Positions 1 to 64,000 of a DNA stretch of 64,000 nucleotides are shown here, piece after piece. The first letter of the stretch is position 1; each line of letters begins with the position of its first letter. This DNA comes from Pseudomonas nunensis (GTDB lineage: Bacteria > Pseudomonadota > Gammaproteobacteria > Pseudomonadales > Pseudomonadaceae). The notes under the pieces are model-generated. The model was not told where the DNA came from, ran no database searches, and was given only the letters and a program-made list of their open reading frames with translations. The translations under genes were made by a program, and so were the position numbers. The DNA lies in assembly GCF_024296925.1 (NCBI RefSeq), contig NZ_CP101125.1, positions 3,226,501 through 3,290,500 on the forward strand, written 5' to 3'.

Positions 1-2144
1 TCCCGCAGACGCTGCCCGGTCAGGGCGAACACCGCGTTGGCCACCGCTGGCGCCACGGGCGGCACACCGGCCTCGCCGATGCCGCCGGGTTTGTCGGTGC
101 TGGGCACGATGTGCACCTCCACCACCGGCATTTCGTTGAGCCGCAGCACCTGATAATCGTGGTAATTGGACTGCACCACCTGACCGTCCTTGAGCGTCAG
201 TTTGCTGTGCAGCGCAAACCCGAGGCCGAAGGTGACGCAGGATTCCATCTGCGCGGCGATGCTCTGCGGGTTGACCGCGATGCCGCAATCCACGGCGCAC
301 ACCACCCGGTGCACGCGAATTTTCAGGTTGTCCTCGGACACTTCGGCGACATGCGCGACATAGCTGCCAAACGACTCATGCACCGCCACGCCCAGGGCGT
401 GACCGTCAGGCAACGGCGCGTTCCAGTTGGCCTTCTCCACCGCCAGATTCAGCACGCCCAAATGTCGTGGATGATCCTTGAGCAAGGTTCGTCGGTATTC
501 CACCGGGTCCTTGCCGGCCGCATCGGCCAGTTCGTCGATCAGCGATTCCATGACAAACGCGTTGTGACTGTGCCCCACCGAACGCAGCCAAAGCACGCTG
601 ATGCCGGTTTTCGGCGAATGCAGTTCCACCTGATGATTGGCCAGCCCTTCGATATAAGGACTGTCGGCCACACCTTCGACCGAGGTCTTGTCCACGCCGT
701 CCTTGACCATGGTCGCGGCAAACGCGGTGCCGTCCATGATCGATTGCCCGACCATCACATGCTTCCAGGCCAGCGGCATGCCGTCGGCATCCAGGCCAAT
801 GTTCGCCTGATGGAGGAACATCGAACGATAGTAGCCGCCGCGAATGTCGTCCTCCCGCGACCAGACGGTTTTCACCGGCATGCCCGCCGCCTTGGCCACT
901 TGCACGGCTTCGGCGACAAAGTCCGAGGTCGGATTGGCCCGGCGACCGAAGCCGCCGCCGAGGAATTCGGTGTGGATTTCCACCTGTTCAGGTTTGAGCC
1001 CGGTGATCTGGCCCGCGACCATTTGATCGAGGGTCTGGAACTGGGTGCCGGTCCAGATTTCGCATTTGTCCGCCGTGATTTTCACCGTGCAGTTGAGCGG
1101 TTCCATCGGCGCATGGGCCAGGTACGGCACGCTGTATTCGACGTCGATGGATTTCGCCGCTTTCTTCAGCGTGGCAGCGGTATCACCGGCTTGACTGGCC
1201 GGCATGCCAGGGGTGGCGGCGAGTTGGCGAAAGCTTTCCAGCAGTTTGACGCTGTCGAGCCCGCTGTTCGGCCCCAGGTCCCAGTCGATTTTCAGCGCAT
1301 CGCGGCCCAGTTTCGCCGCCCAGTAATGGTCGGCAATCACCGCCACGCCCGTGGGCACTTGCACCACTTTGCGCACTCCCGGCACCGCCAATGCCTCGGC
1401 ACCTTCGAAGGATTTGACGCTGCCGCCAAACACTGGCGGACGCGCGACCATGGCGGTCATCAGGCCGTCGAACTGCACGTCCATGCCGAACTTGGCGCGG
1501 CCGGTGATTTTCTCCGGCGTGTCGAGGCGCTCGGTCGGTTTGCCGATGATCTTCCAGTCCTTGGCTTCCTTGAATTTGATCGAGGCCGGATCCGGCACCG
1601 GCAGCTTGCCGGCGTCATCCGCCAGTTCACCGTAGGTCGCGCGTTTGTCGCCGGCAATCACCACGCCCGACTCCGTGCGAATCTCCGACGGCGCAACGTT
1701 GAAGCGCTTGGCTGCGGCGTCGATCAGCATCAAGCGTGCAGCGGCGCCGGCCTGGCGATAGCGGTCGAACTCCATCCAGGTCGAGGTCGAGCCGCCGGTA
1801 ATCTGCATGCCGCCGAACCCGGCCAGACCGTAATCCTTGGCCGAGGCCGGGGAATGTTCGACGCGGATTTTTGACCAGTCGGCGTCCAGTTCTTCAGCGA
1901 TCAGCATGGTCAGGCCGGTCCAGATGCCCTGGCCCATTTCCGAATGGCCGAGCAGCATGGTGACGCTGTTGTCATTGGCGATGCGCAGGAAGGCATTGGG
2001 CGCGAAGACATTGCCCTGGTTCTCGGCGCCCATGGCAAAGCGATGAGCGCCGGGGATGACAAACGCCACCACCAGACCACCGCCGAGCACCGCGCTGCCC
2101 TTGAGAAAACCGCGACGTGATACGGGATTGTTGATGCTGTTCAT
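1..2144 (-). CDS. Molybdopterin-binding oxidoreductase large subunit, IorB/xanthine dehydrogenase family (3' end off window)
   Basis: Large, substrate-oxidising subunit of a molybdenum hydroxylase of the isoquinoline 1-oxidoreductase beta (IorB) / aldehyde oxidase type. The protein starts at the ATG at 2144, and its N-terminus carries a twin-arginine signal (SRRGFLKG followed by a hydrophobic stretch), so export to the periplasm as a folded cofactor-loaded enzyme is likely. Visible family motifs are GHSEMGQGIWTGL near the N-terminus, EFLGGGFGRR in the middle and GGIGEAGVPP near the C-terminus, the last holding the expected catalytic Glu. About 714 codons are in the window and the stop lies beyond base 1. 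It follows the 2Fe-2S subunit gene by 9 bp, so the two form an operon. The substrate cannot be told from sequence. Confidence 0.9.
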   Translation of the reverse strand, partial: MNSINNPVSRRGFLKGSAVLGGGLVVAFVIPGAHRFAMGAENQGNVFAPNAFLRIANDNSVTMLLGHSEMGQGIWTGLTMLIAEELDADWSKIRVEHSPASAKDYGLAGFGGMQITGGSTSTWMEFDRYRQAGAAARLMLIDAAAKRFNVAPSEIRTESGVVIAGDKRATYGELADDAGKLPVPDPASIKFKEAKDWKIIGKPTERLDTPEKITGRAKFGMDVQFDGLMTAMVARPPVFGGSVKSFEGAEALAVPGVRKVVQVPTGVAVIADHYWAAKLGRDALKIDWDLGPNSGLDSVKLLESFRQLAATPGMPASQAGDTAATLKKAAKSIDVEYSVPYLAHAPMEPLNCTVKITADKCEIWTGTQFQTLDQMVAGQITGLKPEQVEIHTEFLGGGFGRRANPTSDFVAEAVQVAKAAGMPVKTVWSREDDIRGGYYRSMFLHQANIGLDADGMPLAWKHVMVGQSIMDGTAFAATMVKDGVDKTSVEGVADSPYIEGLANHQVELHSPKTGISVLWLRSVGHSHNAFVMESLIDELADAAGKDPVEYRRTLLKDHPRHLGVLNLAVEKANWNAPLPDGHALGVAVHESFGSYVAHVAEVSEDNLKIRVHRVVCAVDCGIAVNPQSIAAQMESCVTFGLGFALHSKLTLKDGQVVQSNYHDYQVLRLNEMPVVEVHIVPSTDKPGGIGEAGVPPVAPAVANAVFALTGQRLR

Positions 2145-2153
2145 GACATGGCC

Positions 2154-2609
2154 TCAACCGATCTCGGCGGCGCGTTTGACCGCTGCGCGAATCCTTGGAT
2201 AAGTGCCGCAGCGGCAGATATTGCCGGAGAGCGCCTGGTCGATGTCGCTGTCGGTGGGCTTGGGAATCTTCGCCAGCAACGCGGCGGCGGACATGATCTG
2301 CCCCGACTGGCAGTAACCGCACTGCACCACGTCGAGTTCGGCCCAGGCCTGTTGCACCGGATGCGAACCGTCGGTGGACAGGCCTTCGATGGTGAGGATT
2401 TTTTGCCCATGGGCCACGGCGGTGGCCGGGGTGATGCAGGAACGCAGCGGCGCACCGTCGACATGCACAGTGCAGGCACCGCACTGCGCCATGCCGCAAC
2501 CGAACTTGGTCCCGGTCAGGTGCGCGACATCGCGCAGGACCCACAGCAGCGGCATGTCTGCGGGGACATCCAGCGCCTGGTCCTTGCCATTGATATTCAG
2601 GGTCAGCAT
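2154..2609 (-). CDS. 2Fe-2S subunit of molybdenum hydroxylase (IorA/CoxS type)
   Basis: Small iron-sulfur subunit (151 aa) that passes electrons from the molybdenum subunit encoded just downstream. The N-terminal plant-type ferredoxin cluster is formed by Cys38, Cys43, Cys46 and Cys58 ([10 protein letters not shown]). The C-terminal cluster uses Cys97, Cys100, Cys132 and Cys134 (QCGYCQSGQ and [11 protein letters not shown]). Both clusters are intact and the length is normal for the family. I chose the ATG at 2609 because GAGGAA lies 8 nt upstream; an in-frame GTG at 2630 is possible but lacks this support. No FAD subunit gene is seen, as expected for the two-subunit IorAB type. Confidence 0.92.
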
Positions 2610-2767
2610 TGCCAATTTCCTCAGACTCACGGTGTTCTGAAGGGGCGCCGCTGTGGTGATTCAAGACCTACGCGCGCCTCGGGTTATCCATACAGCTAAG
2701 CGCAGATTGACCTGCCGGCCAGCTTCTGCGACCGCCGGTCACATCTCCCAGATTGTTGAAGATCCCT

Positions 2768-2857
2768 TGTGGGAGCGGGCTTGCTCGCGAAAGCGGCGTG
2801 TCAGGCAACATAGATGTTGAATGTTAAACCGCCTTCGCGAGCAAGCCCGCTCCCACA
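2768..2857. repeat. REPIN (type A), inverted pair of REP sequences
   Basis: Two copies of the REP core GTGGGAGCGGGCTTGCTCG face each other across about 45 bp, in the gap downstream of the short-chain dehydrogenase gene. The same core recurs throughout the window between genes, as expected of the RAYT-mobilised REPINs of fluorescent pseudomonads. Confidence 0.9.
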
Positions 2858-2873
2858 GGGATTGGGGCAGGGG

Positions 2874-3719
2874 TTAGAAATCAGTGGATTGTGACAGCGT
2901 GCGCCAGGTGTTCAGTTCATCGCTGACGAACGCATTCTTGGCCTCGATGTAACTCACCGAATCGGTCCCCAGTGGCAGGCGCAGCGGCGGGTTTTTGGCC
3001 TCGACCAGGGTGATCATCGCCAAGGCCAGTTTCTCCGGGTCGCCGGGTTGTTGCTGGTTGACGGCCTTGGCCAGTTTGCGCACTTCGCCCGACGTCGGGG
3101 CGTAGTCGGCGATGGTTTCAGGGGATTCGACCAGGGAGTTAGTGTCGAGGAAATCGGTGCGGAAGTAGCCCGGTTCGACCACGGTGACGTTCACACCCAG
3201 CGGTGCCAGTTCGCCGTGCAGCGCTTCGCTCAAGGCTTCGACAGCGAACTTGGTCGAGCAATACACGCCATAACCCGGCGCCGACTGATAGCCACCCACC
3301 GAAGAAATATTGATCACATGACCGCCGCGGGCGGCGCGCATGTACGGCAACACCCCGCGAGTGACATTCAGCAAGCCGAAGACGTTGGTTTCGTAGAGCC
3401 GTTTGATCTCATCATTGCTCGCCTCTTCCACCGCGCCGAGCAAACCGAAACCGGCGTTGTTGACCAGCACGTCGATGCGCCCGAAATGCTCGATGGCGGC
3501 CTTGGCCACGGCGGCGCCCTGAGCCTCATTGGTCACGTCGAGGGTCGCGGCCAGCAAGCCCGGTTGATCGCCGAAACGCTGGACGATGGTGCTCGCATCG
3601 CGGGCCGTGGCGACCACCGCATCACCGTTGGCCAGGGCGGCAGCGACGATTTTTGCGCCGATGCCACGGGAAGCGCCGGTGACCAGCCAGACACGTTTGA
3701 AAGCGTTGGAAGTGCTCAT
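2874..3719 (-). CDS. Short-chain dehydrogenase/reductase (classical SDR)
   Basis: NAD(P)-dependent oxidoreductase of 281 aa with a complete classical SDR core: the cofactor loop TGASRGIG at residues 14-21, NNAG at 87-90, the catalytic Ser in INISS near 139, and Tyr153-x3-Lys157 (YCSTK). The later VVEPGYFRTDF segment is typical of the subgroup often annotated as oxidoreductases acting on carbonyl compounds of unknown identity. The ATG at 3719 begins the conserved N-terminus; the reading frame extends upstream but without family similarity. The gene is divergent from a LysR regulator at 3833, and the shared 113-bp gap carries a perfect inverted repeat, so it is probably that regulator's target. 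Confidence 0.93.
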   Translation of the reverse strand: MSTSNAFKRVWLVTGASRGIGAKIVAAALANGDAVVATARDASTIVQRFGDQPGLLAATLDVTNEAQGAAVAKAAIEHFGRIDVLVNNAGFGLLGAVEEASNDEIKRLYETNVFGLLNVTRGVLPYMRAARGGHVINISSVGGYQSAPGYGVYCSTKFAVEALSEALHGELAPLGVNVTVVEPGYFRTDFLDTNSLVESPETIADYAPTSGEVRKLAKAVNQQQPGDPEKLALAMITLVEAKNPPLRLPLGTDSVSYIEAKNAFVSDELNTWRTLSQSTDF

Positions 3720-3800
3720 GATCAATACCTTGTGTGGGTTGGGATGTGCCCAAGGTACGCCGCAAGATTGGTGGGAAAAATGCCCTCGTGTTACAAGCAC

Positions 3801-3819
3801 TATGAAACGCTCTTTCATA
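3801..3819. promoter_or_regulatory. Inverted repeat, candidate LysR operator between SDR and LysR genes
   Basis: TATGAAA-N5-TTTCATA is a perfect 7-bp inverted repeat in the divergent SDR/LysR intergenic region, 14 bp upstream of the LysR start codon. LysR-family regulators commonly bind dyads of about this size (T-N11-A type) between themselves and a divergent target. The assignment is positional inference. Confidence 0.55.
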
Positions 3820-3832
3820 ATGGTGCTTTTCC

Positions 3833-4762
3833 ATGAACCATGATCCGTTCGACGGCTTGACCGAATTCCTCGCGGTGGCCGAGCACAAAAGCTTCACCCT
3901 CGCCGCCACCCGCCTGGCCGTCACGCCCACGGCGGTCAGCCATGCGATCAAATTGCTGGAGCGGCGCACCGGCGTGCTGTTGTTCCAGCGCACCACTCGG
4001 CGCGTCGCGCTGACCGAGGCCGGCGCGAGCCTGTTCAGCCGTTTACGCCCGGCAGCCAGTGAAATCGATGAAGCGCTGGCGGTGCTCAGCGGGTTTCGCG
4101 ATCAACCGATGGGCACCCTGCGCATCACTGCGCCACGCCTGTCCGGCGCGTTGCTGATCGAGCCATTGATGCCGCTGTTTCGCCAGGCACACCCGCAAGT
4201 TACCCTGGATATTTCCCTCGACGACGCCACCGTGGATTTGATGGCGGGCGGTTTCGATGCCGGGATCAGATTGGGCGAATCCATCGAGAAAGACATGGTC
4301 GCCGTGCGCCTGACGCCTGATCTGCAATGGTCGGTTGTAGGCTCTCCCGCATATTTCGCCAGGGCCGGGCAACCCGCCACGCCTGAAGCGCTGACCGGGC
4401 ACGAATGCATCGGCTTTCGCTTCTCGACCTCGGGCAATGCCCATCGCTGGGAGTTTCGCCGCGAGGGTCGCGACTTTACCGTCGGCGTTGCGGGTGGCGT
4501 GATCGTCAACGACCGCAAGTTGCTGGTGGCCGCTGCCCGGGATGGCCTGGGCCTGGCGTATGCCTGCGACCTGGAGATCGCCGAGGAGTTGGCCGATGGA
4601 CGTCTGCAACGGGTGTTGCAAGCGTTTGTGCCGCTGAGTTCGGGGCTGTACCTGTATTTCCCCAGTCGCACCCAGACGCAGCCGAAACTGCGCGCCTTTA
4701 TCGACATGGCGACCCGCTGGATTGCCGAACGCGGCGGCCTCGGCGCTAAACCCTCGGTTTGA
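3833..4762 (+). CDS. LysR-family transcriptional regulator
   Basis: A 309-aa LysR regulator. The N-terminal winged helix-turn-helix (about residues 1-60) shows the family pattern AVAEHKSFTLAATRLAV then TPTAVSHAIKLLERR. The remainder is the periplasmic-binding-protein-like effector domain, with VRLTPDLQWSVVGSPAYF resembling the CrgA/AaeR-type subgroup that often controls divergent dehydrogenases or efflux genes. It is divergent from the SDR gene and probably represses or activates it. Its 3' end overlaps the convergent nnrS gene by 17 bp. Confidence 0.93.
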   Translation: MNHDPFDGLTEFLAVAEHKSFTLAATRLAVTPTAVSHAIKLLERRTGVLLFQRTTRRVALTEAGASLFSRLRPAASEIDEALAVLSGFRDQPMGTLRITAPRLSGALLIEPLMPLFRQAHPQVTLDISLDDATVDLMAGGFDAGIRLGESIEKDMVAVRLTPDLQWSVVGSPAYFARAGQPATPEALTGHECIGFRFSTSGNAHRWEFRREGRDFTVGVAGGVIVNDRKLLVAAARDGLGLAYACDLEIAEELADGRLQRVLQAFVPLSSGLYLYFPSRTQTQPKLRAFIDMATRWIAERGGLGAKPSV

Positions 4763-5996
4763 GCAGGATGCCGGTATAACGCGTCAGAAACAGCCCGAAT
4801 GCCGCACACCAGAGCAGCGCCGACAATCCCAGTCCAGCAGCGGAAAACGGCACCAGCAACACCCGGCACACACCGGCGAGCAACAGCAAGGCAAAGCCCA
4901 GCACCACGGTTTTCGAGGGCTGCAGCAAGCGGCCGGTATGCCCCAGGCTGACCCGGGCAATCATCGCCAGGATCAGTCCGCCAATCCCACCGACCGCCAG
5001 CGAATGAGTGGCCAGGCTCTGTTGTGGCATCAGCCCCAAATGCCATAGCGCCATGGCCAATGTGGCAACCACCAGCCAGGCGTAAGCCAGGTACAGCGAC
5101 CACAACAGCGGCACTCGCCAGAGGCCCCGGTCGTGCCAGCGCCACAACCGCAGCAGATGCACTGCGCCGAGCATCAGGAACAACGCAGCCAGCCAAAGTT
5201 TCGGCGTGTCATTCAAGCCAGCGGCAAACGACACCGCAGCCAGCAATCCGCCCAGCAGCAATACTTTGGTGGTCAGCGGAGAAGCCGGTGCCGCAGCGGG
5301 CCGATTCAAGCCACGCTGAATGAAGAAAGGAATTACCCGCCCGCCAATCACGCTCATCAGCGCCGCCACCAGCCACAACGCGGCCAGCACGCCATGGCGT
5401 TGTAATCCGGCGTCGTCGGCCACGAAACCCCACAAGGTCATCGCCTGACAGCCTGCCAGCAGCGTGATCATCAGCAGGATCGGATAGTTGTCACGTTTGC
5501 CCGCCGCCACCAGATCCCGCCCCAGGCACCAGGCCAGCAACGGCAGAAACGGCAGTTGCAGAGCAATCAACAGCGTCGGGCTGATCGGCAGCAGCCAGGC
5601 CAGTCGTGCCAGCAGCCACACCAGCACCAGGCCGATCAAGGGCCAGCCGTTGAGGCCCGGACGCCCGGTCCAGTTCGGCACCGCCGTCAGCAGAAAACCG
5701 GCGATGATCGCCGTGGCGAAACCGAAAGGCATTTCATGCCGATGCCAGGCCAGCATCCCGCCGATCGGTTGCGCACCGGGTAATCGGCCGTACAACCACA
5801 GCGCCCAGATCGCCACCGCGAGCACGGCAAACCCGGCGCCGGCAAGGAAGAACGGTCGAAAGCCAAGGCTGAAAACGGCCGCCCTTGTGGGAGCGAGCTT
5901 GCTCGCGATGACGGTTGCAGCCTCAACACTTTTGTCGCCTGCCAGTCCGCTATCGCGAGCAAGCTCGCTCCCACCGGTTGTGTTGGGCTTGTGCAT
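4746..5996 (-). CDS. nnrS: NnrS family haem/copper-binding membrane protein
   Basis: Polytopic membrane protein (416 aa, about twelve hydrophobic segments) of the NnrS family, which is linked to relief of nitrosative stress. The family signature LGFRPFFLAGAGFAVLAV starts near residue 42, and later segments carry conserved histidines (for example MLAWHRHEMPFGFA and LATHSLAVGGIGG). The start is the ATG at 5996, which forms a TGATG stop-start overlap with the upstream ppyR-like gene, so translation is coupled. Oddly, roughly residues 8-37 are encoded by a REPIN (5886-5975): the mobile repeat lies inside the 5' coding region and supplies an extra, probably cytoplasmic, N-terminal tail. No alternative ATG or GTG lies between the repeat and the conserved part. 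Confidence 0.9.
   Translation of the reverse strand: MHKPNTTGGSELARDSGLAGDKSVEAATVIASKLAPTRAAVFSLGFRPFFLAGAGFAVLAVAIWALWLYGRLPGAQPIGGMLAWHRHEMPFGFATAIIAGFLLTAVPNWTGRPGLNGWPLIGLVLVWLLARLAWLLPISPTLLIALQLPFLPLLAWCLGRDLVAAGKRDNYPILLMITLLAGCQAMTLWGFVADDAGLQRHGVLAALWLVAALMSVIGGRVIPFFIQRGLNRPAAAPASPLTTKVLLLGGLLAAVSFAAGLNDTPKLWLAALFLMLGAVHLLRLWRWHDRGLWRVPLLWSLYLAYAWLVVATLAMALWHLGLMPQQSLATHSLAVGGIGGLILAMIARVSLGHTGRLLQPSKTVVLGFALLLLAGVCRVLLVPFSAAGLGLSALLWCAAFGLFLTRYTGILLKPRV
5886..5975. repeat. REPIN (type A) located inside the nnrS coding sequence
   Basis: Inverted REP pair with the variant core GTGGGAGCGAGCTTGCTCG, about 43 bp apart. Unlike the other copies in this window it is intragenic: it is read in frame as part of the NnrS N-terminus (ELARDSGL on one arm, ASKLAPT on the other). 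Confidence 0.9.
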
Positions 5997-6244
5997 CAAG
6001 CCACCACACCAACGTGGTGAGTTGCCAGGCGATGCTGGGCCAGCAACCGCATCACGTAGCCGATTTTGAGCAGGGTTGGGCCGATGATGGTCATGGCGTG
6101 CATCGACACCAGCGCCACGATGGGCAAGTGACCGCTGTAGAGGTAAGCGCCGTAGATGCCGATCAAAAGCAGCGCCAGGCCACCGCCCAACACTTTGCTC
6201 GACAGGTGCAGAACGTTCTGGGGATTGCTGAAGAAATCAAACAT
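5996..6244 (-). CDS. ppyR: Small membrane protein, PpyR-like
   Basis: An 82-aa integral membrane protein with two or three hydrophobic segments (about residues 18-36 and 41-58) and a C-terminal IGYVMRLLAQHRLATHH segment. Size, N-terminus (MFDFFSNPQNVLHLSSKVL) and position directly upstream of nnrS match what I remember of PpyR, described in P. aeruginosa as a psl/pyoverdine operon regulator and encoded beside an NnrS-like gene and the flavohaemoglobin gene. The symbol is therefore from context and recollection. The start ATG is preceded by GGGAG. It is the first gene of the operon behind the candidate sigma54/NorR-type promoter at 6286-6399, which points to a nitric-oxide-induced role. Confidence 0.65.
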   Translation of the reverse strand: MFDFFSNPQNVLHLSSKVLGGGLALLLIGIYGAYLYSGHLPIVALVSMHAMTIIGPTLLKIGYVMRLLAQHRLATHHVGVVA

Positions 6245-6285
6245 TTTTCCGTACTCCCGAAGCTGTTCAGTGGTACGAGAGTTAA

Positions 6286-6301
6286 TCCAAAAGCCATGCC
6301 A
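6286..6301 (-). promoter_or_regulatory. Candidate sigma54 (-24/-12) promoter for ppyR-nnrS
   Basis: On the minus strand the sequence reads TGGCATGGCTTTTGGA. The -24 element is TGGCAT and the -12 element TTGGA, with sigma54 spacing; the only important deviation is GG in place of the -12 GC. It lies about 42 bp upstream of the ppyR start and just downstream of the NorR-like sites, the geometry required for an enhancer-dependent promoter. Confidence 0.55.
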
Positions 6302-6342
6302 GGATTTATAGGCCGGTAAATCAAAGGGTTGGCCACAACGCA

Positions 6343-6399
6343 GTCAATATGACTCAACCCTATAATGGTCTTAATGACTCAGAACAACGTCATATTGAC
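6343..6399. promoter_or_regulatory. Three NorR/FhpR-type enhancer sites (GT-N7-AC)
   Basis: Three 11-bp sites: GTCAATATGAC (6343-6353), GTCTTAATGAC (6368-6378) and GTCATATTGAC (6389-6399). The first and third match the NorR consensus GTCA-N3-TGAC exactly, and the middle one matches GT-N7-AC with one arm change. Centre spacings are 25 and 21 bp. NorR-class sigma54 activators bind such triplets upstream of nitric oxide detoxification genes. Here they stand 42 bp or more behind the candidate -24/-12 promoter of ppyR-nnrS. Confidence 0.7.
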
Positions 6400-6436
6400 T
6401 ACATCACCAACATTCACTCCGCTCACCCGCCTAAAA

Positions 6437-6455
6437 GCAAACCAATATCATTTGC
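6437..6455 (+). promoter_or_regulatory. Possible Fur box upstream of the ECF sigma gene
   Basis: The 19-bp segment GCAAACCAATATCATTTGC matches the Fur consensus at 11 of 19 positions and has GCAAA/TTTGC ends. It is about 80 bp upstream of a FecI-type sigma gene, where Fur control is the rule. The match is modest. Confidence 0.4.
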
Positions 6456-6536
6456 GCACACTCAGGTCATTTGGTTTAATCGCGACCCATTCTTATTTGC
6501 ACCGAAGGCGCCGGTCGCCCATGGATAGTGCTCACG

Positions 6537-7061
6537 ATGACGGTCGCCGATCTCTCCAGCGTTCAGAACCTCTATCTCTCGCACCATCGCTGGTTGCATG
6601 AGCTGCTGCGCCGACGCTTGAATAACGCTTTCGATGCAGCTGACCTGGCCCATGACACGTTTATCCGGGTGCTCAAGCGTCCGCTGGCGTTCGACTGCGA
6701 AACCCGTGAGCGCTCCTACCTGGCGACCATCGCCCGGGGCTTGTGCATCGATCACTGGCGCCGCCGTCAACTCGAACAAGCCTGGCTCGACACCCTCGCC
6801 GCGCGGCCCCAGGCGGTTCATCCATCGCCGGAGCAACGGGCGATCATCGTCGAGACCCTGTATGAAGTCGACGCGATGCTGCAACGGCTGCCGCAGCGGG
6901 TGCGCGATGCGTTCATCCTCGCCCAGTTGCACGGCCTGCCCTACCGCGCCATCGCCGAGGAAATCGGTGTGTGCGAACGCATGGTCAAGAAGTACCTGGC
7001 CCAGGCGTTGATGCATTGCGCGATCCTCGAGGCCGAACTCGACGGCCTGCTGATCGAGTAA
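6537..7061 (+). CDS. FecI-like ECF RNA polymerase sigma factor
   Basis: Iron-starvation-type extracytoplasmic-function sigma factor of 174 aa. Region 2 (about residues 8-75) includes DAADLAHDTFIRVLKRP and the YLATIARGLCIDHWRRR motif. Region 4 (about 110-165) includes LPQRVRDAFILAQLHG and the helix-turn-helix YRAIAEEIGVCERMVKKYL. I placed the start at ATG 6537, with GGAT at suitable spacing; GTG at 6528 is in frame. It is followed 3 bp later by the FecR-like gene and then by the receptor gene, the standard cell-surface-signalling arrangement, so its likely target is the receptor promoter. Confidence 0.93.
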   Translation: MTVADLSSVQNLYLSHHRWLHELLRRRLNNAFDAADLAHDTFIRVLKRPLAFDCETRERSYLATIARGLCIDHWRRRQLEQAWLDTLAARPQAVHPSPEQRAIIVETLYEVDAMLQRLPQRVRDAFILAQLHGLPYRAIAEEIGVCERMVKKYLAQALMHCAILEAELDGLLIE

Positions 7062-7064
7062 CCC

Positions 7065-8048
7065 ATGCCTCGCACTTCCCCGAACAGCATCAGCCACGCC
7101 AGCCTCGAACAGGCGGCCCAATGGTATGTGCAATTGCACGATCAGCAGGCCGGCGAACCGGAACGCGAACGCTGGCAAGCCTGGATGGCGCAAAGCGGCG
7201 ATCATCAGCAAGCCTGGCGCTACGTCGAGCGCGTCGGCCAACGCTTCGCCGCCCTGCAGGATGACCAGCCGCAGGCCGCCAGCCATGTGTTGCGCCACAC
7301 CAGCCGCTCACCAGTCAGCCGCAGGCAAACCCTCAAGAGCCTGTTTATTTTGGCCTCGGGCAGTTTGTTGGGCTGGGGCGCGTGGCGACAAACCTCGTTG
7401 CCGGACACCTTCAGCCGCTGGACCGCCGACCTGTCCACCGGCACCGGCGAAACCCGGGAAAGCCTGCTCAGCGACGGCAGCCGGATCTGGCTGAATGCCC
7501 TGAGTGCGCTGAACGTACGCTTCGATAACGCGCAACGGTTGCTGTTGCTGCGTAGCGGCGAAGTGTTGATCGACACCGCCAAGGACAGCCGCCGGCCTTT
7601 CCTGGTGCACACCGCCCAAGGCCAGATGCGCGCGCTGGGCACGCGTTTCAGCGTGCGCCAGGACGAACAGCGCACGTTGCTGAACGTGTACGAAGGCGCG
7701 GTCGAAGTTCGCACCTTGCACGGTCAGGTGCACGTCGTCGAAGCCGGCAAGCAACTGGCGTTCAGCGAAAACCAGATTCTGGCGACCACGCCTGCCGCTG
7801 CCGGACGCGAAGCCTGGCGTCGCGGGGTGTTGCTGGCGGATAACCTGCCGCTGGGGCAGTTGATCGAAGAGTTGAGCCGCCATCGACCGGGGCATCTGGC
7901 GTGCGATCCAGCAATTGCCGGGCTGCCGGTGATGGGTTCGTTCCCGCTCAAGGACACCGATCAGGCGTTGCGCTTGCTGGAAGCGGCGTTGCCGATCCGG
8001 GTGCAAAAGACCATGCCTTGGTGGGTCAGCATCGGCCCGAAAGCGTGA
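7065..8048 (+). CDS. FecR-family anti-sigma factor / signal transducer
   Basis: Inner-membrane regulator of 327 aa that holds the ECF sigma factor until the outer-membrane receptor reports ligand. The N-terminal cytoplasmic domain shows the DUF4880 pattern ASLEQAAQWYVQLHDQQ and WQAWMAQSGDHQQAWRYVE. One transmembrane segment follows (about residues 87-107, LKSLFILASGSLLGWGAW), then the periplasmic FecR domain with LSDGSRIWLNALSALNVRFD and GTRFSVRQDEQRTLLNVYEG. Its stop overlaps the receptor's GTG start (GTGA), implying translational coupling. Confidence 0.93.
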   Translation: MPRTSPNSISHASLEQAAQWYVQLHDQQAGEPERERWQAWMAQSGDHQQAWRYVERVGQRFAALQDDQPQAASHVLRHTSRSPVSRRQTLKSLFILASGSLLGWGAWRQTSLPDTFSRWTADLSTGTGETRESLLSDGSRIWLNALSALNVRFDNAQRLLLLRSGEVLIDTAKDSRRPFLVHTAQGQMRALGTRFSVRQDEQRTLLNVYEGAVEVRTLHGQVHVVEAGKQLAFSENQILATTPAAAGREAWRRGVLLADNLPLGQLIEELSRHRPGHLACDPAIAGLPVMGSFPLKDTDQALRLLEAALPIRVQKTMPWWVSIGPKA

Positions 8049-10471
8049 TTCGCCCGATGGCCTTTGCGCTGGCGACAGGGCTTGTGAGTCTTGCGCCGGG
8101 CATCGCTCCGGCCGCCAGTGAGCAGTCCGCCAGCCAGAAGCGTCATTACGCGATTGCGGGCGGCTCACTGGTCAGCGTGCTCAACCGCTTCGCCGAACAA
8201 GCAGGGATTTTCCTCGCCGGGCACAACGACCTTGCCAGCGGCAAACTCAGTCCGGGCCTGAGCGGCGATTTCACCGAACAACAAGCCTTGCAGCGCCTGC
8301 TACAGGGCAGCGGTCTGCAAGCGCAACCGCAGATCGGCGGCGGTTATGTGCTGCAACCCGCAAGTGGTGCGCTTGAACTGGATGCCACGAATATCGCAGC
8401 GCTCAGCCTCGGCGCAATCACCGAAGCCACCCACGCCTACACCACCAGCTCGACCTCGACCGCCACCGGCCTGCCGCTGTCATTGCGTGAAACCCCGCAA
8501 TCGATCACGGTCATCACCCGCCAGCAAATGGACGATCAGGGCGGCACCAGCATCGCCGATGTCCTGCGTCGCGCTCCCGGTATCAGCGTGCAGAACTACG
8601 ACAGCGAGCGCTGGGAGTTTTCCAGCCGTGGCCTGCCGATCACCAATTTCCAGTACGACGGGGTGAATACCGACTACGACGGCGTCTACGATTACGGCAC
8701 CACCAGCACCGACATGGCGACCTTCGACCGCGTCGAGATCATCAAGGGCGCCACCGGCCTGATGACAGGTTCGGGCGATCCGTCGGCCACCGTCAACCTG
8801 ATCCGCAAGCGTCCGACCGAGACGTTCAAGGCCTCGGTCAGTGGCAGTGTCGGCTCTTGGGACAGCTATCGCAGCGAAGGCGATGTCTCCGGCCCGCTGA
8901 CCGCCAGCGGCAACGTGCGCGGGCGCTTCGTCGGGGTCTATCAGGAGCGTAGCGCCCACGCCGATCACTATCAAAATACCAAGGACATCGCCTACGGCAT
9001 CCTCAAAACCGACCTGACGCCGGACACTTTGCTGACCTTCGGCATCGACCAGCAAAACACTCGATCCCGTGGCGCCAGTTGGACCGGTTTCCCGATGTTC
9101 AACAGCGACGGTTCACGCACGCACTTTTCGCGCTCGTTCAACCCGGCCACCGACTGGAGCCGCCGCGACTTCAACAACCAGACGCTGTTCGCCTCACTGG
9201 AACAGCGACTGGCCAACGACTGGACATTGAAAGTCAGCTACGACCGCAAACACCGCCAGCACGACACCTTTCTCGGCTCGGCCAGCGGCGGCAACCCGGA
9301 CCCGGTCAGCGGTGACGGCATGTTCATGTACATGGGCAAATTCAAGGGCGACGAGGTGCAGGACAACCTCGACGTCAACTTCAGCGGCCCGTTCAGCCTG
9401 TTCGGTCGCGAGCACCAATTGATCGCCGGTTTCATGGCGATGAACACCCGCCAGGACATACCGGTGTTCGGCTCGATCTATCCGGCGCTGGACGGCAGCA
9501 TCTTCGACTGGCGCGGCGAATTCCCGAAACCGGACATTCCGCAAGTCGGCAGCGACGACATCGTCCAGCGCCAGACCGGCGCCTACCTGGCCACCCGCCT
9601 GAAGCCGACCGACGATCTGTCGCTGATCCTCGGTGGCCGGGTCAGCGATTTCAAGGGCAGCGACCATCTCGACTACCTCGACGCCAATACCCCGGACGTG
9701 CGCGACGGCTACCGGCAAACCGGCGTGATCACGCCCTACGCCGGGCTGGTTTACGACCTCGACGACACCTACTCGGTGTACACCAGCTACACCAACATTT
9801 ATCAGCCGCAAATGAGCAAAGACGCCAATCGACGATTACTCGATCCGGTGGAAGGCGATGCCTACGAGGCCGGCATCAAGGCTGAGTATTTCGGCGGGCG
9901 GCTGAACGCCAGTTTGGCGATTTTCCGCATCGAACAGGACAACCTCGCCGAATACGTCAGCGGCGTCGACACCGAGTCGATCTACCGCCCGGTGCAAGGC
10001 GCGACCACCAAGGGTTTCGAACTGGAACTGGCCGGCGAAGTGCTGGACGGCTGGAAACTCTCGGCCGGTTACACCTACAACCACACACGCGATGCCAAGG
10101 GCGATTACGTCTACGGCTCCGTGCTCCAAACCACGGCGCCGGCGCAAGTGGTGCGGGTGTTCAGTACGTATCGACTGCCCGGGGTTTGGGAAAACCTCAC
10201 GGTCGGTGGCGGGGTGAATTGGCAGAGTGAATTTTTCGGCAATGTGTTCCAGCCGAATCCAAACGACGGCGGCCAATACGCGCGTATCACCCAGGACAGT
10301 TATTACTTGGTGGACGTGATGGCGCGCTATCGCTTCAACGAGCACCTGAGTGCGACGCTCAATGTGAAGAACCTGTTCGACAAGACATACTACACCGGCC
10401 TCGGAAATTTCGGCACCGGGTTTTATGGGGAGCCGCGGAGTTTGCAGCTCACCACCAAGTGGGAGTTCTAG
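8045..10471 (+). CDS. TonB-dependent siderophore receptor with N-terminal signalling domain (FecA/FpvA type)
   Basis: Outer-membrane ferric-siderophore transducer, 808 aa from the GTG at 8045; ATG at 8057 is the alternative start. A signal peptide (MAFALATGLVSLAPG) is followed by a secretin/TonB short N-terminal domain at about residues 35-90 (YAIAGGSLVSVLNRFAEQAG), which contacts the FecR-like protein. The plug carries SLRETPQSITVITRQQMDD and RVEIIKGATGLMTGSGDPSA, and the 22-strand barrel ends in the aromatic TTKWEF. The barrel resembles the FhuE/FpvA/FoxA group that takes hydroxamate or pyoverdine-type siderophores; the ligand is unknown. A close paralogue without the signalling domain is at 30678-32912. 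Confidence 0.94.
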   Translation: MIRPMAFALATGLVSLAPGIAPAASEQSASQKRHYAIAGGSLVSVLNRFAEQAGIFLAGHNDLASGKLSPGLSGDFTEQQALQRLLQGSGLQAQPQIGGGYVLQPASGALELDATNIAALSLGAITEATHAYTTSSTSTATGLPLSLRETPQSITVITRQQMDDQGGTSIADVLRRAPGISVQNYDSERWEFSSRGLPITNFQYDGVNTDYDGVYDYGTTSTDMATFDRVEIIKGATGLMTGSGDPSATVNLIRKRPTETFKASVSGSVGSWDSYRSEGDVSGPLTASGNVRGRFVGVYQERSAHADHYQNTKDIAYGILKTDLTPDTLLTFGIDQQNTRSRGASWTGFPMFNSDGSRTHFSRSFNPATDWSRRDFNNQTLFASLEQRLANDWTLKVSYDRKHRQHDTFLGSASGGNPDPVSGDGMFMYMGKFKGDEVQDNLDVNFSGPFSLFGREHQLIAGFMAMNTRQDIPVFGSIYPALDGSIFDWRGEFPKPDIPQVGSDDIVQRQTGAYLATRLKPTDDLSLILGGRVSDFKGSDHLDYLDANTPDVRDGYRQTGVITPYAGLVYDLDDTYSVYTSYTNIYQPQMSKDANRRLLDPVEGDAYEAGIKAEYFGGRLNASLAIFRIEQDNLAEYVSGVDTESIYRPVQGATTKGFELELAGEVLDGWKLSAGYTYNHTRDAKGDYVYGSVLQTTAPAQVVRVFSTYRLPGVWENLTVGGGVNWQSEFFGNVFQPNPNDGGQYARITQDSYYLVDVMARYRFNEHLSATLNVKNLFDKTYYTGLGNFGTGFYGEPRSLQLTTKWEF

Positions 10472-10480
10472 GGCTGCGCC

Positions 10481-11839
10481 TCAGCGGATTTTTACGTAGT
10501 TGCCGCCGTATTTCAGGTACTCACCGTAACCCGTCACGACCGCCGCGCCGTTGAACAACTGCAGGCGCAAGACCGGCCCACCCTGGGCGTCCAGCACGAT
10601 GGCCAGATTGCCTGCCTGCAACGTCGACTGATAATGGATTTCGCTCGGTGGGTCCTTGAGCTGTGAGTAGTCGAGGGTGATATCGGCAGTCTCCGGTCCA
10701 TTATCGATTCCCGGCAGTATTTTCACCGACAGCTCGCTGATTAGTCTCGCTTCGAAATTGGTCAGCCGGTACTTACCTTCACGCTGATTGTTGGCCACCC
10801 CTTCAAGTTTCTGCGGCGCAATCTTGAATTCGGCGAGACGCATTTTGGCGTTGAACTCGCGCTTGGCGCTACGCCAGGTGCCTGTGTAGTTACCCTGTTC
10901 GTCCGGTTCGTCTTTCAGGGACCAATCGCCGGTGATCTGCCCGTCATCGTCCAATTCATGCAGCAACACACCGCGACCATAGACGGAGTCTCCGACCAGC
11001 CGGATCGGTTTGCCGCTACCGCTTTTTCCGTAACGCACTTCACCTATGTACACCTCGCCCTGGATTTGCCACCAGAGCTCGAACGCGATCTTGTCGTTAA
11101 GGGTGCCGCGAAACGTCAATGGCGGCTCGGCGTAGGGGCCCGCAAGTGTCTGGTGTTCGATCCACTGGCCGTCCTTGAGCTCGCGTTCGGTGACGTCCAG
11201 GTAGCCCGCTGGCATGTAGGGATTGGCTTGCGTCGGCATCTGCATCGCCTCGATCTTTTCAGCGACCATGACCGGTTCATTATTTTCGATTTTCCAAGTC
11301 GCGTACTGATGCCAGCAGCAGCCGCTTTTCGAGCTAGTGTGCAAGCGCTTGGCGACTGGATCAACACCGAACATGCCCAATTGCCCGTCGCGGGTCAGGT
11401 CGGAGAAAGCCGGGGCAAACACCAGAGTCGGGCCCCCGGGGGCGGACAGGTAAATGTCATAGGAAGGCCCGCCATAACCGCCCTCGCTGCCGTTGCGCAC
11501 AGCCAGATCCTGTTGTCCGTCGAAATTGAAATCATCGAAAAACAGCAAACTCTGTTCGCCATAGAGCGGGGCCTGGTTGATCTCCATCATTTGGCTGCCC
11601 GGTTTGTACGTGACAAACCCCTCGGGTGAATCAATGCGCTGCAACACCTGGCCACCGGTTTTGTCGCGCAAGGTGATCTGCGCGGGCGCGCCCTCATAGC
11701 TTTTAGCGGGCGGCTGCGGGAACACCACCTCAATCGCATATTTGTGCGCAGGATCAGTGAGGTGAAACGTCAACGGTTCGGCATTTAGGCCCGTGCTGGC
11801 AAGCAGGCAGGCAACAGCCAATAAACGAGGGGCAACCAT
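10481..11839 (-). CDS. Exported protein of unknown function with a DxNxDGxxD-type loop
   Basis: A 452-aa protein with a signal peptide (residues 1-20, cleavage near LNA-EP). Residues around 105-135 read LLFFDDFNFDGQQDLAVR then GGYGGPSYDIYL, an EF-hand-like or VCBS-like calcium loop of the sort seen in XAC2610-related exported proteins. The second half is predicted beta-rich, with repeated F(R/E)G(T/L)L and GTW motifs. The start ATG has AAGGA upstream. It is convergent with the receptor gene, 9 bp apart. I do not recognise a specific function. Confidence 0.75.
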   Translation of the reverse strand: MVAPRLLAVACLLASTGLNAEPLTFHLTDPAHKYAIEVVFPQPPAKSYEGAPAQITLRDKTGGQVLQRIDSPEGFVTYKPGSQMMEINQAPLYGEQSLLFFDDFNFDGQQDLAVRNGSEGGYGGPSYDIYLSAPGGPTLVFAPAFSDLTRDGQLGMFGVDPVAKRLHTSSKSGCCWHQYATWKIENNEPVMVAEKIEAMQMPTQANPYMPAGYLDVTERELKDGQWIEHQTLAGPYAEPPLTFRGTLNDKIAFELWWQIQGEVYIGEVRYGKSGSGKPIRLVGDSVYGRGVLLHELDDDGQITGDWSLKDEPDEQGNYTGTWRSAKREFNAKMRLAEFKIAPQKLEGVANNQREGKYRLTNFEARLISELSVKILPGIDNGPETADITLDYSQLKDPPSEIHYQSTLQAGNLAIVLDAQGGPVLRLQLFNGAAVVTGYGEYLKYGGNYVKIR

Positions 11840-11987
11840 AATGCTGAGCGTCCTTGCGGCAAAATCCGGGCGGCAAGTCTAACGGCAAACGGTGCGGGCG
11901 GCGACTTGTCGATCTACGGCACGGCCAATCGACTACAGACTGACTACGCTGATAATCCAGCGTGATAACCCGTAGAGGAGAACCGCC

Positions 11988-12485
11988 ATGCAACGCGTGC
12001 AAAAACTCACACCCTGCCTGTGGTTCGACGATCAGGCTGAAGCGGCTGCCAAATTCTATTGCTCGATCTTCGATCACTCGAAAATCACCGCCATCACCCA
12101 TTACGGCAAGGCCGGTTTCGAGTTTCATGGACGCCCGGAAGGCTCGGTATTGACCGTAAGTTTCGAACTCGACGGCCAAAGCTTCACTGGGCTCAACGGT
12201 GGCCCGGTGTTCACGTTCAACGAAGCGGTGTCGTTCCAGGTCAATTGCTACACGCAAGTCGAGATCGACCATTTCTGGGGCGCGTTGTCCGCTGTTCCCG
12301 AAGCAGAACAATGTGGCTGGGTGAAGGACAAGTTCGGGGTGTCGTGGCAGATCGTGCCGGTGGCGCTGACGGAAATGCTCAAGGACCCTGACACGGTCAA
12401 ATCCCAACGGGCCATGCAGGCGATGATGCAGATGAAAAAACTCGACATCGCCGAACTGCAGCGCGCCTTTCATGGCGAGAGCTAA
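11988..12485 (+). CDS. VOC-superfamily protein (PhnB / 3-demethylubiquinone methyltransferase-like)
   Basis: A 165-aa protein with the vicinal-oxygen-chelate fold of the PhnB-like group. Conserved segments are LTPCLWFDDQAEAAAKFYCS, SFTGLNGGPVFTFNEAVSFQ, and the C-terminal CGWVKDKFGVSWQIVP. Members are often mis-annotated as 3-demethylubiquinone methyltransferases; most have no proven reaction. A strong AGAGGAG ribosome site precedes the ATG. It lies 31 bp before the AraC gene and may be cotranscribed with it. Confidence 0.88.
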   Translation: MQRVQKLTPCLWFDDQAEAAAKFYCSIFDHSKITAITHYGKAGFEFHGRPEGSVLTVSFELDGQSFTGLNGGPVFTFNEAVSFQVNCYTQVEIDHFWGALSAVPEAEQCGWVKDKFGVSWQIVPVALTEMLKDPDTVKSQRAMQAMMQMKKLDIAELQRAFHGES

Positions 12486-12516
12486 TACACTCGTGCGCTG
12501 ACCTGCGAGGACGCCG

Positions 12517-13353
12517 ATGATGAAGCACACCGTGGCCAAAGATGCCGACAAAGCCCCACGCTTCTGGCGCGACGACGCCCTGCCCTTCATCGAGGCCCGG
12601 GCCATCGCCGACGGGCGCGAGGTCTGCTATGCCCGGCACTCCCACGCGCACTTTTCCATCGGCGCGATCACCGCCGGGTGCAGCACGTACGTTCACGAGC
12701 AATCGGAATTTACGGTGAGCGCCGGCACCGTGGTGCTGATGAATCCGGGCGATGTCCACGCCTGCAATCCCATCGACGACCAGCCCTGGTCGTACCTGAT
12801 GCTCTACGTCGAGACGCCATGGCTGACCGACTTGCAGCATCAATTGGGGTTCAGCCAGGACCAGGCATTCCGGCGGTTTTCCATCACCCATTTGCGCGAC
12901 GCCAGTCTGTTTACTGGTCTGAAAGATTTGTACGCGGTGTTGATCGACACAGAGCAAGACGTGCTGCGCAAACACAGCGCGGCGGTGGAGTTTTTCACCG
13001 ACGTGCAACAACGACTCAACCCCATCGATCAGCCGCTGCGCGAGCCCAACTTCAAACTGGAACGTGCCGCCGAGTACATCCGCGACAACTGCAGGCAGTT
13101 GCTCAAGTTGGAAGACATCTGCGAGGCGGCGCAGTTGTCGCCGTCCTACCTGATTCGCGCGTTCAAGCAGCATTTCGGCATGACGCCCCACGCCTTCCTG
13201 GTCAACCAGCGCATCCAGTTTGCCCGGGAGCGTCTGCGCAGCGGCCGGCTGATCGCCGATGTGGCGCTGGAAGCCGGGTTTGCCGATCAGGCGCACTTTC
13301 AGCGGGCGTTTAAACAGCATCTGGCGGCGACACCGGGGCAGTATCGGGGGTAA
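12517..13353 (+). CDS. AraC-family transcriptional regulator
   Basis: Regulator of 278 aa. The N-terminal cupin (about residues 35-110) has the RHSHAHFSIGAITAG and VLMNPGDVHACNP metal/sugar-pocket motifs of the AraC_binding family. The C-terminal double helix-turn-helix (about 185-278) shows QLLKLEDICEAAQLSPSYL and IADVALEAGFADQAHFQRAF. Regulators of this subtype are frequently found next to LysE-type exporter genes; here a LysE gene lies convergent at 17210 but is separated by the large Fic-domain gene. Confidence 0.93.
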   Translation: MMKHTVAKDADKAPRFWRDDALPFIEARAIADGREVCYARHSHAHFSIGAITAGCSTYVHEQSEFTVSAGTVVLMNPGDVHACNPIDDQPWSYLMLYVETPWLTDLQHQLGFSQDQAFRRFSITHLRDASLFTGLKDLYAVLIDTEQDVLRKHSAAVEFFTDVQQRLNPIDQPLREPNFKLERAAEYIRDNCRQLLKLEDICEAAQLSPSYLIRAFKQHFGMTPHAFLVNQRIQFARERLRSGRLIADVALEAGFADQAHFQRAFKQHLAATPGQYRG

Positions 13354-13536
13354 GTGGTCTTCCCTGTCCAACACCGTTAAACACAAGTAGCAACAACAGC
13401 AACTATTAACTTCGCCCCCACAACACAACGTCGGCGACGTGTTTTCACATACTGTCATAGACCCACAACCACGAATTTGTGCGTACTCCCTTACTCTAAA
13501 AACAACAGCCACATCACTAGAAGAGGGAACTTCAGT

Positions 13537-16500
13537 ATGTATAACGCCAGCAACGAACTTCAGCGGCAAGTTGTAACCGAAACACTTGCGAACCTTATCG
13601 GCGACGCGTTCGTCCACAAAACCCTCGAATGGCCGTGGGATCGCCTGGCCGTTAGCAGCGTGACGGGCTCGACCTTCGACCAGGCCCACCGCCCGGCGTC
13701 GGTTTATCTCGCGCGCCTGATCCGTCATCCCGAGTTCTTGAAACTTCGGGCGGAACGATCCATTCGGGAAAACGACACGTTCCATGTCGACAAAAACGGG
13801 CGTATTTACCACGCCCATGAAAACTCGAGTTCCGGTGGGCGTCCGGGCAACCCGCCGACTTACGTCACCAATCATTACTTTTCGCGCACCGACATTACCC
13901 GCCATGTCGCCAGCATCACCGCGCTTCAGGAAGACCTGGAACTGCTGACGAAAATGGCCGGCACTACCGCCGGATTCGTTACATCCAATGGCCGTATTAC
14001 CATCGGTCAATGGCTGCAATTCCACGGTCTGAAACTGCCGACCAGCGAACAGGACATCCAGGCGCTGATCGACTTGCTCAACTTCGCAACGCTGCCCTCC
14101 AGCCCGACGTTCGAGAATTACTGGCAGTTACTGGACACGCCCGACGATTCGCCCTTCAGGCTCACGGAGCAAAACCGCGCCATCATTGGCCGAGTGAACC
14201 AGGCACTGAAAGTCGAGGAAGCTCCTCTGGTCGAGCAATTTGGCGCCTGGCTGATGCTGGAAAACGCCGGCTCGGAAAAACTGCCGACCAGCCATGACTA
14301 TCGATTACAAAGGCTGATCGACATCGCCCGGCAAAATACCGATCACGGGCAGCCGTATCTTGATGCACTGGGCTGGTTCACTGAAAAAACCGGCGCCAAA
14401 TCCACCCAAGCCTTCATCGAGCAACTGCTGATTGCCGCCCTGCTGCTTGATCTTGATCCCGATGCCGACAGCGCCAACACGTCATTCGCAGGCTTTGACC
14501 TCTACTCGACCCACTACCTGCACCGTCAGCCCGCCGACGTGCGCGAAGAGTTGCAACGGCATCTGAAAAACCGATGTGCCCTGAACCCCATGATTGCGCC
14601 GCTGGTCGTGGAATGGGTGCTGGCGGGCATGGCCCCTGAATACCTGGTCCGCGATGTCCCCGCCGAACTGCGACTCGGCAGCCCGGGCTGGGTGGTGTTC
14701 ACCCAGGCGGTTCATCTGGTTGAAGCGCTGGTTCCCGGCGCATCCCGTGTGATGACGTATCAGCATCTGCTGGAGTTCAGTCAGGTCGCGGGGTTGACCC
14801 CGCAACTGCAAGCGCTGCATGTCTCTCATATGATTGACCCGATCATCACCTGGGCGCTGATGAACGATCTGATCACTCGGGAGGCTGACGGCCGCTTGAG
14901 CGAGGCGGCGCTGAGCCAAGGCATTGAAGAATACAACCGCTATGTGGGCGCCCTGTCGAAGGGGCTGGACTGCATCAACCAACCGATCCCCAGCCGAAAG
15001 GTGCTCGCGCTGAAGGAGCTGAAATCAGATATCCCCGACATCGATCCTGATGAACTGCTGGTCAAACATCGCGGCAGTGGTGGCGGCGCCGGCAGGAAAG
15101 TCTCGGTACTGGACCTGTACCTGGGAGATGAACTGCATACCCGGAACTGGGGCCGTATCAAGGGCAAGGATATTTACCAGGCTTTCCCGCAGTTGACGCA
15201 GTTGTATCCCGTTGCCCATTTGTATGAAGAAGCCATTCAGGCGCACTACAACGCAACAACGAACGCTTTATCGACCACGATAAGGTTCATCTTTTCGCAA
15301 ATGGAAGAGTCCAACAGGAAGTTTATTGAGCGGGGCCACCTGGGCATCTATCAGGTTAACGAGGTCAAGACCAACGTCGATTATCGACCCAGTGGTGGAT
15401 TTATATTCACGAGCCCTCCAACGACTCTGCAGCCTGAAAAAGACCCGGCTCGCTACGGCATCATTATTTGCGCGGTGATGGGTTCACTGATTCGTTGCTA
15501 TGAACTATTCCCCATGCGCCTGGAATGCCGATCACGCCAGGATTTTCGATCCGTCGTGGCTCCTGGGCTTATTTCCCATTGGGCAGATGAAGACTTCAAC
15601 CAGCAGACGCTGATTACCAATGCCCCCGTTGACCTGGACGCCTACCTCAAGAATGTCGAACCACGGGACGGTGTGAATTCCAGTTTTTACCTCACCAGAA
15701 TCGGCGAATTCAAAGCATCGACGCATCCAATCCAATCGGCCAACCCGGTCCGCTACTTCGGCTCCGAACGGATAGAAGCCATCAGCGACCTGATTGCCCG
15801 GAAAAACCCGCTCTTTACCGAAAAGGAACTGATGCAGATCGGGCTTGACCAGACCGAGCGAGAACGGGCCATTGAAAAAACCGACGCCGTGTTCAATGTC
15901 ATTCTCAACCTGATCATTCCATTCAAGGAATGCGTCGAGGAGATGTCCTCGGGTGTCCCCGAACGGCAGCGCAACGCGATCGCCGGATGCGTCATGGACG
16001 CTGCGGTGGTCGGCCTCGCCTTTGCCGCCATTCCGCTCAAGGTTGCAGGCAGTGTCGCCAAAGGTGCTTCCCTGACCACGAAACTGCTGACGGCATCGCG
16101 GGTGGGCGCAAGTGCGGTTGTTAGCCTGCTCAACCCTTTGGATGGTGTCCCGTCATTGCTCAAGGGAGGCGCGAAGCTGATTGGCAGGGGCGCGATAAAA
16201 GCAGGTCACTTCGCGGCCTCCAGCGCCCAGATTGCACGGGCGCAACTGAGGCAACTGACCGGGGCCAATGCCTATGACCTGATCCGAGCACTGAACCATA
16301 CCGGCGCGGCTTCAGAAATTCGCATGGGCCTGGACACCGTGGCTCACGCCCGGGCGCTGTTTAAAAGCGATGGAATCGAAACCGTGGAACAGGTCCTCAA
16401 ACACCTGCACGCCAATGACGCCAGGTTGCTCAAGCAGGTTCCCGAACAGGAACTTCAGCAGCTGCTGGAAAAAACACTGGCCGATATTGCACGCCAATCT

Positions 16501-17199
16501 GACGATGCCCGATCGCTGGCCAAGGTGTTGGACACTGACGTCGTGGATTCGCTGACCCGCCAACTGGCGCAGAAGTACTCGCTGGACAATCTTTACCAGT
16601 TCCTGGAGCACACCGTGTTGCCGGAGATCTTCAACCACATCCTGAAGGTCGAATACAAAAACCTGGTGGCGATGAATCAATACCAGGCCATCGTGCGCGG
16701 TTCGGACCTTGGCAAGGCGCCTTTCGGCGGCGTCCTTGACGAGGTGTCCTTTAACCCGGGCGGGTTGACCGACAACGTCGACCGGGCCACGGCCTGGATT
16801 CTCAACGCCTCGAATTCGCGAAACGAAGCGGACACCATCAGTGCGCTGCTCCGGGAATTCAGCCGCAACGGCCAACCCCTGACAGAATCTGCGGTTTACC
16901 ACGCGCTGCATCGACGCCTGGTGCCCGAGGTGAAAAACACCTTGCGCAGCCCCACAGCCGAGGCACGTTACCCGTCCAATGTGTCGGGCGCGGCAATGCT
17001 GAAGAAACACTTGGCGACCCTGGATCCGGCTCACGAACATTTCGGCAAACAGATGCTCGGCTCATTCCTTGGTTATCACAGCTTTGTCGATGGCAATGGC
17101 CGTACCGCCCGGGCCATTTATGCGATCACCGAACTTCGCGCCAACCGCTTCAACGCCCTGCCCGTCTCGGCGGAAACCGCCCTGAGCGGTCTGGCGTGA
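13537..17199 (+). CDS. Very large protein with C-terminal Fic motif (candidate effector/toxin)
   Basis: A 1220-aa protein ending in a Fic motif, HSFVDGNGRTAR at residues 1181-1192, matching the HxFx(D/E)GNGRxxR AMPylation signature in full. The Fic segment starts around residue 1050 and ends only 28 residues after the motif. No inhibitory (S/T)xxxE(G/N) helix was found near it. The preceding 1050 residues match no domain I can name; they include a hydrophobic segment near residues 830-880 (CVMDAAVVGLAFAAIPLKVA and following) reminiscent of translocation regions in large Pseudomonas toxins. There is no signal peptide. ATG 13537 has GAGGGA 8 nt upstream. The upstream 180 bp is AT-rich. Probable polymorphic toxin or secreted effector modifying a protein by nucleotidylation; no immunity gene is recognisable next to it. 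Confidence 0.8.
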   Translation: MYNASNELQRQVVTETLANLIGDAFVHKTLEWPWDRLAVSSVTGSTFDQAHRPASVYLARLIRHPEFLKLRAERSIRENDTFHVDKNGRIYHAHENSSSGGRPGNPPTYVTNHYFSRTDITRHVASITALQEDLELLTKMAGTTAGFVTSNGRITIGQWLQFHGLKLPTSEQDIQALIDLLNFATLPSSPTFENYWQLLDTPDDSPFRLTEQNRAIIGRVNQALKVEEAPLVEQFGAWLMLENAGSEKLPTSHDYRLQRLIDIARQNTDHGQPYLDALGWFTEKTGAKSTQAFIEQLLIAALLLDLDPDADSANTSFAGFDLYSTHYLHRQPADVREELQRHLKNRCALNPMIAPLVVEWVLAGMAPEYLVRDVPAELRLGSPGWVVFTQAVHLVEALVPGASRVMTYQHLLEFSQVAGLTPQLQALHVSHMIDPIITWALMNDLITREADGRLSEAALSQGIEEYNRYVGALSKGLDCINQPIPSRKVLALKELKSDIPDIDPDELLVKHRGSGGGAGRKVSVLDLYLGDELHTRNWGRIKGKDIYQAFPQLTQLYPVAHLYEEAIQAHYNATTNALSTTIRFIFSQMEESNRKFIERGHLGIYQVNEVKTNVDYRPSGGFIFTSPPTTLQPEKDPARYGIIICAVMGSLIRCYELFPMRLECRSRQDFRSVVAPGLISHWADEDFNQQTLITNAPVDLDAYLKNVEPRDGVNSSFYLTRIGEFKASTHPIQSANPVRYFGSERIEAISDLIARKNPLFTEKELMQIGLDQTERERAIEKTDAVFNVILNLIIPFKECVEEMSSGVPERQRNAIAGCVMDAAVVGLAFAAIPLKVAGSVAKGASLTTKLLTASRVGASAVVSLLNPLDGVPSLLKGGAKLIGRGAIKAGHFAASSAQIARAQLRQLTGANAYDLIRALNHTGAASEIRMGLDTVAHARALFKSDGIETVEQVLKHLHANDARLLKQVPEQELQQLLEKTLADIARQSDDARSLAKVLDTDVVDSLTRQLAQKYSLDNLYQFLEHTVLPEIFNHILKVEYKNLVAMNQYQAIVRGSDLGKAPFGGVLDEVSFNPGGLTDNVDRATAWILNASNSRNEADTISALLREFSRNGQPLTESAVYHALHRRLVPEVKNTLRSPTAEARYPSNVSGAAMLKKHLATLDPAHEHFGKQMLGSFLGYHSFVDGNGRTARAIYAITELRANRFNALPVSAETALSGLA

Positions 17200-17209
17200 C
17201 GGAAAGAAT

Positions 17210-17797
17210 CTAGGCCCAGAGCAGATACCCGGCACACACCACCAGCAGCAACGCCATTGTCCGGTTGAACAACCGCAGGCCTTTGGTGTTGCTCAAATAC
17301 CCGCGCAAGAACGTGCCGGCGTAGGCCCAGCAGCCTACCGACAGGTAACAGATCACCAGATAAATCGCCGCGAATTGCCAGACCAGCCGCGCATCGCCAT
17401 CCGCGACAAACGCGCCCATGCCTGCGACACAGGCCAGCCAGGCCTTGGGATTGAGCCATTGCATCAACGCGCCGTAGAACATCGACGGTGCCTTGCCCGG
17501 TTGCCCGGCGCTCAATCGACCATCGTCGACCGCCAGTTTCCATGCCATGAACAACAGAAACGCCACCCCGGCCAATTGCACCACCCGGGTCAGCATCGGC
17601 CACAACTGCAACAACTCATGCAGGCCCAAACCCATCAGCACCAACAACAGAACAAATCCCAGGGTCGCCCCTGCCACATGCCGTTGACTGGCGCGAAAGC
17701 CGAACTGCGCACCGGAACTCAACGCCACGATATTCACCGGGCCCGGGGTTATCGAAGCGGCCAGGGCAAACGCCGCCATGGAAATCATCAGACTCAT
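17210..17797 (-). CDS. LysE/RhtB-family exporter
   Basis: A 195-aa inner-membrane protein with about six transmembrane segments and the LysE signature SITPGPVNIVALSSGAQFG at the N-terminus. The family exports amino acids or related small molecules; the substrate is not predictable. ATG 17797 has AAGG 6 nt upstream; a GTG one codon earlier is less well spaced. It converges on the Fic-domain gene with an 10-bp gap. Confidence 0.92.
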   Translation of the reverse strand: MSLMISMAAFALAASITPGPVNIVALSSGAQFGFRASQRHVAGATLGFVLLLVLMGLGLHELLQLWPMLTRVVQLAGVAFLLFMAWKLAVDDGRLSAGQPGKAPSMFYGALMQWLNPKAWLACVAGMGAFVADGDARLVWQFAAIYLVICYLSVGCWAYAGTFLRGYLSNTKGLRLFNRTMALLLVVCAGYLLWA

Positions 17798-17887
17798 CAC
17801 AGACCTTCTTCAATTCAGTGGGAACGCTGCTCAAGGTAGAGAGCACGCAGCCCCGCGTATTGAAGAAAACTGCCCTGACATCAAACT

Positions 17888-18002
17888 CTGTGGCGAGGGA
17901 GCTTGCTCCCGCTGGGCTGCGAAGCAGTCCCAAAAATCTATGTCGCGCTATCCATTTTGCGAGCGCTACGCACTCGAGCGGGAGCAAGCTCCCTCGCCAC
18001 AG
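17888..18002. repeat. REPIN (type B), long inverted repeat
   Basis: A second repeat family whose arms begin TGTGGCGAGGGAGCTTGC and end with its complement. The whole 115 bp, loop included (GGCTGCGAAGCAG, TATGTCGCGCTATC, TTTTGCGAGCGC), is nearly identical to the copy at 30432-30545. It ends 6 bp from the tctA stop codon. Confidence 0.9.
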
Positions 18003-18007
18003 GTGAA

Positions 18008-19516
18008 TCAATCATCCTCGTGCAACTTGATCCCACGGGCATGCAGCAGATGCGGCACCACCAGCACCAGCAACGTCAGCGCCAGGAATGCAGCCGAGAT
18101 TGGCTGGGTAAGGAAAATCGTCCAGTCGCCCTCGCTGATCGACAAGGCATTGCGCAATTGCTTTTCGGCCATCGGCCCCAGCAACATCCCCACGATCACC
18201 GGGGCCACCGGGAAATCGAATCGCCGCATCAACACCCCGCCCCAACCGATGGCCAGCATCAGCATCAAGTCGAAGGAAGAGTGGCGCATGCCGTACACGC
18301 CGATGGTGGCAAACACCAGGATCCCCGCATTCAGGTAAGGCCGGGGGATTTGCAGCAACTTGACCCACAGGCCCACCAGCGGCAGGTTCAATACCAGCAG
18401 GATGACGTTGCCGATGTACAGCGACGCCACCAGCGTCCAGACCAGTTCACCGGAGGTCTGGAACAGCATCGGCCCCGGTTGCAGGTTGTAGTTCTGGAAC
18501 GCCGCCAACAGGATCGCCGCCGTGGCCGAAGTGGGAATGCCGAGCGTCAGCAGCGGCACCAGCGAACCGGTCGCGCTCGCGTTGTTGGCGGCCTCCGGGC
18601 CGGCCACACCTTCAATCGCGCCCTCGCCTTTGCTGCCGGCGAACTCTTTGGGGAATTTGCTCAGTTTGCGTTCGGCCGAGTAAGACAGGAACGTCGGAAT
18701 TTCAGCGCCACCCGCCGGAATCGATCCAAAGGGAAAACCGATCAACGTGCCCCGCAGCCACGCAGGGATCGAGCGCTTCCAGTCGGCGCGGGTCATCCAC
18801 AACGAGGTCAAGCGATGTCGGCCCGAAGCTTCTTCCTTTTGATACAGCAGGCTGTACAACGCTTCGCCCACCGCAAACAAACCGACCGCCACCAGCACCA
18901 CTTCGATGCCATCCACCAGCTCTGGCACGCCCAAGGTATAACGGGCGATACCCGACGTCGCGTCGAGGCCGATCAAGCCCACCATCAGGCCAATCCCCAG
19001 CGAGGCAAAACCGCGCAGCATCGAAGCGCCGAGCACTGCCGACACCGTGGTGAAGGACAACACCAGAATCGCGAAGTATTCCGCTGGGCCAAACTTCAGC
19101 GCCAAAGTGGCGACGAGGGGCGCAAACAGGGTCAGCAAGATAGTCGCGATGGTGCCAGCCACGAATGAGCCTATCGCCGCCGTCGCCAGCGCAGGCCCGG
19201 CCCGGCCGTTACGGGCCATGAGGTTGCCTTCCAGCGCGGTGACCATCGACGATGATTCCCCCGGCGTATTCAGCAGGATCGATGTCGTCGATCCGCCAAA
19301 CTGCGCGCCGTAGTAAATCCCGGCGAACATGATCAGCGCCCCGGTTGGATCGACCTTGGCGGTGATGGGCAGCAGCAACGCCACGGTCAGCGCCGGGCCG
19401 ATACCGGGCAAGACACCGATGGCAGTGCCGAGCAGACAGCCGATAAAGCCCCACATCAGGTTGATCGGTGTCAGCGCCGCAGAAAAACCAATGGCCAGGC
19501 TTGAGAGAATGTCCAC
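18008..19516 (-). CDS. tctA: Tripartite tricarboxylate transporter, large permease TctA
   Basis: Large integral membrane subunit (502 aa, about twelve segments) of the TTT-family secondary transporter for citrate-like di/tricarboxylates. TctA hallmarks are [20 protein letters not shown] near the N-terminus, [20 protein letters not shown] near residue 70, and [20 protein letters not shown] in the second half. The GTG start at 19516 has a perfect AGGAGG 8 nt upstream. It is the last gene of tctC-tctB-tctA. No tctDE two-component genes adjoin it. Confidence 0.95.
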
Positions 19517-19540
19517 CGTGTTGACCTCCTTCGGCCCGGA

Positions 19541-20035
19541 TCAGAGCCAGGCGTTGATAAGGGGCGGCAGGGAGACCCCAAGCCCGGCGTTGAACAGCCA
19601 GTAAATCGGCAGCGTCAGGGCAATGCCAATGGCGAGGTCGCGCACCGGTCGGCGACTGCCAAAACCCCGCGCCGAACAGGCAAACAGCAACCCGGCCGCG
19701 AGGACGAAGCCGATCAGGTCGATCAGCACGGCCACCGCCACCAGGCCGGCGGTGACCCACGCCGCGCCTAGTTTGCCGCCGGGCAGCGCCTTGGCACTTT
19801 CGTCATCGTGATCGGCCAGTTCGCGGAAACCACCGGTGAGCGCCTGGTAACTCAGCAGCAGGCCGACGACACCGAGAAACGCCGCCAACGCATAGGGATA
19901 AACATGCGCGCCGAGGATCACGAAACCCATCTCCGCCGGAAAGCGAAACGCGCCGACCGCCAACACGGCGCTGATCGCGATCACGCCGGCGCCAATCGCC
20001 AGTTGCACCGGGACTATCTTGCGCGGCGCGGCCAT
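19541..20035 (-). CDS. tctB: Tripartite tricarboxylate transporter, small permease TctB
   Basis: Small membrane subunit of the TTT transporter, 164 aa with four hydrophobic segments (for example VQLAIGAGVIAISAVLAVGA and AGLVAVAVLIDLIGFVLAAG). TctB proteins diverge strongly, so identification rests on topology and position between tctC and tctA. The ATG at 20035 lies 1 nt beyond the tctC stop, indicating coupled translation. Confidence 0.92.
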   Translation of the reverse strand: MAAPRKIVPVQLAIGAGVIAISAVLAVGAFRFPAEMGFVILGAHVYPYALAAFLGVVGLLLSYQALTGGFRELADHDDESAKALPGGKLGAAWVTAGLVAVAVLIDLIGFVLAAGLLFACSARGFGSRRPVRDLAIGIALTLPIYWLFNAGLGVSLPPLINAWL

Positions 20036-20036
20036 T

Positions 20037-20993
20037 TCAAAGCAGCCCGACCTTGACCAGCATCTCGTGCAGCCGCACGTGCTCTTCGTCGACAAACTTG
20101 CCGAATTCATCCCCGGTCAAAATGCTCGGCGACCACGCGTTGGTTTTGACATTGTCTTGCCAGACCTTGGTCTTGGCCGCGGCCACCACGGCGTCGGTGA
20201 CTTCCTTGCGCTGCTCAGGGGTAAGATTCGCCGCGCCGTAGACACCGCGCCAGTTGCCGATGATCACGTCGTAGCCTTTCTCCTTGAGCGTCGGCGCATC
20301 GATGCCTTCGACGCGCTCCGGTGCGCCAATGGCGAGCACGCGGAACTGGCCGTTCTTGATGTACTGACCCAGCTCGGCATAACCGCCGGTGATCACCTTG
20401 ATCTGGCCACCCAGGACCTGGGCCACCACTTCCCCGCCACCGGCGAAGGCCACGTAATTGACCTTGTTCACCGGAATGTCCATTTTGCCGGCCAGATCAG
20501 CGATGCCGATATGATCGACCGAACCCTTGGAACCGCCGCCCCAGGTGATGCTGGACGGTTTTTCCTTGAAGGCCTTGATCAAGTCTTCCAGGGTCTTGAA
20601 CTCAGACTCCTTGCGCACGGCAATCACGTTGTATTCGGTAAACAACCGGGCAATCGGCGTGACATCCTTCAAGGTGATTTGCGGCTTGTTCTGCTCAATA
20701 CCCGCGACCATGATCGCGCCCACCACCAGCAACGCATTCGGATCACCCTTGGTGCTATTGGCAAACTGCGCCAACCCCAATGTCCCGCCCGCCCCGCCCT
20801 TGTTCTCGAAGGTCACGGATTTGGCGGTCTTCGCCTCGATCAGCGCCTTGCCCAAATCACGCGCAGTCTGGTCATAACCGCCACCGACTGAGCCGGGGGC
20901 CATGAACTTGACGGTGTCGAGGGCAAAGGCCGGAGTGGCGGCGGCAACGGCCAAGGCAATCGCGCAGGTGAGTCGACGGAATAAGGGCTGCAT
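20037..20993 (-). CDS. tctC: Tripartite tricarboxylate transporter substrate-binding protein TctC
   Basis: Periplasmic binding protein of 318 aa with a Sec signal peptide (MQPLFRRLTCAIALAVAAATPAFA). The Bug/TctC fold is shown by FMAPGSVGGGYDQTARDLGKA, VTFENKGGAGGTLGLAQF and PSSITWGGGSKGSVDHIGIA. It is first in the tctCBA operon. The ligand is expected to be a carboxylate, but Bug proteins also bind nicotinate or amino acids. Confidence 0.95.
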   Translation of the reverse strand: MQPLFRRLTCAIALAVAAATPAFALDTVKFMAPGSVGGGYDQTARDLGKALIEAKTAKSVTFENKGGAGGTLGLAQFANSTKGDPNALLVVGAIMVAGIEQNKPQITLKDVTPIARLFTEYNVIAVRKESEFKTLEDLIKAFKEKPSSITWGGGSKGSVDHIGIADLAGKMDIPVNKVNYVAFAGGGEVVAQVLGGQIKVITGGYAELGQYIKNGQFRVLAIGAPERVEGIDAPTLKEKGYDVIIGNWRGVYGAANLTPEQRKEVTDAVVAAAKTKVWQDNVKTNAWSPSILTGDEFGKFVDEEHVRLHEMLVKVGLL

Positions 20994-21214
20994 AGGTTGT
21001 CTCCCGATATTGTTGTTTTAGGGAATCGCAGTTTTATCGCGCTCAGGAGCAGGCCATGCTCACTGAACAGGGTTTGTGAACAAGCGTAGGTCATGGATTG
21101 TTTTTTTGGCGGGGGGAGATGGGCAAGTGTATGGCGACTTGTGTCCATGGCTGTATAGGTCAAATCCCCCGCTATCCGTGATAAAAAAAGGCTCTCGAAT
21201 CAGGAGACCCCATC

Positions 21215-21835
21215 ATGGACCTCGCCACCCTCACCCTGTTTGTCCCGGCCTGTTTTGCCTTGAACATGGCCCCCGGGCCGAACAATCTGCTGTCGGTCAG
21301 CAACTCGACCCGCTATGGCTATCGCCGCGCCTGTGTGGCCGGGCTCGGGCGGTTGCTGGCGTTTGCCGGGATGATTGCGCTCGCTTCGGCCGGGCTGGCG
21401 GTGGTGCTGCAAACGTCCGAGTTGTTGTTCTACGGGATCAAGATTCTGGGGGCGGCGTATTTGTTTTATCTCGCCTGGCAACTGTGGCGGGCCGATCCCG
21501 GTGCGCAGAACGCCGTGGAAGGCGCGCCCGTGGGGATCCTGGCCTTGGCGCGCCAGGAGTTCCTGGTGGCGGCGGGCAATCCGAAGGCGATTTTGATATT
21601 CACCGCGTTTCTCCCGCAATTCGTCGACCCGACCCGCGCGATCACCCCGCAATTCGCGGTGCTGGGCGCGTTGTTCCTGATGCTGGAATGGATCGCCATT
21701 AGCGCCTACGCCTACATGGGCCTGCACATGCGCCGCTGGTTCGCTGAGCCGCGCGGCAAGCGGATCTTCAACCGCTGCTGCGCCGGGTTGTTGTCGACGG
21801 CGGCTTCGGTGTTGTTGATGGCGCGGCGGGCCTGA
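21215..21835 (+). CDS. LysE/RhtB-family exporter
   Basis: A 206-aa exporter with six hydrophobic segments and the family signature ACFALNMAPGPNNLLSVSNS at residues 11-30, followed by GYRRACVAGLGRLLAF and AAYLFYLAWQLWR. The GNPKAILIFTAFLPQFV motif is also typical. It is a different subtype from the exporter at 17210. It stands alone, divergent from tctC, with a 220-bp upstream region in which I see no clear operator. Confidence 0.92.
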   Translation: MDLATLTLFVPACFALNMAPGPNNLLSVSNSTRYGYRRACVAGLGRLLAFAGMIALASAGLAVVLQTSELLFYGIKILGAAYLFYLAWQLWRADPGAQNAVEGAPVGILALARQEFLVAAGNPKAILIFTAFLPQFVDPTRAITPQFAVLGALFLMLEWIAISAYAYMGLHMRRWFAEPRGKRIFNRCCAGLLSTAASVLLMARRA

Positions 21836-21849
21836 ACTTGACCTGCCCT

Positions 21850-21939
21850 TGTGGGAGCGGGCTTGCTCGCGAAAGCGGTTTAACATTCAACAAAGATGTT
21901 GCCTGACACACCGCCTTCGCGAGCAAGCCCGCTCCCACA
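21850..21939. repeat. REPIN (type A)
   Basis: Inverted pair of the GTGGGAGCGGGCTTGCTCG core with about 42 bp between the arms, lying between the LysE gene and ada. Confidence 0.9.
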
Positions 21940-22025
21940 GGGGTCTGCAGTGCTCCTTTGATTTGACGAAATTCACTGTCGATTTACCGGTGGAGGCATC
22001 CCGCAAGCGGACTTATGCTCAGCCC

Positions 22026-23108
22026 ATGAACCTACAAAACGTTGTGCTGCCACCCCACGCCGAGATGGTCCGCGCCATGCTTGAACGAGACACCGCCTAC
22101 GAGGGGGTGTTTTTTACTGCGGTCAAGACCACCGGGATTTTCTGCCGGCCCAGTTGCACGGCGCGCAAACCCAAGCCCGAGAACGTCGAGTTCTTTGCGC
22201 ATGCCGACGAGTGCATGTCTGCCGGCTACCGCGCCTGCCTGCGCTGCAAACCGCTGGATGCGGCGGCCATTGCGCCGGACTGGGTGCAGCGCTTGCTCAC
22301 CTTTGTGGACTCCGATCCGGAGCAGCGCTGGACTGACACGCAGCTGCAAGCCGAAGGCATCGAACCACTAAAATTGCGTCGCTGGTTCAAGCAACATTTC
22401 GGTATGACTTTCCATGCGTGGCTGCGCACCCGGCGCCTGGGCATGGCCCTGGGCGGGATCAAGCAGGGCGAATCCATCGACAACGTGGCGTTCGACTCAG
22501 GCTACGAATCCCTGAGCGGTTTTCGCGATGCCTTTCAGAAGTCTTTCCACATCACACCGGGGCGCGCTGCCAACAGCGAGCCGCTGCTGTTCACCCGTCT
22601 GACCACGCCGCTGGGACCGATGATCGCCATGGCCGAACGCCGTGGCCTGGTGCTGCTGGAGTTTCTCGATCGCCCGGCGCTGACCAGGGAAGTCGAAGAA
22701 TTGCAGAACCGTTATGGCTACGTCGTGGCCCCAGGACACAACGGCCACTTGAAGCAAATCGAAACCGAACTGGCGCAGTATTTCGCTGGCGAGCTGACCG
22801 AGTTCCGCGTGCCATTGCACCTGCCGGGCAGCGAATTCGCCAGGCAGGTCTGGGCTGAGCTCGCGCGGATCCCCTACGGCCAGACCAGCACCTATGGCGC
22901 GATCGCCGCGCTGTTGGGCAAACCCGGCGCCAGTCGCGCCGTGGGCCTGGCCAACGGGCATAACCGTTTGGCGATTGTGCTGCCCTGTCACCGGGTGATC
23001 GGTGCGGACGGTTCGCTGACCGGCTATGGTGGTGGACAGCCGCGCAAGGCGTTTCTCCTCAGGTTGGAAAAAGCGGCGGTGCAGATCACTCAGGCATTGG
23101 CATTTTGA
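22026..23108 (+). CDS. ada: Ada: methylphosphotriester/O6-methylguanine-DNA methyltransferase and activator
   Basis: Bifunctional DNA repair protein and transcriptional activator (360 aa). The N-terminal zinc domain carries Cys40, Cys44, Cys71 and Cys74 (FCRPSC and CLRC); Cys40 is the methylphosphotriester acceptor by homology. An AraC-type helix-turn-helix lies in the middle (LKLRRWFKQHFGMTFHAW, ESLSGFRDAFQKSFHITPGR). The C-terminal O6-alkylguanine transferase has the active PCHRVIG with Cys321, the same number as in E. coli Ada. The start is ATG 22026; upstream in-frame sequence is REPIN-derived. It heads an operon with an ICL/PEPM gene and an AlkA-type glycosylase and probably activates it once methylated. 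Confidence 0.95.
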   Translation: MNLQNVVLPPHAEMVRAMLERDTAYEGVFFTAVKTTGIFCRPSCTARKPKPENVEFFAHADECMSAGYRACLRCKPLDAAAIAPDWVQRLLTFVDSDPEQRWTDTQLQAEGIEPLKLRRWFKQHFGMTFHAWLRTRRLGMALGGIKQGESIDNVAFDSGYESLSGFRDAFQKSFHITPGRAANSEPLLFTRLTTPLGPMIAMAERRGLVLLEFLDRPALTREVEELQNRYGYVVAPGHNGHLKQIETELAQYFAGELTEFRVPLHLPGSEFARQVWAELARIPYGQTSTYGAIAALLGKPGASRAVGLANGHNRLAIVLPCHRVIGADGSLTGYGGGQPRKAFLLRLEKAAVQITQALAF

Positions 23109-23132
23109 TCATTTCATAGGGAAGGAAACTCG

Positions 23133-23936
23133 ATGGAAGCGTTCGACCAACAGTTCCACAGGCTGCATCAGGACGGCCTGCTGATCCTCACCAACGTCGC
23201 CGATGCCGCCGGGGCGCGGCTGGTGGAACAACTGGGCAACAAAGCCGTGGCCACCAGCAGTGCGGCGGTGGCTTGGGTGCATGGTTATCCCGACGGCAAC
23301 GCCCTGCCCCTCGAACGTTTGGTGGCGACGGTGGAATCCATCGTGCGGGTGATCAATGTGCCGCTGACCGTGGACATTGAGGCCGGTTATTCCGATGACC
23401 TGGCGCGGGTCGGCGAAGTGATCGACGCGGTGCTCGCCGCCGGTGCCGTCGGGATCAACATCGAGGACGGCGCTTCCCCGCCCGAGTTGCTGGCACGCAA
23501 GATCGAAGTCGCCCGGCAAGTGGCCGAGCGCCGGGGCGTGAAGCTGTTTATCAATGCGCGCACCGACGTGTACCTCAAGGGCCTGGTGCCTGCCGAAGAC
23601 CGCGTCGCCGAAACGCTCAGGCGCGCCGCACTGTATCAAGCCGCCGGGGCTGACGGGTTGTTCGCCGCGGGTGTGACGGCGGAGTACGAGATCGCCGCGA
23701 TCTGCCGTGGCACGCCGCTGCCGGTGAACGTGCTGGGCTGGGCCTCCCTGCCGTCGCCCGAGGAACTGAAAACCCTCGGCGTGCGGCGCTTGAGTGCCGG
23801 GTCGGGCATCGCTGAATTCCTGTACGGCGCCATGGCGAGCGTGGCGAAAAGCTTTCTGGAAACCGGCAAGCTCGATACCCATGACCTCAAGGCACTCACC
23901 TATGGCGAAGTGAACTCGCTGCTGAAGAAAACTTGA
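23133..23936 (+). CDS. Isocitrate lyase/PEP mutase superfamily protein
   Basis: A 267-aa TIM-barrel protein of the ICL/PEPM superfamily. Seen motifs are VDIEAGYSDD (metal and substrate Asp/Glu loop), GAVGINIEDGA and FINARTDVYL. The nucleophile-bearing KKCGH/G loop of true isocitrate lyases is absent; instead the strand-2 region reads TSSAAVAWVHGYPDGN, as in the carboxyvinyl-carboxyphosphonate/oxaloacetate-hydrolase-like group. The reaction is unknown. It sits between ada and alkA and overlaps the possible TTG start of alkA, so it belongs to the alkylation-response operon. Confidence 0.9.
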   Translation: MEAFDQQFHRLHQDGLLILTNVADAAGARLVEQLGNKAVATSSAAVAWVHGYPDGNALPLERLVATVESIVRVINVPLTVDIEAGYSDDLARVGEVIDAVLAAGAVGINIEDGASPPELLARKIEVARQVAERRGVKLFINARTDVYLKGLVPAEDRVAETLRRAALYQAAGADGLFAAGVTAEYEIAAICRGTPLPVNVLGWASLPSPEELKTLGVRRLSAGSGIAEFLYGAMASVAKSFLETGKLDTHDLKALTYGEVNSLLKKT

Positions 23937-23941
23937 GTTCC

Positions 23942-24559
23942 ATGCCCGATATCTACCAGCCCGCCAGTGAATTTCTGGCCGCCCTCGATGACGACTGGCG
24001 GCGCCATATCACAGCCATCGGTCCGTGCCTGCATCAGCCGCATCCGGCGCGGGATCCGTATGAATCGCTGGTGCGCGCGATTGCCTATCAGCAGCTGCAT
24101 GCCAAGGCCGGGGATGCGATTGTCGGGCGGTTGATTGGGTTGTTTCCTTCGAGTGCGTTCCCACGCCCGGAGCAGATCCTGGCGACAAGCTTTGAGCAGA
24201 TGCGCAGCTGCGGGTTTTCCGCCGGCAAGATTGCGACCATTCAGGGGATTGCCCAGGCGACACTGGATGGGGTGGTGCCGGATTACGCTACGGCGCTGGC
24301 CATGGATGATGAAGCGTTGATCGAGCGCCTGATTACCTTGCGCGGGGTTGGGCGCTGGACGGTGGAGATGTTGTTGATCTACAGCCTGGAGCGGCCGGAT
24401 ATCTTGCCCGCCGATGATTTCGGCGTGCGTGAGGGCTATCGGCGGATGAAGGGGTTGGAGGTGCAGCCTACGCGTAAGCAGATGATTGAGATTGGGTTCG
24501 GGTGGAGTCCGTTTCGTACGGTGGCTTCGTGGTATTTGTGGCGGGTTCCCAAACAGTGA
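23942..24559 (+). CDS. alkA: AlkA-type DNA-3-methyladenine glycosylase (HhH-GPD)
   Basis: DNA glycosylase of 205 aa that removes alkylated bases. The core HhH-GPD elements are AIAYQQLHAKAGDAIVGRL, the hairpin LITLRGVGRWTVEMLLIYSL, and the catalytic Asp in ILPADDFGVREGYRRM. It lacks the E. coli AlkA N-terminal domain and so is the short form. ATG 23942 is preferred; a TTG at 23933 overlapping the previous stop is possible. It is third in the ada operon. Confidence 0.92.
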   Translation: MPDIYQPASEFLAALDDDWRRHITAIGPCLHQPHPARDPYESLVRAIAYQQLHAKAGDAIVGRLIGLFPSSAFPRPEQILATSFEQMRSCGFSAGKIATIQGIAQATLDGVVPDYATALAMDDEALIERLITLRGVGRWTVEMLLIYSLERPDILPADDFGVREGYRRMKGLEVQPTRKQMIEIGFGWSPFRTVASWYLWRVPKQ

Positions 24560-24604
24560 AAGGCTACAACCCCGTTTGATCTTTTGTCTGAGCGTACTGA
24601 TCAC

Positions 24605-24620
24605 CTGTCAGATCTGACAG
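24605..24620. promoter_or_regulatory. Perfect 16-bp palindrome upstream of delta-60 repeat gene
   Basis: CTGTCAGATCTGACAG is a perfect palindrome 70 bp upstream of the delta-60 repeat protein start. It has no loop and no following T-run, so it resembles an operator for a dimeric repressor or activator more than a terminator. The regulator is unknown. Confidence 0.5.
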
Positions 24621-24689
24621 TAGGCAATTTACCTTCGCCGTTCCATATTCGAACAACCCAGTAAGGGGCTAACCTTTTGGAGATTGTTC

Positions 24690-25943
24690 ATGAACCTTCA
24701 GGACGAACCTTCTGTTACATCCCGTGCACCAGGCGATCTGGACCGCACATTTGGCACCAACGGAACGATGGATCAATTTGCCGTATACAGTCGGCCTCTC
24801 ACCTTTTTCGGACAACGGCCCGACGGCAAAGCTCTGCTTGTAGGCACAGTCAGGAACGATGACGGTTTTTTCTATCAGTTGGCTCAGCTATTGCCCAATG
24901 GGAAACTCGATGAATCATTCGGCGATGAAGGTTTGGTCGTGGGAACTTTCAAAAAAGGAATCGGAGCGTCAGGACTTGGGGCTCAGTTGCTCGATGATGG
25001 AAGGATCATCTTGCTAGGCGCCCACAACGACGGCGAGCGAGGCGACGCGGTAGCGAGATTCCTGGCCGATGGGACGCTGGATACGAGTTTTGGCGACGGA
25101 GGTGTCGCACTGATTCCTCCTGTATTCAATGCTGAGCATAACGCTGCGCTGCAGGAGCAAAGTGAAAAATCAGGCACTGGACCTTCAACCATCATTGCCG
25201 TCGCACCGAATGGAAAAATCGTGATCGGGCGACAACGTCTGCTTCAACAGCTCGACGAAAATGGTGCCGCTGACCTGAGTTTCAACAAGACAGGCCATAT
25301 TATCTTGGAGTACGTCACCATCACGGCAGTCAAAGTCTCAGAGAACGGTGTAATTACCGCGGCAGGTTCCGAAATAGACGCCGCCGCTGTACTGCGCTTT
25401 AACAGTGATGGAACGCCTGATACCAGTTTTTCAGACGATGGAATCCTACGATTCCGTGCCGAGGATACCGACACATCACTATCAGCCCTGCTACTGCGCC
25501 CCAATGGCAGCTTTTTTGTGGCGGGACATATCGACAGAGTACGTAACGATGTTTGGGGCGTCGGGCGACGCTGTTTACTGGCCGCCTTCAATGCCAGTGG
25601 TAGCCCGAATCTGACCTTCAATAATGGACAGCCATTGGTCAGCGAACTTGCAGGAGCGGGTAGTTGTGTGTGGGCAGACCTGGGGCTCGACACTGACAAC
25701 CACATTATCGCGGTCGGCAGCACCGGCCGTAGGTCAGAAGAAATCAGCCTGGTGGGTCGTTACGAACTGAGTGGGAAACTGGACGCTTCATTTGGCCAGG
25801 GAAAAGGTTACGTCAATTCCAGGATTGGCATTGATCGAAATCTTTGGGAATCCGTCCTGGTGTTAGCGGACAAACGGATTCTGGCCACAGGTGTTTGCCG
25901 ACTCCGGTTTGAAGAGGCTGTCGTTGCTTGCTATCTGGGTTGA
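24690..25943 (+). CDS. Delta-60 repeat beta-propeller-like protein
   Basis: A 417-aa protein built from repeats of about 50-60 residues with the hallmark G(K/T)LD(E/T)SFG-DGG: LDRTFGTNGTMDQF, KLDESFGDEGLVVG, TLDTSFGDGGVALIP, TPDTSFSDDGILRF and KLDASFGQGKGYVN, each followed by a hydrophobic strand and P(N/D)GK. This is the uncharacterised delta-60 repeat (TIGR02608 type), expected to form a propeller. No signal peptide is evident. ATG 24690 follows GGAG by 7 nt. The base composition is less GC-rich than its neighbours, suggesting it may have been acquired. Function unknown. Confidence 0.88.
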   Translation: MNLQDEPSVTSRAPGDLDRTFGTNGTMDQFAVYSRPLTFFGQRPDGKALLVGTVRNDDGFFYQLAQLLPNGKLDESFGDEGLVVGTFKKGIGASGLGAQLLDDGRIILLGAHNDGERGDAVARFLADGTLDTSFGDGGVALIPPVFNAEHNAALQEQSEKSGTGPSTIIAVAPNGKIVIGRQRLLQQLDENGAADLSFNKTGHIILEYVTITAVKVSENGVITAAGSEIDAAAVLRFNSDGTPDTSFSDDGILRFRAEDTDTSLSALLLRPNGSFFVAGHIDRVRNDVWGVGRRCLLAAFNASGSPNLTFNNGQPLVSELAGAGSCVWADLGLDTDNHIIAVGSTGRRSEEISLVGRYELSGKLDASFGQGKGYVNSRIGIDRNLWESVLVLADKRILATGVCRLRFEEAVVACYLG

Positions 25944-26015
25944 ACAGAAAATCTCGTGAGTGGAGCTTCCACTCACCAGTTTCACGTCCCTTGGCGCGCG
26001 ATTAACACTGCACAT

Positions 26016-27113
26016 CTACAACCCCGACTTCAACCGACTGAACGCCCGAATCAACGCCCGGTTGAACGCCTTGCCATTGTCATTCTTGCTATACAACGAA
26101 GCCCTCACCGCCGCCGACGGATACGTTCCCGGATCATTACGAATCGCCGGATCGATCAACTCGTCCGCCGCCGTGATCGCATTGGCGTAGTGAATGGTGT
26201 CGGTGATCGGCGCAATCACTTGCGGGGTCATCAGGTAATCCATCAACGCCAGCCCGGCCTGCGGATGCGGCGCGTCCTTGGGAATGACCATGGCGTCGAA
26301 CCAGATCAACGTGCCCTCCTTCGGTATGCGGTAATTCAGTTTGAACGGCTTGTTCGCCGCCGAAGCCTGGCCGGCAGCGATGGCCACGTTGCCGTTCCAC
26401 GACATGGCCACACAGGTGTTGCCGTTGGCGAGATCGCTGATGTTCAAATCGTTGTCGAAGTAGCGGATGTAGGGCCGGATTTTCGCCAGTTGCTGCTCGG
26501 CGAGTTTCAGGTCATCGAGGTTCTGGCGATTGATGTCCAGGCCCATGTACTTCATGACCGCCGCGAACACTTCGTTGGGATCGTTGAGCAGACTGACCCC
26601 GCAATCGGCGAATTTCGACACCACCGCCGGATCGAACAACATCGCCCAACTGTCCCGTGGTGCGTCAGGCAGACGCTGTTTCACCGCTTCCTCCTGATAG
26701 CCCACGCCCGTGGTGCCCCACGCGTAGATCCCGGCGTAGCGATTGCCCGGATCGAACACCGCCATGTGCTGGCGAAACTCTTCGCCAACGCCGGCAAAGT
26801 GCGGCAGTTGCTGCTTGTCCACGGTCTGGATCGCGCCGCTCTGGATCGCCCGGGACAAATGCTGCCCCGCCGTCAGCACGAGGTCATAGCCGCTGCGTCC
26901 GGTGAGCAGTTTGGTCTCGACGGTTTCCAGCGAATCGAAGTGATCGGCGACCACATGAATGCCGGTCTGCTTCTCGAAATTGCTCAAGGTGTCCGGGGCC
27001 AGGTACTCGCCCCAGATGTACAAGTTGACCACCGGTTTGGTGGTGTCGGCGGCCTGCACACACAGGGGTGCAAGCACCAGCAATAACGCCTGAGTCAGTT
27101 TGTGCAGGCCCAT
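26016..27113 (-). CDS. Periplasmic polyamine-binding protein (PotF/SpuD family)
   Basis: ABC-type solute-binding protein of 365 aa with a signal peptide (LTQALLLVLAPLCVQAAD). PotF-family features are VVNLYIWGEYLAPDTLSNFE, the DHFDSLETVETKLLTGRSGYD segment and the pocket motif YAGIYAWGTTGVGYQ. Polyamines such as putrescine or agmatine are the likely ligands. It follows the agmatine deiminase gene by 2 bp in one operon, which favours a link to agmatine or putrescine. No permease or ATPase genes are adjacent. Confidence 0.93.
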   Translation of the reverse strand: MGLHKLTQALLLVLAPLCVQAADTTKPVVNLYIWGEYLAPDTLSNFEKQTGIHVVADHFDSLETVETKLLTGRSGYDLVLTAGQHLSRAIQSGAIQTVDKQQLPHFAGVGEEFRQHMAVFDPGNRYAGIYAWGTTGVGYQEEAVKQRLPDAPRDSWAMLFDPAVVSKFADCGVSLLNDPNEVFAAVMKYMGLDINRQNLDDLKLAEQQLAKIRPYIRYFDNDLNISDLANGNTCVAMSWNGNVAIAAGQASAANKPFKLNYRIPKEGTLIWFDAMVIPKDAPHPQAGLALMDYLMTPQVIAPITDTIHYANAITAADELIDPAIRNDPGTYPSAAVRASLYSKNDNGKAFNRALIRAFSRLKSGL

Positions 27114-27115
27114 GA

Positions 27116-28240
27116 TTACACTCCCTGTTTATTGCAAGCAGGCGCAGCGTACTGCGGCATGGTGATACAGGCGACGTTGCCGCCGCCAAGGAGGATTTCC
27201 CGGGAGTTTTCGATGCCGACGATTTTGTGCTGCGGGAACAGTTCCGCGAGGGTCGCCAACGCCGCCTGATCCTGACGGTCACCGAACAGCGGCACCACGA
27301 TCGAGGTGTTGCCGGCGTAGTAGTTGATGTACGACGCGCAGATTTTCGTCCCGGCCTGACGGGTATGGGTACTGTCCTGCTGGTCGAGGCCTTCGGCTTC
27401 TTCGGCGGTCCATTCCAGCACGTCCGGTTGCGGCAATTTGTGCACGATCAACTCGCGGCCACGGCTATCGCGGGTGCTGCGCAGGATGTCGTAGGCTTCC
27501 TGGTAGATTTCCCACTGCGGGTCATCGCGATTGTCGGTCCATTGCAGCACCACTTCGCCGGGACGGACGAAGCACGCGAGGTCATCGACGTGGCCATCGG
27601 TTTCGTCGAATTTGCAGCCCCGTGGCAGCCAGATGATCTGCTCGGCGCCGAGGTAATCGGTCAGCCGCCGGGTGACTTCTTCTTTGCCCAGATGTTGATT
27701 GCGATTGCGGTTGAGCAGGCATTGTTCGGTGGTGAGGATGCTGCCCTGGCCGTCGCTCTGGATGCCGCCGAGTTCGGCAATCAGCGGCGCGCGGTAACGG
27801 TCGAAACGTTCGATTTCGAGGATCTTGCTCGCGATCTGGTCGTCCTTGTCCCACGGGTAGTACAAGCCGCCGCCGAGGCCGCCGTAGGCGTTGAATTCGA
27901 AATCTACGCCGCGCACTTCGCCACTGGCGTCGTTGACCACAAAGCACGGGCCGCTGTCGCGGAACCAGGTGTCGTTGCAGGTCATTTCCACTACCCGCAC
28001 TTGCGGCGGCAGTTGACGGCGGGCGGTGGCGAATTGTGCGGCGGAGGCACACACGGTAACCGGTTCGCTCTGGGAGATCGCGGTGACGATCTGCACCCAA
28101 ACTTTCTGCGCAGGCTTTGCGCCGTTGCGCCATACATCAGTGCGCTCCGGCCAGCCGAGCCAGCATCCGGATTTGCTTTCGAACTCGCCGGGCAGGCGGA
28201 AACCGTCGTGCTTAGGGGTGGAATCGAGCAAACGTGCCAT
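27116..28240 (-). CDS. aguA: Agmatine deiminase (AguA family)
   Basis: A 374-aa guanidino-group-modifying enzyme that converts agmatine to N-carbamoylputrescine. Family motifs: GFRLPGEFESKSGCWLGWPE at the N-terminus, NDTWFRDSGPCFV, DFEFNAYGG, DETDGHVDDLACF with the catalytic His, and the C-terminal nucleophile LLGGGNVACITMPQ with Cys358. The residue before that Cys is Ala, where characterised AguA proteins usually have His (GGGNIHCIT), so this may be a divergent paralogue. ATG 28240 has GAGG 7 nt upstream. It is cotranscribed with a polyamine-binding protein gene and preceded by a palindrome at 28325. Confidence 0.9.
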   Translation of the reverse strand: MARLLDSTPKHDGFRLPGEFESKSGCWLGWPERTDVWRNGAKPAQKVWVQIVTAISQSEPVTVCASAAQFATARRQLPPQVRVVEMTCNDTWFRDSGPCFVVNDASGEVRGVDFEFNAYGGLGGGLYYPWDKDDQIASKILEIERFDRYRAPLIAELGGIQSDGQGSILTTEQCLLNRNRNQHLGKEEVTRRLTDYLGAEQIIWLPRGCKFDETDGHVDDLACFVRPGEVVLQWTDNRDDPQWEIYQEAYDILRSTRDSRGRELIVHKLPQPDVLEWTAEEAEGLDQQDSTHTRQAGTKICASYINYYAGNTSIVVPLFGDRQDQAALATLAELFPQHKIVGIENSREILLGGGNVACITMPQYAAPACNKQGV

Positions 28241-28324
28241 GGGCAAACCTCATCAGCGGGGATTGGAATGACCACAGGCTAAGGTCGCCAGCGCCCTCCT
28301 CGCCAACGATGATTATTTCGGAAT

Positions 28325-28338
28325 AGTTGAATTCAACT
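28325..28338. promoter_or_regulatory. 14-bp palindrome upstream of aguA, candidate LysR operator
   Basis: AGTTGAATTCAACT is a perfect palindrome 85 bp upstream of the aguA start and immediately after the LysR gene. The position suits an operator for that LysR regulator acting on the aguA operon. Inference only. Confidence 0.45.
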
Positions 28339-28340
28339 CA

Positions 28341-29225
28341 TCAATCGATCAGCTGATCGTTGAACCATTCCAGCATCTGCGCCACGGCCGGGCGCTCCAG
28401 TCGCACCCGTTCGCACACCAGCGCATATTGGCCCAGTGCGGTGATATTGGCGGTGAAGGGACGCACCAACCGACCGCTGAGCAAATCTTCCTGGGCCGTG
28501 AGGTTGTCGCCCATGGCCACGCCCTGCCCTTGGGCCGCCGCTTCCAGCGCCAGACCGGCGTGGGCGAAATACAACTGGCGTTCAGGGCGCTGGTCGCCGG
28601 CATGGCTGGTGAGCCAAGCGGTCCAGGTCTTGCCGTCCTGATCGTCGTGCAGCAGGCAATGGCGGGCCAGGTCCTTCGGGGTTTTGAGGGTGCCCTGGTT
28701 GAACAGGCCGGGGCTGCACACCGGGAAGAACTGCAACGCCGGCAATGGCCGGACGAAGTACGCACTGCTGTCCACCGGGCCGGTGCCGTAGGTGATCGCC
28801 AGGTCGATGTCTTCCCCCGGCGCGGTGGCGTCGATCGGTTGTTCGTAGAGGTGCAAGGTGATGTGCGGATAGCGCGCGTAGAAATCCGTGAGGCGACTCA
28901 TCAACCATTTTTGCGCCAACTCGGCGGTGACCGCCAGGCGCAACACGGCGAGGGATGACGGGTCGCGCAGTTCATCGCAGGCCTCGCCGATCAGCTCGAA
29001 GGCGTGCTGCAAGCTCTGCATCAAGCGCCCGGCGGCCATGGTCGGGCGAATCTGCCGGCCTTCGCGGATAAACAGCGACACGCCCAGTTGCTCTTCGAGC
29101 TGGCGGATCTGATGGCTGACGGCGCTGTCGGTGACACACAACTCGGCGGCCGCCCGGCCGAAATGCGCGTGGCGAGCGGCGCATTCGAAGGTTTTGAGTG
29201 CTGCCAGGGAGGGTAGTCGTCGCAT
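28341..29225 (-). CDS. LysR-family regulator (GcvA-like)
   Basis: A 294-aa regulator with the GcvA-subtype N-terminus MRRLPSLAALKTFECAARH and helix-turn-helix FGRAAAELCVTDSAVSHQIR. The effector domain has IDLAITYGTGP and VCSPGLFNQG. It is encoded upstream of and in the same direction as aguA, 100 bp away, and is probably its regulator. Confidence 0.93.
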   Translation of the reverse strand: MRRLPSLAALKTFECAARHAHFGRAAAELCVTDSAVSHQIRQLEEQLGVSLFIREGRQIRPTMAAGRLMQSLQHAFELIGEACDELRDPSSLAVLRLAVTAELAQKWLMSRLTDFYARYPHITLHLYEQPIDATAPGEDIDLAITYGTGPVDSSAYFVRPLPALQFFPVCSPGLFNQGTLKTPKDLARHCLLHDDQDGKTWTAWLTSHAGDQRPERQLYFAHAGLALEAAAQGQGVAMGDNLTAQEDLLSGRLVRPFTANITALGQYALVCERVRLERPAVAQMLEWFNDQLID

Positions 29226-29299
29226 GATCAGGGCCCTTTTTTAGGTGCTCATGCTGACTTGGCGGGCGGTGGGCGTCCAGTGGGACCGCGTTATCGTTC

Positions 29300-29374
29300 T
29301 TCGCGAGCAAGCCCGCTCCCACATTAGCCTTGTGCCCGACACATATCCCCTGTGGGAGCGGGCTTGCTCGCGAA
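29300..29374. repeat. REP pair, outward-facing (type A arms)
   Basis: Two type A REP cores in the opposite relative order to the usual REPIN: the complement strand copy comes first (29300-29323), then GTGGGAGCGGGCTTGCTCG at 29352, with about 27 bp between. Confidence 0.85.
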
Positions 29375-29482
29375 GGCGCCGGCCCATTCACCAACATTCC
29401 CCCAGTCCATCACCCGACTTTATCCACCATGACTTCCCCACAATCCCGGCGCATGTTGATCCCTCAATCGGAGGGATTCGTC

Positions 29483-29887
29483 ATGCTCAATGCACTCAAA
29501 CAGATCAATTCAACTTCAGCTTTCAACCGCTGGGCCGGTTTCGAAGTGACCCGCGCCGAGAGCGGTGAAGCCGACCTCACTATGGCGTTTCGAGAAGCGG
29601 ATATGGCGCAATACGCCGGTTTCCTGCACGCCGGGCTGATCGGTGCGCTGCTCGACACCGCCTGCGGGTTTGCTGCCGGGACGGTGGCCGGCAACGTGCT
29701 GGCTTCGCACTTTTCGGTCAACTGCCTGGCCCCGGCGGTCGGTGAAGTGTTTATCGCCAAGGGCCGGGTGGTGAAGGCCGGCAAGAAGCAGGTGTTCGCC
29801 CGTGCCGAGTTGTTCGCGCAAACCGGCGATCAACTGAAACTGGTGGCGACCGGCGACGCGATTCTGGTGCCGGTCGAAAGTCGCTGA
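29483..29887 (+). CDS. PaaI-family hotdog thioesterase
   Basis: A 134-aa hotdog-fold protein. The family core is seen in YAGFLHAGLIGALLDTACGF, which has the conserved HxG and catalytic Asp-type helix, and in ASHFSVNCLAPAVGEVFIAK. Such enzymes hydrolyse acyl-CoA thioesters. ATG 29483 has GGAGGG 8 nt upstream; the longer upstream frame runs through a REP sequence and is not coding. Confidence 0.92.
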   Translation: MLNALKQINSTSAFNRWAGFEVTRAESGEADLTMAFREADMAQYAGFLHAGLIGALLDTACGFAAGTVAGNVLASHFSVNCLAPAVGEVFIAKGRVVKAGKKQVFARAELFAQTGDQLKLVATGDAILVPVESR

Positions 29888-29933
29888 GGGTCTAGGCTGT
29901 CTTGAGTCCATTCAAGAACCGCCGGAGGTTGTC

Positions 29934-30422
29934 ATGCAGCTCGAAGGTTCGTGCCATTGCGGCGCGGTGTCGTTCAATCTGACCAGCGCCCACCCCTACC
30001 CTTACCAGCGTTGCTATTGCTCGATCTGCCGCAAGACCCAGGGCGGTGGAGGGTATGCGATCAACATCAGTGGCGACGCGAACAGCCTGAAGGTGCGCGG
30101 GCGCAAACACATTTCGATCTACCATGCACGGCTCAAAGAAGACGGCGATAAACGCGCGCATAGCAGCACGGCGGAGCGGCATTTCTGTTCGGTGTGCGGC
30201 AGCGGTTTATGGCTGTTCAGCCCCGAGTGGCCAGAGCTGATCCACCCGTTCGCCTCGGCCATCGACACCCCGCTGCCGGTGCCGCCGGAGCACACGCATT
30301 TGATGCTGGGGTCGAAGGCGCCGTGGGTGGAGGTTGAGGTGAAGCCCAAGGATCAGGAGTTCGATGTTTACCCAGAGGAGTCAATTGCCGAGTGGCATGA
30401 GCGGTTGGGTTTGGAGAAGTAA
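29934..30422 (+). CDS. GFA-domain zinc protein (CENP-V/GFA family)
   Basis: A 162-aa protein of the glutathione-dependent formaldehyde-activating (GFA) family. Zinc ligands are in GSCHCGAVSF, QRCYCSICRKTQGGG and HFCSVCGSGLW. Most family members are not formaldehyde-activating enzymes, so only a zinc-binding role with possible glutathione-adduct chemistry can be given. It lies 46 bp after the thioesterase gene. Confidence 0.92.
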   Translation: MQLEGSCHCGAVSFNLTSAHPYPYQRCYCSICRKTQGGGGYAINISGDANSLKVRGRKHISIYHARLKEDGDKRAHSSTAERHFCSVCGSGLWLFSPEWPELIHPFASAIDTPLPVPPEHTHLMLGSKAPWVEVEVKPKDQEFDVYPEESIAEWHERLGLEK

Positions 30423-30431
30423 ACACAAACT

Positions 30432-30545
30432 CTGTGGCGAGGGAGCTTGCTCCCGCTGGGCTGCGAAGCGGCCCCAAAATCTATGTCGCACTATCAATTT
30501 TGCGAGCGCTTCGCACTCGAGCGGGAGCAAGCTCCCTCGCCACAG
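30432..30545. repeat. REPIN (type B), near-identical to copy at 17888
   Basis: 114-bp inverted repeat with TGTGGCGAGGGAGCTTGC arms. The loop carries the same GGCTGCGAAGCGGCCCC and TTTTGCGAGCGC segments as the copy at 17888-18002. Confidence 0.9.
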
Positions 30546-30677
30546 GTTACTCATCGCTCTTTCGGCACGTGGAAAAACATCAATTATTTTCCACCCCGCA
30601 GTTCCCCTTTGCGTTTTTCGTTCGGTTAACCCTTCAGAAGCATTCAATTACCGACCGATTGATACAAAGGGACCGCC

Positions 30678-32912
30678 ATGCCGCACCACCTCGCCGCGCG
30701 TTTTCGTTTTGCCTTGTGCCCTTTGGCACTGGCCCTTCCGGCCGCCCTGCTGAGCCTTGCCTCCGCCGCCCAAGCCGCTGAAACCGGCACTTCGAAAGGC
30801 GATGCATTGCAACTGGACGCCACCAACATCTCCGCTCAGGGTTTGGGCGCGACCACCGAAGACACGCATTCCTACACCACCGGCCAGACGTCTTCGGCCA
30901 CCGGTCTGCCGTTGTCGCTGCGGGAAACCCCGCAATCGGTCACCGTAATCACCCGTCAGCAAATGGATGATCGCGGTGTGCAGAGCGTCGGTGATGCGTT
31001 GCGCAACACCCCCGGCATCTCGACGCAAAAGTACGACAGCGACCGTACCGAGTTTTCCGCCCGTGGTTTCGCCATCACCAATTTCCAGTACGACGGCGTG
31101 AACCAGCCTTACGACGGTGTGTATGGCGAAAACCCTAACAATAGCGACGACTCCGCCAGCCTCGACCGCATCGAAGTGATCAAGGGCGCGACCGGCCTGA
31201 TGACCGGTTCGGGCGATCCGTCCGCCACCGTCAACCTGATCCGCAAAAAGCCGACCAAGGAATTCAAAGCCTCGATCAGCGGCACTGTGGGTTCGTGGGA
31301 TGCCTATCGCAGCGTTGGCGATATTTCCGGGTCGCTGAATGAATCCGGCAGCGTGCGCGGTCGTTTTGTCGGCTCGTACTCGAACAAGAATTCCTATCAG
31401 GATCACTACAGCCAGAAGAAAGACCTGTATTACGGGATTCTCGAAGCTGACCTGACGCCCGATACCCTGCTGACCTTCGGCATCGACAAATCCAGTGCGA
31501 CCCCGCGCGGCAGTTCCTGGACCGGCAACCCGACGTATTTCTCCGATGGCGGGCGCACCGACTTCCCACGTCACTTCAACCCGGCCGCCGACTGGAGCCG
31601 TCGCGATTTCGACGAAACCACCTATTTCGCCTCGCTGGAGCAGGCCCTGGCGAATGACTGGAAACTCAAGGTCAGCGTCGATCAGAAAACCACGATTCAC
31701 GACACCCAATTGGCCTCGGCCAGCGGCGGCAACCCGGATCGGGTCACCGGCGAAGGCATGTTCCTGTACTGGGGTCGCTGGGAAGGTCATCGGGTGCAGA
31801 ACACCGCTGACGTGAACGTCTCCGGACCGTTCAGCCTGGGTGGTCGCGAGCACGAACTGGTGGCTGGCGTCATGACGTCCCACTCGCGCCAGACCGGTTC
31901 GACCTACGACACCAGCGCCTTCGAACTGGTGCCAGGCAGTATTTATGACTGGAACGGTCATCTGCCGAAACAGGAGTTCCCGAAGAACGGCAAATACGAG
32001 CGCACCCAGAGCCAGAACGGCGTGTACCTGGCCACGCGCCTGCGCCCGACCGACGATTTGTCGGTGATCCTCGGCAGCCGCTTGAGCACTTTCAAGTACA
32101 ACGAAGATTACGGCTACAACCCTGGCGCCGGGCTGGACGACACTCACGCCAGCTACAAGGAACACGGCGTCGTCACGCCTTACGCCGGGGTGATCTATGA
32201 CCTGAACGATGTGTACTCGGTGTACGCCAGCTACACCTCGATCTACCAGCCACAAACCTACAAGGACATTAACGGCACGACCCTGGCCCCGATCGAGGGC
32301 GACGCCTATGAAACCGGTCTGAAAGCGGCTTATTTCGACGGCAAACTGAATGCCAGCCTGGCCCTGTTCCGCATCGAGCAGGACGGCGTCGCCGAGTCGA
32401 TCGGCACTAACGCGATCACCAATGAAGGCATCTACAAAGCGGTCGATGGCACCAAGACCCAAGGTATCGAACTGGAACTGGCCGGCGAACTGGCGGACGG
32501 CTGGAACCTGTCGGCTGGCTACACCTACGCCCGCACCCGCGATGCCGACGAGCAACGGATCTTCGGGTTCCCGCTGTCCACCAGCAAACCGGAACACGTG
32601 GTGCGCACCTTCACCACCTATCGCCTGCCCGGCGCGCTGGACAAGGTGACCGTCGGTGGCGGCATCAGTTGGCAGAGCGCTTTCTACGGCAAGATCTACA
32701 GCCCGACCGTCGGCGACTACACCCAGATCAAACAGGGCGGCTACACCCTCGTGGACCTGATGACTCGCTATCAGTACAACGAGCATCTGAGCTTCACGGC
32801 CAATGCCAACAACGTGTTCGACAAGCGTTATTTGACGGGGTTGGGCAACTTCGACACCACGTTCTACGGCGAGCCGCGGAATCTGACGTTGACCACGAAG
32901 TGGGATTTCTAA
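30678..32912 (+). CDS. TonB-dependent siderophore receptor (no signalling domain)
   Basis: Outer-membrane receptor of 744 aa with a signal peptide ending LLSLASAAQAAE. There is no N-terminal signalling domain. The plug has SLRETPQSVTVITRQQMDD, DGVNQPYDGVYG and RIEVIKGATGLMTGSGDPSA; the barrel ends in LTTKWDF. It is strikingly similar to the receptor at 8045-10471 from the plug to the last strand, so the two are paralogues of the FhuE/FpvA group. No sigma or anti-sigma genes accompany it, so control is probably by Fur or by the nearby convergent two-component genes. Confidence 0.94.
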   Translation: MPHHLAARFRFALCPLALALPAALLSLASAAQAAETGTSKGDALQLDATNISAQGLGATTEDTHSYTTGQTSSATGLPLSLRETPQSVTVITRQQMDDRGVQSVGDALRNTPGISTQKYDSDRTEFSARGFAITNFQYDGVNQPYDGVYGENPNNSDDSASLDRIEVIKGATGLMTGSGDPSATVNLIRKKPTKEFKASISGTVGSWDAYRSVGDISGSLNESGSVRGRFVGSYSNKNSYQDHYSQKKDLYYGILEADLTPDTLLTFGIDKSSATPRGSSWTGNPTYFSDGGRTDFPRHFNPAADWSRRDFDETTYFASLEQALANDWKLKVSVDQKTTIHDTQLASASGGNPDRVTGEGMFLYWGRWEGHRVQNTADVNVSGPFSLGGREHELVAGVMTSHSRQTGSTYDTSAFELVPGSIYDWNGHLPKQEFPKNGKYERTQSQNGVYLATRLRPTDDLSVILGSRLSTFKYNEDYGYNPGAGLDDTHASYKEHGVVTPYAGVIYDLNDVYSVYASYTSIYQPQTYKDINGTTLAPIEGDAYETGLKAAYFDGKLNASLALFRIEQDGVAESIGTNAITNEGIYKAVDGTKTQGIELELAGELADGWNLSAGYTYARTRDADEQRIFGFPLSTSKPEHVVRTFTTYRLPGALDKVTVGGGISWQSAFYGKIYSPTVGDYTQIKQGGYTLVDLMTRYQYNEHLSFTANANNVFDKRYLTGLGNFDTTFYGEPRNLTLTTKWDF

Positions 32913-32972
32913 GGTCGGTGGCTGGGCCGGTGGTCTGCTCCCGGCTGATTTTTTGGTGTTGCTGATGGCCTA

Positions 32973-33047
32973 ATCGCGAGCAAGCTCGCTCCCACATTGG
33001 TTTTGTGAACGACACAAATCCCCTGTGGGAGCGAGCTTGCTCGCGAT
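32973..33047. repeat. REP pair, outward-facing (type A arms)
   Basis: Two cores of the GTGGGAGCGAGCTTGCTCG variant in outward order with about 27 bp between, in the gap between the convergent receptor and histidine kinase genes. Confidence 0.85.
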
Positions 33048-33068
33048 GGCGTCCGTGGGCCAACACAG

Positions 33069-34355
33069 CTAGTCGAGATGCGCCCAGGTCATGCGAAACG
33101 ACGCCCCACCCCACGGCGAATCCGCCACTTCGACCTGCCCGCCATGGGATTGCGACACCCGTCGTACCAACGCCAACCCCAGCCCGAAACCACCGGTCCG
33201 CCGATCCCGACTGGCATCCAGCCGCGAGAACGGTTCGAAGATTTTCTCCCGCCCATCCACCGGCACACCCGGCCCATCATCATTGACCTGCACTTCATAC
33301 TGATCGCCACTGCGCACCAGCGACACTTCTACCCGCCCGGCGGCATAACGAATGGCATTGCGCAGCAGGTTGATCACCGCCCTCGCCATAAAGCGCGGCT
33401 CGATCCGCACTTCATCAATCTGGCACTCGACAATCAGCAGTTGCACCCCCGCCGCTTCCGCTTCCAGCGCCACGCTGCCGACTACGCTGTCGAGCCAGCT
33501 GCTGGCCTGGATATTCTCCCGGGTGATCACCGTGGCGCCGCGTTCCAGGCTGGCGTAAGTCAGCAGTTCCGAGACCATTTCTTCCAGCTCGCCAAGGTCG
33601 GCGTACATGTCGGCAATCAATTCGCGGTTCTGCGCCGGATCGGGTTGTTGCTTGAGCTGATCGAGTTCAAATGACAGCCGCGCAATCGGCGTGCGCAACT
33701 CATGGGATACCGCGTTGGTCAGCTCGCGCTGATTGGCGATCAGGCCTTCGATGCGCGCGGCCATCAGGTTGAAGTGTTCGGACAAATCGCGAATGTTCGA
33801 GCGCTTGGACAACTGGATCCGCGACGACAGATCGTTATCGCCAAAGCGCTCGGCGGCCAGACGCAGTTTCTCCAGATCCCGCCAGTGTGGGCGCACCCAG
33901 AAGAACAGTACGATGCCGATCAGCACCGCCAGCATCAGGTAAGCCGCCGTGATGTAGAACGGCATCAGGCTCGGCTCCGCCGGCAACTTGATGCTCAGCA
34001 GCTGCGGCCCCCCATCAATCGAAGAAATGAACTGCGTGTACTTCTCCCGAATCACCAGCAGGCCTTCGGCCAGCAAGGCTTTTTCCTGATCATCGAGGGC
34101 AAGATCGTCAGCATTGACCAGCGTCAGACCCAAGCCGTAATGCGGGCGCAGCGCCTCCAGTTGTTGCTCGCGCCCCGGCCCTTCCAGACCGCGAATCTGC
34201 TCCACCAGCGAATACGCCTGCCCGCGCACGGCCTCGCGGTTATACGCCTGCATCTGGTTATCGAGCAGTGCGTTAAAGGTGTGTTCGACGGTCTGCAACG
34301 CCAACACCAGCCCAACGGCCAGCATCAGGTACAACCCAAGAAATAACCGCAGCAT
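33069..34355 (-). CDS. rstB: Sensor histidine kinase, RstB-like
   Basis: Membrane sensor kinase of 428 aa. Two transmembrane segments (about residues 3-20 and 133-153) flank a periplasmic domain of about 110 residues. A HAMP linker follows (155-205), then the H-box with His218 (AVSHELRTPIARL), the N-box NLLRNAIRYA, DDGPGVP and GGFGLGLALVRRV. The phosphorylation and ATP-binding motifs are intact. It starts directly after the stop of the response regulator gene (TAG then ATG). The signal sensed is unknown; the symbol is by resemblance to RstAB-type systems. Confidence 0.85.
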   Translation of the reverse strand: MLRLFLGLYLMLAVGLVLALQTVEHTFNALLDNQMQAYNREAVRGQAYSLVEQIRGLEGPGREQQLEALRPHYGLGLTLVNADDLALDDQEKALLAEGLLVIREKYTQFISSIDGGPQLLSIKLPAEPSLMPFYITAAYLMLAVLIGIVLFFWVRPHWRDLEKLRLAAERFGDNDLSSRIQLSKRSNIRDLSEHFNLMAARIEGLIANQRELTNAVSHELRTPIARLSFELDQLKQQPDPAQNRELIADMYADLGELEEMVSELLTYASLERGATVITRENIQASSWLDSVVGSVALEAEAAGVQLLIVECQIDEVRIEPRFMARAVINLLRNAIRYAAGRVEVSLVRSGDQYEVQVNDDGPGVPVDGREKIFEPFSRLDASRDRRTGGFGLGLALVRRVSQSHGGQVEVADSPWGGASFRMTWAHLD

Positions 34356-35063
34356 CTAAAGCTCCCACGCGAACGGATTGAACAGGTAACCCTTGCCCCA
34401 AACGGTCTTGATGCACACCGGCTCCCGAGGATTGTCCCGGAGCTTGGCGCGCAGCTTGCTGATGTAGACGTCGACGCTGCGGTTGAGGCCATCGAAAGCG
34501 ATGCCGCGCATGCGGTTGAGGATGTCATCCCGGGACAAAATCTTGCCGGCGGCGCTGGCCAGCAACCACAGCAGCTCGAACTCCATGGTGGTCAGCTCGA
34601 TGCCCTCGCCCGCCAGGCGCACTTCGCGGCAGCTGCGGTCGATGCTCAGATGGCCGAACTCCAGGGCGCTGCACACGGCGGTTTCAGGCACTTGCCGACG
34701 TTGCAACGCACGCAGACGGGCCAGCAGCACTGGCGGTTTGATCGGTTTGATCACGTAGTCATCGGCGCCGGATTCCAGGCCGAGGATATGGTCGAGGTCG
34801 TCTTCCTTGGCGGTGAGGATGACGATGGGCGTGTCAGACACGCTGCGAATCTCGCGGCACACGTGCAAGCCGCTCTGGCCCGGCAACATCAGGTCGAGCA
34901 CGACGATTTTCGGTTTGAATTCCAGAAACGCGGCCAACGCCAGGTCGCCACGGTGCACTGCCCGGACCTCGTAGCCATGTTGGGACAGGAAATGCGCGAT
35001 CAGCCCGGCGAGCTTCTCGTCATCTTCCACCAGCAAAACTTTGCCAAAACCCAGGTTATCCAT
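34356..35063 (-). CDS. rstA: OmpR-family response regulator, RstA-like
   Basis: A 235-aa response regulator. The receiver has the acidic pair Asp14/Asp15 (LLVEDDEKL), the phosphoacceptor Asp57 (IVVLDLMLPG), VILTAKEDD and the Lys in YVIKPIKPP. The C-terminal OmpR winged helix includes TTMEFELLWLLASAAGKILSR cut at its end by RDDILNRMRG, then VDVYISKLRAKL and KTVWGKGYLF. It is cotranscribed with the kinase. ATG 35063 starts the conserved receiver; the ribosome site is weak. Confidence 0.88.
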   Translation of the reverse strand: MDNLGFGKVLLVEDDEKLAGLIAHFLSQHGYEVRAVHRGDLALAAFLEFKPKIVVLDLMLPGQSGLHVCREIRSVSDTPIVILTAKEDDLDHILGLESGADDYVIKPIKPPVLLARLRALQRRQVPETAVCSALEFGHLSIDRSCREVRLAGEGIELTTMEFELLWLLASAAGKILSRDDILNRMRGIAFDGLNRSVDVYISKLRAKLRDNPREPVCIKTVWGKGYLFNPFAWEL

Positions 35064-35377
35064 AACGACCGTCTGCCAACCCCTGTTTGAAGTGGGCGGC
35101 ATTATGGCGGCAATCGATGGCGGGACGGTGACGGCAGGCAGCAAAAACCGGCCATGGGGGCCGGTTTTGGGTGATGTTTCATACTCTTAAGAGTTTTTAA
35201 CAGTTTTGAATCAATAGATCACACCTGATTTGCCGAAGGCTGCAATTTTTGATACTCAGCTGGCTGATTGGGGTGACGGTGGCATGCGGGACACCACGTC
35301 TTACGATTTAACCACTATTCGACAGAACGAAATTTTACAAGAGGAGCTAAGCCAAAAAAGATTCTGACGTGAATCCG
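35064..35377. other. Intergenic gap between rstA and the ubiquitin-like operon
   Basis: This 314-bp gap holds the hairpin at 35144-35168, a degenerate single type C repeat unit around 35229-35252 (GCCGAAGGCTGC), and AT-rich sequence without a gene that I can support. Base composition changes visibly across it, so it probably contains the left border of the low-GC island. Confidence 0.6.
35144..35168 (-). terminator. Hairpin terminator candidate
   Basis: A perfect 10-bp stem, AAAACCGGCC with GGCCGGTTTT and a 5-nt loop. Read on the minus strand the stem ends in a run of five T, fitting termination of transcripts arriving from the ubiquitin-like operon before rstA. It could also work for the plus strand. 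Confidence 0.55.
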
Positions 35378-35947
35378 TCATGACAAAGGCAAAACGCCAG
35401 ATACAACCAAAACATTTTCTTGCGCTATTTCAACCGAGTCCTCTCCAAAGAACCAACGCTCTTCATTTCTAATTGGATCAATAACGAGGCCCACACTATA
35501 TTTAGTGTTAAAAAAGTCACGTTGGGTTTTTCTGTCGGTACCACTAAAAAACGCTCCCAAGTCAGGATGACTGTGATACCAACCAACAACAAAACTATTT
35601 GGCTCTCTATTGGCATTCGCGCGCTGCCAGACTTCGGCACCCATGCTTAGAGAGACAGACGTAGAGTTGAACACCTTGCTATCCATGAAACTGGAAACTT
35701 TAACTATGGTGACTCCTCGCTCAAGATCGAGTGAGCTCACAACACTTCCAATGAGTAGTCCGCCCAACTCAACCCGCTCAGAGCTTAAGTGCAAAAGTAT
35801 ATCTTCCCTGACGCGCGATTCCATTATAACGACGGGGCAGTCTTTCGACGAACTGATCAACCTAACCAAATCGAAAGAACTCCATCCTCGTGAAAACTCA
35901 GCCAGGCCCACCGAGAATATATCTGCCTTTACATTATTCCATTTCAT
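35378..35947 (-). CDS. JAMM/MPN metalloprotease, ubiquitin-like deconjugase
   Basis: A 189-aa Mov34/MPN/PAD-1 (JAB) isopeptidase. The catalytic set is complete: Glu60 (VELGGLLIG), then His125-x-His127-x7-Ser135-x2-Asp138 (WYHSHPDLGAFFSGTD). This fits the zinc JAMM consensus. By family it would cleave the ubiquitin-like protein from targets, or process its precursor. The ATG at 35947 is 2 bp beyond the E2 stop. It is the last gene of the E1/Ubl/E2 operon. The sequence is much less GC-rich than the flanking chromosome. Confidence 0.92.
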   Translation of the reverse strand: MKWNNVKADIFSVGLAEFSRGWSSFDLVRLISSSKDCPVVIMESRVREDILLHLSSERVELGGLLIGSVVSSLDLERGVTIVKVSSFMDSKVFNSTSVSLSMGAEVWQRANANREPNSFVVGWYHSHPDLGAFFSGTDRKTQRDFFNTKYSVGLVIDPIRNEERWFFGEDSVEIAQENVLVVSGVLPLS

Positions 35948-35949
35948 AT

Positions 35950-36588
35950 TTACGTTTCTATATAAAACGTGACGTTACATTTTGGACAGGAGACATTTCC
36001 TTTTTTACCAAATGGCACGCGAAGAGATGCTTTACATGAAGGACAGATTATCACCGCTTTTTCAGTAGTCTCGCTGCTCACGTTGTTCCAGCCAACCTTC
36101 CCTGCAGGCTGCTCTTTGATGATCAACTTTCCGGTAGGAAAAGCATTTGGACTAGTCCTTACGGCAGTCCTGTACCAAAGCAGCGCATCTCTATTCGCGG
36201 GCGACGCTTCGTTCAAGATAGTCTCGTCGAACGTTATAATTTGAATAATCCGTTTAACTAACAAATCGAGACCTTGTGTGGGAAGCCATTTACTCCCCAA
36301 ACAGACCCTGCCGGAACTATATACATTAGGGTGAAATATTGGGGTTGTAATCGTCGCTACCGGTTCCTGAAAAGGATAACGGCTTAAAAGCTCTATTTTT
36401 ACTTCTGTTCTTTTCTGTACAAGCTGCGGATATTTTGTGGATGGAGCAGTAGGAAAATTTAGTTCAAGAATAATCGTGTTAATAGGATTGCCTGATTTGC
36501 TCCTAATCGTCACACGTCCCTCTGCGGCTTTAGAAAGTTCTTCAATTTTACGCAGATCCTGGAACACGCGCTCAGCCATAGCATTCAT
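35950..36588 (-). CDS. E2-like ubiquitin-conjugating enzyme with C-terminal zinc ribbon
   Basis: A 212-aa E2 fold protein. The core is close to eukaryotic E2 enzymes: SRYPFQEPVATITTPIFHPN at about 69-88 with the HPN motif at 86-88, the catalytic Cys96 in GRVCLGSKW, then LDLLVKRIIQII, and the C-terminal helix NRDALLWYR. After about residue 150 comes a short linker and a zinc ribbon (Cys182, Cys185, Cys201, Cys204: CPSC...CPKC), which may bind the target or another subunit. It starts 6 bp after the Ubl stop. It is expected to take Ubl from the E1 and pass it to lysines or other nucleophiles; no E3 gene is seen. Confidence 0.92.
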   Translation of the reverse strand: MNAMAERVFQDLRKIEELSKAAEGRVTIRSKSGNPINTIILELNFPTAPSTKYPQLVQKRTEVKIELLSRYPFQEPVATITTPIFHPNVYSSGRVCLGSKWLPTQGLDLLVKRIIQIITFDETILNEASPANRDALLWYRTAVRTSPNAFPTGKLIIKEQPAGKVGWNNVSSETTEKAVIICPSCKASLRVPFGKKGNVSCPKCNVTFYIET

Positions 36589-36594
36589 AACTTA

Positions 36595-36846
36595 CTACCC
36601 CGCGACAAGTACCGGTTGAACCTCAAGAATATCCCCGTTTTTTACACCTGCATCTTGAAGCAACGCATTTGGCGTAAGCGTTTTACCAGTGGTTGTATTA
36701 ACCAAACTGTAGTCTGTATCAATCGGCAGCGACCAGTTATCCACCGACGCTTGTATGATGTCCGCCCCCGTATTACTGCTTTTCAACGCCACTTCAGCCT
36801 TCCTTGTCTGATCGGCCGTTCTAATAATCACGTTGATATCCGACAC
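36595..36846 (-). CDS. Ubiquitin-like protein ending in Gly
   Basis: An 83-aa protein predicted to be a beta-grasp ubiquitin-like modifier: N-terminal strands INVIIRTADQTRKAEVAL, a helix around 28-36, TGKTLTPNALLQDAGVKNGD, and a last strand ILEVQPVLVAG ending exactly at Gly. The LxxxGVKxGDIL pattern resembles ubiquitin and YukD-like proteins. A C-terminal Gly with no extension means it can be adenylated without prior processing. The GTG start at 36846 has GGAG 8 nt upstream, inside the end of the E1 gene; a longer GTG frame from 36891 exists but overlaps E1 further. It lies between E1 and E2 genes. Confidence 0.85.
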   Translation of the reverse strand: MSDINVIIRTADQTRKAEVALKSSNTGADIIQASVDNWSLPIDTDYSLVNTTTGKTLTPNALLQDAGVKNGDILEVQPVLVAG

Positions 36847-36851
36847 TTCAA

Positions 36852-37970
36852 TTACTCCATCTCGATAATAGTTGTCTGTTCGTTTACACACATACGGATG
36901 AATTTACAAGGAAACTGCATTCCGTAAAAATCATGATTTAATTCGTGCAGCGAAAATGAATCCTTGATCACGACCTGCACCGAATCAATTCCACAGCGCA
37001 CACATGTGTTAATTGATGCATCATAACTTGAAGCCCGCTGAAAAATAATATCGAAGTCGTCGATTGACGGACTGCACACGACACACCGAGTTGAAACCAG
37101 CACTGGATCACTGGTAACTACGTAATCATCTGAATCCCCCGCAGGAAAACCCAGACTGCTATGGATTTGCGAACCTCCCTTCAACACTGAAACTCGCCCA
37201 ACCAATAATGCGCAAGCAGGACAACTGCAACTCGATTCAATGCTGCTGAGTGTTGAGCGCCCACTGAATGAATCAATCAATATTCGTTTCGATTCATCAA
37301 GAGCAACGCCTCTGGTCATATCAAGTGCATTTGAGACTGCTAACGCGCCAGTCAGGCTGGATGTTATTATTGTCGTGGGAATCTTCTTCTCGACAAAAGA
37401 GATTTTTTTCAACCACCCGCAAGAGTATCGTGCCTGCATTCGCTCATAAGCACTATTAGGAAGATTACATTCATAGCACGCCACACGCGTTGTTGAGGCA
37501 AAAGGAAAAACTTCGACTTGGCAGAATCGGCTATCTATCCCCGTATTTATAAGATTTGTTTTAGCGATCAAGCAGAGTTGATTGAGCCTAATCCTGGCCT
37601 CAAAATTATCAACGCAACAAATAATGCAACTATATGATGCCGCTCGATCCAATGACATTTCATCCCAAAAATCCCCGAGAAAAAACCCCACATTGATATT
37701 CGGATCAAGCTCTTCTATCCGCGCGGCGGCGACCTCTGCCTTAAAGCTACCAACATCGCCTTCCCTAAAAAGAACGCTTCTCGTCAGATTATGAAGTTCG
37801 ATAGTATCAAAGTCATACAGATCAACATTACCGACCCCGAGCAGAGCCAAGTTTTTTGCAACTTCATTTCCTACGGCGCCACAGCCAACAATCGCAAACG
37901 TTGCAGCCTTCACATCTTCCTGTGAAAACCAATCGATTAAAGAATGACGCTGATAGCGGTCACTGCTCAT
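36852..37970 (-). CDS. E1-like ThiF/MoeB-family adenylating enzyme
   Basis: A 372-aa E1-like activator. The start has the ThiF-family RYQRHS; the ATP loop is VGCGAVGNEVAKNLALLGVG (GxGxxG at 29-34). LYDFDTIELHNLTRSVLF carries the acidic and Arg residues of the adenylation site. Zinc ligands are Cys165/Cys168 (CYEC) and Cys250/Cys253 (CSCPAC). Cys184 (RYSCGW) lies in the crossover loop where E1 enzymes place the thioester Cys, a candidate only. The C-terminal 100 residues hold two more Cys pairs (CVVC, CVRC) and may recruit E2 or Ubl. It has one adenylation domain, not two. Its start overlaps the J-domain gene by 11 bp. Confidence 0.9.
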   Translation of the reverse strand: MSSDRYQRHSLIDWFSQEDVKAATFAIVGCGAVGNEVAKNLALLGVGNVDLYDFDTIELHNLTRSVLFREGDVGSFKAEVAAARIEELDPNINVGFFLGDFWDEMSLDRAASYSCIICCVDNFEARIRLNQLCLIAKTNLINTGIDSRFCQVEVFPFASTTRVACYECNLPNSAYERMQARYSCGWLKKISFVEKKIPTTIITSSLTGALAVSNALDMTRGVALDESKRILIDSFSGRSTLSSIESSCSCPACALLVGRVSVLKGGSQIHSSLGFPAGDSDDYVVTSDPVLVSTRCVVCSPSIDDFDIIFQRASSYDASINTCVRCGIDSVQVVIKDSFSLHELNHDFYGMQFPCKFIRMCVNEQTTIIEME

Positions 37971-38211
37971 GACTCTTCTCCTTTTTTATCTGCTCAATAG
38001 CCTGATTCAATAACTTGATAACTTCCGTAACATAGCTGGACATAAAAGCGTCCGCTCTATCAGGATGATAAAGCTTGATTTTTCTTCGATAAGCCCCCTT
38101 CACCTCATCCAATGTCGCCGTTTCAGAGACACCTAAACGCTCGTACGGATTCTGACATTTAATGCGATCAAGCTGACTCTTATAGCCAGTGTCAATATCA
38201 ACCCACTTCAT
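37960..38211 (-). CDS. Stand-alone J-domain protein
   Basis: An 83-aa protein consisting of little more than a J-domain: NPYERLGVSETATLDEVKGA then YRRKIKLYHPDRADAF, with His49-Pro50-Asp51 as the HPD motif that stimulates DnaK ATPase. No G/F, zinc-finger or substrate domain follows. A short N-terminal tail of 20 residues is unique. Start and stop overlap the neighbouring genes (TAATG upstream, 11 bp downstream), so it is an integral part of the operon. It probably couples Hsp70 to the conjugation system. Confidence 0.9.
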   Translation of the reverse strand: MKWVDIDTGYKSQLDRIKCQNPYERLGVSETATLDEVKGAYRRKIKLYHPDRADAFMSSYVTEVIKLLNQAIEQIKKEKSHEQ

Positions 38212-39041
38212 TAACCGACACTCAGAATCATTGCTTTTTCAGAAACAACTATTTCGAATCCAAAATCAGGATGCTCAATAATCAGTCCTCGAACCTTGAC
38301 TCTCTTTCCACTCAAACCGAGAATTTGGCTTCCGCCAATTTTTTTGACAGCCCCACGAAAAAACACCAATTTAAAACTCTTCACCCACGACTTATCTTCA
38401 AACATAACGGCGTAGTCGTTACCTCGGCTGCTTTCCCTTACCTTATGTACCAGGCCTTCAAATGTAACAACCGAACCCACATACTGGTGATAATTACCTA
38501 ACGTCACAACATCTGGCGTGTAATCTCTTCCTTTGGACGGCGCTCCAAAAACAACCGATATAATATTTATAGAAGGACAGGAAACGCACTGAGCGTTATT
38601 CACCTCTTTTAGGAGCTGAAAGCTTTCAGTGTGATAGTAAACCTTGCAGGCTTGACATTGATACAGACCTAACTTTTGATTAAGCAGGGCACCTGTAAAA
38701 GCATCATGCAAGCCGCTCAAATCAGTGGCAATAGATTTAGTGCCTGCAGCAGGGGCAGCCGAAGCATCTTTAAAACTTATAGCCGGCTTGTTTACAGAAC
38801 GCGCAGCAGGGCGAAATACTTCATTGCTGGGTGGCTTTGGTTGTGGTTGTGGTTGTGGTTGTGGCGGTGGCGGTGGCGGTGGCGGTGCCGGACGAACCGG
38901 CCTTGGTGCAGGAGTAACGGTGGAAGTTCGCACCGGCGCAACACTGGAGCGCCGTTGATTGTCCTTTTTAACTGACAAACGCCACTTGGACACTAACACC
39001 CAAATTAACCATATACCTCCAACTACTATTAACGAGCCCAT
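38211..39041 (-). CDS. Membrane-anchored protein with proline-rich linker, zinc ribbon and OB-like domain
   Basis: A 276-aa first gene of the operon. Residues 3-19 form one transmembrane anchor (LIVVGGIWLIWVLVSKW). A basic stretch and a Pro/Gln linker follow (about 40-75), encoded by hexanucleotide repeats. A zinc ribbon comes next (CQACKVYYHTESFQ, then CVSCPS; CxxC-x20-CxxC). The last 110 residues are beta-rich and look like an OB fold (VGSVVTFEGLVHKV, YAVMFEDKSW, LSGKRVKVRGLIIEHPDFGF). The anchor puts the soluble part in the cytoplasm. ATG 39041 follows GAAGGA; a TTG 18 bp upstream is possible. No function is known to me; nucleic-acid or partner binding at the membrane is plausible. Confidence 0.8.
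   Translation of the reverse strand: MGSLIVVGGIWLIWVLVSKWRLSVKKDNQRRSSVAPVRTSTVTPAPRPVRPAPPPPPPPPQPQPQPQPKPPSNEVFRPAARSVNKPAISFKDASAAPAAGTKSIATDLSGLHDAFTGALLNQKLGLYQCQACKVYYHTESFQLLKEVNNAQCVSCPSINIISVVFGAPSKGRDYTPDVVTLGNYHQYVGSVVTFEGLVHKVRESSRGNDYAVMFEDKSWVKSFKLVFFRGAVKKIGGSQILGLSGKRVKVRGLIIEHPDFGFEIVVSEKAMILSVG
38835..38887. repeat. Hexanucleotide microsatellite inside the proline-rich linker
   Basis: Plus-strand units of TTGTGG repeated about four times, then GGCGGT repeated about four times. They encode alternating Pro-Gln and poly-Pro. As units are 6 bp, slippage would alter linker length without shifting the frame. Confidence 0.8.
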
Positions 39042-39535
39042 CGCATTCCTTCGCTGCAATCAATTCTAAAATAAAAACAACAATAGCTTTTTAGCAGGAT
39101 TTCCAGACACCAGGCCCATCAAATAGACCCCGCGCAACATCCACCGTTTACTTACCAATTTCCCAATCTAACCCATAGGCAAGTATCTGTCTATCCGCTC
39201 AGATTACGAGGGCGGCAGCTTCACCCGGAAGGCGATACATACAACCTATCTTTTGGCGCTACGCTCCTCGCCCCCCTCTCGCGCCAACAGCAAAACTATT
39301 GATGGAATAAAAATTGACGTCCACATAAAAGCTTGAGGTTGCGCCGTTTTATTGACAGCTGACTCTCGGATTTTATTAAACAGTTTCTTGTGCTACCCAA
39401 CCATGATGGGGCAACTTAAGACAAGAGGAAATGCAGGGCCCAGCTTCAGTGAACGACCCTGCACTACACGTTTTTAATATGTCGAATCATCAATTCGAAG
39501 CTTGCTACTTACTCGACAGGGGTTATGACCAGCAT
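39042..39535. other. AT-rich intergenic region upstream of the ubiquitin-like operon
   Basis: This 494-bp region separates the operon from miaE. It contains the operon's promoter region (AT-rich tract at about 39060-39085) and a pair of inverted arms TGCAGGG/CCCTGCA at about 39432-39463. No gene, tRNA or integrase remnant is visible to me. The composition changes back to GC-rich at the miaE end, so the right border of the island is probably here. Confidence 0.55.
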
Positions 39536-40144
39536 TTATGCGGCGGTCGGCACGCCGCTGTGAAAACGGAATTCCACGTCCGGCGACTCAATCAATTCCT
39601 GCTCGGCGGCGCGTACCCGGTCGATGACCTGGGCGATGTCCTTGGCGTCGCCGTACTGGTAGGCCAGTTTCAGGTAACCCTGGAAATGCCGGGCCTCGCT
39701 TTTCAGCAAGCCGAAGTAGAACTTGCCCAATTCTTCATCCAGATGCGGCACCAGCGCCTCGAAACGCTCGCAGCTGCGGGCCTCGATAAACGCGCCGACT
39801 ACCAGGGTATCCACCAGTTTCACCGGTTCGTGGCTGCGCACGACTTTGCGCAGGCCCGAGGCGTAACGCCCGGCGGAGAGCTGGCGCAGTTCGATCTTGC
39901 GCTTTTTCATCAGGCGCATGACCTGCTCGTGGTGCACCAGTTCTTCCCGGGCCAGGCGCGACATCAGGTTGATCAAATCGACGTGGGAGTGATACTTGGC
40001 GATCAGGCTCAACGCCGTGCTGGCGGCCTTGAATTCGCAGTTCTTGTGGTCGATCAGCAAGGTTTCCTGATCGGCCAGCGCGGCCTGGACCCAGCCGTCA
40101 GGAGTGCGGCAGCCGAGGAACTCGTGAATTTCGGGAAGGATCAT
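39536..40144 (-). CDS. miaE: tRNA-(ms2io6A)-hydroxylase MiaE
   Basis: A 202-aa non-haem di-iron monooxygenase that hydroxylates the isopentenyl group of 2-methylthio-N6-isopentenyladenosine at tRNA position 37. Di-iron ligand motifs are seen in EFKAASTAL, REELVHHEQVM, EARSCERFEAL and SEARHFQGYL. Length is normal. ATG 40144 starts the conserved MILPEIHEFLG; upstream GTG at 40153 is in frame. Core chromosomal gene flanking the low-GC island. Confidence 0.94.
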   Translation of the reverse strand: MILPEIHEFLGCRTPDGWVQAALADQETLLIDHKNCEFKAASTALSLIAKYHSHVDLINLMSRLAREELVHHEQVMRLMKKRKIELRQLSAGRYASGLRKVVRSHEPVKLVDTLVVGAFIEARSCERFEALVPHLDEELGKFYFGLLKSEARHFQGYLKLAYQYGDAKDIAQVIDRVRAAEQELIESPDVEFRFHSGVPTAA

Positions 40145-40303
40145 GGGGCTCACGGATAAAAGGTTCAAAACGAAGGGCGCCGATTATACGGGCTTGTCGG
40201 CAGACCACCAGTCGCCGCCATTGATATGCATCAAGTCCCGTGTTGCCGGGCAGCAACTATAGTTGTCCAACGCAGTGTTTTTCATCTTCAGGAGATCCCG
40301 ATC

Positions 40304-41167
40304 ATGCAAGCCATACGCAGCATTCTGGTGGTCATCGAACCCGAACACTCGGAAAGCCTGGCGCTCAAGCGGGCCAAGCTGATCGCGGGCGTGACCCAGG
40401 CCCATCTGCACTTGCTGGTGTGTGATCGCAAGCATGATCACAGCGCGATGCTGGGCGTGCTCAAGGCGGCACTGGTGGAGGACGGCTACAGCGTCACCAC
40501 CGAGCAGGCCTGGAACGAAAGCCTGCACGAAACCATCGTCGATGTGCAGCAAGCCGAAGGCTGCGGGCTGGTGATCAAGCAGCATTTCCCCGACAGCCCG
40601 CTGAAAAAGGCCCTGCTGACCCCGGCGGACTGGAAACTGCTGCGTTACTGCCCAACGCCGGTATTGCTGGTGAAAACCTCGAAACCCTGGACTGGCGGGG
40701 TCATTCTGGCGGCCATCGACGTCGGCAACACCGACGGCGAACACCGCACGCTGCATGCCTGCATCGTCGATCATGGGTACGACATCGCCAGCCTGGCCAA
40801 GGCGCAGTTGCACGTGATCAGTGCGCATCCTTCGCCGATGCTCTCGTCAGCCGACCCGACCTTCCAGCTCAGCGAAACCATCCAGGCGCGCTATCGCGAG
40901 CAGTGCAAGGCGTTCCAGGCCGAATTCGACATCGATGACAACCACCTGCATATCGAGGAAGGCCCGGCGGATGTGTTGATTCCGTTCATGGTGCATAAGC
41001 TGCAGGCGGCGGTGATCGTGATCGGCACGGTGGCGCGGTCCGGGTTGTCCGGGGCGTTGATCGGCAATACGGCGGAAGTGGTGCTGGATGCGGTGGAGAG
41101 CGATGTGCTGGTGCTCAAACCGGATGAGATCATGGATCATCTGGAAGAGGTTGTGACGCGGCATTGA
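40304..41167 (+). CDS. Universal stress protein, tandem-domain (UspE-like)
   Basis: A 287-aa cytoplasmic protein with two Usp domains. The first begins IRSILVVIEPEHSESLALKRA; the second ends VIVIGTVARSGLSGALIGNTAEVVLD with the G-2x-G-9x-G(S/T/N) nucleotide-binding pattern typical of ATP-binding Usp domains. The first domain lacks that loop, as in UspE. ATG 40304 has GGAG 9 nt upstream. Role in stress survival is by family only. Confidence 0.9.
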   Translation: MQAIRSILVVIEPEHSESLALKRAKLIAGVTQAHLHLLVCDRKHDHSAMLGVLKAALVEDGYSVTTEQAWNESLHETIVDVQQAEGCGLVIKQHFPDSPLKKALLTPADWKLLRYCPTPVLLVKTSKPWTGGVILAAIDVGNTDGEHRTLHACIVDHGYDIASLAKAQLHVISAHPSPMLSSADPTFQLSETIQARYREQCKAFQAEFDIDDNHLHIEEGPADVLIPFMVHKLQAAVIVIGTVARSGLSGALIGNTAEVVLDAVESDVLVLKPDEIMDHLEEVVTRH

Positions 41168-41192
41168 GATTTGTAGCGTCTGGTCGGGCGCC

Positions 41193-41267
41193 TTCGCGAG
41201 CAAGCCCGCTCCCACATTGGATCTATGGCGTTCACAAATCCCCTGTGGGAGCGGGCTTGCTCGCGAA
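41193..41267. repeat. REP pair, outward-facing (type A arms)
   Basis: Two type A cores in outward order with about 27 bp between, 4 bp from the stop codon of the DUF1289 gene. The inner sequence resembles that of the pair at 32973. Confidence 0.85.
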
Positions 41268-41271
41268 GCTT

Positions 41272-41742
41272 TTAGGCGCCGAAGGCGTCCTTTAAAAAGC
41301 CCGGAGCGATATATCGCTGGTAATGCGCCTCCGACAGCAGGAAAAACTCCCGATCAATGGCATCGCGCAATTCCGGCAGGTTCCAGTCGCGGAACTCCGG
41401 CATCAGCACCATCCCGTAAGCCTCCAGATTGTTGATGACACGCGCGCCACGGGCGATCAACTGATAGGCCCAGCAATATTCCGACTGATGCGGCACAAAG
41501 CGGATTTTTCGCTGTTCGAGCTGCAAACGCAGGCGCTGGGGGTCGAAAACTTCCAGTTTGCTGGCCATCACCTGGGACAGCAGTTGCTCCAGACGCAACC
41601 ACACCGCGCGTTTTTCTTCCTCGTTGTAACCGTTCCAGTTGATCACTTCGTGGTGGAAACGCTTGCAGCCACGGCACACCAGGTCACCGTAAACGGTGGA
41701 GCAGAGGCCGACGCAGGGGGTCTTGATGGTCTGATTGGGCAT
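41272..41742 (-). CDS. DUF1289 domain protein
   Basis: A 156-aa protein. The N-terminal DUF1289 Cys cluster is TPCVGLCSTVYGDLVCRGCK, likely a metal site, followed by HEVINWNGYNEEEKRAVWLRL, both typical. The C-terminal 90 residues (from about 65) are specific to a pseudomonad subgroup. The start at 41742 fits MPNQTIKTP. Function unknown. Confidence 0.88.
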   Translation of the reverse strand: MPNQTIKTPCVGLCSTVYGDLVCRGCKRFHHEVINWNGYNEEEKRAVWLRLEQLLSQVMASKLEVFDPQRLRLQLEQRKIRFVPHQSEYCWAYQLIARGARVINNLEAYGMVLMPEFRDWNLPELRDAIDREFFLLSEAHYQRYIAPGFLKDAFGA

Positions 41743-41778
41743 AGGTAGGCAAAACACGGGAAAGCAGAACAGGTCGGC

Positions 41779-41800
41779 ATGTTAGCCCTTTGTCTAACAT
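41779..41800. promoter_or_regulatory. Inverted repeat in acnB upstream region
   Basis: ATGTTAG-N8-CTAACAT is a perfect 7-bp inverted repeat, followed by a second small dyad CCCCT-N8-AGGGG at 41807-41824. They lie in the 408-bp gap between the DUF1289 and acnB genes, and could be operators for either promoter. Confidence 0.4.
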
Positions 41801-41890
41801 TGATCACCCCTCAAAGTTCAGGGGCTAACTTACCTTTAATTTTTTTTTGCCGTAGAATCAGCCAGCCTTTTAAGGCGCCAATGTCCGTTA

Positions 41891-42029
41891 GAAGCTGTTT
41901 TCAAAGCGTCACGAGCACAGTCGTTCCTTCAGAGCGGTGTTGGCGAAGGGTTTTTCCAGCGGGGAAAAGCTCTACGCCAACCCTCATCAGCTCCCCGTTC
42001 TGCAGGCGTAAAACTTTGAAAGCAGCTTC
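41891..42029 (+). ncRNA. Foldable leader region upstream of acnB
   Basis: Two 16-nt arms, GAAGCTGTTTTCAAAG (41891-41906) and CTTTGAAAGCAGCTTC (42014-42029), pair at 15 of 16 positions. Inside them GTTGGCG (41939-41945) pairs with CGCCAAC (41975-41981). A transcript starting near 41850-41880 would thus have a long nested stem 120 nt before the acnB start. It could be a structured 5' leader or an independent small RNA; evidence is base pairing only. Confidence 0.4.
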
Positions 42030-42150
42030 TGTAAGGAATTGTCGGTAATTCTGGCTAAGTGGCCCACAACGCCACGCAGCGCATGAGTACGGCAATTTCG
42101 GGATGAGCGTCCCGGACACCCATTTGGGACCACTGATGAGGGTAATAACT

Positions 42151-44760
42151 GTGCTTGAAGCCTACCGCAAACATATCGAAGAGCGTGCAGCACTGGGTAT
42201 CGTTCCCCAGCCGCTTAACGCCGAACAAACTGCAGGCCTGGTCGAGCTGCTGAAGAATCCCCCGGCTGGCGAAGAAGCTTTCCTCGTTGACCTGATCACC
42301 AATCGCATTCCACCTGGCGTGGACGAAGCAGCCTATGTAAAGGCCGGTTTCCTGTCTGCCCTGGCCAAAGGCGAAGCAACTTCCCCTCTGATCGACAAGA
42401 AGCGCGCTGTTGAACTGCTCGGCACCATGCAGGGCGGCTACAACATCGTGACCCTGGTTGACCTGCTCGACAGCGCCGAACTGGCTCCAGTCGCTGCCGC
42501 TCAACTCAAGCACACCCTGCTGATGTTCGATGCGTTCCATGACGTCGCGGAAAAAGCCCGCAACGGCAACGAACACGCCAAAGGCGTGATTCAGTCCTGG
42601 GCTGACGGCGAGTGGTTCCGCAACCGTCCGACCCTGGCCGACAAGATCAGCCTGCGCGTGTTCAAGGTCACCGGCGAAACCAACACCGACGACCTGTCCC
42701 CTGCCCCGGACGCCTGGTCCCGCCCGGACATCCCGCTGCACGCCCTGGCCATGCTGAAAATGGCCCGTGAAGGCATCGTGCCTGACGCCCAAGGCGTTAC
42801 CGGCCCGATGAAGCAGATCGAAGAAATGCGCGGTCAAGGCTTCCCTATCGCCTACGTCGGTGACGTGGTCGGTACTGGTTCGTCGCGTAAATCGGCAACC
42901 AACTCCGTACTGTGGTTCTTCGGCGACGACGTTCCTTACGTGCCGAACAAGCGCGCTGGCGGTTTCTGCTTCGGCAGCAAAATCGCTCCAATCTTCTACA
43001 ACACCATGGAAGATGCCGGCGCACTGCCAATCGAGTTCGACGTAACCAACATGAACATGGGCGACGTGATCGACCTGTACCCGCATGCTGGCAAAGTCTG
43101 CAAACACGGCACCGACGAAGTCCTGACCACCTTCGAAATGAAGACTCCGGTGCTGTTGGACGAAGTTCGTGCCGGCGGCCGTATCCCGCTGATCATCGGC
43201 CGTGGCCTGACCGACAAGGCGCGTGCCGAACTGGGCCTGGGCCCAACCGACCTGTTCAAACTGCCTGAAGCACCTGTCGACACCGGCAAGGGCTACACCC
43301 TGGCACAGAAAATGGTCGGCAAGGCGTGCGGTTTGCCAGAAGGCAAAGGCGTTCGTCCTGGCACCTACTGCGAACCGAAGATGACCACCGTCGGTTCCCA
43401 GGACACCACCGGTCCTATGACCCGTGACGAACTGAAAGACCTGGCGTGCCTGGGCTTCTCGACCGATCTGGTGATGCAGTCCTTCTGCCACACCGCGGCT
43501 TACCCTAAGCCAATCGACGTGACCACCCACCACACCCTGCCAGACTTCATCATGACCCGCGGCGGCGTTTCCCTGCGTCCGGGCGACGGCATCATCCACA
43601 GCTGGCTGAACCGCATGCTGCTGCCGGACACCGTCGGTACCGGTGGTGACTCCCACACCCGTTTCCCGATGGGCATTTCGTTCCCGGCCGGTTCCGGTCT
43701 GGTTGCGTTTGCTGCTGCCACCGGCGTTATGCCGCTGGACATGCCGGAATCGATCCTGGTGCGCTTCAAAGGCAAAATGCAACCGGGCGTTACCCTGCGC
43801 GACCTGGTTCACGCCATTCCTTACTTCGCGATTCAGGCTGGCCTGCTGACCGTCGAGAAGAAAGGCAAGAAGAACGCTTTCTCCGGCCGCATCCTGGAAA
43901 TCGAAGGCCTGGACAACCTGAGCATCGAACAAGCTTTCGAGCTGTCTGACGCCTCGGCTGAACGTTCGGCTGCCGGTTGCACCATCAAGCTGTCGAAAGA
44001 GTCGATCACCGAGTACCTGAACTCCAACATCACCCTGCTGCGCTGGATGATCGGCGAAGGCTACGGCGATGCACGTACTCTGGAACGTCGCGCTCAAGCG
44101 ATGGAAGCCTGGGTTGCCAACCCTGAGCTGATGGTTGCCGATGCTGACGCCGAATACGCTGAAATCATCGAAATCGACCTGGCCGACATCAAAGAGCCTG
44201 TGCTCTGCGCGCCAAACGATCCGGACGACGCCCGTCTGCTGTCCAGCGTTGCTGGCGAGAAGATCGACGAAGTGTTCATCGGTTCGTGCATGACCAACAT
44301 CGGTCACTTCCGCGCTGCCGGTAAACTGCTGGATCAGGTCAAGGGTCAGCTGCCAACCCGTCTGTGGCTGTCGCCGCCGACCAAAATGGACGCTCACCAA
44401 CTGACCGAAGAAGGCTACTACGGCATCTACGGCAAGGCTGGCGCACGCATGGAAATGCCAGGCTGCTCGCTGTGCATGGGTAACCAGGCACGTGTAGAGC
44501 CGAATTCGACTGTTGTGTCGACTTCGACCCGTAACTTCCCGAACCGTCTGGGTGACGGCGCGAACGTTTACCTGGCTTCGGCTGAGTTGGCGTCCGTTGC
44601 TTCCATCCTGGGTCGCCTGCCGACCGTCGAGGAGTACATGGAATACGCTGGCAAGATCGACAGCATGGCGGCTGATGTTTACCGCTACCTGTCCTTCGAC
44701 CAGATTGCCGAGTTCCGTGAAGCTGCTGCGAACGCCAACATTCCGGTCGTTCAAGCCTAA
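42151..44760 (+). CDS. acnB: Aconitate hydratase B / 2-methylisocitrate dehydratase
   Basis: TCA-cycle enzyme of 869 aa that interconverts citrate and isocitrate and can dehydrate 2-methylisocitrate. It has the AcnB order: N-terminal HEAT-like domain ([16 protein letters not shown], with a GTG start at 42151), swivel domain, then the catalytic domains. Cluster cysteines are visible in [21 protein letters not shown] and [32 protein letters not shown] and GGDSHTRFP are also typical. GAGGG lies 8 nt before the GTG. Codon use is strongly biased, as for a highly expressed gene. Terminator at 44775. Confidence 0.97.
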
Positions 44761-44774
44761 CGCTGCAACGCAAT

Positions 44775-44814
44775 AAAAAACGCCGCCCATCGCGAGATGG
44801 AGCGGCGTTTTTTT
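44775..44814 (+). terminator. Intrinsic terminator of acnB
   Basis: Stem ACGCCGC with GCGGCGT, extended by CCATC/GATGG, flanked by A6 before and T7 after. It starts 15 bp downstream of the acnB stop. The symmetrical A/T flanks could make it bidirectional. Confidence 0.9.
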
Positions 44815-44843
44815 ATGCCCGTAAGATTCACGCTGAACCCCCT

Positions 44844-44932
44844 TGTGGGAGCGGGCTTGCTCGCGAAGGCGGTGTATCAGTCACATCATTGCTGGATGAC
44901 ACACCGCTTTCGCGAGCAAGCCCGCTCCCACA
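44844..44932. repeat. REPIN (type A)
   Basis: Inverted pair of type A cores with a 41-bp centre. It ends 6 bp before the stop codon of the convergent sulP gene. Confidence 0.9.
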
Positions 44933-44937
44933 AGGGG

Positions 44938-46584
44938 TTATGTGGATGGCTTTAGGGCTTGTTGGACCGCACCATCGACACTCAACCCACTGAGTACCAC
45001 CTGCTCCAACTCCTGCGCCGGCAACAACGCCAGCACCGCTTTGGCCTCGTGCTTGAGTCGCGCCAGGATCAACAACTTGTCCTCCGCCCGCACCTGCAAA
45101 AAGAACGCTTCCAGCGCTTCGATGCTGGTGCCGTCCAGATCGGGCGACTCTTCCAGGCTGAGAATGATCGTGTGCACGGGTGGCGACGCATGCCGGGCCA
45201 GCCTCAGCGCGCCGCCGAGAATCCGTTCCACATTGGCAAAAAACAGCGCCTCACTGGGCCGCACAATCAGCACGCCAGGGATCTGCATGGCATCAGGATG
45301 GCGTTGCACATCAACGTAATCGTGACCGCCGTCCATTTGCCCCAGCACTTGGATATCTGCCGATGACATCTGCTTGAGCATCAGCACCACGCTGATCGCC
45401 ACCGCCACCAGCAAGCCGTCCAGCACACCCAACACCAGCACCGCCGCCACCGCGCAGATCACCAGCACACGGTCGCGACGCCAGATGAAATAACGGCCCA
45501 ATGGCTGCAGGCTCAAGCCTCGCGCCAGGGCATGAATGACGATGGCGGCCAGCACCGGTTCAGGCGTCAGGGCGATGTAGGGCAACACCGTCAGGACGAT
45601 CAGCAACACCACCGCCGCCGCAACCATACCGGCCAGCCGTGACCCGGCACCCGCTGCCTCGTTCGCCGAGGTCGCGGAGTAACCGGCGCCCGCCGGCATG
45701 CCATGAAACAGGCCGGACAACAGATTCGCCGCGCCGAGGGCCAGCAGGTCGCGGTTCGAGTAGACCCGGTCGCCATGCTTGAGCGCAAAGGAGCTGATCG
45801 AGCCGTAGGATTCGGCGTACAGAATCATCACCATGGCAAACGCCAGTTCCCCGAGGCGCAGCCAGTCGGCAAACGGCAACACCGGCAGCCGGGGCACTTC
45901 CAGGCTCAGGTCAATCACGCCGATCAGGTCCACCCCGTAGGCCGGCAGGTTCAGCCACTGGCCGGCGGCGATGCCGAGCGCCACCACCAGCAATCCGCCC
46001 GGCACCCGCCGAAACCGCGCGCACACCCACAACACCAGCAGTGCCACCGCCGCGACCAGCAAGCCGACGCGGTTCCACTGCGGCCACTGTTCCAGCAGTT
46101 GCGGGACGAAACGGATCAGGTTGCCGTTGCTCAGGTGCACGTCAACAATGCTCGCGACCTGCTTGAGGATGATGGTCGCCGCCAGGCCCAGGGCAAAGCC
46201 ACGCAGTACCGGTTTGGCGATAAAAGAGGTGACGCTGCCGAGCTTGAACAGCCCGGCCAGCAGGAAGAACCCGCCGGTGACCAGCACCAGGCCGATGGCC
46301 AGGGTCATGCGCAGGCCGGCTTCGCCATTGGCCAACGTGGCGGTGGCAGCTGCGAGAACCGCCGCCGAAGATGAGGTCGCGGAAACAATGGCAAAGCGGC
46401 TGGTACCCAGCAGTCCGTAGCACAGCAAACCGGCAAACAGCGCGATCACCCCGGCCTGGGGCGGCACGGCGGCGATACTGGAGTAGGCCACCGCCTCCGG
46501 TAACAGCAAACCGGCAATCGACAGCCCGGCCAAGAGGTCTCGCCAACGGTTGGGATTATCGGCAAGGGACAGCGCACGAGCCAT
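44938..46584 (-). CDS. SulP-family anion transporter with STAS domain
   Basis: A 548-aa transporter. The membrane domain (about residues 15-390) starts with LLAGLSIAGLLLPEAVAYSS, the SulP signature, and includes ANLLSGLFHGMPAGAGYSAT. The cytoplasmic STAS domain is about 430-545 (GVLIVRPSEALFFANVERIL, DLDGTSIEALEAF). Substrate may be sulfate, bicarbonate or a dicarboxylate. ATG 46584 with GGAGA 7 nt upstream is preferred over an upstream frame start. The stop lies at the very edge of a REPIN. Confidence 0.93.
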   Translation of the reverse strand: MARALSLADNPNRWRDLLAGLSIAGLLLPEAVAYSSIAAVPPQAGVIALFAGLLCYGLLGTSRFAIVSATSSSAAVLAAATATLANGEAGLRMTLAIGLVLVTGGFFLLAGLFKLGSVTSFIAKPVLRGFALGLAATIILKQVASIVDVHLSNGNLIRFVPQLLEQWPQWNRVGLLVAAVALLVLWVCARFRRVPGGLLVVALGIAAGQWLNLPAYGVDLIGVIDLSLEVPRLPVLPFADWLRLGELAFAMVMILYAESYGSISSFALKHGDRVYSNRDLLALGAANLLSGLFHGMPAGAGYSATSANEAAGAGSRLAGMVAAAVVLLIVLTVLPYIALTPEPVLAAIVIHALARGLSLQPLGRYFIWRRDRVLVICAVAAVLVLGVLDGLLVAVAISVVLMLKQMSSADIQVLGQMDGGHDYVDVQRHPDAMQIPGVLIVRPSEALFFANVERILGGALRLARHASPPVHTIILSLEESPDLDGTSIEALEAFFLQVRAEDKLLILARLKHEAKAVLALLPAQELEQVVLSGLSVDGAVQQALKPST

Positions 46585-46690
46585 GAAGCGTCTCCAGAGA
46601 AAATCGACAGGCCGTCGAAGACGCGTCAATGAAGGCTCTAGGTTAGCCGTTTATCGGGCTCGGCGTGTGCTCTGGGTCATGGCGTACGCC

Positions 46691-46722
46691 ATAAAAAACG
46701 CCGCTCCTTCCGTAGGAGCGGC
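46691..46722 (-). terminator. Intrinsic terminator hairpin
   Basis: GCCGCTCC pairs with GGAGCGGC across a 7-nt loop. On the minus strand it is followed by six T, so it suits transcripts of the serine/threonine permease gene that starts at 48144. Confidence 0.8.
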
Positions 46723-46750
46723 GCTTTGTTATGCCTGTATGAAGATCACC

Positions 46751-46840
46751 TGTGGGAGCGGGCTTGCTCGCGAAGGCGGTGCATCAGCCAATATCACTGC
46801 TGAATGACACACCGCTTTCGCGAGCAAGCCCGCTCCCACA
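46751..46840. repeat. REPIN (type A)
   Basis: Inverted pair of type A cores between the permease stop and the terminator at 46691. Confidence 0.9.
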
Positions 46841-46863
46841 AGGTATTCAGCATCTTCTGATAC

Positions 46864-48144
46864 TTAAGCTGTCAGCGAATAAACCAACGCCGAAATCGCC
46901 ACCAGGCCCACCGCCGTGACAAACACGTTGGACGCCTGGCCGCGATAGCGCGCCATGGCCGGCACTTTGCGGATCGCGTACATCGGCATCAGGAACAGGA
47001 TCGCCGCGATAACCGGGCCACCGAGGGTTTCGATCATGCCGAGGATGCTCGGGTTCAGGGTCGCGACGATCCAGCAAACCACCAACATAAATGCAGCGGT
47101 CATGCGGTCCAGGGCTTTGGGCGACGGACGCTTGCCGCTCTTCACGATCAGGCCTTTCAAGCCTTCGCTGGCGCCGATGTAGTGGCCCAGGAACGACTTG
47201 GAAATCGCCACGAAAGCAATCAACGGCGCGGCGAAGGCGATGGTCGGGTTGCTGAAGTGGTTGGCCAGGTACGACAGGATCGACAGGTTCTGCGCCTTGG
47301 CTTCGGCCAGTTGCGCCGGGGACAGGGTCAGCACGCAACTGAAGACGAAGAACAGCACCATCACCACCATCAAGGCGTGGGCGCGGGACAGGATCTGCGA
47401 GCTGCGCTCTTCAGCGTGTTCGCCGTAGCGACGCTTCTGGTCCACCGCAAACGCCGAGATGATCGGCGAGTGGTTGAACGAGAACACCATCACCGGGATC
47501 GCCAGCCACAACGTGTGCAGCAGTGCCGACGGTTCAGGCAGCGTGGACGCGGTGCTGAGGATGCCACCGTTCCAGTGTGGAATCAGGAACACTGCCAGGA
47601 ACAGCAGCGCAACGATGAACGGATAGACCATCAGGCTCATGGCCTTGACGATCACCTGCTCGCCGCAACGCACCACCGCGAGCAGGCCGAGGATCAGCAC
47701 GAACGACAGAATCGCCCGTGGCGGCGGCATGATGTGCAGTTGATGTTCGAGGAAGCTGCCAACGGTGTTGGTCAGCGCCACGCTGTAGATCAGCAGGATC
47801 GGGAAGATCGCGAAGAAGTACAGCAAGGTGATCAGCGCACCGGCCTTGATGCCGAAGTGTTCTTCGACCACTTCGGTGATGTCCGCGCCTTCGCGACCGG
47901 ACAACACGAAACGGGTCAGGCCACGGTGGGCATAAAACGTCATCGGGAACGCCAATACCGCCAGCACCAGCAGCGGCCAGAAACCGCCCAGGCCCGCGTT
48001 GATCGGCAGAAACAAAGTACCGGCCCCGATCGCCGTGCCAAACAGGCCGAGCATCCAGGTTGTGTCTTGGCGATTCCAGCCTTCAATAACTACTGGTTTC
48101 GCCGCTACATAGCGTTCGTCGACGCTATTGGCCTGATCATTCAT
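46864..48144 (-). CDS. Serine/threonine permease, HAAAP family (SdaC-like)
   Basis: A 426-aa inner-membrane transporter with eleven hydrophobic segments. The hydroxy/aromatic amino-acid permease signature is WMLGLFGTAIGAGTLFLPIN at residues 36-55, matching SdaC/TdcC. FSFNHSPIISAFAVDQ and FVAISKSFLGHYIGASEG are also as in SdaC. Proton-coupled serine uptake is the likely job. ATG 48144 begins the conserved protein. Confidence 0.92.
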   Translation of the reverse strand: MNDQANSVDERYVAAKPVVIEGWNRQDTTWMLGLFGTAIGAGTLFLPINAGLGGFWPLLVLAVLAFPMTFYAHRGLTRFVLSGREGADITEVVEEHFGIKAGALITLLYFFAIFPILLIYSVALTNTVGSFLEHQLHIMPPPRAILSFVLILGLLAVVRCGEQVIVKAMSLMVYPFIVALLFLAVFLIPHWNGGILSTASTLPEPSALLHTLWLAIPVMVFSFNHSPIISAFAVDQKRRYGEHAEERSSQILSRAHALMVVMVLFFVFSCVLTLSPAQLAEAKAQNLSILSYLANHFSNPTIAFAAPLIAFVAISKSFLGHYIGASEGLKGLIVKSGKRPSPKALDRMTAAFMLVVCWIVATLNPSILGMIETLGGPVIAAILFLMPMYAIRKVPAMARYRGQASNVFVTAVGLVAISALVYSLTA

Positions 48145-48557
48145 CCGGTGGGATCTCCGCATTCCGGTCAGTTGCTACCCGGTCAGGACGAGTCGGAAAA
48201 ACCCGACAGGCAGCGCCCTGGCCGAAACAGGGGCGCGATTGTCCGGGATTAATGAACAGAAGCAAAGACTTAGCTGAGGAGCGGTTATGCGGATCAGATG
48301 CCAAAAGCGCCGCGAGGCCGCAGTGGCAGCGACTTATAGACCTGTGGGAGCGGGCTTGCTCGCGAAGGCGGTGTGTCAGTCGACATCATTGTTAACTGAT
48401 CCACCGCCTTCGCGAGCAAGCCCGCTCCCACATTGGATTGTTGTTGGCCTTGTGTCGGATTTAATAGATGCTCTGAAAAATCTATTTAATAAAAGACAGC
48501 TGTCATGTATTTTCGATCTCACCTGCTGACCGGCAGCTTCACTCGCGGAGCTCTCCC
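48145..48557. other. 413-bp gap between the permease and tautomerase genes
   Basis: Divergent promoter region. It contains the REPIN at 48343-48432 and a small dyad GTCGG-AAAAA-CCGAC near 48190-48206, close to the permease start. No gene was recognised. Confidence 0.6.
48343..48432. repeat. REPIN (type A)
   Basis: Inverted pair of type A cores with a 42-bp centre in the divergent permease/tautomerase gap. Confidence 0.9.
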
Positions 48558-48941
48558 ATGCCACTCGTTCGCATCGACATCAAAAAACACCAGGACCCGA
48601 CCTTCGCCAAGCGTGTCGGCCAACTGATCTACGCGGCGATGCACAGCACCATCAACGTCCCCGAGAACGACAACTTCCAGATCCTCGCCGAACACGATGA
48701 GAACCACTTCATATACGACCCGACCTTCATGGGCATCAACCGCACCGATGGCTTGGTGATCATCCAGATCACGCTGATGGAAGGCCGCACCACCGAGCTG
48801 AAAAAACTGCTCTACAAGACCATTGCCGAGAGCCTGAATACTGAACTGGGCGTACGCCTGGAAGATGTGTTTATCAATCTGGTGGAGGTCAAGCGCGAGA
48901 ACTGGTCGTTCGGCAATGGCATCGGTCAATTTGCTGGCTAA
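48558..48941 (+). CDS. Tautomerase-superfamily protein
   Basis: A 127-aa protein of the 4-oxalocrotonate tautomerase superfamily, long form. MPLVRIDIKK leaves Pro1 exposed after Met removal, the catalytic base of the family. The middle carries DGLVIIQITLMEGRTTELKK, and the second half repeats the beta-alpha-beta pattern (VFINLVEVKRENWSFGNG). It resembles proteins of the cis-CaaD/MSAD-like and tautomerase_2 groups. Substrate unknown. The TetR regulator gene downstream in the same direction may control it. Confidence 0.9.
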   Translation: MPLVRIDIKKHQDPTFAKRVGQLIYAAMHSTINVPENDNFQILAEHDENHFIYDPTFMGINRTDGLVIIQITLMEGRTTELKKLLYKTIAESLNTELGVRLEDVFINLVEVKRENWSFGNGIGQFAG

Positions 48942-49033
48942 GCGGTCTAACTCGTCACCTCGTCAGGGAGACACGGCGCCGGCAGTTGCCTAAGATGCCG
49001 GTCATCGATACGTTTTAAGAATGTGAGCAGCCC

Positions 49034-49633
49034 ATGCCCCGAGTCTCCCGCAAACAAGCCGAACTCAACCGCGAAATCATCGTCGAGGCCGCCACGCGGC
49101 TGTTTCGTGAGCGCGGCCTGCATGGGATCAGCGTCGTCGACGTGATGGGCGCCGCCGGTCTGACTCACGGCGGGTTCTACGGACACTTCGAGTCCAAGGA
49201 AGCCCTGGCGCAAGAGGCCTGCAGCCGGGCGTTCAGCCAATCGCTGGAACGCTGGAAGCAGAGAATCGACGACAGCAGCGACCCACTCTCGGCCCGCGAA
49301 AGCATCATCGCGCCGTACCTGTCAGTGGCCAATCGCGACAATCCGGGGGAAAGCTGCCCGGTGACCGCGTTTGCCGGCGATATGTGCCACGAAACGGCTG
49401 AAAGCGGTTTGCACCAGACCTACACCCAAGGCCTGGAAGCCTTGCTGCAAATGCTCACGCCGCTGATGGGTGCAGATCAGCCCGAAGCCAATCGGCAACG
49501 GGCGCTGGTGGATTACTCGCTGATGGTCGGCGCCCTGACCCTGGCCCGGGCGACTCGCGGGGAGGCGTTGTCCGAGGAAATCCTCGATGCGGCGCGAGGT
49601 TTTCTGTCGGCGGACACCACGCCGGTCGCGTAA
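49034..49633 (+). CDS. TetR-family transcriptional regulator
   Basis: A 199-aa repressor-type protein. The N-terminal helix-turn-helix reads ATRLFRERGLHGISVVDVMG then LTHGGFYGHFESKEALAQEA. The C-terminal ligand domain has CPVTAFAGDMCHETAESG, seen in the subgroup often next to oxidoreductase or tautomerase genes. Ligand unknown. Confidence 0.93.
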   Translation: MPRVSRKQAELNREIIVEAATRLFRERGLHGISVVDVMGAAGLTHGGFYGHFESKEALAQEACSRAFSQSLERWKQRIDDSSDPLSARESIIAPYLSVANRDNPGESCPVTAFAGDMCHETAESGLHQTYTQGLEALLQMLTPLMGADQPEANRQRALVDYSLMVGALTLARATRGEALSEEILDAARGFLSADTTPVA

Positions 49634-49647
49634 TCAGCCACGCTTTT

Positions 49648-49747
49648 AAAAGATCGCAGGCTTCACCAGCTCCTACACTGAACGCATTCGTCGACACAGG
49701 GTCGATTAACGCAATCCGTAGGAGCTGCCGAAGGCTGCGATCTTTTG
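49648..49747. repeat. Type C inverted repeat
   Basis: A third repeat family. AAAGATCGCAGGCTTCACC at the left is answered by GGAGCTGCCGAAGGCTGCG at the right, so the arms (about 28 bp each) are imperfect inverted copies. One degenerate unit of the same family is at 35229-35252. Confidence 0.8.
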
Positions 49748-49846
49748 ATCTTTCCGGCGATCTTTGGTAATTGCCAAACCGCTCTGGAATCAGCAATCTG
49801 AGACGACTTACGAGCCCCGACATTTCGATGCCCACAGGAGCCCAGC

Positions 49847-50812
49847 ATGACTGCAACCGTCCTGGTATTGGTTGAAACCATCAATGACTATTTACCGATT
49901 CTCGAACATCAGGGCTTTCATCTGATTCTGGCGCCTACGCCTGCCGAACGAGCCCAAGCCATAGCCTCACACGGATCGCGCATCGATGCCGTGCTGACTC
50001 GCGGCCCGCTGGGTTTATATGCCGAAGAGATTGCCGAGCTGCCCGCGCTGAAAATCATCTGCGTGATCGGCGCCGGTTATGAACACGTCGACCTGCAAGC
50101 AGCCAGCGACCGTGGCATTACCGTAACCAATGGCGCCGGGGTCAATGCCTCGTCGGTGGCCGACCATGCGATGGCGTTGTTGTTGTCGCTGGTGCGTGAC
50201 ATTCCCCGGGCCGATGCCGCCGTGCGCCGTGGCGAATGGCCGAAGATCATGCGCCCTTCCCTGGCCGGCAAACGCCTGGGCATTCTCGGGCTGGGGGCGG
50301 TCGGTATGGCGATCGCCAAGCGTGCGGGCAACGGCTTCGACATGAGCGTGAGTTATCACAATCGTCAGCACCGTAGCGATGTGCCCTACAGCTACTGCTC
50401 GACGCCGACGGAACTGGCCCGGGCTTCGGACTTTTTGATCGTCGCCACGCCTGGCGGAGTGGGCACGCAGCACTTGATCAACCGCCAGGTGCTGGACGCA
50501 CTGGGGCCTAACGGCTTTCTGGTCAACATTGCCCGGGCCAGCGTCGTGGTCACGGCGGATCTGATCAGCGCCCTGGAACAACGAAGAATTGGTGGCGCCG
50601 CGCTGGATGTGTTCGACCACGAACCCAAAGTCCCCGACGCCCTCAAGGCCTTGACCAACGTGATCCTGACACCCCATGTCGCCGGCCTGTCCCCGGAAGC
50701 GACCCAAGGCACCGTGGAACTGGTGGGCAAAAACCTGGTGGCATTCTTTGCCGGCCGTCCGGTGTTGACGCCGATTACGTTACCGATGTCTGTGATTACC
50801 CGGACGGTCTGA
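49847..50812 (+). CDS. D-isomer-specific 2-hydroxyacid dehydrogenase
   Basis: A 321-aa NAD(P)H-dependent enzyme resembling hydroxypyruvate/glyoxylate and hydroxyphenylpyruvate reductases. The cofactor loop is ILGLGAVGMAIAKRA. Catalytic residues are Arg in NIARASVV, Glu in DVFDHEPKVP, and His in LTPHVAGLS. The VIGAGYEHVDLQAASDRGI segment is also typical. ATG 49847 follows AGGAG. Substrate unassigned. Confidence 0.92.
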   Translation: MTATVLVLVETINDYLPILEHQGFHLILAPTPAERAQAIASHGSRIDAVLTRGPLGLYAEEIAELPALKIICVIGAGYEHVDLQAASDRGITVTNGAGVNASSVADHAMALLLSLVRDIPRADAAVRRGEWPKIMRPSLAGKRLGILGLGAVGMAIAKRAGNGFDMSVSYHNRQHRSDVPYSYCSTPTELARASDFLIVATPGGVGTQHLINRQVLDALGPNGFLVNIARASVVVTADLISALEQRRIGGAALDVFDHEPKVPDALKALTNVILTPHVAGLSPEATQGTVELVGKNLVAFFAGRPVLTPITLPMSVITRTV

Positions 50813-50843
50813 CCCCAGACTTCCCGACCATACACACAACCCT

Positions 50844-51469
50844 TGTGGGAGCGGGCTTGCTCGCGAAGAGGCCGGGTCAGTCGGCATCATCTTTGACTGA
50901 CACACCGCTTTCGCGAGCAGGCTCGCTCCCACACAGGGGAATGTGGTGTACGCAAATTCCCGACTCACCGCAGAAAAAATGTGGGAGCGAGCTTGCTCGC
51001 GAAGAGGCCGTGTCAGCCGGCATCATTGTTACCTGATACACCGCCTTCGCGAGCAAGCCCGCTCCCACAGGGGGATGTGGTGGATACAAATTCCCGACTC
51101 ATCACCGAAAAAAATGTGGGAGCGAGCCTGCTCGCGAAGAGGCCGTGTCAGCCGGCATCATTGTTACCTGACACGCCGCCATCGCGAGCAAGCCCGCTCC
51201 CACAGGGGAATGCGGTGTATGTAAATTCCCGACTCACCACAAAAAAATGTGTGCGGGCTTGCTCGCAAAAAGGCCGTGTCAGTCGGCATCATTGTTACCT
51301 GACACGCCGCCATCGCGAGCAAGCTCGCTCCCACAGGGGAATGTGGTGTATGCAAATTCCCGACTCACCACCGAAAAAATGTGGGAGCGGGCTTGCTCGC
51401 GAAGAGGCCGTGTCAGTCGGCATCATCGTTGACTGACACACCGCTATCGCGAGCAGGCTCGCTCCCACA
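50844..51469. repeat. Tandem array of five REPINs
   Basis: Five type A REPIN units at 50844-50933, 50980-51069, 51115-51204, 51248-51335 and 51380-51469. They repeat every 132-136 bp. The linkers of about 45 bp are also conserved (AATGTGGTGTA, AAATTCCCGACTCA, then an A-run), so the whole 134-bp unit was duplicated. Unit 4 has a damaged left arm (GTGTGCGGGCTTGCTCGC). The array lies between the dehydrogenase and tssA genes, both of which read toward it. Confidence 0.93.
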
Positions 51470-51491
51470 GTTGTTTTGTGGTGTGTCGAGG

Positions 51492-52565
51492 TTAGAGGAC
51501 GCCCAGTAGCGTCCAAAGCCGCCGCGATTCAGCATCCGCCGAAATCAGTTCTCCCAACAATTCACTCAACGGCTTGTTCCCCCACTCCACCCCGCGCCGG
51601 ATCAAGTACGGCACCGGGCTGTGGGGTTCGGTGCGGGCCAGGTATTCGGCGATCAGCAACAGTTGCCGATACGCCTCTTCACGACTCGCGGGTTCACGAA
51701 ACACCTGCGGCGCTACCGCGACCTCGGCAGGACCTGAAGCCACCACCGGCGCAGTTTCAACAGGAACCTCGGTGGACTGTCGTGGGTGCATGGCGATGAA
51801 CTCCTGAACCAGCGTCAATAACGCCGTGATGACATCCTGCAAGCCTTTGAAGCCCGGCGCCTGGTCGCCGAGATAGGCGTCGCTCCAGGCTTCCAGCCGC
51901 TGCAAATGCTGCAGGCTCAACAACAGGCTGCCTTGGTTGTGAAGCCAGAAGGACAACGGCGTGGCGCGAATCTGCTCGTTGATTTTCTTCTGTTCGCCCC
52001 GGGCGTTTTCCGCCGAGGTTTTCGCGCCCTTGCTGTCATTCACCAGCACCTGCTGCACCTGCAAACGCCGCCAGGCGTCCAGGCATAAACCATCGAATTC
52101 GCCGTTACGCGGCTCCAGCAGCGGCACCCGGGTCAGCAGCACTTCGGTGTAGCGCCGGGCCAGCCATTCGAGCGGGATCACCCGCCACGACTGATCACCG
52201 TCCTCCGCCTGCGGATACAGGTGCTCGGGATAGCGTTCACACAACCCGGCGACCAGCGCCAGACTGCCCGGCAACCCTTCCAGTCCATCCTGATGCAACC
52301 ACGCCTCGCCAAGCCAGGCACTGAGCATCAAGTCTTTGCTGCGCTCCAGCAGCAGGCTCGTTGTCAGTTTCTCCAGCTCGGGCCATTGCGCACGTTTGAT
52401 CGACGACTGCCAAACCCCGGTCGGCAGGCTCGTATCGTCCTCTCGGCGCAGCTCCCGGGCCTGGTCGAATTCACGTTCATAACGCAAATCCTGACCACAA
52501 GGCGCCTCGCTGCTGATCGGTTCCAGCAAGCGGTCAATCAATTCCGGCAGCGGTGTCGAAGGCAT
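51492..52565 (-). CDS. tssA: Type VI secretion protein TssA (ImpA-N)
   Basis: A 357-aa T6SS cap/priming protein with the ImpA N-terminal domain (LLEPISSEAPCGQDLRYE, WPELEKLTTSLLLERSKDLM, and WLGEAWLHQDGLEGLPGSLA). The C-terminal region REEAYRQLLLIAEYLARTEP then SPVPYLIRRGVEWGNKPLSE is the conserved short-form TssA end. ATG 52565 is 2 bp beyond the tssM stop with GGAGG upstream. It is the last gene of the tssJKLMA operon, as in the HSI-III order. Confidence 0.93.
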   Translation of the reverse strand: MPSTPLPELIDRLLEPISSEAPCGQDLRYEREFDQARELRREDDTSLPTGVWQSSIKRAQWPELEKLTTSLLLERSKDLMLSAWLGEAWLHQDGLEGLPGSLALVAGLCERYPEHLYPQAEDGDQSWRVIPLEWLARRYTEVLLTRVPLLEPRNGEFDGLCLDAWRRLQVQQVLVNDSKGAKTSAENARGEQKKINEQIRATPLSFWLHNQGSLLLSLQHLQRLEAWSDAYLGDQAPGFKGLQDVITALLTLVQEFIAMHPRQSTEVPVETAPVVASGPAEVAVAPQVFREPASREEAYRQLLLIAEYLARTEPHSPVPYLIRRGVEWGNKPLSELLGELISADAESRRLWTLLGVL

Positions 52566-52567
52566 AT

Positions 52568-55500
52568 TCAATAGCCCTCCTCCTGAGTCATGGCCGTGGT
52601 GGACGCGGTCGCCCGGGTCTGCATAAACGGCGAGCGTGGGGCGCGGGTGGGCAGCGGTTGAATCGACAGCGGCAGCTTCGAACCCTGGCTCATCAATGAC
52701 AGGCGTACAAACATCAGCGTTTGCTCAGCCGTGCTCGATTGCGCGGTGACCGGCAGGCGCAAGGTCAGCGGGAAATCCGTGAAGTCCATGTTCGGTTGGC
52801 GTGTCACCGACTGGTGCGAACGCATCAAGCGCAGCAGCGACCAGGGCCCGCCGTACTCCCAACCGGCCTCAAGGTCGCGCACCACCAGGTTCGGCTGCAA
52901 CTGATCGTTAGCCGGACGCTGGGAACCATTGCGCGCCCAACGCAAGGTCAGCCGCACCGGTTGCCCAACCATCCAGCGCAAGTTCGGCTGCGCTTCTCCG
53001 GGGTAGCTGATCTGCTGATTGCCGGCATTCAGGCTCCAGGCGATGACTTGGTCGGCACCGCGTTCTTCCTCGCGATCGGTGCGCCAGCGCACATCCATTT
53101 CCACCCCGAGGATGCCACTCTTGTCCCGCACGAACAGCGGCGTCAGCCAAGTGCTGGCCTGCTTCAGACGATTGAGAAAATCCTCGGCAGCCAGCCGTTC
53201 CGGGGTCTGGCTCAAGACCAGACCGGCCTGGGCCACCGGCAGGCGCTTGTCGATCAGTTCCAGAAAATGCTCAACCCGCGCCGGATCGGCATCCGCCACC
53301 CGCACCCCATTGGCAAACGGAAAGCGCTCGGCCAGGTATTGGTTGAAGTAGTTGGCCAGGTCATTCCACGCCGCCGAAGCCTGTTGCTGTTGCAGCATCT
53401 GGCAGCGTTGCATGGCGGTTTGCTGCAATTCCAGCGCACGCATGGCCAGCGTGCCGCGACCGCCGGACAAGCTCGCGGTTTGCAGGATCTGGCCGCAGGA
53501 CGTGGTGTCCATTTCGATGAAGTCACGGCTGACCAATTGCTCGATCTGCGCGGGTGAACTGGCAGGATTCGCATCCTTGTACTTGAGCAGTTCGTCGTTG
53601 AGCGCACTGAATTGCGTCACCCGCTCATAATCCAGTGCCGAGAGATTTTGCTGCTGGGTTTTCAGCCATTCCAGCGCCGAAGTACGCCGCTCGGTGATGC
53701 CGAGCATGGTGTTGAATTGCTGCTTGAGGCTCAGCTTCAAATCTTGCACATCGCTGGCGCCATACAGTTGCAGGCCGAGGTTTTTCGAGCCGTCCCACTG
53801 GCTGATTTCAGTGCGCCCGCTGAACAGCGGTTGCGCGGTGATTTCATCGAGGCCGCCGACCACCTGATCCAGCGCACGCCGGTTCAAGGCACTTTGCAGA
53901 CGCGTCGCGAGGTCGCCACGGCGCAACTCAATAAAGGCTTTCTGCAGCGCTACCGCTTGCGGCGCCTGCACGTTGAACACCCCGTAGGCATGGGATTGGT
54001 CATTGTGATCCTTGAGGCTCAGCCACATGGCCTTGGCCACCGCACCTTCGGCGGCGGCCAGTACCGCACCGCGATACGCCGGCGGAATGCGCGGCAGTTC
54101 TTCGGCGGCGTAACTCTTGTAACTGGCGAAATAATTCAGTGCGCCATTGAGGTCATCACCATCGACGTTTTGCCCCTGCACGTCGGCGCCGTCCTGATCC
54201 GCACGCAAGGCAATCGCCACGAAGTCGCGCTTGAACAACGCTTGCACCGCGTTATTCAACTGGCTGACATGTTCCTGCAACACCAATTGCCCGCTGCCTT
54301 GTTGCACCAGCAAGTTGCCCCTGGAACCGGCCTGGGCAATCCACTGATCGCGAAAACTCTGTTGCAACTTCGAAGCCTGCTGCTCCAGTTGCTGCTCGAC
54401 CTGCGGGCCGAGCAAGACGCTCTGGCGCACCTTGTCCATCATCTCGCGGTAACCGGGTACCAAGTCCTGGCCCTTGCCGCGACTCCACGCCGAGTTGGTC
54501 AGGCCGATCAGTGCTTGCAGGTCGTCGATCAGCGCGCGCAGGTCTTCAAGTTCGGTCAGGGAATTGCCACCGCCGGCCTCCAGGCGCTCCAGGTGCAACT
54601 TGAGATAACCGGCCTGGCGCACGAAGTTGTCGGCGAGAAAATACTGATCCAGCCAGCGCTCCATCAACCCGGAAAAGTTTTCCTCGATCACCGGGCGCTC
54701 CATGCTCAGGTCCAGCGGTTTCAGGTTGCCGTCATCGGCATCCAGCAGCACCCGATTGTAAAAAGCCGCGCGACGCAACGTGCCGACGTTGAGGTTCAGG
54801 GACAGCGCGTTGTTGCTCAGCGACACTAGGTCCTCCAGCGGTGCCTTGGGGTTGTTCAAGGCCTGATTGAACCACTGGTTCTGTTGCTCCAGGCGCACCG
54901 CGCGTGCCACCAGATCCTTGGCCTTGACGTAGTTTTGCCATTGCGCCGGGTCTTCGCTTTCCACATTGCCCCGGCGTTCGGTGTTGCGAATCGTCTTGAG
55001 TTGCGCCAGTTCCGTGGTCAGCAGTTCGTGCAACGGCTCCAGCAAATGACTCTTGGCGGTGGTGCGCAGTTCGTTCTCCAGTTGCACGTCCAGGGACGAG
55101 AACCAGGAGGTGGGAAACACCAACGAAGTGAAGGTCCAGCGCGGTGCCTTTTCCAGCACCCGCCAGAAACCCTGGACGTTGCGCCGGGTCGCGTCCAGTC
55201 GATGGGATTCATCGGTGACCGCCACGTAATTCTTCTGCACGCCTTGCAGCAGGCGCGACAGCTCATGGGCATCCTTGACCGAGTCCTGCCAGACCCAGAG
55301 CATGCCGGCGATCCAGATCACCCCGACCACCAACGCAATCGCCCCGGTCAAACGCTGCCAGCGCTGACGCAGACGCAACAGGCGCGGCACAACTTGGGCC
55401 AAACCCCGCTCGGCGACCACCCGCCGCTGCCACAACTGCCGGGCAAACACACTTTGCTGCAGGCCGCTGTCATCGGCGGAAAATCCGTCGAGTGCATCAT

Positions 55501-56389
55501 CCGACGCTTGGTTGGCGGTGAAATACACCCCGCGAATACGTGGCGCTTCGCCTTGGGCATTGCCCTGAAACACTGGTTCCAGCAGGGTTTGCAGATTGCG
55601 GCGCAACGCTTCCATGCGTTCCGGCAAGCCGTACAAATCGCCACTCAAATGGCCGGACAAGGTGCCAAGTTCGATGATCGATTCCGCCAACGCACGGTTG
55701 ACCTGATCCAGCGCTTGATCACTCCATTGTGATTGCCACATCGTCTCGACGCCGTGGGGCGAGGACCAGCCCAGCGCTCGCTCGCGGCTTTCTTCCGGCA
55801 GCGCACTGATCAATTCCTGAAAGCCCGGCAGTTCTTCCATGCCGGTGATCACCACGTACACCGGCAGGCTCAAACCGAAGCGTTGCAGCAAATCGATAAA
55901 GCGCCGACGCGCCGCCAGTCCGAGGTTCGCGGCCTGTTCGACATTGCCCAGGCGACTGACCGGCACGGTCCAGATAATCCCGTCGAGTGGCCGTTTGCTG
56001 CGCAGGCGCAGGATCAAGCCAAGCAAGCGCCACCAGCCACCCCGTTGCAGGTTCATGCCTTCATCCGGCAGGAACAACGCTTGCGGCACCACCAGCACCG
56101 CGCCCTCGGGGTCCGACCACCAACGCCCGAACCAGGCCGGTTTGTCGGTCGGTTGCAGGCGCCACTGGCTGCACAATTGCGTGCCCTGGGTTTCGTTGCC
56201 GAGCATCAGCAGCCACGGAATCTGATAACGATCCTGCGCGCCCTGCTCCTGTTCCATGTGCCGAACCGCCGCGTAAAAACTGCGGATCGCCGCGCCGCTC
56301 TGGGTGCGCAACCACCAGAGCGCCACGACGATCAGCGCCAGCAACACCAGCAGCGCGATGACCAGGCCGACAATCTGCAAGGTGCTCAT
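52568..56389 (-). CDS. tssM: Type VI secretion inner-membrane protein TssM (IcmF)
   Basis: A 1273-aa core of the T6SS membrane complex. It has a first transmembrane segment at about residues 6-27 and another near 350-370 (GAIALVVGVIWIAGMLWVW), then a long periplasmic part. The region at 60-75 (LLMLGNETQGTQL) is where some TssM proteins have a Walker A loop; Gly-Lys-Thr is absent, so nucleotide binding is unlikely. The C-terminal DUF1215-like segment ends near TLRLPVTAQSSTAEQTL. It overlaps tssL by 4 bp. Confidence 0.95.
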   Translation of the reverse strand: MSTLQIVGLVIALLVLLALIVVALWWLRTQSGAAIRSFYAAVRHMEQEQGAQDRYQIPWLLMLGNETQGTQLCSQWRLQPTDKPAWFGRWWSDPEGAVLVVPQALFLPDEGMNLQRGGWWRLLGLILRLRSKRPLDGIIWTVPVSRLGNVEQAANLGLAARRRFIDLLQRFGLSLPVYVVITGMEELPGFQELISALPEESRERALGWSSPHGVETMWQSQWSDQALDQVNRALAESIIELGTLSGHLSGDLYGLPERMEALRRNLQTLLEPVFQGNAQGEAPRIRGVYFTANQASDDALDGFSADDSGLQQSVFARQLWQRRVVAERGLAQVVPRLLRLRQRWQRLTGAIALVVGVIWIAGMLWVWQDSVKDAHELSRLLQGVQKNYVAVTDESHRLDATRRNVQGFWRVLEKAPRWTFTSLVFPTSWFSSLDVQLENELRTTAKSHLLEPLHELLTTELAQLKTIRNTERRGNVESEDPAQWQNYVKAKDLVARAVRLEQQNQWFNQALNNPKAPLEDLVSLSNNALSLNLNVGTLRRAAFYNRVLLDADDGNLKPLDLSMERPVIEENFSGLMERWLDQYFLADNFVRQAGYLKLHLERLEAGGGNSLTELEDLRALIDDLQALIGLTNSAWSRGKGQDLVPGYREMMDKVRQSVLLGPQVEQQLEQQASKLQQSFRDQWIAQAGSRGNLLVQQGSGQLVLQEHVSQLNNAVQALFKRDFVAIALRADQDGADVQGQNVDGDDLNGALNYFASYKSYAAEELPRIPPAYRGAVLAAAEGAVAKAMWLSLKDHNDQSHAYGVFNVQAPQAVALQKAFIELRRGDLATRLQSALNRRALDQVVGGLDEITAQPLFSGRTEISQWDGSKNLGLQLYGASDVQDLKLSLKQQFNTMLGITERRTSALEWLKTQQQNLSALDYERVTQFSALNDELLKYKDANPASSPAQIEQLVSRDFIEMDTTSCGQILQTASLSGGRGTLAMRALELQQTAMQRCQMLQQQQASAAWNDLANYFNQYLAERFPFANGVRVADADPARVEHFLELIDKRLPVAQAGLVLSQTPERLAAEDFLNRLKQASTWLTPLFVRDKSGILGVEMDVRWRTDREEERGADQVIAWSLNAGNQQISYPGEAQPNLRWMVGQPVRLTLRWARNGSQRPANDQLQPNLVVRDLEAGWEYGGPWSLLRLMRSHQSVTRQPNMDFTDFPLTLRLPVTAQSSTAEQTLMFVRLSLMSQGSKLPLSIQPLPTRAPRSPFMQTRATASTTAMTQEEGY

Positions 56390-57153
56390 GAGTCTTGCTC
56401 CGACGCGGCGACCGAGTCGGTCATCTGCAACACCGGCTCCAATTCCTGGCGGATATCGCGCCAGAACAATTGCCCGAGCCCGGTCAATAACAACACCATG
56501 GCGACAATCCCCAGGCCGAGGCGAAAGCCATCGGGCAACGACAAACGCACCGGCAACTGCACCGGCGACACCGTCGCAGGTTGCGCAAGCCGGGTGCTGA
56601 CATCGGCATAGTCCGCCTCGTGCTGCCAGGCAAAGGTGAACAGCGCTATGCGCAATTTCTCATGCTGGACCTGACTGTGTTCGCCGCGCAGCCGTCCTTG
56701 AAAACCGAGCACCAGGCACTGCAAATAAACATTGGCGAGGTCGCGGGTGGTGGGAATCTGCTGATCCAGCAGCTCTTTGATCGCCGAGGGCAAGCGCTCG
56801 CCGGCCTGACGGCTGGCGTACATCCGCGATTCCAAGGGTTTGTCCTGCCAGGCGGATTGGCCCGGCCATGGGGTGAACAGCAGGGTTTCATCGATCAGCG
56901 CGACAAACGCATAGACCAGTGCCTTGACCTGCTCGGTCGCCGCATCGCCGACCCGGGCGAACGCGGTGCGCCACAAGCGCTGGGAAATTTGCGTGGACAG
57001 TTCGACCACGGCCTCGACCAGCACCGTTTCATCGCTGTCCTTGGGCAACTGGTTCCATTCCTCGGACCATTGCAACCAGGCCTGGCGAAAGGCGCTGCTC
57101 AGCGGTGCTTCGTGGAGGCCCCGTGTACCCGCCCCGGCATTCCCTTCAGACAT
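56386..57153 (-). CDS. tssL: Type VI secretion inner-membrane protein TssL (DotU)
   Basis: A 255-aa DotU/IcmH protein anchored by one C-terminal transmembrane helix (LGLGIVAMVLLLTGLGQLFW). The cytoplasmic hook domain includes VKALVYAFVALIDETLL, GERLPSAIKELLDQQ and YLQCLVLGFQGRLR. It lacks a peptidoglycan-binding OmpA extension. It overlaps tssM (ATGA) and follows tssK by 18 bp. Confidence 0.95.
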   Translation of the reverse strand: MSEGNAGAGTRGLHEAPLSSAFRQAWLQWSEEWNQLPKDSDETVLVEAVVELSTQISQRLWRTAFARVGDAATEQVKALVYAFVALIDETLLFTPWPGQSAWQDKPLESRMYASRQAGERLPSAIKELLDQQIPTTRDLANVYLQCLVLGFQGRLRGEHSQVQHEKLRIALFTFAWQHEADYADVSTRLAQPATVSPVQLPVRLSLPDGFRLGLGIVAMVLLLTGLGQLFWRDIRQELEPVLQMTDSVAASEQDS

Positions 57154-57171
57154 ACGACGCCCCTTCCTTGA

Positions 57172-58503
57172 TCAAGCACTTTCACTGGCCTGGGCCACAA
57201 ACAACACCACTTGCCATGGACTGCTCGCAGGCTTGGAGGCCGGCGCGGCAATCAGCAACGGCAACTGTCCGTCGAACCATTGGCCTTCGGCCGTCACCAC
57301 GAACAACCGCGTATCGTCGCCGACGCTGTAGGCCACCTGCTCGTTGCGGCTCATGGCTTGATGCGCCAAACCGCTCATGCGTTGGCGGCTAAGCAACGGG
57401 ATGTGCGGCTGCGAGGCGATGATCGCGCCGCTCAGCCATTCGCTCGCCGCCTGCTCGCCGACACCGTTGGGCATGCGCAAGCCGATCACCAGGCGTTGGC
57501 TCGGTTGATCGTCGGGCAGTTGAATCGAGAAGCTCTGTTCGCTGCGGGCAAACGGCAGGCTGCGATAGCCGGCACGGATCAATTCGAGGGTTTTCTCAAG
57601 CCAGTCGAGGACTGCTTCATAGCCGCGTTGCAGCTCCAGGAAATTCAGCGGAGCGAACGGCGGAACACCGGCCAACGGGTCCAGCGCCGACCAGGCTCCG
57701 GCCAGCCCGAGCAACCCGCCATATAGGGTTTGCGGATTGGCCTGGCGGCTGCCCAGCGCGCCTTCAACTTCCGGCAGCCGAGCCCACAGCGCGGTCAACT
57801 GGCGACGGATTTCCAGCACGTCATCCTGATTGCCGGCCTGCTGTGCCTGGCGCAAACGGCCGCCGAGGAACATGCATTTTTCTCGCGCCCGGGCACACAA
57901 ACCAGCGACGCGCCGGCCGATCACGGATTCCGGCAACAGGATTGGCGTGGGTGGTGTATACGGCAACGGGATAAAGCCGCCGCCCTCTTTGCGGATTTTC
58001 AACAGCGGCAGGCAGATGGAATCGGCCTTGTTCAGTTGCGTGCACAAACGCGGATTTGGCCGCCACACGGTGATCGATTCGGGGTACTCGCCGCTGGTCA
58101 AATCCGGCAGCGCGTCGCCGACCACCGATTGCAACCGGCCCTTGAGCGGCAGCAACTGCCCGGCGCGCCACAACGGGCTGATCGCGAGGTACACCGTGAC
58201 CGTGGCGTCGTCGGTGGCATTGATCGCTTCGCCGACGTCGAGCTCCAGGGTCGGGCCGATTCCGGCCTGCAGATTGACCGGCAAACCATCGGGCATCGTC
58301 GCTTGCAGATTGATCAGCCGCACCAGCCCGGCACTGAGTGCGCCAGGGTCGACTTCGATGCGACTCACGCCCCAGAACCACGGATTACACGCCTGGGCAA
58401 AATGCGCGACCAGCGCCTCGGCCCGCAGCCCTTGCAACTGAAAATGCTGGGGCAACAACTGCATGCCCTCGTGCCAGCAAACCGCATCAGGTAACAGGCT
58501 CAT
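57172..58503 (-). CDS. tssK: Type VI secretion baseplate protein TssK
   Basis: A 443-aa baseplate component that joins the baseplate to the TssJLM complex. Recognised by the start VCWHEGMQLLPQHFQLQGLR, ESVIGRRVAGLCARARE in the middle, and HIPLLSRQRMSGLAHQAM in the C-terminal shoulder/head part. ATG 58503 begins the conserved MSLLPDAVCW; longer upstream frames are not conserved. It lies between tssJ and tssL. Confidence 0.94.
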   Translation of the reverse strand: MSLLPDAVCWHEGMQLLPQHFQLQGLRAEALVAHFAQACNPWFWGVSRIEVDPGALSAGLVRLINLQATMPDGLPVNLQAGIGPTLELDVGEAINATDDATVTVYLAISPLWRAGQLLPLKGRLQSVVGDALPDLTSGEYPESITVWRPNPRLCTQLNKADSICLPLLKIRKEGGGFIPLPYTPPTPILLPESVIGRRVAGLCARAREKCMFLGGRLRQAQQAGNQDDVLEIRRQLTALWARLPEVEGALGSRQANPQTLYGGLLGLAGAWSALDPLAGVPPFAPLNFLELQRGYEAVLDWLEKTLELIRAGYRSLPFARSEQSFSIQLPDDQPSQRLVIGLRMPNGVGEQAASEWLSGAIIASQPHIPLLSRQRMSGLAHQAMSRNEQVAYSVGDDTRLFVVTAEGQWFDGQLPLLIAAPASKPASSPWQVVLFVAQASESA

Positions 58504-58559
58504 ACGATTCCTTTCGAGGTCATGGTTTCGCCGCGCAACGCGGTGTTCTTGCAAGGTGT

Positions 58560-59030
58560 TCAGTTCGCGCTGTCGCCCACCAGCGTCATCTCGCGACTGT
58601 CGAACTTGAGCCAGGCATTGCTCTGGTCATCCAGCCGCAACCGGTGGGCTCCGGGAGTGTTATAGCTGGCGAAGACCAAAAGTCCAGCCGCCCGCTTGCC
58701 CCCCAGTGGGAAGGGTTGTTTGTCGATGAATTGACCCGGCACCAGCTCCAGGCCCCAGACCGTCATCAGTTGCCGGTAGTCGCGCTGGTACTGCTCGCGC
58801 TCGGTGAACCACTGGCGGGCGGTGATGCCCGACAGTTGCTTGAGCAGGTCCGGGTCGTTCACGGCGATGAAATCCACGGCAATCGGAGTGTCGTCGTTGG
58901 CCCTCGGCGCGACGTCGAGGGTCAGGTTGTCGAGGTCCACCCGTGGCCCGAAAAGCGAACACCCGGCGAGGGACAAAAACACGGCGCAGGCAAAAAAACG
59001 TGCAACCAAAATGAATTTTCCTTTTCTCAT
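58560..59030 (-). CDS. tssJ: Type VI secretion lipoprotein TssJ
   Basis: A 156-aa outer-membrane lipoprotein. The signal peptide ends in the lipobox LAGC with Cys24, followed by SLFGPRVDLDNLTLDVAP. FDSREMTLVG near the C-terminus and the transthyretin-like beta pattern fit the VasD/TssJ family. It connects TssM to the outer membrane. ATG 59030 follows AGGA. It is the first gene of the minus-strand T6SS operon. Confidence 0.92.
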   Translation of the reverse strand: MRKGKFILVARFFACAVFLSLAGCSLFGPRVDLDNLTLDVAPRANDDTPIAVDFIAVNDPDLLKQLSGITARQWFTEREQYQRDYRQLMTVWGLELVPGQFIDKQPFPLGGKRAAGLLVFASYNTPGAHRLRLDDQSNAWLKFDSREMTLVGDSAN

Positions 59031-59235
59031 GACAGTCCTAAAAAGGTTTTCCCTTGCTTTTTTATAGACCTGTTCTAGCGTCTTGGGTAGTTCGGCCCAC
59101 ACGGCGAACGAGGAAGGTTTGTCAAAGGAACGACAGGTCCATCTGCCACCCTTTCTAACCTACGGTCCAGCAAGGGAAAGCGATGAACGGGCCTCCCGAT
59201 GCATTGCGCCCGCTCATGCATCGGAGTCACTCAAC

Positions 59236-59784
59236 ATGGCAGAAAGTACTCAGCACAAGCTCGACAGGGTTCGCCCGCCCCGGGTGCAAATCACCTACGA
59301 CGTCGAAATCGGCAACGCCATCGAGAAAAAAGAATTGCCACTGGTGGTGGGCATTCTCGCCGACCTTTCCGGCAAGCCTCTCAACGCACTGCCCAAGCTG
59401 ACCGAGCGGCGCTTCACCGAGATCGATCGCGACAACTTCAACGAAGTCCTCGCCTCGATTGCCCCCCGCGCCACCTTGCAGGTCACCAACACCCTCACCG
59501 GCGACGAGAGCAAGCTCAACATCGAACTCAACTTCAAGCACATCGACGATTTCGATCCGGTGAAAGTGGTCGAGCAAGTCACGCCGCTGCGTCGTCTGTT
59601 CGAAGCCCGCCAGCGTCTGCGCGACCTGTTGACCAAGCTCGACGGCAACGATGATCTGGACAAGTTGCTGCGCGATGTCATCGCCAATACCGAGGGCCTG
59701 CAAGAGATCAAGTCTGCGCGTCCCGAAGCCGCTGCGCCTGCCGCCGCTGGCGACAGTGAAGCTCCGGCCGAACCGCAAGCCTGA
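59236..59784 (+). CDS. tssB: Type VI secretion sheath protein TssB (VipA)
   Basis: A 182-aa small sheath subunit. Family segments: RVRPPRVQITYDVEIGNAIE, LPLVVGILADLSGKPL, RRFTEIDRDNFNEVLASI and ELNFKHIDDFDP. It polymerises with TssC into the contractile sheath. ATG 59236 follows GGAG; it heads the plus-strand operon, 205 bp from divergent tssJ. Confidence 0.96.
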   Translation: MAESTQHKLDRVRPPRVQITYDVEIGNAIEKKELPLVVGILADLSGKPLNALPKLTERRFTEIDRDNFNEVLASIAPRATLQVTNTLTGDESKLNIELNFKHIDDFDPVKVVEQVTPLRRLFEARQRLRDLLTKLDGNDDLDKLLRDVIANTEGLQEIKSARPEAAAPAAAGDSEAPAEPQA

Positions 59785-59812
59785 TCACTCATTCACTTAG
59801 GGAGAAGTCGCC

Positions 59813-61294
59813 ATGCCCGCTTCAGCCGCCGCCAAAACCAGTGAAAGCACCACAGAAAGTTTGTCCCTGTTAGACCGGATCATCGCCGAAGGCCGCATGG
59901 CCCATGACGACAGCCAGCAGGACTATGCCCGCGACATGCTTGCGGAATTCGCCACCCAGGTACTCGACGAAGGCATGGCCATCGACAAGGACACCGTGGC
60001 GATGATCAACGACCGCATCAGCCAGATCGACGAGCTGATCAGCGCGCAACTCAACGAAGTGCTGCACCACCCGGACATGCAGAAACTCGAAGCGTCCTGG
60101 CGTGGCTTGCACCTGCTGGTGCAGAACACCGAGACCAGTTCCCGGCTGAAACTGCGCCTGCTCAACGTGACCCAGAAAGAGCTGCAAAACGACCTGGAAA
60201 AAGCCGTCGAATTCGACCAGAGCGCGCTGTTCAAGAAGATCTACGAAGAAGAATACGGCACCTTCGGCGGCCACCCGTTCAGCCTGTTGGTGGGTGACTA
60301 CACCTTCGGCCGACACCCGCAGGACATCGGCCTGCTGGAGAAACTCTCGAACGTAGCCGCCGCGGCCCACGCGCCATTCATTGCTGCCGCCAGCCCGCGC
60401 CTGTTCGACATGAACAGCTTCACCGAACTGGCTGTGCCGCGTGATCTGTCGAAAGTCTTCGAGAGCCAGGAGCTGATCAAATGGCGCTCCTTCCGCGAAA
60501 GCGAAGACTCGCGCTACGTGTCGCTGGTGCTGCCGCACTTCCTGCTGCGCCTGCCCTACGGCCCGGAAACTTCGCCGGTGGAAGGCATCAACTACGTGGA
60601 AGACGTCAACGGCACCGACCACGGCAAATACCTGTGGGGCAACGCTGCCTGGGCCTTGTCGCAACGCATCACCGAAGCCTTCGCCAAGTACGGCTGGTGC
60701 GCGGCGATTCGCGGTGCTGAAGGCGGTGGCGCGGTCGAAGGCTTGCCAGCGCATACCTTCCGCACCAGTTCCGGCGACTTGTCGCTCAAATGCCCGACCG
60801 AAGTAGCGATCACCGATCGCCGGGAAAAAGAACTCAACGACCTTGGCTTCATCGCTCTGTGCCACAAGAAAAACAGCGACGTGGCGGTGTTCTTCGGTGG
60901 CCAGACCACCAACAAATCCAAGCTCTACAACACCAACGAAGCCAACGCCAACGCGCGGATTTCGGCGATGTTGCCGTACGTGCTCGCGGCGTCGCGTTTC
61001 GCGCATTACCTGAAGGTGATCATGCGCGACAAGGTCGGCAGTTTCATGACCCGCGACAACGTGCAGACCTACCTCAACAACTGGATCGCCGACTACGTGC
61101 TGATCAACGACAACGCGCCGCAAGAGATCAAGGCGCAGTACCCGTTACGTGAAGCCCGGGTGGACGTGACCGAAGTCGCCGGCAAGCCCGGCGCCTACCG
61201 GGCCACGGTGTTCCTGCGGCCACACTTCCAGCTCGAAGAACTGACCGCATCGATCCGCCTGGTCGCCACCCTGCCGCCACCGGTAGCTGCCTGA
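59813..61294 (+). CDS. tssC: Type VI secretion sheath protein TssC (VipB)
   Basis: A 493-aa large sheath subunit. Typical are LEASWRGLHLLVQNTETSSR, FGGHPFSLLVGDYTFGRHPQ, CAAIRGAEGGGAVEGLP and the C-terminal HFQLEELTASIRLVATLP, cut by PPPVAA. Length is normal. It follows tssB by 28 bp. Confidence 0.97.
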   Translation: MPASAAAKTSESTTESLSLLDRIIAEGRMAHDDSQQDYARDMLAEFATQVLDEGMAIDKDTVAMINDRISQIDELISAQLNEVLHHPDMQKLEASWRGLHLLVQNTETSSRLKLRLLNVTQKELQNDLEKAVEFDQSALFKKIYEEEYGTFGGHPFSLLVGDYTFGRHPQDIGLLEKLSNVAAAAHAPFIAAASPRLFDMNSFTELAVPRDLSKVFESQELIKWRSFRESEDSRYVSLVLPHFLLRLPYGPETSPVEGINYVEDVNGTDHGKYLWGNAAWALSQRITEAFAKYGWCAAIRGAEGGGAVEGLPAHTFRTSSGDLSLKCPTEVAITDRREKELNDLGFIALCHKKNSDVAVFFGGQTTNKSKLYNTNEANANARISAMLPYVLAASRFAHYLKVIMRDKVGSFMTRDNVQTYLNNWIADYVLINDNAPQEIKAQYPLREARVDVTEVAGKPGAYRATVFLRPHFQLEELTASIRLVATLPPPVAA

Positions 61295-61322
61295 TCACCG
61301 AAATCTGTGGCCTTACTGAAAC

Positions 61323-61427
61323 CTGTGGCGAGGGAGCTTGCTCCCGCTGGACTGCGTAGCAGTCCCCTGCTCTTGGTGAAGAGAGGGCCGCTTCGCGCCC
61401 CAGCGGGAGCAAGCTCCCTCGCCACAG
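61323..61427. repeat. REPIN (type B) between tssC and hcp
   Basis: 105-bp inverted repeat with TGTGGCGAGGGAGCTTGC arms. Its loop differs from the two other type B copies. It sits in the 235-bp gap within the T6SS operon. Confidence 0.9.
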
Positions 61428-61529
61428 GTTCGGTGTTCGGCTTACAGGTTTTTTGTCTGGTTTAACAGGTTCAGCGTTCGACTCGACAGCCCATTTGCCT
61501 AATTTGAATTTCTTCAGGAGTTTCATGCG

Positions 61530-62027
61530 ATGGATGCAATTATTCTCGACCTCGGCGGCGACATCAAAGGTGACAGCCTGCTCGAGGGCTACGCGGACAA
61601 AATCGAAGTCATGTCCTACAGCCACAACGTGGCGATGCAGGTCACCAACGACGTCAGCAACTCGGAACGGACCTCCGGCAAACCGCACATCGGCGAGTTC
61701 ACCCTGACCAAATTCGTCGACAGCTCCACGCCGTCCCTCAACGAATACTGCTGCGCCGGCAAACCGATTCCGGAGGCCAAGATCACCATCGGCCGTAACG
61801 CTGCCGAAGGCAGCGGCAAGCTGATGCCGTTCATCATCTACACCCTGACCAACGTGGTGCTGTCCAACGTCAGCGTCAGCGGCGGTACGGGCGGCAAACC
61901 GGTGGAAACCATTTCCCTGAACTTCACCAAGATCAAATGGGAACTCACCGCCCAGAAAGACGATGGCACCAAGGAAGGCACAGCCGCCTCGACCTGGGAC
62001 ATGGCCGCCAACAAGCTCGTCAAGTAA
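61530..62027 (+). CDS. hcp: Type VI secretion tube protein Hcp (TssD)
   Basis: A 165-aa Hcp protein that stacks as hexamers in the T6SS inner tube. Recognised from DAIILDLGGDIKGDSLLEGY, GEFTLTKFVDSSTPSLNEYC and ETISLNFTKIKWELTAQ. Length is usual. No TagJ-like gene follows; tssE comes 15 bp later. Confidence 0.95.
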   Translation: MDAIILDLGGDIKGDSLLEGYADKIEVMSYSHNVAMQVTNDVSNSERTSGKPHIGEFTLTKFVDSSTPSLNEYCCAGKPIPEAKITIGRNAAEGSGKLMPFIIYTLTNVVLSNVSVSGGTGGKPVETISLNFTKIKWELTAQKDDGTKEGTAASTWDMAANKLVK

Positions 62028-62042
62028 GCGGGCGCGTCGGCC

Positions 62043-62486
62043 ATGGCAGGCACCGGCATTCTTCCTCCGCTGTTCGAACGACTGTCCTCAAGCGACGCCG
62101 ACACGGTGCAAGTGTTCGATCGCCAGGGCTTGCTCGACTCAGTGCAAACGGAGTTGCTGCGCCTGTTCAACACCCGACGTGGCCAACGTCCGTTGACCTC
62201 CCCGCCGAGCATTCTCGACTACGGCATCGCTGACTGGACCGCCCTGCAACAGCAGCGCAGCGATGACCGTCGTCAGTTGGCGCGGGAAGTGCGCGAGGCC
62301 ATCATCCATTTCGAACCGCGCCTGAAACTGGGCGAGGTTCAGGTCAATCCAGTCCCCGGCCATCCGCAGCAACTGAGCATTCGCCTGCTCGGCGAGTTGC
62401 GCAGCGGCCAGCAGCTCTGGCCCGTGGCATTTGTCATCGAGAAGGTCGGCGATGGCCTTGAGGTGCGTCATGAGCGACTCGATTGA
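62043..62486 (+). CDS. tssE: Type VI secretion baseplate protein TssE (gp25-like)
   Basis: A 147-aa gp25-like baseplate protein. Family motifs: LLRLFNTRRGQRPLTSPPSI, LDYGIADWTAL, and VREAIIHFEPRLKLGEVQV, containing the conserved xEPR. It overlaps tssF by 17 bp. Confidence 0.94.
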   Translation: MAGTGILPPLFERLSSSDADTVQVFDRQGLLDSVQTELLRLFNTRRGQRPLTSPPSILDYGIADWTALQQQRSDDRRQLAREVREAIIHFEPRLKLGEVQVNPVPGHPQQLSIRLLGELRSGQQLWPVAFVIEKVGDGLEVRHERLD

Positions 62487-64000
62487 TCCGCAACTGCTCG
62501 ACTACTACCAGCGGGAACTGACCTGGCTGCGACATGCCGGGAGCATTTTCGCCGAACGTTATCCCAAGGTCGCCCGACGCCTGGAACTGTCCCCCGGCGA
62601 ATGCCCCGACCCACACGTCGAGCGCCTGCTGGAAGGCTTTGCGCTGCTGGCGGCGCGCCTGCAACGACGACTCGACGACGACTACGCCGAATTCAGCGAT
62701 GCGCTGCTGGAGCAACTTTACCCGTTGGCCATGCGCCCGTTGCCGTCCTGCGCGATCGTGCAATTCCAGCCGGACCCGAGCAAAGGCAACCTCGCCGGCG
62801 GCTATCCCCTGCCCCGGGACACACCGCTGTTCGTCACCACCAGCAAGGGCGAAAGCATCCACTTTCGCACCAGTGCAGCGGTTCAACTGTGGCCAGTGGA
62901 AATCAACGAAGCCTTGCTGCTGGGCAGTGATGAAGCCCAGGCCTTGACCGGCGTTCCCCTGGCCCGCGCGGCGCTGCGCCTGAGCCTGCGTTGCCTCGGT
63001 GAAAGCCAATGGTCGGAGCTGAACATCCAGCATTTGCGCATCCATCTGGCCGCCTCTCCGGTGATCAACGCCTGCCTGTATGACCTGCTCGGCGCCCACG
63101 CGGTGAAGGTGCTGGCCGGGCCGGCGGGCAGCGTGCCGAAAGCGTTGACGGGGCTGCCGCAGATTGTCGGGTTTGCCAGCAATGAAGTCTTGCTGCCGGA
63201 CGAAGACGGTGTGCATCCGGGTATGCGCCTGCTGGCCGAGTACTTTGCCTTCCCGGACAAATTCAACTTCTTCGACCTGCCCCTGGCCGGCGCCAGCAGC
63301 GACAGCCAGACGCTATTTGTGTACATCGTCTTCGACCGTCCGCCCTCCAATCGCATGCACCTTCAGGCCAGCGACATCGCCCTCGGTTGTGCGCCGGTGA
63401 TCAACCTGTTCCCGCGCACCTCCGAACCACTGCGCCCGGACGGCACCCGCAGCGAGTATCGACTGGTGGCCGACAGTCACCGCGAAAACAGTGTCGAGAT
63501 CCACAGCATCCGCGCGGTGCGCGCCACCACTCGCCAAGGCGTGCAACGGGTGCCGGCCTATTACGGCAGCCAGCACGGTGGCGGCGACAAACAGTGCTAC
63601 TGGCATGCGCGACGCGTCAGCGGCATGACCCCGAATCGCCTCGGCACCGACCTGTTGATGAGCCTGGTGGACACCCGACTCGACCCGCTCTCGGACAGGA
63701 TCGAATACAGCCTCACCGCCGAACTGCTGTGCACCAATCGGCACCTGGCGCAAAGCCTTCCCGCCGGGACGCCGTTGGGTTTTGAGCGGCCGGGTCCGGT
63801 GGCCTGGGCACGTCTGCGCAACCCGCCGAGCCCGCAGAGTCTGCCGCGACTGGACGGTGAATCGCGCTGGCGGCTGGTGTCGCAACTGACCCTCAATCAT
63901 TTGTCGCTGGCCGAAGGGCCCCAGGCGTTGGACGCCCTCAAGGAAATCCTGCAACTGCACAACCTGCGCGATGAAGCCAGCGCCCTGCGGCAGATCGAAG
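62470..64000 (+). CDS. tssF: Type VI secretion baseplate protein TssF (3' end off window)
   Basis: First 510 codons of TssF (VasA/ImpG). Opening QLLDYYQRELTWLRHAGSIF and RLLEGFALLAARLQRRLDDD are characteristic, as are SDALLEQLYPLAMRPLPS and FAFPDKFNFFDLPL. TssF joins TssG, TssE and TssK in the baseplate wedge. The ATG at 62470 overlaps tssE, implying coupling. The gene continues past the right edge. Confidence 0.95.
   Translation, partial: MSDSIDPQLLDYYQRELTWLRHAGSIFAERYPKVARRLELSPGECPDPHVERLLEGFALLAARLQRRLDDDYAEFSDALLEQLYPLAMRPLPSCAIVQFQPDPSKGNLAGGYPLPRDTPLFVTTSKGESIHFRTSAAVQLWPVEINEALLLGSDEAQALTGVPLARAALRLSLRCLGESQWSELNIQHLRIHLAASPVINACLYDLLGAHAVKVLAGPAGSVPKALTGLPQIVGFASNEVLLPDEDGVHPGMRLLAEYFAFPDKFNFFDLPLAGASSDSQTLFVYIVFDRPPSNRMHLQASDIALGCAPVINLFPRTSEPLRPDGTRSEYRLVADSHRENSVEIHSIRAVRATTRQGVQRVPAYYGSQHGGGDKQCYWHARRVSGMTPNRLGTDLLMSLVDTRLDPLSDRIEYSLTAELLCTNRHLAQSLPAGTPLGFERPGPVAWARLRNPPSPQSLPRLDGESRWRLVSQLTLNHLSLAEGPQALDALKEILQLHNLRDEASALRQIE

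What the first reader, a model, noticed from the sequence alone, without database searches (positions are those of the whole stretch)
35378..39041. Six-gene ubiquitin-type conjugation operon (OB/membrane protein, J protein, E1, Ubl, E2, JAMM)
A tight minus-strand operon encodes every step of a ubiquitin-like cycle: an E1-like ThiF enzyme, a Gly-ending modifier, an E2 with HPN and catalytic Cys, and a JAMM isopeptidase with a complete metal site. Neighbouring genes overlap or are only 2-6 bp apart. The four-gene bacterial systems I know (Bil-type Ubl/E2/E1/DUB) do not include the two extra genes here, and the E1 here has one adenylation domain of 372 aa where the described Bil E1 has two. This may be a distinct class of bacterial ubiquitin-like pathway, perhaps for phage defence or stress.
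Basis: partly seen in the sequence, partly recalled or inferred. Interest (0 to 1): 0.95.

Follow-up and report, generated by a model that had tools for sequence, protein, structure and literature searches.

The report
Mobile bacterial ubiquitin-like conjugation cassette
A bacterial genome, likely a Pseudomonas, carries a compact six-gene block, found in the same gene order in three other bacterial genomes and one virus-derived sequence, that is predicted to tag proteins with a small ubiquitin-like protein and remove the tag again, likely at the cell membrane and possibly as a defence against phages.

Summary
Six overlapping or nearly touching minus-strand genes (35378-39041) encode a membrane-anchored zinc/OB-like protein, a J protein (HPD), a single-adenylation-domain E1 (372 aa), an 83-aa Gly-ending Ubl, an HPN...Cys E2 with a zinc ribbon, and a JAMM protease with its metal-site motif. 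All four close relatives fetched carry the same six genes in the same order: an Endozoicomonadaceae MAG, two unnamed same-class genomes, and a phage contig where the block sits between umuDC and a restriction-modification pair. In the window it is a low-GC insert (43-47% against about 60%) between miaE and a response regulator; two same-genus genomes have that junction without it. The Ubl is the most conserved of the six; 7 of 34 aligned rows carry short tails after the Gly. The E1 has the UBA5/MoeB outline, not that of BilD, and the E2 matches eukaryotic E2s best, so the block fails the Bil, Cap2 and Iyer 6a-6e criteria tested. Best reading: a horizontally moved Ubl conjugation/deconjugation module with a membrane-tethered, possibly E3-like scaffold and a DnaK link; defence is inferred from context. 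Conjugation, E3 role and defence are untested; structure prediction was off. The closest prior papers (Burroughs 2011; Gong 2025; Ye 2026) could not be read, so priority is open.

The parts
38211..39041 (-). Gene 1: membrane-anchored zinc/OB-like protein (276 aa); candidate scaffold or E3-like factor
   Evidence: ORF; 54-row alignment A2; N-terminal hydrophobic segment in 53 of 54 rows
38982..39032 (-). Predicted N-terminal membrane segment, basic residues after it
   Evidence: Hydropathy over 54 rows; orientation inferred from the positive-inside rule (recalled)
38829..38912 (-). Pro/Gln-rich linker of gene 1, not conserved
   Evidence: Sequence, alignment
38571..38720 (-). Zinc module: D113, T116, G117, C129xxC132, Y136, H137, S140, C152xxC155 invariant in 54 rows
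   Evidence: A2 invariant columns; A5; no significant family match
38238..38468 (-). OB-fold-like C-terminal domain
   Evidence: 13 of 54 members hit OB_YrrC (best 6.5e-4), 8 tRNA_anti-codon (best 0.0065) at E <= 10
37960..38211 (-). J protein (83 aa), HPD motif at 38059-38067
   Evidence: Pfam DnaJ 1.6e-11; HPD in 5 of 5
36852..37970 (-). E1-like enzyme (372 aa): one ThiF adenylation domain, C165/C168 + C250/C253 likely zinc site, invariant C184 in the crossover region, C296/C299 + C323/C326 C-terminal module
36595..36846 (-). Ubiquitin-like modifier, 83 aa, GTG start, ends ...VLVAG
   Evidence: A3 alignment; Pfam by member
35950..36588 (-). E2-like enzyme (212 aa): HPN...C96; C-terminal CxxC...CxxC zinc ribbon (35974-36051)
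   Evidence: Pfam UQ_con 1.6e-11; PDB best UBE2T 7.6e-9; A6
35378..35947 (-). JAMM/JAB peptidase (189 aa), E60...H125-S-H127...S135..D138
   Evidence: Pfam Prok-JAB 6.1e-10; A7
35203..39535 (.). Approximate extent of the inserted low-GC cassette between miaE and a response-regulator gene; no ORF recognised as a mobility gene inside
   Evidence: GC profile; junctions without it in L032 and L037; flank genes by Pfam

Best explanation
The six genes form a cassette, likely horizontally transferred, that is predicted to run a complete ubiquitin-like conjugation and deconjugation cycle, likely at the inner membrane, and would probably serve as an anti-phage or stress response. Predicted steps: the JAMM enzyme trims any tail after the Gly of the 83-aa Ubl (the window's own Ubl already ends in Gly) and removes it from targets; the homodimer-type E1 adenylates the Gly and likely carries it on C184; the E2 takes it on C96 and passes it to target amines; gene 1, held in the membrane with its zinc and OB-like modules probably in the cytoplasm, would position E2 or substrate, perhaps as a one-zinc RING/U-box-like E3; the J protein would bring DnaK to the substrate or product. 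Shown here by sequence: gene content, order, active-site motifs, an insert absent from two relatives, and conservation. Inferred: every reaction, the folds of Ubl and gene 1, the membrane topology, the E3-like role, the DnaK link and defence.
For: Family assignments; motifs intact in the copies compared; same six genes, same order, tight spacing in 4 of 4 close relatives; 31 of 85 distinct E1 contig lengths of 4 kb or more recur among those of gene-1 homologues and 14 in all three lists (indirect). The Ubl is the most conserved member (mean 60% over 10 locus pairs, the others 43-49%); 7 of 34 Ubl rows have 1-8 residues after the Gly, which fits pro-Ubl processing. The E1 outline parallels UBA5 (about 400 aa, homodimer, crossover-loop Cys, C-terminal extension, Ubl ending Val-Gly; passages of PMC12355090). 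Insert. Defence context: on a phage contig beside restriction-modification genes; a PLD/NgoFVII-like gene downstream of JAMM in L009.
Against: No biochemical test. The zinc module has no significant match to RING, U-box or any other Pfam or PDB family; the best PDB match is ribosomal protein bL31 at E 0.35, and the Prok-RING_1 search of the window's own genome did not hit gene 1. The Ubl profile has no significant PDB match (best SAMP2, E 0.08). C184 lies 8 residues before the column of the MoeB-like protein's Cys (F192 here), so the catalytic Cys is unproven. One copy has NPN in place of HPN. Defence neighbours were seen at only 2 of the 4 loci with readable flanks (L007, L009; not at L010 or the window). 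No similar DNA in E. coli, and no Ubl match in the phage and plasmid collections.
Confidence: 0.62

Rival explanations
1. Same conjugation machinery, but for protein quality control or envelope stress: the Ubl would mark misfolded or membrane proteins, which the J protein hands to DnaK. Phage defence is not the role.
For: The J gene is present in 5 of 5 loci and a hydrophobic N-terminus in 53 of 54 gene-1 rows; in L010 and in the window the annotated neighbours are housekeeping-type genes.
Against: Sporadic presence (only the own genome of 398 same-genus genomes), a cassette-like insert and a place on a phage contig next to restriction-modification genes fit defence better than housekeeping.
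Confidence: 0.25
2. A Ubl sulfur-carrier or cofactor pathway (ThiS/MoaD-like), in which E1 activates the Ubl for sulfur transfer and not for protein tagging.
For: E1 is of ThiF/MoeB build with the MoeB-type CxxC pairs; TIGR02356 ThiF 1.8e-30, though far below its cut-off.
Against: An E2 with active-site Cys and a JAMM protease are present in 5 of 5 loci; none of the six genes is a rhodanese or a biosynthetic gene by Pfam; tails after the Gly in 7 of 34 Ubls suggest proteolysis.
Confidence: 0.05
3. Phage or mobile-element weapon: the cassette helps the carrying phage or element (exclusion of rival phages, or control of host proteins) rather than the cell itself.
For: Found on a phage contig between umuDC and R-M genes; cassette-only insert in the window.
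Against: No phage gene was recognised among the neighbours annotated in L009, L010 and the window; the viral-contig scans found only 1 such contig.
Confidence: 0.1

Closest known systems
Bil (BilABCD) anti-phage systems
   Same: Four core functions (Ubl, E2, E1, JAB DUB) in one operon; the BilD model of PADLOC hits the E1 at 5.7e-8.
   Different: BilA has two Ubl domains, BilB a CEHH active site, BilD an inactive plus an active adenylation domain and a Cys domain (passages of PMC11354881); here one 83-aa Ubl, HPN E2, one adenylation domain, plus J and membrane zinc/OB-like genes.
UFM1 pathway (UBA5/UFC1) as functional analogue
   Same: About 400-aa single-domain E1 with C-terminal extension and crossover-loop Cys, Ubl ending in one Gly (passages of PMC12355090); the E1 profile aligns UBA5 over 18-218.
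   Different: The E2 is closest in PDB to UBE2T; JAMM in place of UFSP proteases (recalled); bacterial operon.
Archaeal Caldiarchaeum Ub/E1/E2/srfp operon + Rpn11
   Same: Complete Ub-like gene set with JAMM processing of a pro-Ub (passages of PMC5654768).
   Different: No significant RING match here; J and TM/OB-like proteins added; bacterial.
Iyer 2006 bacterial operons 6a-6e
   Same: JAB + E1 + E2/Ubl neighbourhoods (section 14 of PMC1779556). The JAMM here also has an invariant N-terminal Trp (W3), a residue that the paper names for the 6d JAB-N domain.
   Different: 6a-6c fuse E2 to E1, 6d E2 lacks the classical His, 6e has poly-Ubl and inactive E2; none lists J or TM/OB genes in the table rows seen.
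Ubl conjugation with RING in vWA-MoxR/FtsH conflict systems (PMC7159879)
   Same: JAB, E1, RING-type E3 and Ubl/E2 in one bacterial neighbourhood (passages).
   Different: There the Ubl is fused to E2 and sits with a caspase-like effector; not so here.
Prokaryotic RING/YukD-Ubl systems of Burroughs 2011; Bub operons (Gong 2025, Ye 2026)
   Same: From recall, Burroughs 2011 proposed RING E3s, YukD-like modifiers and E1 C-terminal Ub-fold domains in bacteria; here more Ubl rows match YukD than any other Pfam family. Bub operons are said to hold a Ubl, E1, E2 and protease (passage of PMC12687455).
   Different: Not readable, so sameness or difference is not established.

Membership tests
Bil (BilABCD) | Modifier with two Ubl domains | tested here: not met
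   83-aa Ubl in window; 78-94 aa in the aligned rows; criterion from PMC11354881 passages
Bil (BilABCD) | E2 with CEHH active site | tested here: not met
   HPN (NPN in one copy) with C96 eight residues after N88
Bil (BilABCD) | E1 with inactive + active adenylation domains and Cys domain | tested here: not met
   One ThiF domain at 15-200 of 372 aa; the PADLOC BilD profile aligns only its positions 210-348; sequence only
CBASS Cap2 / Iyer 6a-6c | E2 and E1 fused in one protein | tested here: not met
   Separate genes in 5 of 5 loci
Iyer 6d | E2 lacking the classical His, plus alpha-helical protein | tested here: not met
   HPN present in window E2; no further gene among the six beyond those described
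Iyer 6e | poly-Ubl and inactive E2 | tested here: not met
   Single-domain Ubl in 5 of 5 loci (83-85 aa), E2 Cys invariant
Bub operons | Gene content and E1/E2 chemistry defined in Gong 2025 / Ye 2026 | not tested
   Papers not held; only passages of PMC13373217 and PMC12687455 seen
Ubiquitin-like conjugation system (general) | beta-grasp modifier with C-terminal Gly | tested here: inconclusive
   Gly83 in 34 of 34 rows and Ubl-family Pfam hits by member: met by sequence; fold not modelled and no significant PDB match
Ubiquitin-like conjugation system (general) | E1 adenylation residues, E2 Cys and DUB metal-site motif intact | tested here: met
   (sequence only)
Ubiquitin-like conjugation system (general) | Covalent Ubl-protein conjugates | not testable with these tools
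   needs biochemistry
RING/U-box E3 | Recognisable RING/U-box domain in gene 1 | tested here: inconclusive
   Invariant C2+C2 with D, T-G, H, S, but best PDB E 0.35 (bL31) and no RING or U-box Pfam among the families shown
Anti-phage defence system | Located with defence genes / mobile | tested here: inconclusive
   Phage contig + R-M in L007, PLD-like gene in L009; housekeeping-type neighbours in L010 and window

The most novel reading that the evidence does not exclude
A separate class of bacterial ubiquitin-like system with a full E1-E2-E3-modifier-protease cascade: gene 1 is a membrane-anchored, one-zinc RING/U-box-like E3 whose lost second zinc site is replaced by invariant D, T-G, H and S residues, and a dedicated J protein couples tagging to DnaK, so that bacteria mark and remodel phage or damaged proteins at the inner membrane. 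A 70-aa stand-alone copy of the zinc module on Vibrio plasmids would be a decoy that blocks it.
Probability: 0.3. Interest if true: 0.88.

Novelty: new variant of a known kind. Interest (0 to 1): 0.7.

Why it matters
If it conjugates, this is a compact, mobile, eukaryote-like ubiquitin pathway with an HPN-type E2, a UBA5-like E1 and a strongly conserved modifier. It would let one ask how E2-dependent tagging, pro-Ubl processing, E3-like scaffolding and Hsp70 coupling work together in a bacterium, and whether eukaryotic-type E1/E2 architecture circulated on bacterial mobile elements. Six small, mostly soluble proteins make reconstitution direct.

Tried and rejected
Structure prediction was asked once, for gene 1, and is switched off, so fold claims rest on sequence only. 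A RING hypothesis for gene 1 was tested by Pfam scans, by PDB profiles and by a Prok-RING_1 (PF14446) search of 60 genomes (47 of 60 match at E <= 1 but 0 of 60 pass the curated cut-off, and 12 of 14 controls match likewise with 0 passing; 3 weak matches in the window's own genome, none at gene 1): no significant support. A Ub-fold domain at the E1 C-terminus (suggested by recall of Burroughs 2011) was tested by hhalign against the Ubl profile: no similarity (E 0.31 and 0.21). That the E1 catalytic Cys sits at the MoeB column was rejected: that column is F192; C184 is the invariant Cys of that region. Target-site duplications at the insert ends: none recognised. tRNA or Rfam anchors: none in the window. 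Promoter-like sites 11 (shuffles 7.4, sd 2.3) and terminator-like sites 5 (4.3, sd 2.1) are near chance; one terminator-like site follows JAMM at 35365-35380. In one search the L003 paralogue was translated in a wrong frame, so its row is meaningless and was not used. The hhalign part failed or printed a stale result and was redone.

Selections: A1 18 and A4 54 of the 120 E1 homologues listed (2179 found); A2 the window and 53 of 120 gene-1 homologues listed (234 found); A3 the window and 33 of 120 Ubl homologues listed (471 found); A5 16 zinc modules chosen by me from 30 printed of 40 non-redundant. In one search, 15 other loci (L032-L046) were compared; L047-L050 (short weak hits) were left out. 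Of L009 and L010 only 8 and 5 ORFs were annotated.


Full report
What is there. Six minus-strand ORFs lie at 35378-39041 as reported: gene 1 (276 aa), J protein (83), E1 (372), Ubl (83), E2 (212), JAMM (189). Gaps are -1, -11, +5, +6 and +2 bp. Pfam gives DnaJ 1.6e-11, ThiF 2.5e-42, UQ_con 1.6e-11 and Prok-JAB 6.1e-10; the Ubl and gene 1 are weak alone. PADLOC hits are generic (best E1-E2 5.5e-17 for the E1, JAB 3.1e-6; none for gene 1 or the Ubl); no NCBIfam row shown reaches its cut-off.

Is it a real unit? The E1 search brought one genome-collection locus (L004, Endozoicomonadaceae MAG), two genomes of the class sample (L005, L006) and one viral contig (L007). In 4 of 4, phmmer with the six window proteins finds all six genes in the same order and strand, with similar overlaps. 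A more distant plasmid relative from Crinalium (43% over 59% of the E1) has E1, two small ORFs weakly like the Ubl (hhalign E 7.7e-5 and 5.6e-5, probability 62 and 66%), E2 and a Mov34 protein, but no J or gene-1 gene annotated beside it. Indirect support from the protein database: of 85 distinct E1 contig lengths of 4 kb or more, 31 also appear among the 71 of gene 1, and 14 in all three lists (equal length only suggests the same contig, and each list shows the best 120 proteins).

Rarity and spread. Genomes with an E1 match, own genome included: 1 of 398 of the genus (E <= 1e-40); at E <= 1e-60, 1 of 293 of the order, 3 of 369 of the class, 1 of 398 of the phylum, and 1 of 24 and 1 of 7 in the families of the two class hits (one search covered the same 24 again). 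Names that sources give to homologues include Vibrio, Aeromonas, Photobacterium, Colwellia, Paraburkholderia, Cupriavidus and Syntrophotalea. Identity does not follow taxonomy (E1 61% to Syntrophotalea, 59% to Endozoicomonadaceae, 51% to Photobacterium), as expected for horizontal transfer.

Insert. GC is 43-47% inside and about 60% outside. The flanking genes are miaE (Pfam MiaE 4.8e-81) and a response regulator followed by a histidine kinase. In 2 of 15 other loci compared (L032, L037, both same genus), miaE and the response-regulator gene lie side by side about 180 bp apart. In L035 a partial response-regulator match lies 1.3 kb from miaE; in the other 12 none was found within the 1.5 kb held, so the junction is variable. 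Homology stops near 35203-35219 and near 39535. No recognised mobility gene or target duplication lies in the insert.

Ubl. The 34-row alignment has 21 invariant columns, with the end QPxLVAG in all rows; 7 of 34 rows carry 1-8 residues after the Gly. It is the most conserved of the six proteins (mean 60% over 10 locus pairs; others 43-49%). Member-wise Pfam scans: YukD 26, Rad60-SLD 19, ubiquitin 10 of 34. The PDB profile search is weak: best SAMP2, E 0.08. The beta-grasp fold is therefore likely, not shown.

E1. One adenylation domain; nearest PDB sequences are eukaryotic E1s, aligned at their second adenylation domain (E 1e-23; profile 1.6e-33), with UBA5 and MccB aligned over 18-218 and 16-256. 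In 54 sequences C119, C165, C168, C184, C250, C296, C299, C323, C326, K77 and D121 are invariant and C253 nearly so. Against the genome's own MoeB-like protein (L002), C165/C168 and C250/C253 match its CxxC pairs, C119 also matches a Cys, and its loop Cys falls on F192, leaving C184 as the invariant candidate thioester Cys in the crossover region (inference). Passages of PMC12355090 describe UBA5 as a minimal homodimeric E1 with a crossover-loop Cys and C-terminal extension, acting on a Ubl ending in Val-Gly; the present E1/Ubl pair has the same outline.

E2 and JAMM. The E2 matches UBE2T best (7.6e-9) and has P87-N88 and C96 in 6 of 6 sequences, including Crinalium; HPN in 5 of 6, NPN in L010; a C-terminal CxxC...CxxC ribbon in 5 of 6, not in Crinalium. 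JAMM E60, HSH, S135, D138 are invariant in 5 of 5.

J protein and gene 1. HPD is invariant in 5 of 5. Gene 1 has a hydrophobic N-terminus in 53 of 54 rows, a variable linker, a zinc module with invariant D113, T116, G117, C129, C132, Y136, H137, S140, C152, C155 and an OB-like tail (OB_YrrC in 13 of 54, best 6.5e-4). The spacing recalls a RING or U-box treble clef in which one zinc site is replaced (recall); a review passage says bacterial RINGs lack two pairs of zinc residues but keep two (PMC11354881). Sequence tests do not establish it: best PDB match bL31 at E 0.35, PHD fingers from 0.99; Pfam only scattered zinc fingers. It stays a hypothesis.

Context. On the L007 contig the cassette lies after terminase, portal and umuDC genes and before a restriction endonuclease/methyltransferase pair, holin and endolysin. 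In L009 a PLD/NgoFVII-like gene follows JAMM by 54 bp, with a resolvase gene about 1.8 kb further. L010 neighbours annotated are acyl-CoA dehydrogenases, an antiporter and flagellar-type genes. L004 is too short to say. So defence is plausible, not shown.

Comparison with known systems. Bil, Cap2/CBASS and Iyer 6a-6e fail on tested features (membership table). Bub operons and the prokaryotic RING systems of Burroughs 2011 could not be read; what I say of the latter is recall. The literature searches listed no title or abstract opening that names this six-gene order, but most subscription papers are not held. What I saw: PMC1779556 outline, passages and section 14; PMC12355090 passages and section 27; passages only of PMC13373217, PMC7159879, PMC11354881, PMC12687455 and PMC5654768. 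I therefore file it as a new variant of a known kind.

Noticed in passing
L054:6962-7174 (Vibrio plasmid NZ_CP072682.1; same hit on NZ_CP071847.1 and NZ_CP024629.1): A 70-aa stand-alone protein is little more than the zinc module of gene 1 (61% over residues 108-163), beside a DNA cytosine methyltransferase; no E1, E2 or Ubl is annotated in the 14 kb around it, though a ThiF gene lies about 62 kb away on the plasmid. Candidate decoy or regulator. No match in phages or viral contigs.
   Followed up: partly
L008:6001-9478 (Crinalium plasmid pCRI9333.03): Related but reduced system with E1, two tandem Ubl-like ORFs, E2 and Mov34/JAB protein, no J or gene-1 gene.
   Followed up: partly
L007:10893-13509: Restriction endonuclease/methyltransferase pair directly after the cassette on a phage contig, umuDC directly before it.
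   Followed up: partly
35203-39535: The miaE/response-regulator junction varies within the genus; possible insertion hotspot.
   Followed up: no
window 37960-38211 and 35378-35947: J protein and JAMM both begin M(I)[K/Q]W in 5 of 5 copies; perhaps a shared docking motif.
   Followed up: no
38829-38912: Pro/Gln-rich low-complexity tract in the gene 1 linker of the window copy, not conserved in the rows shown.
   Followed up: no
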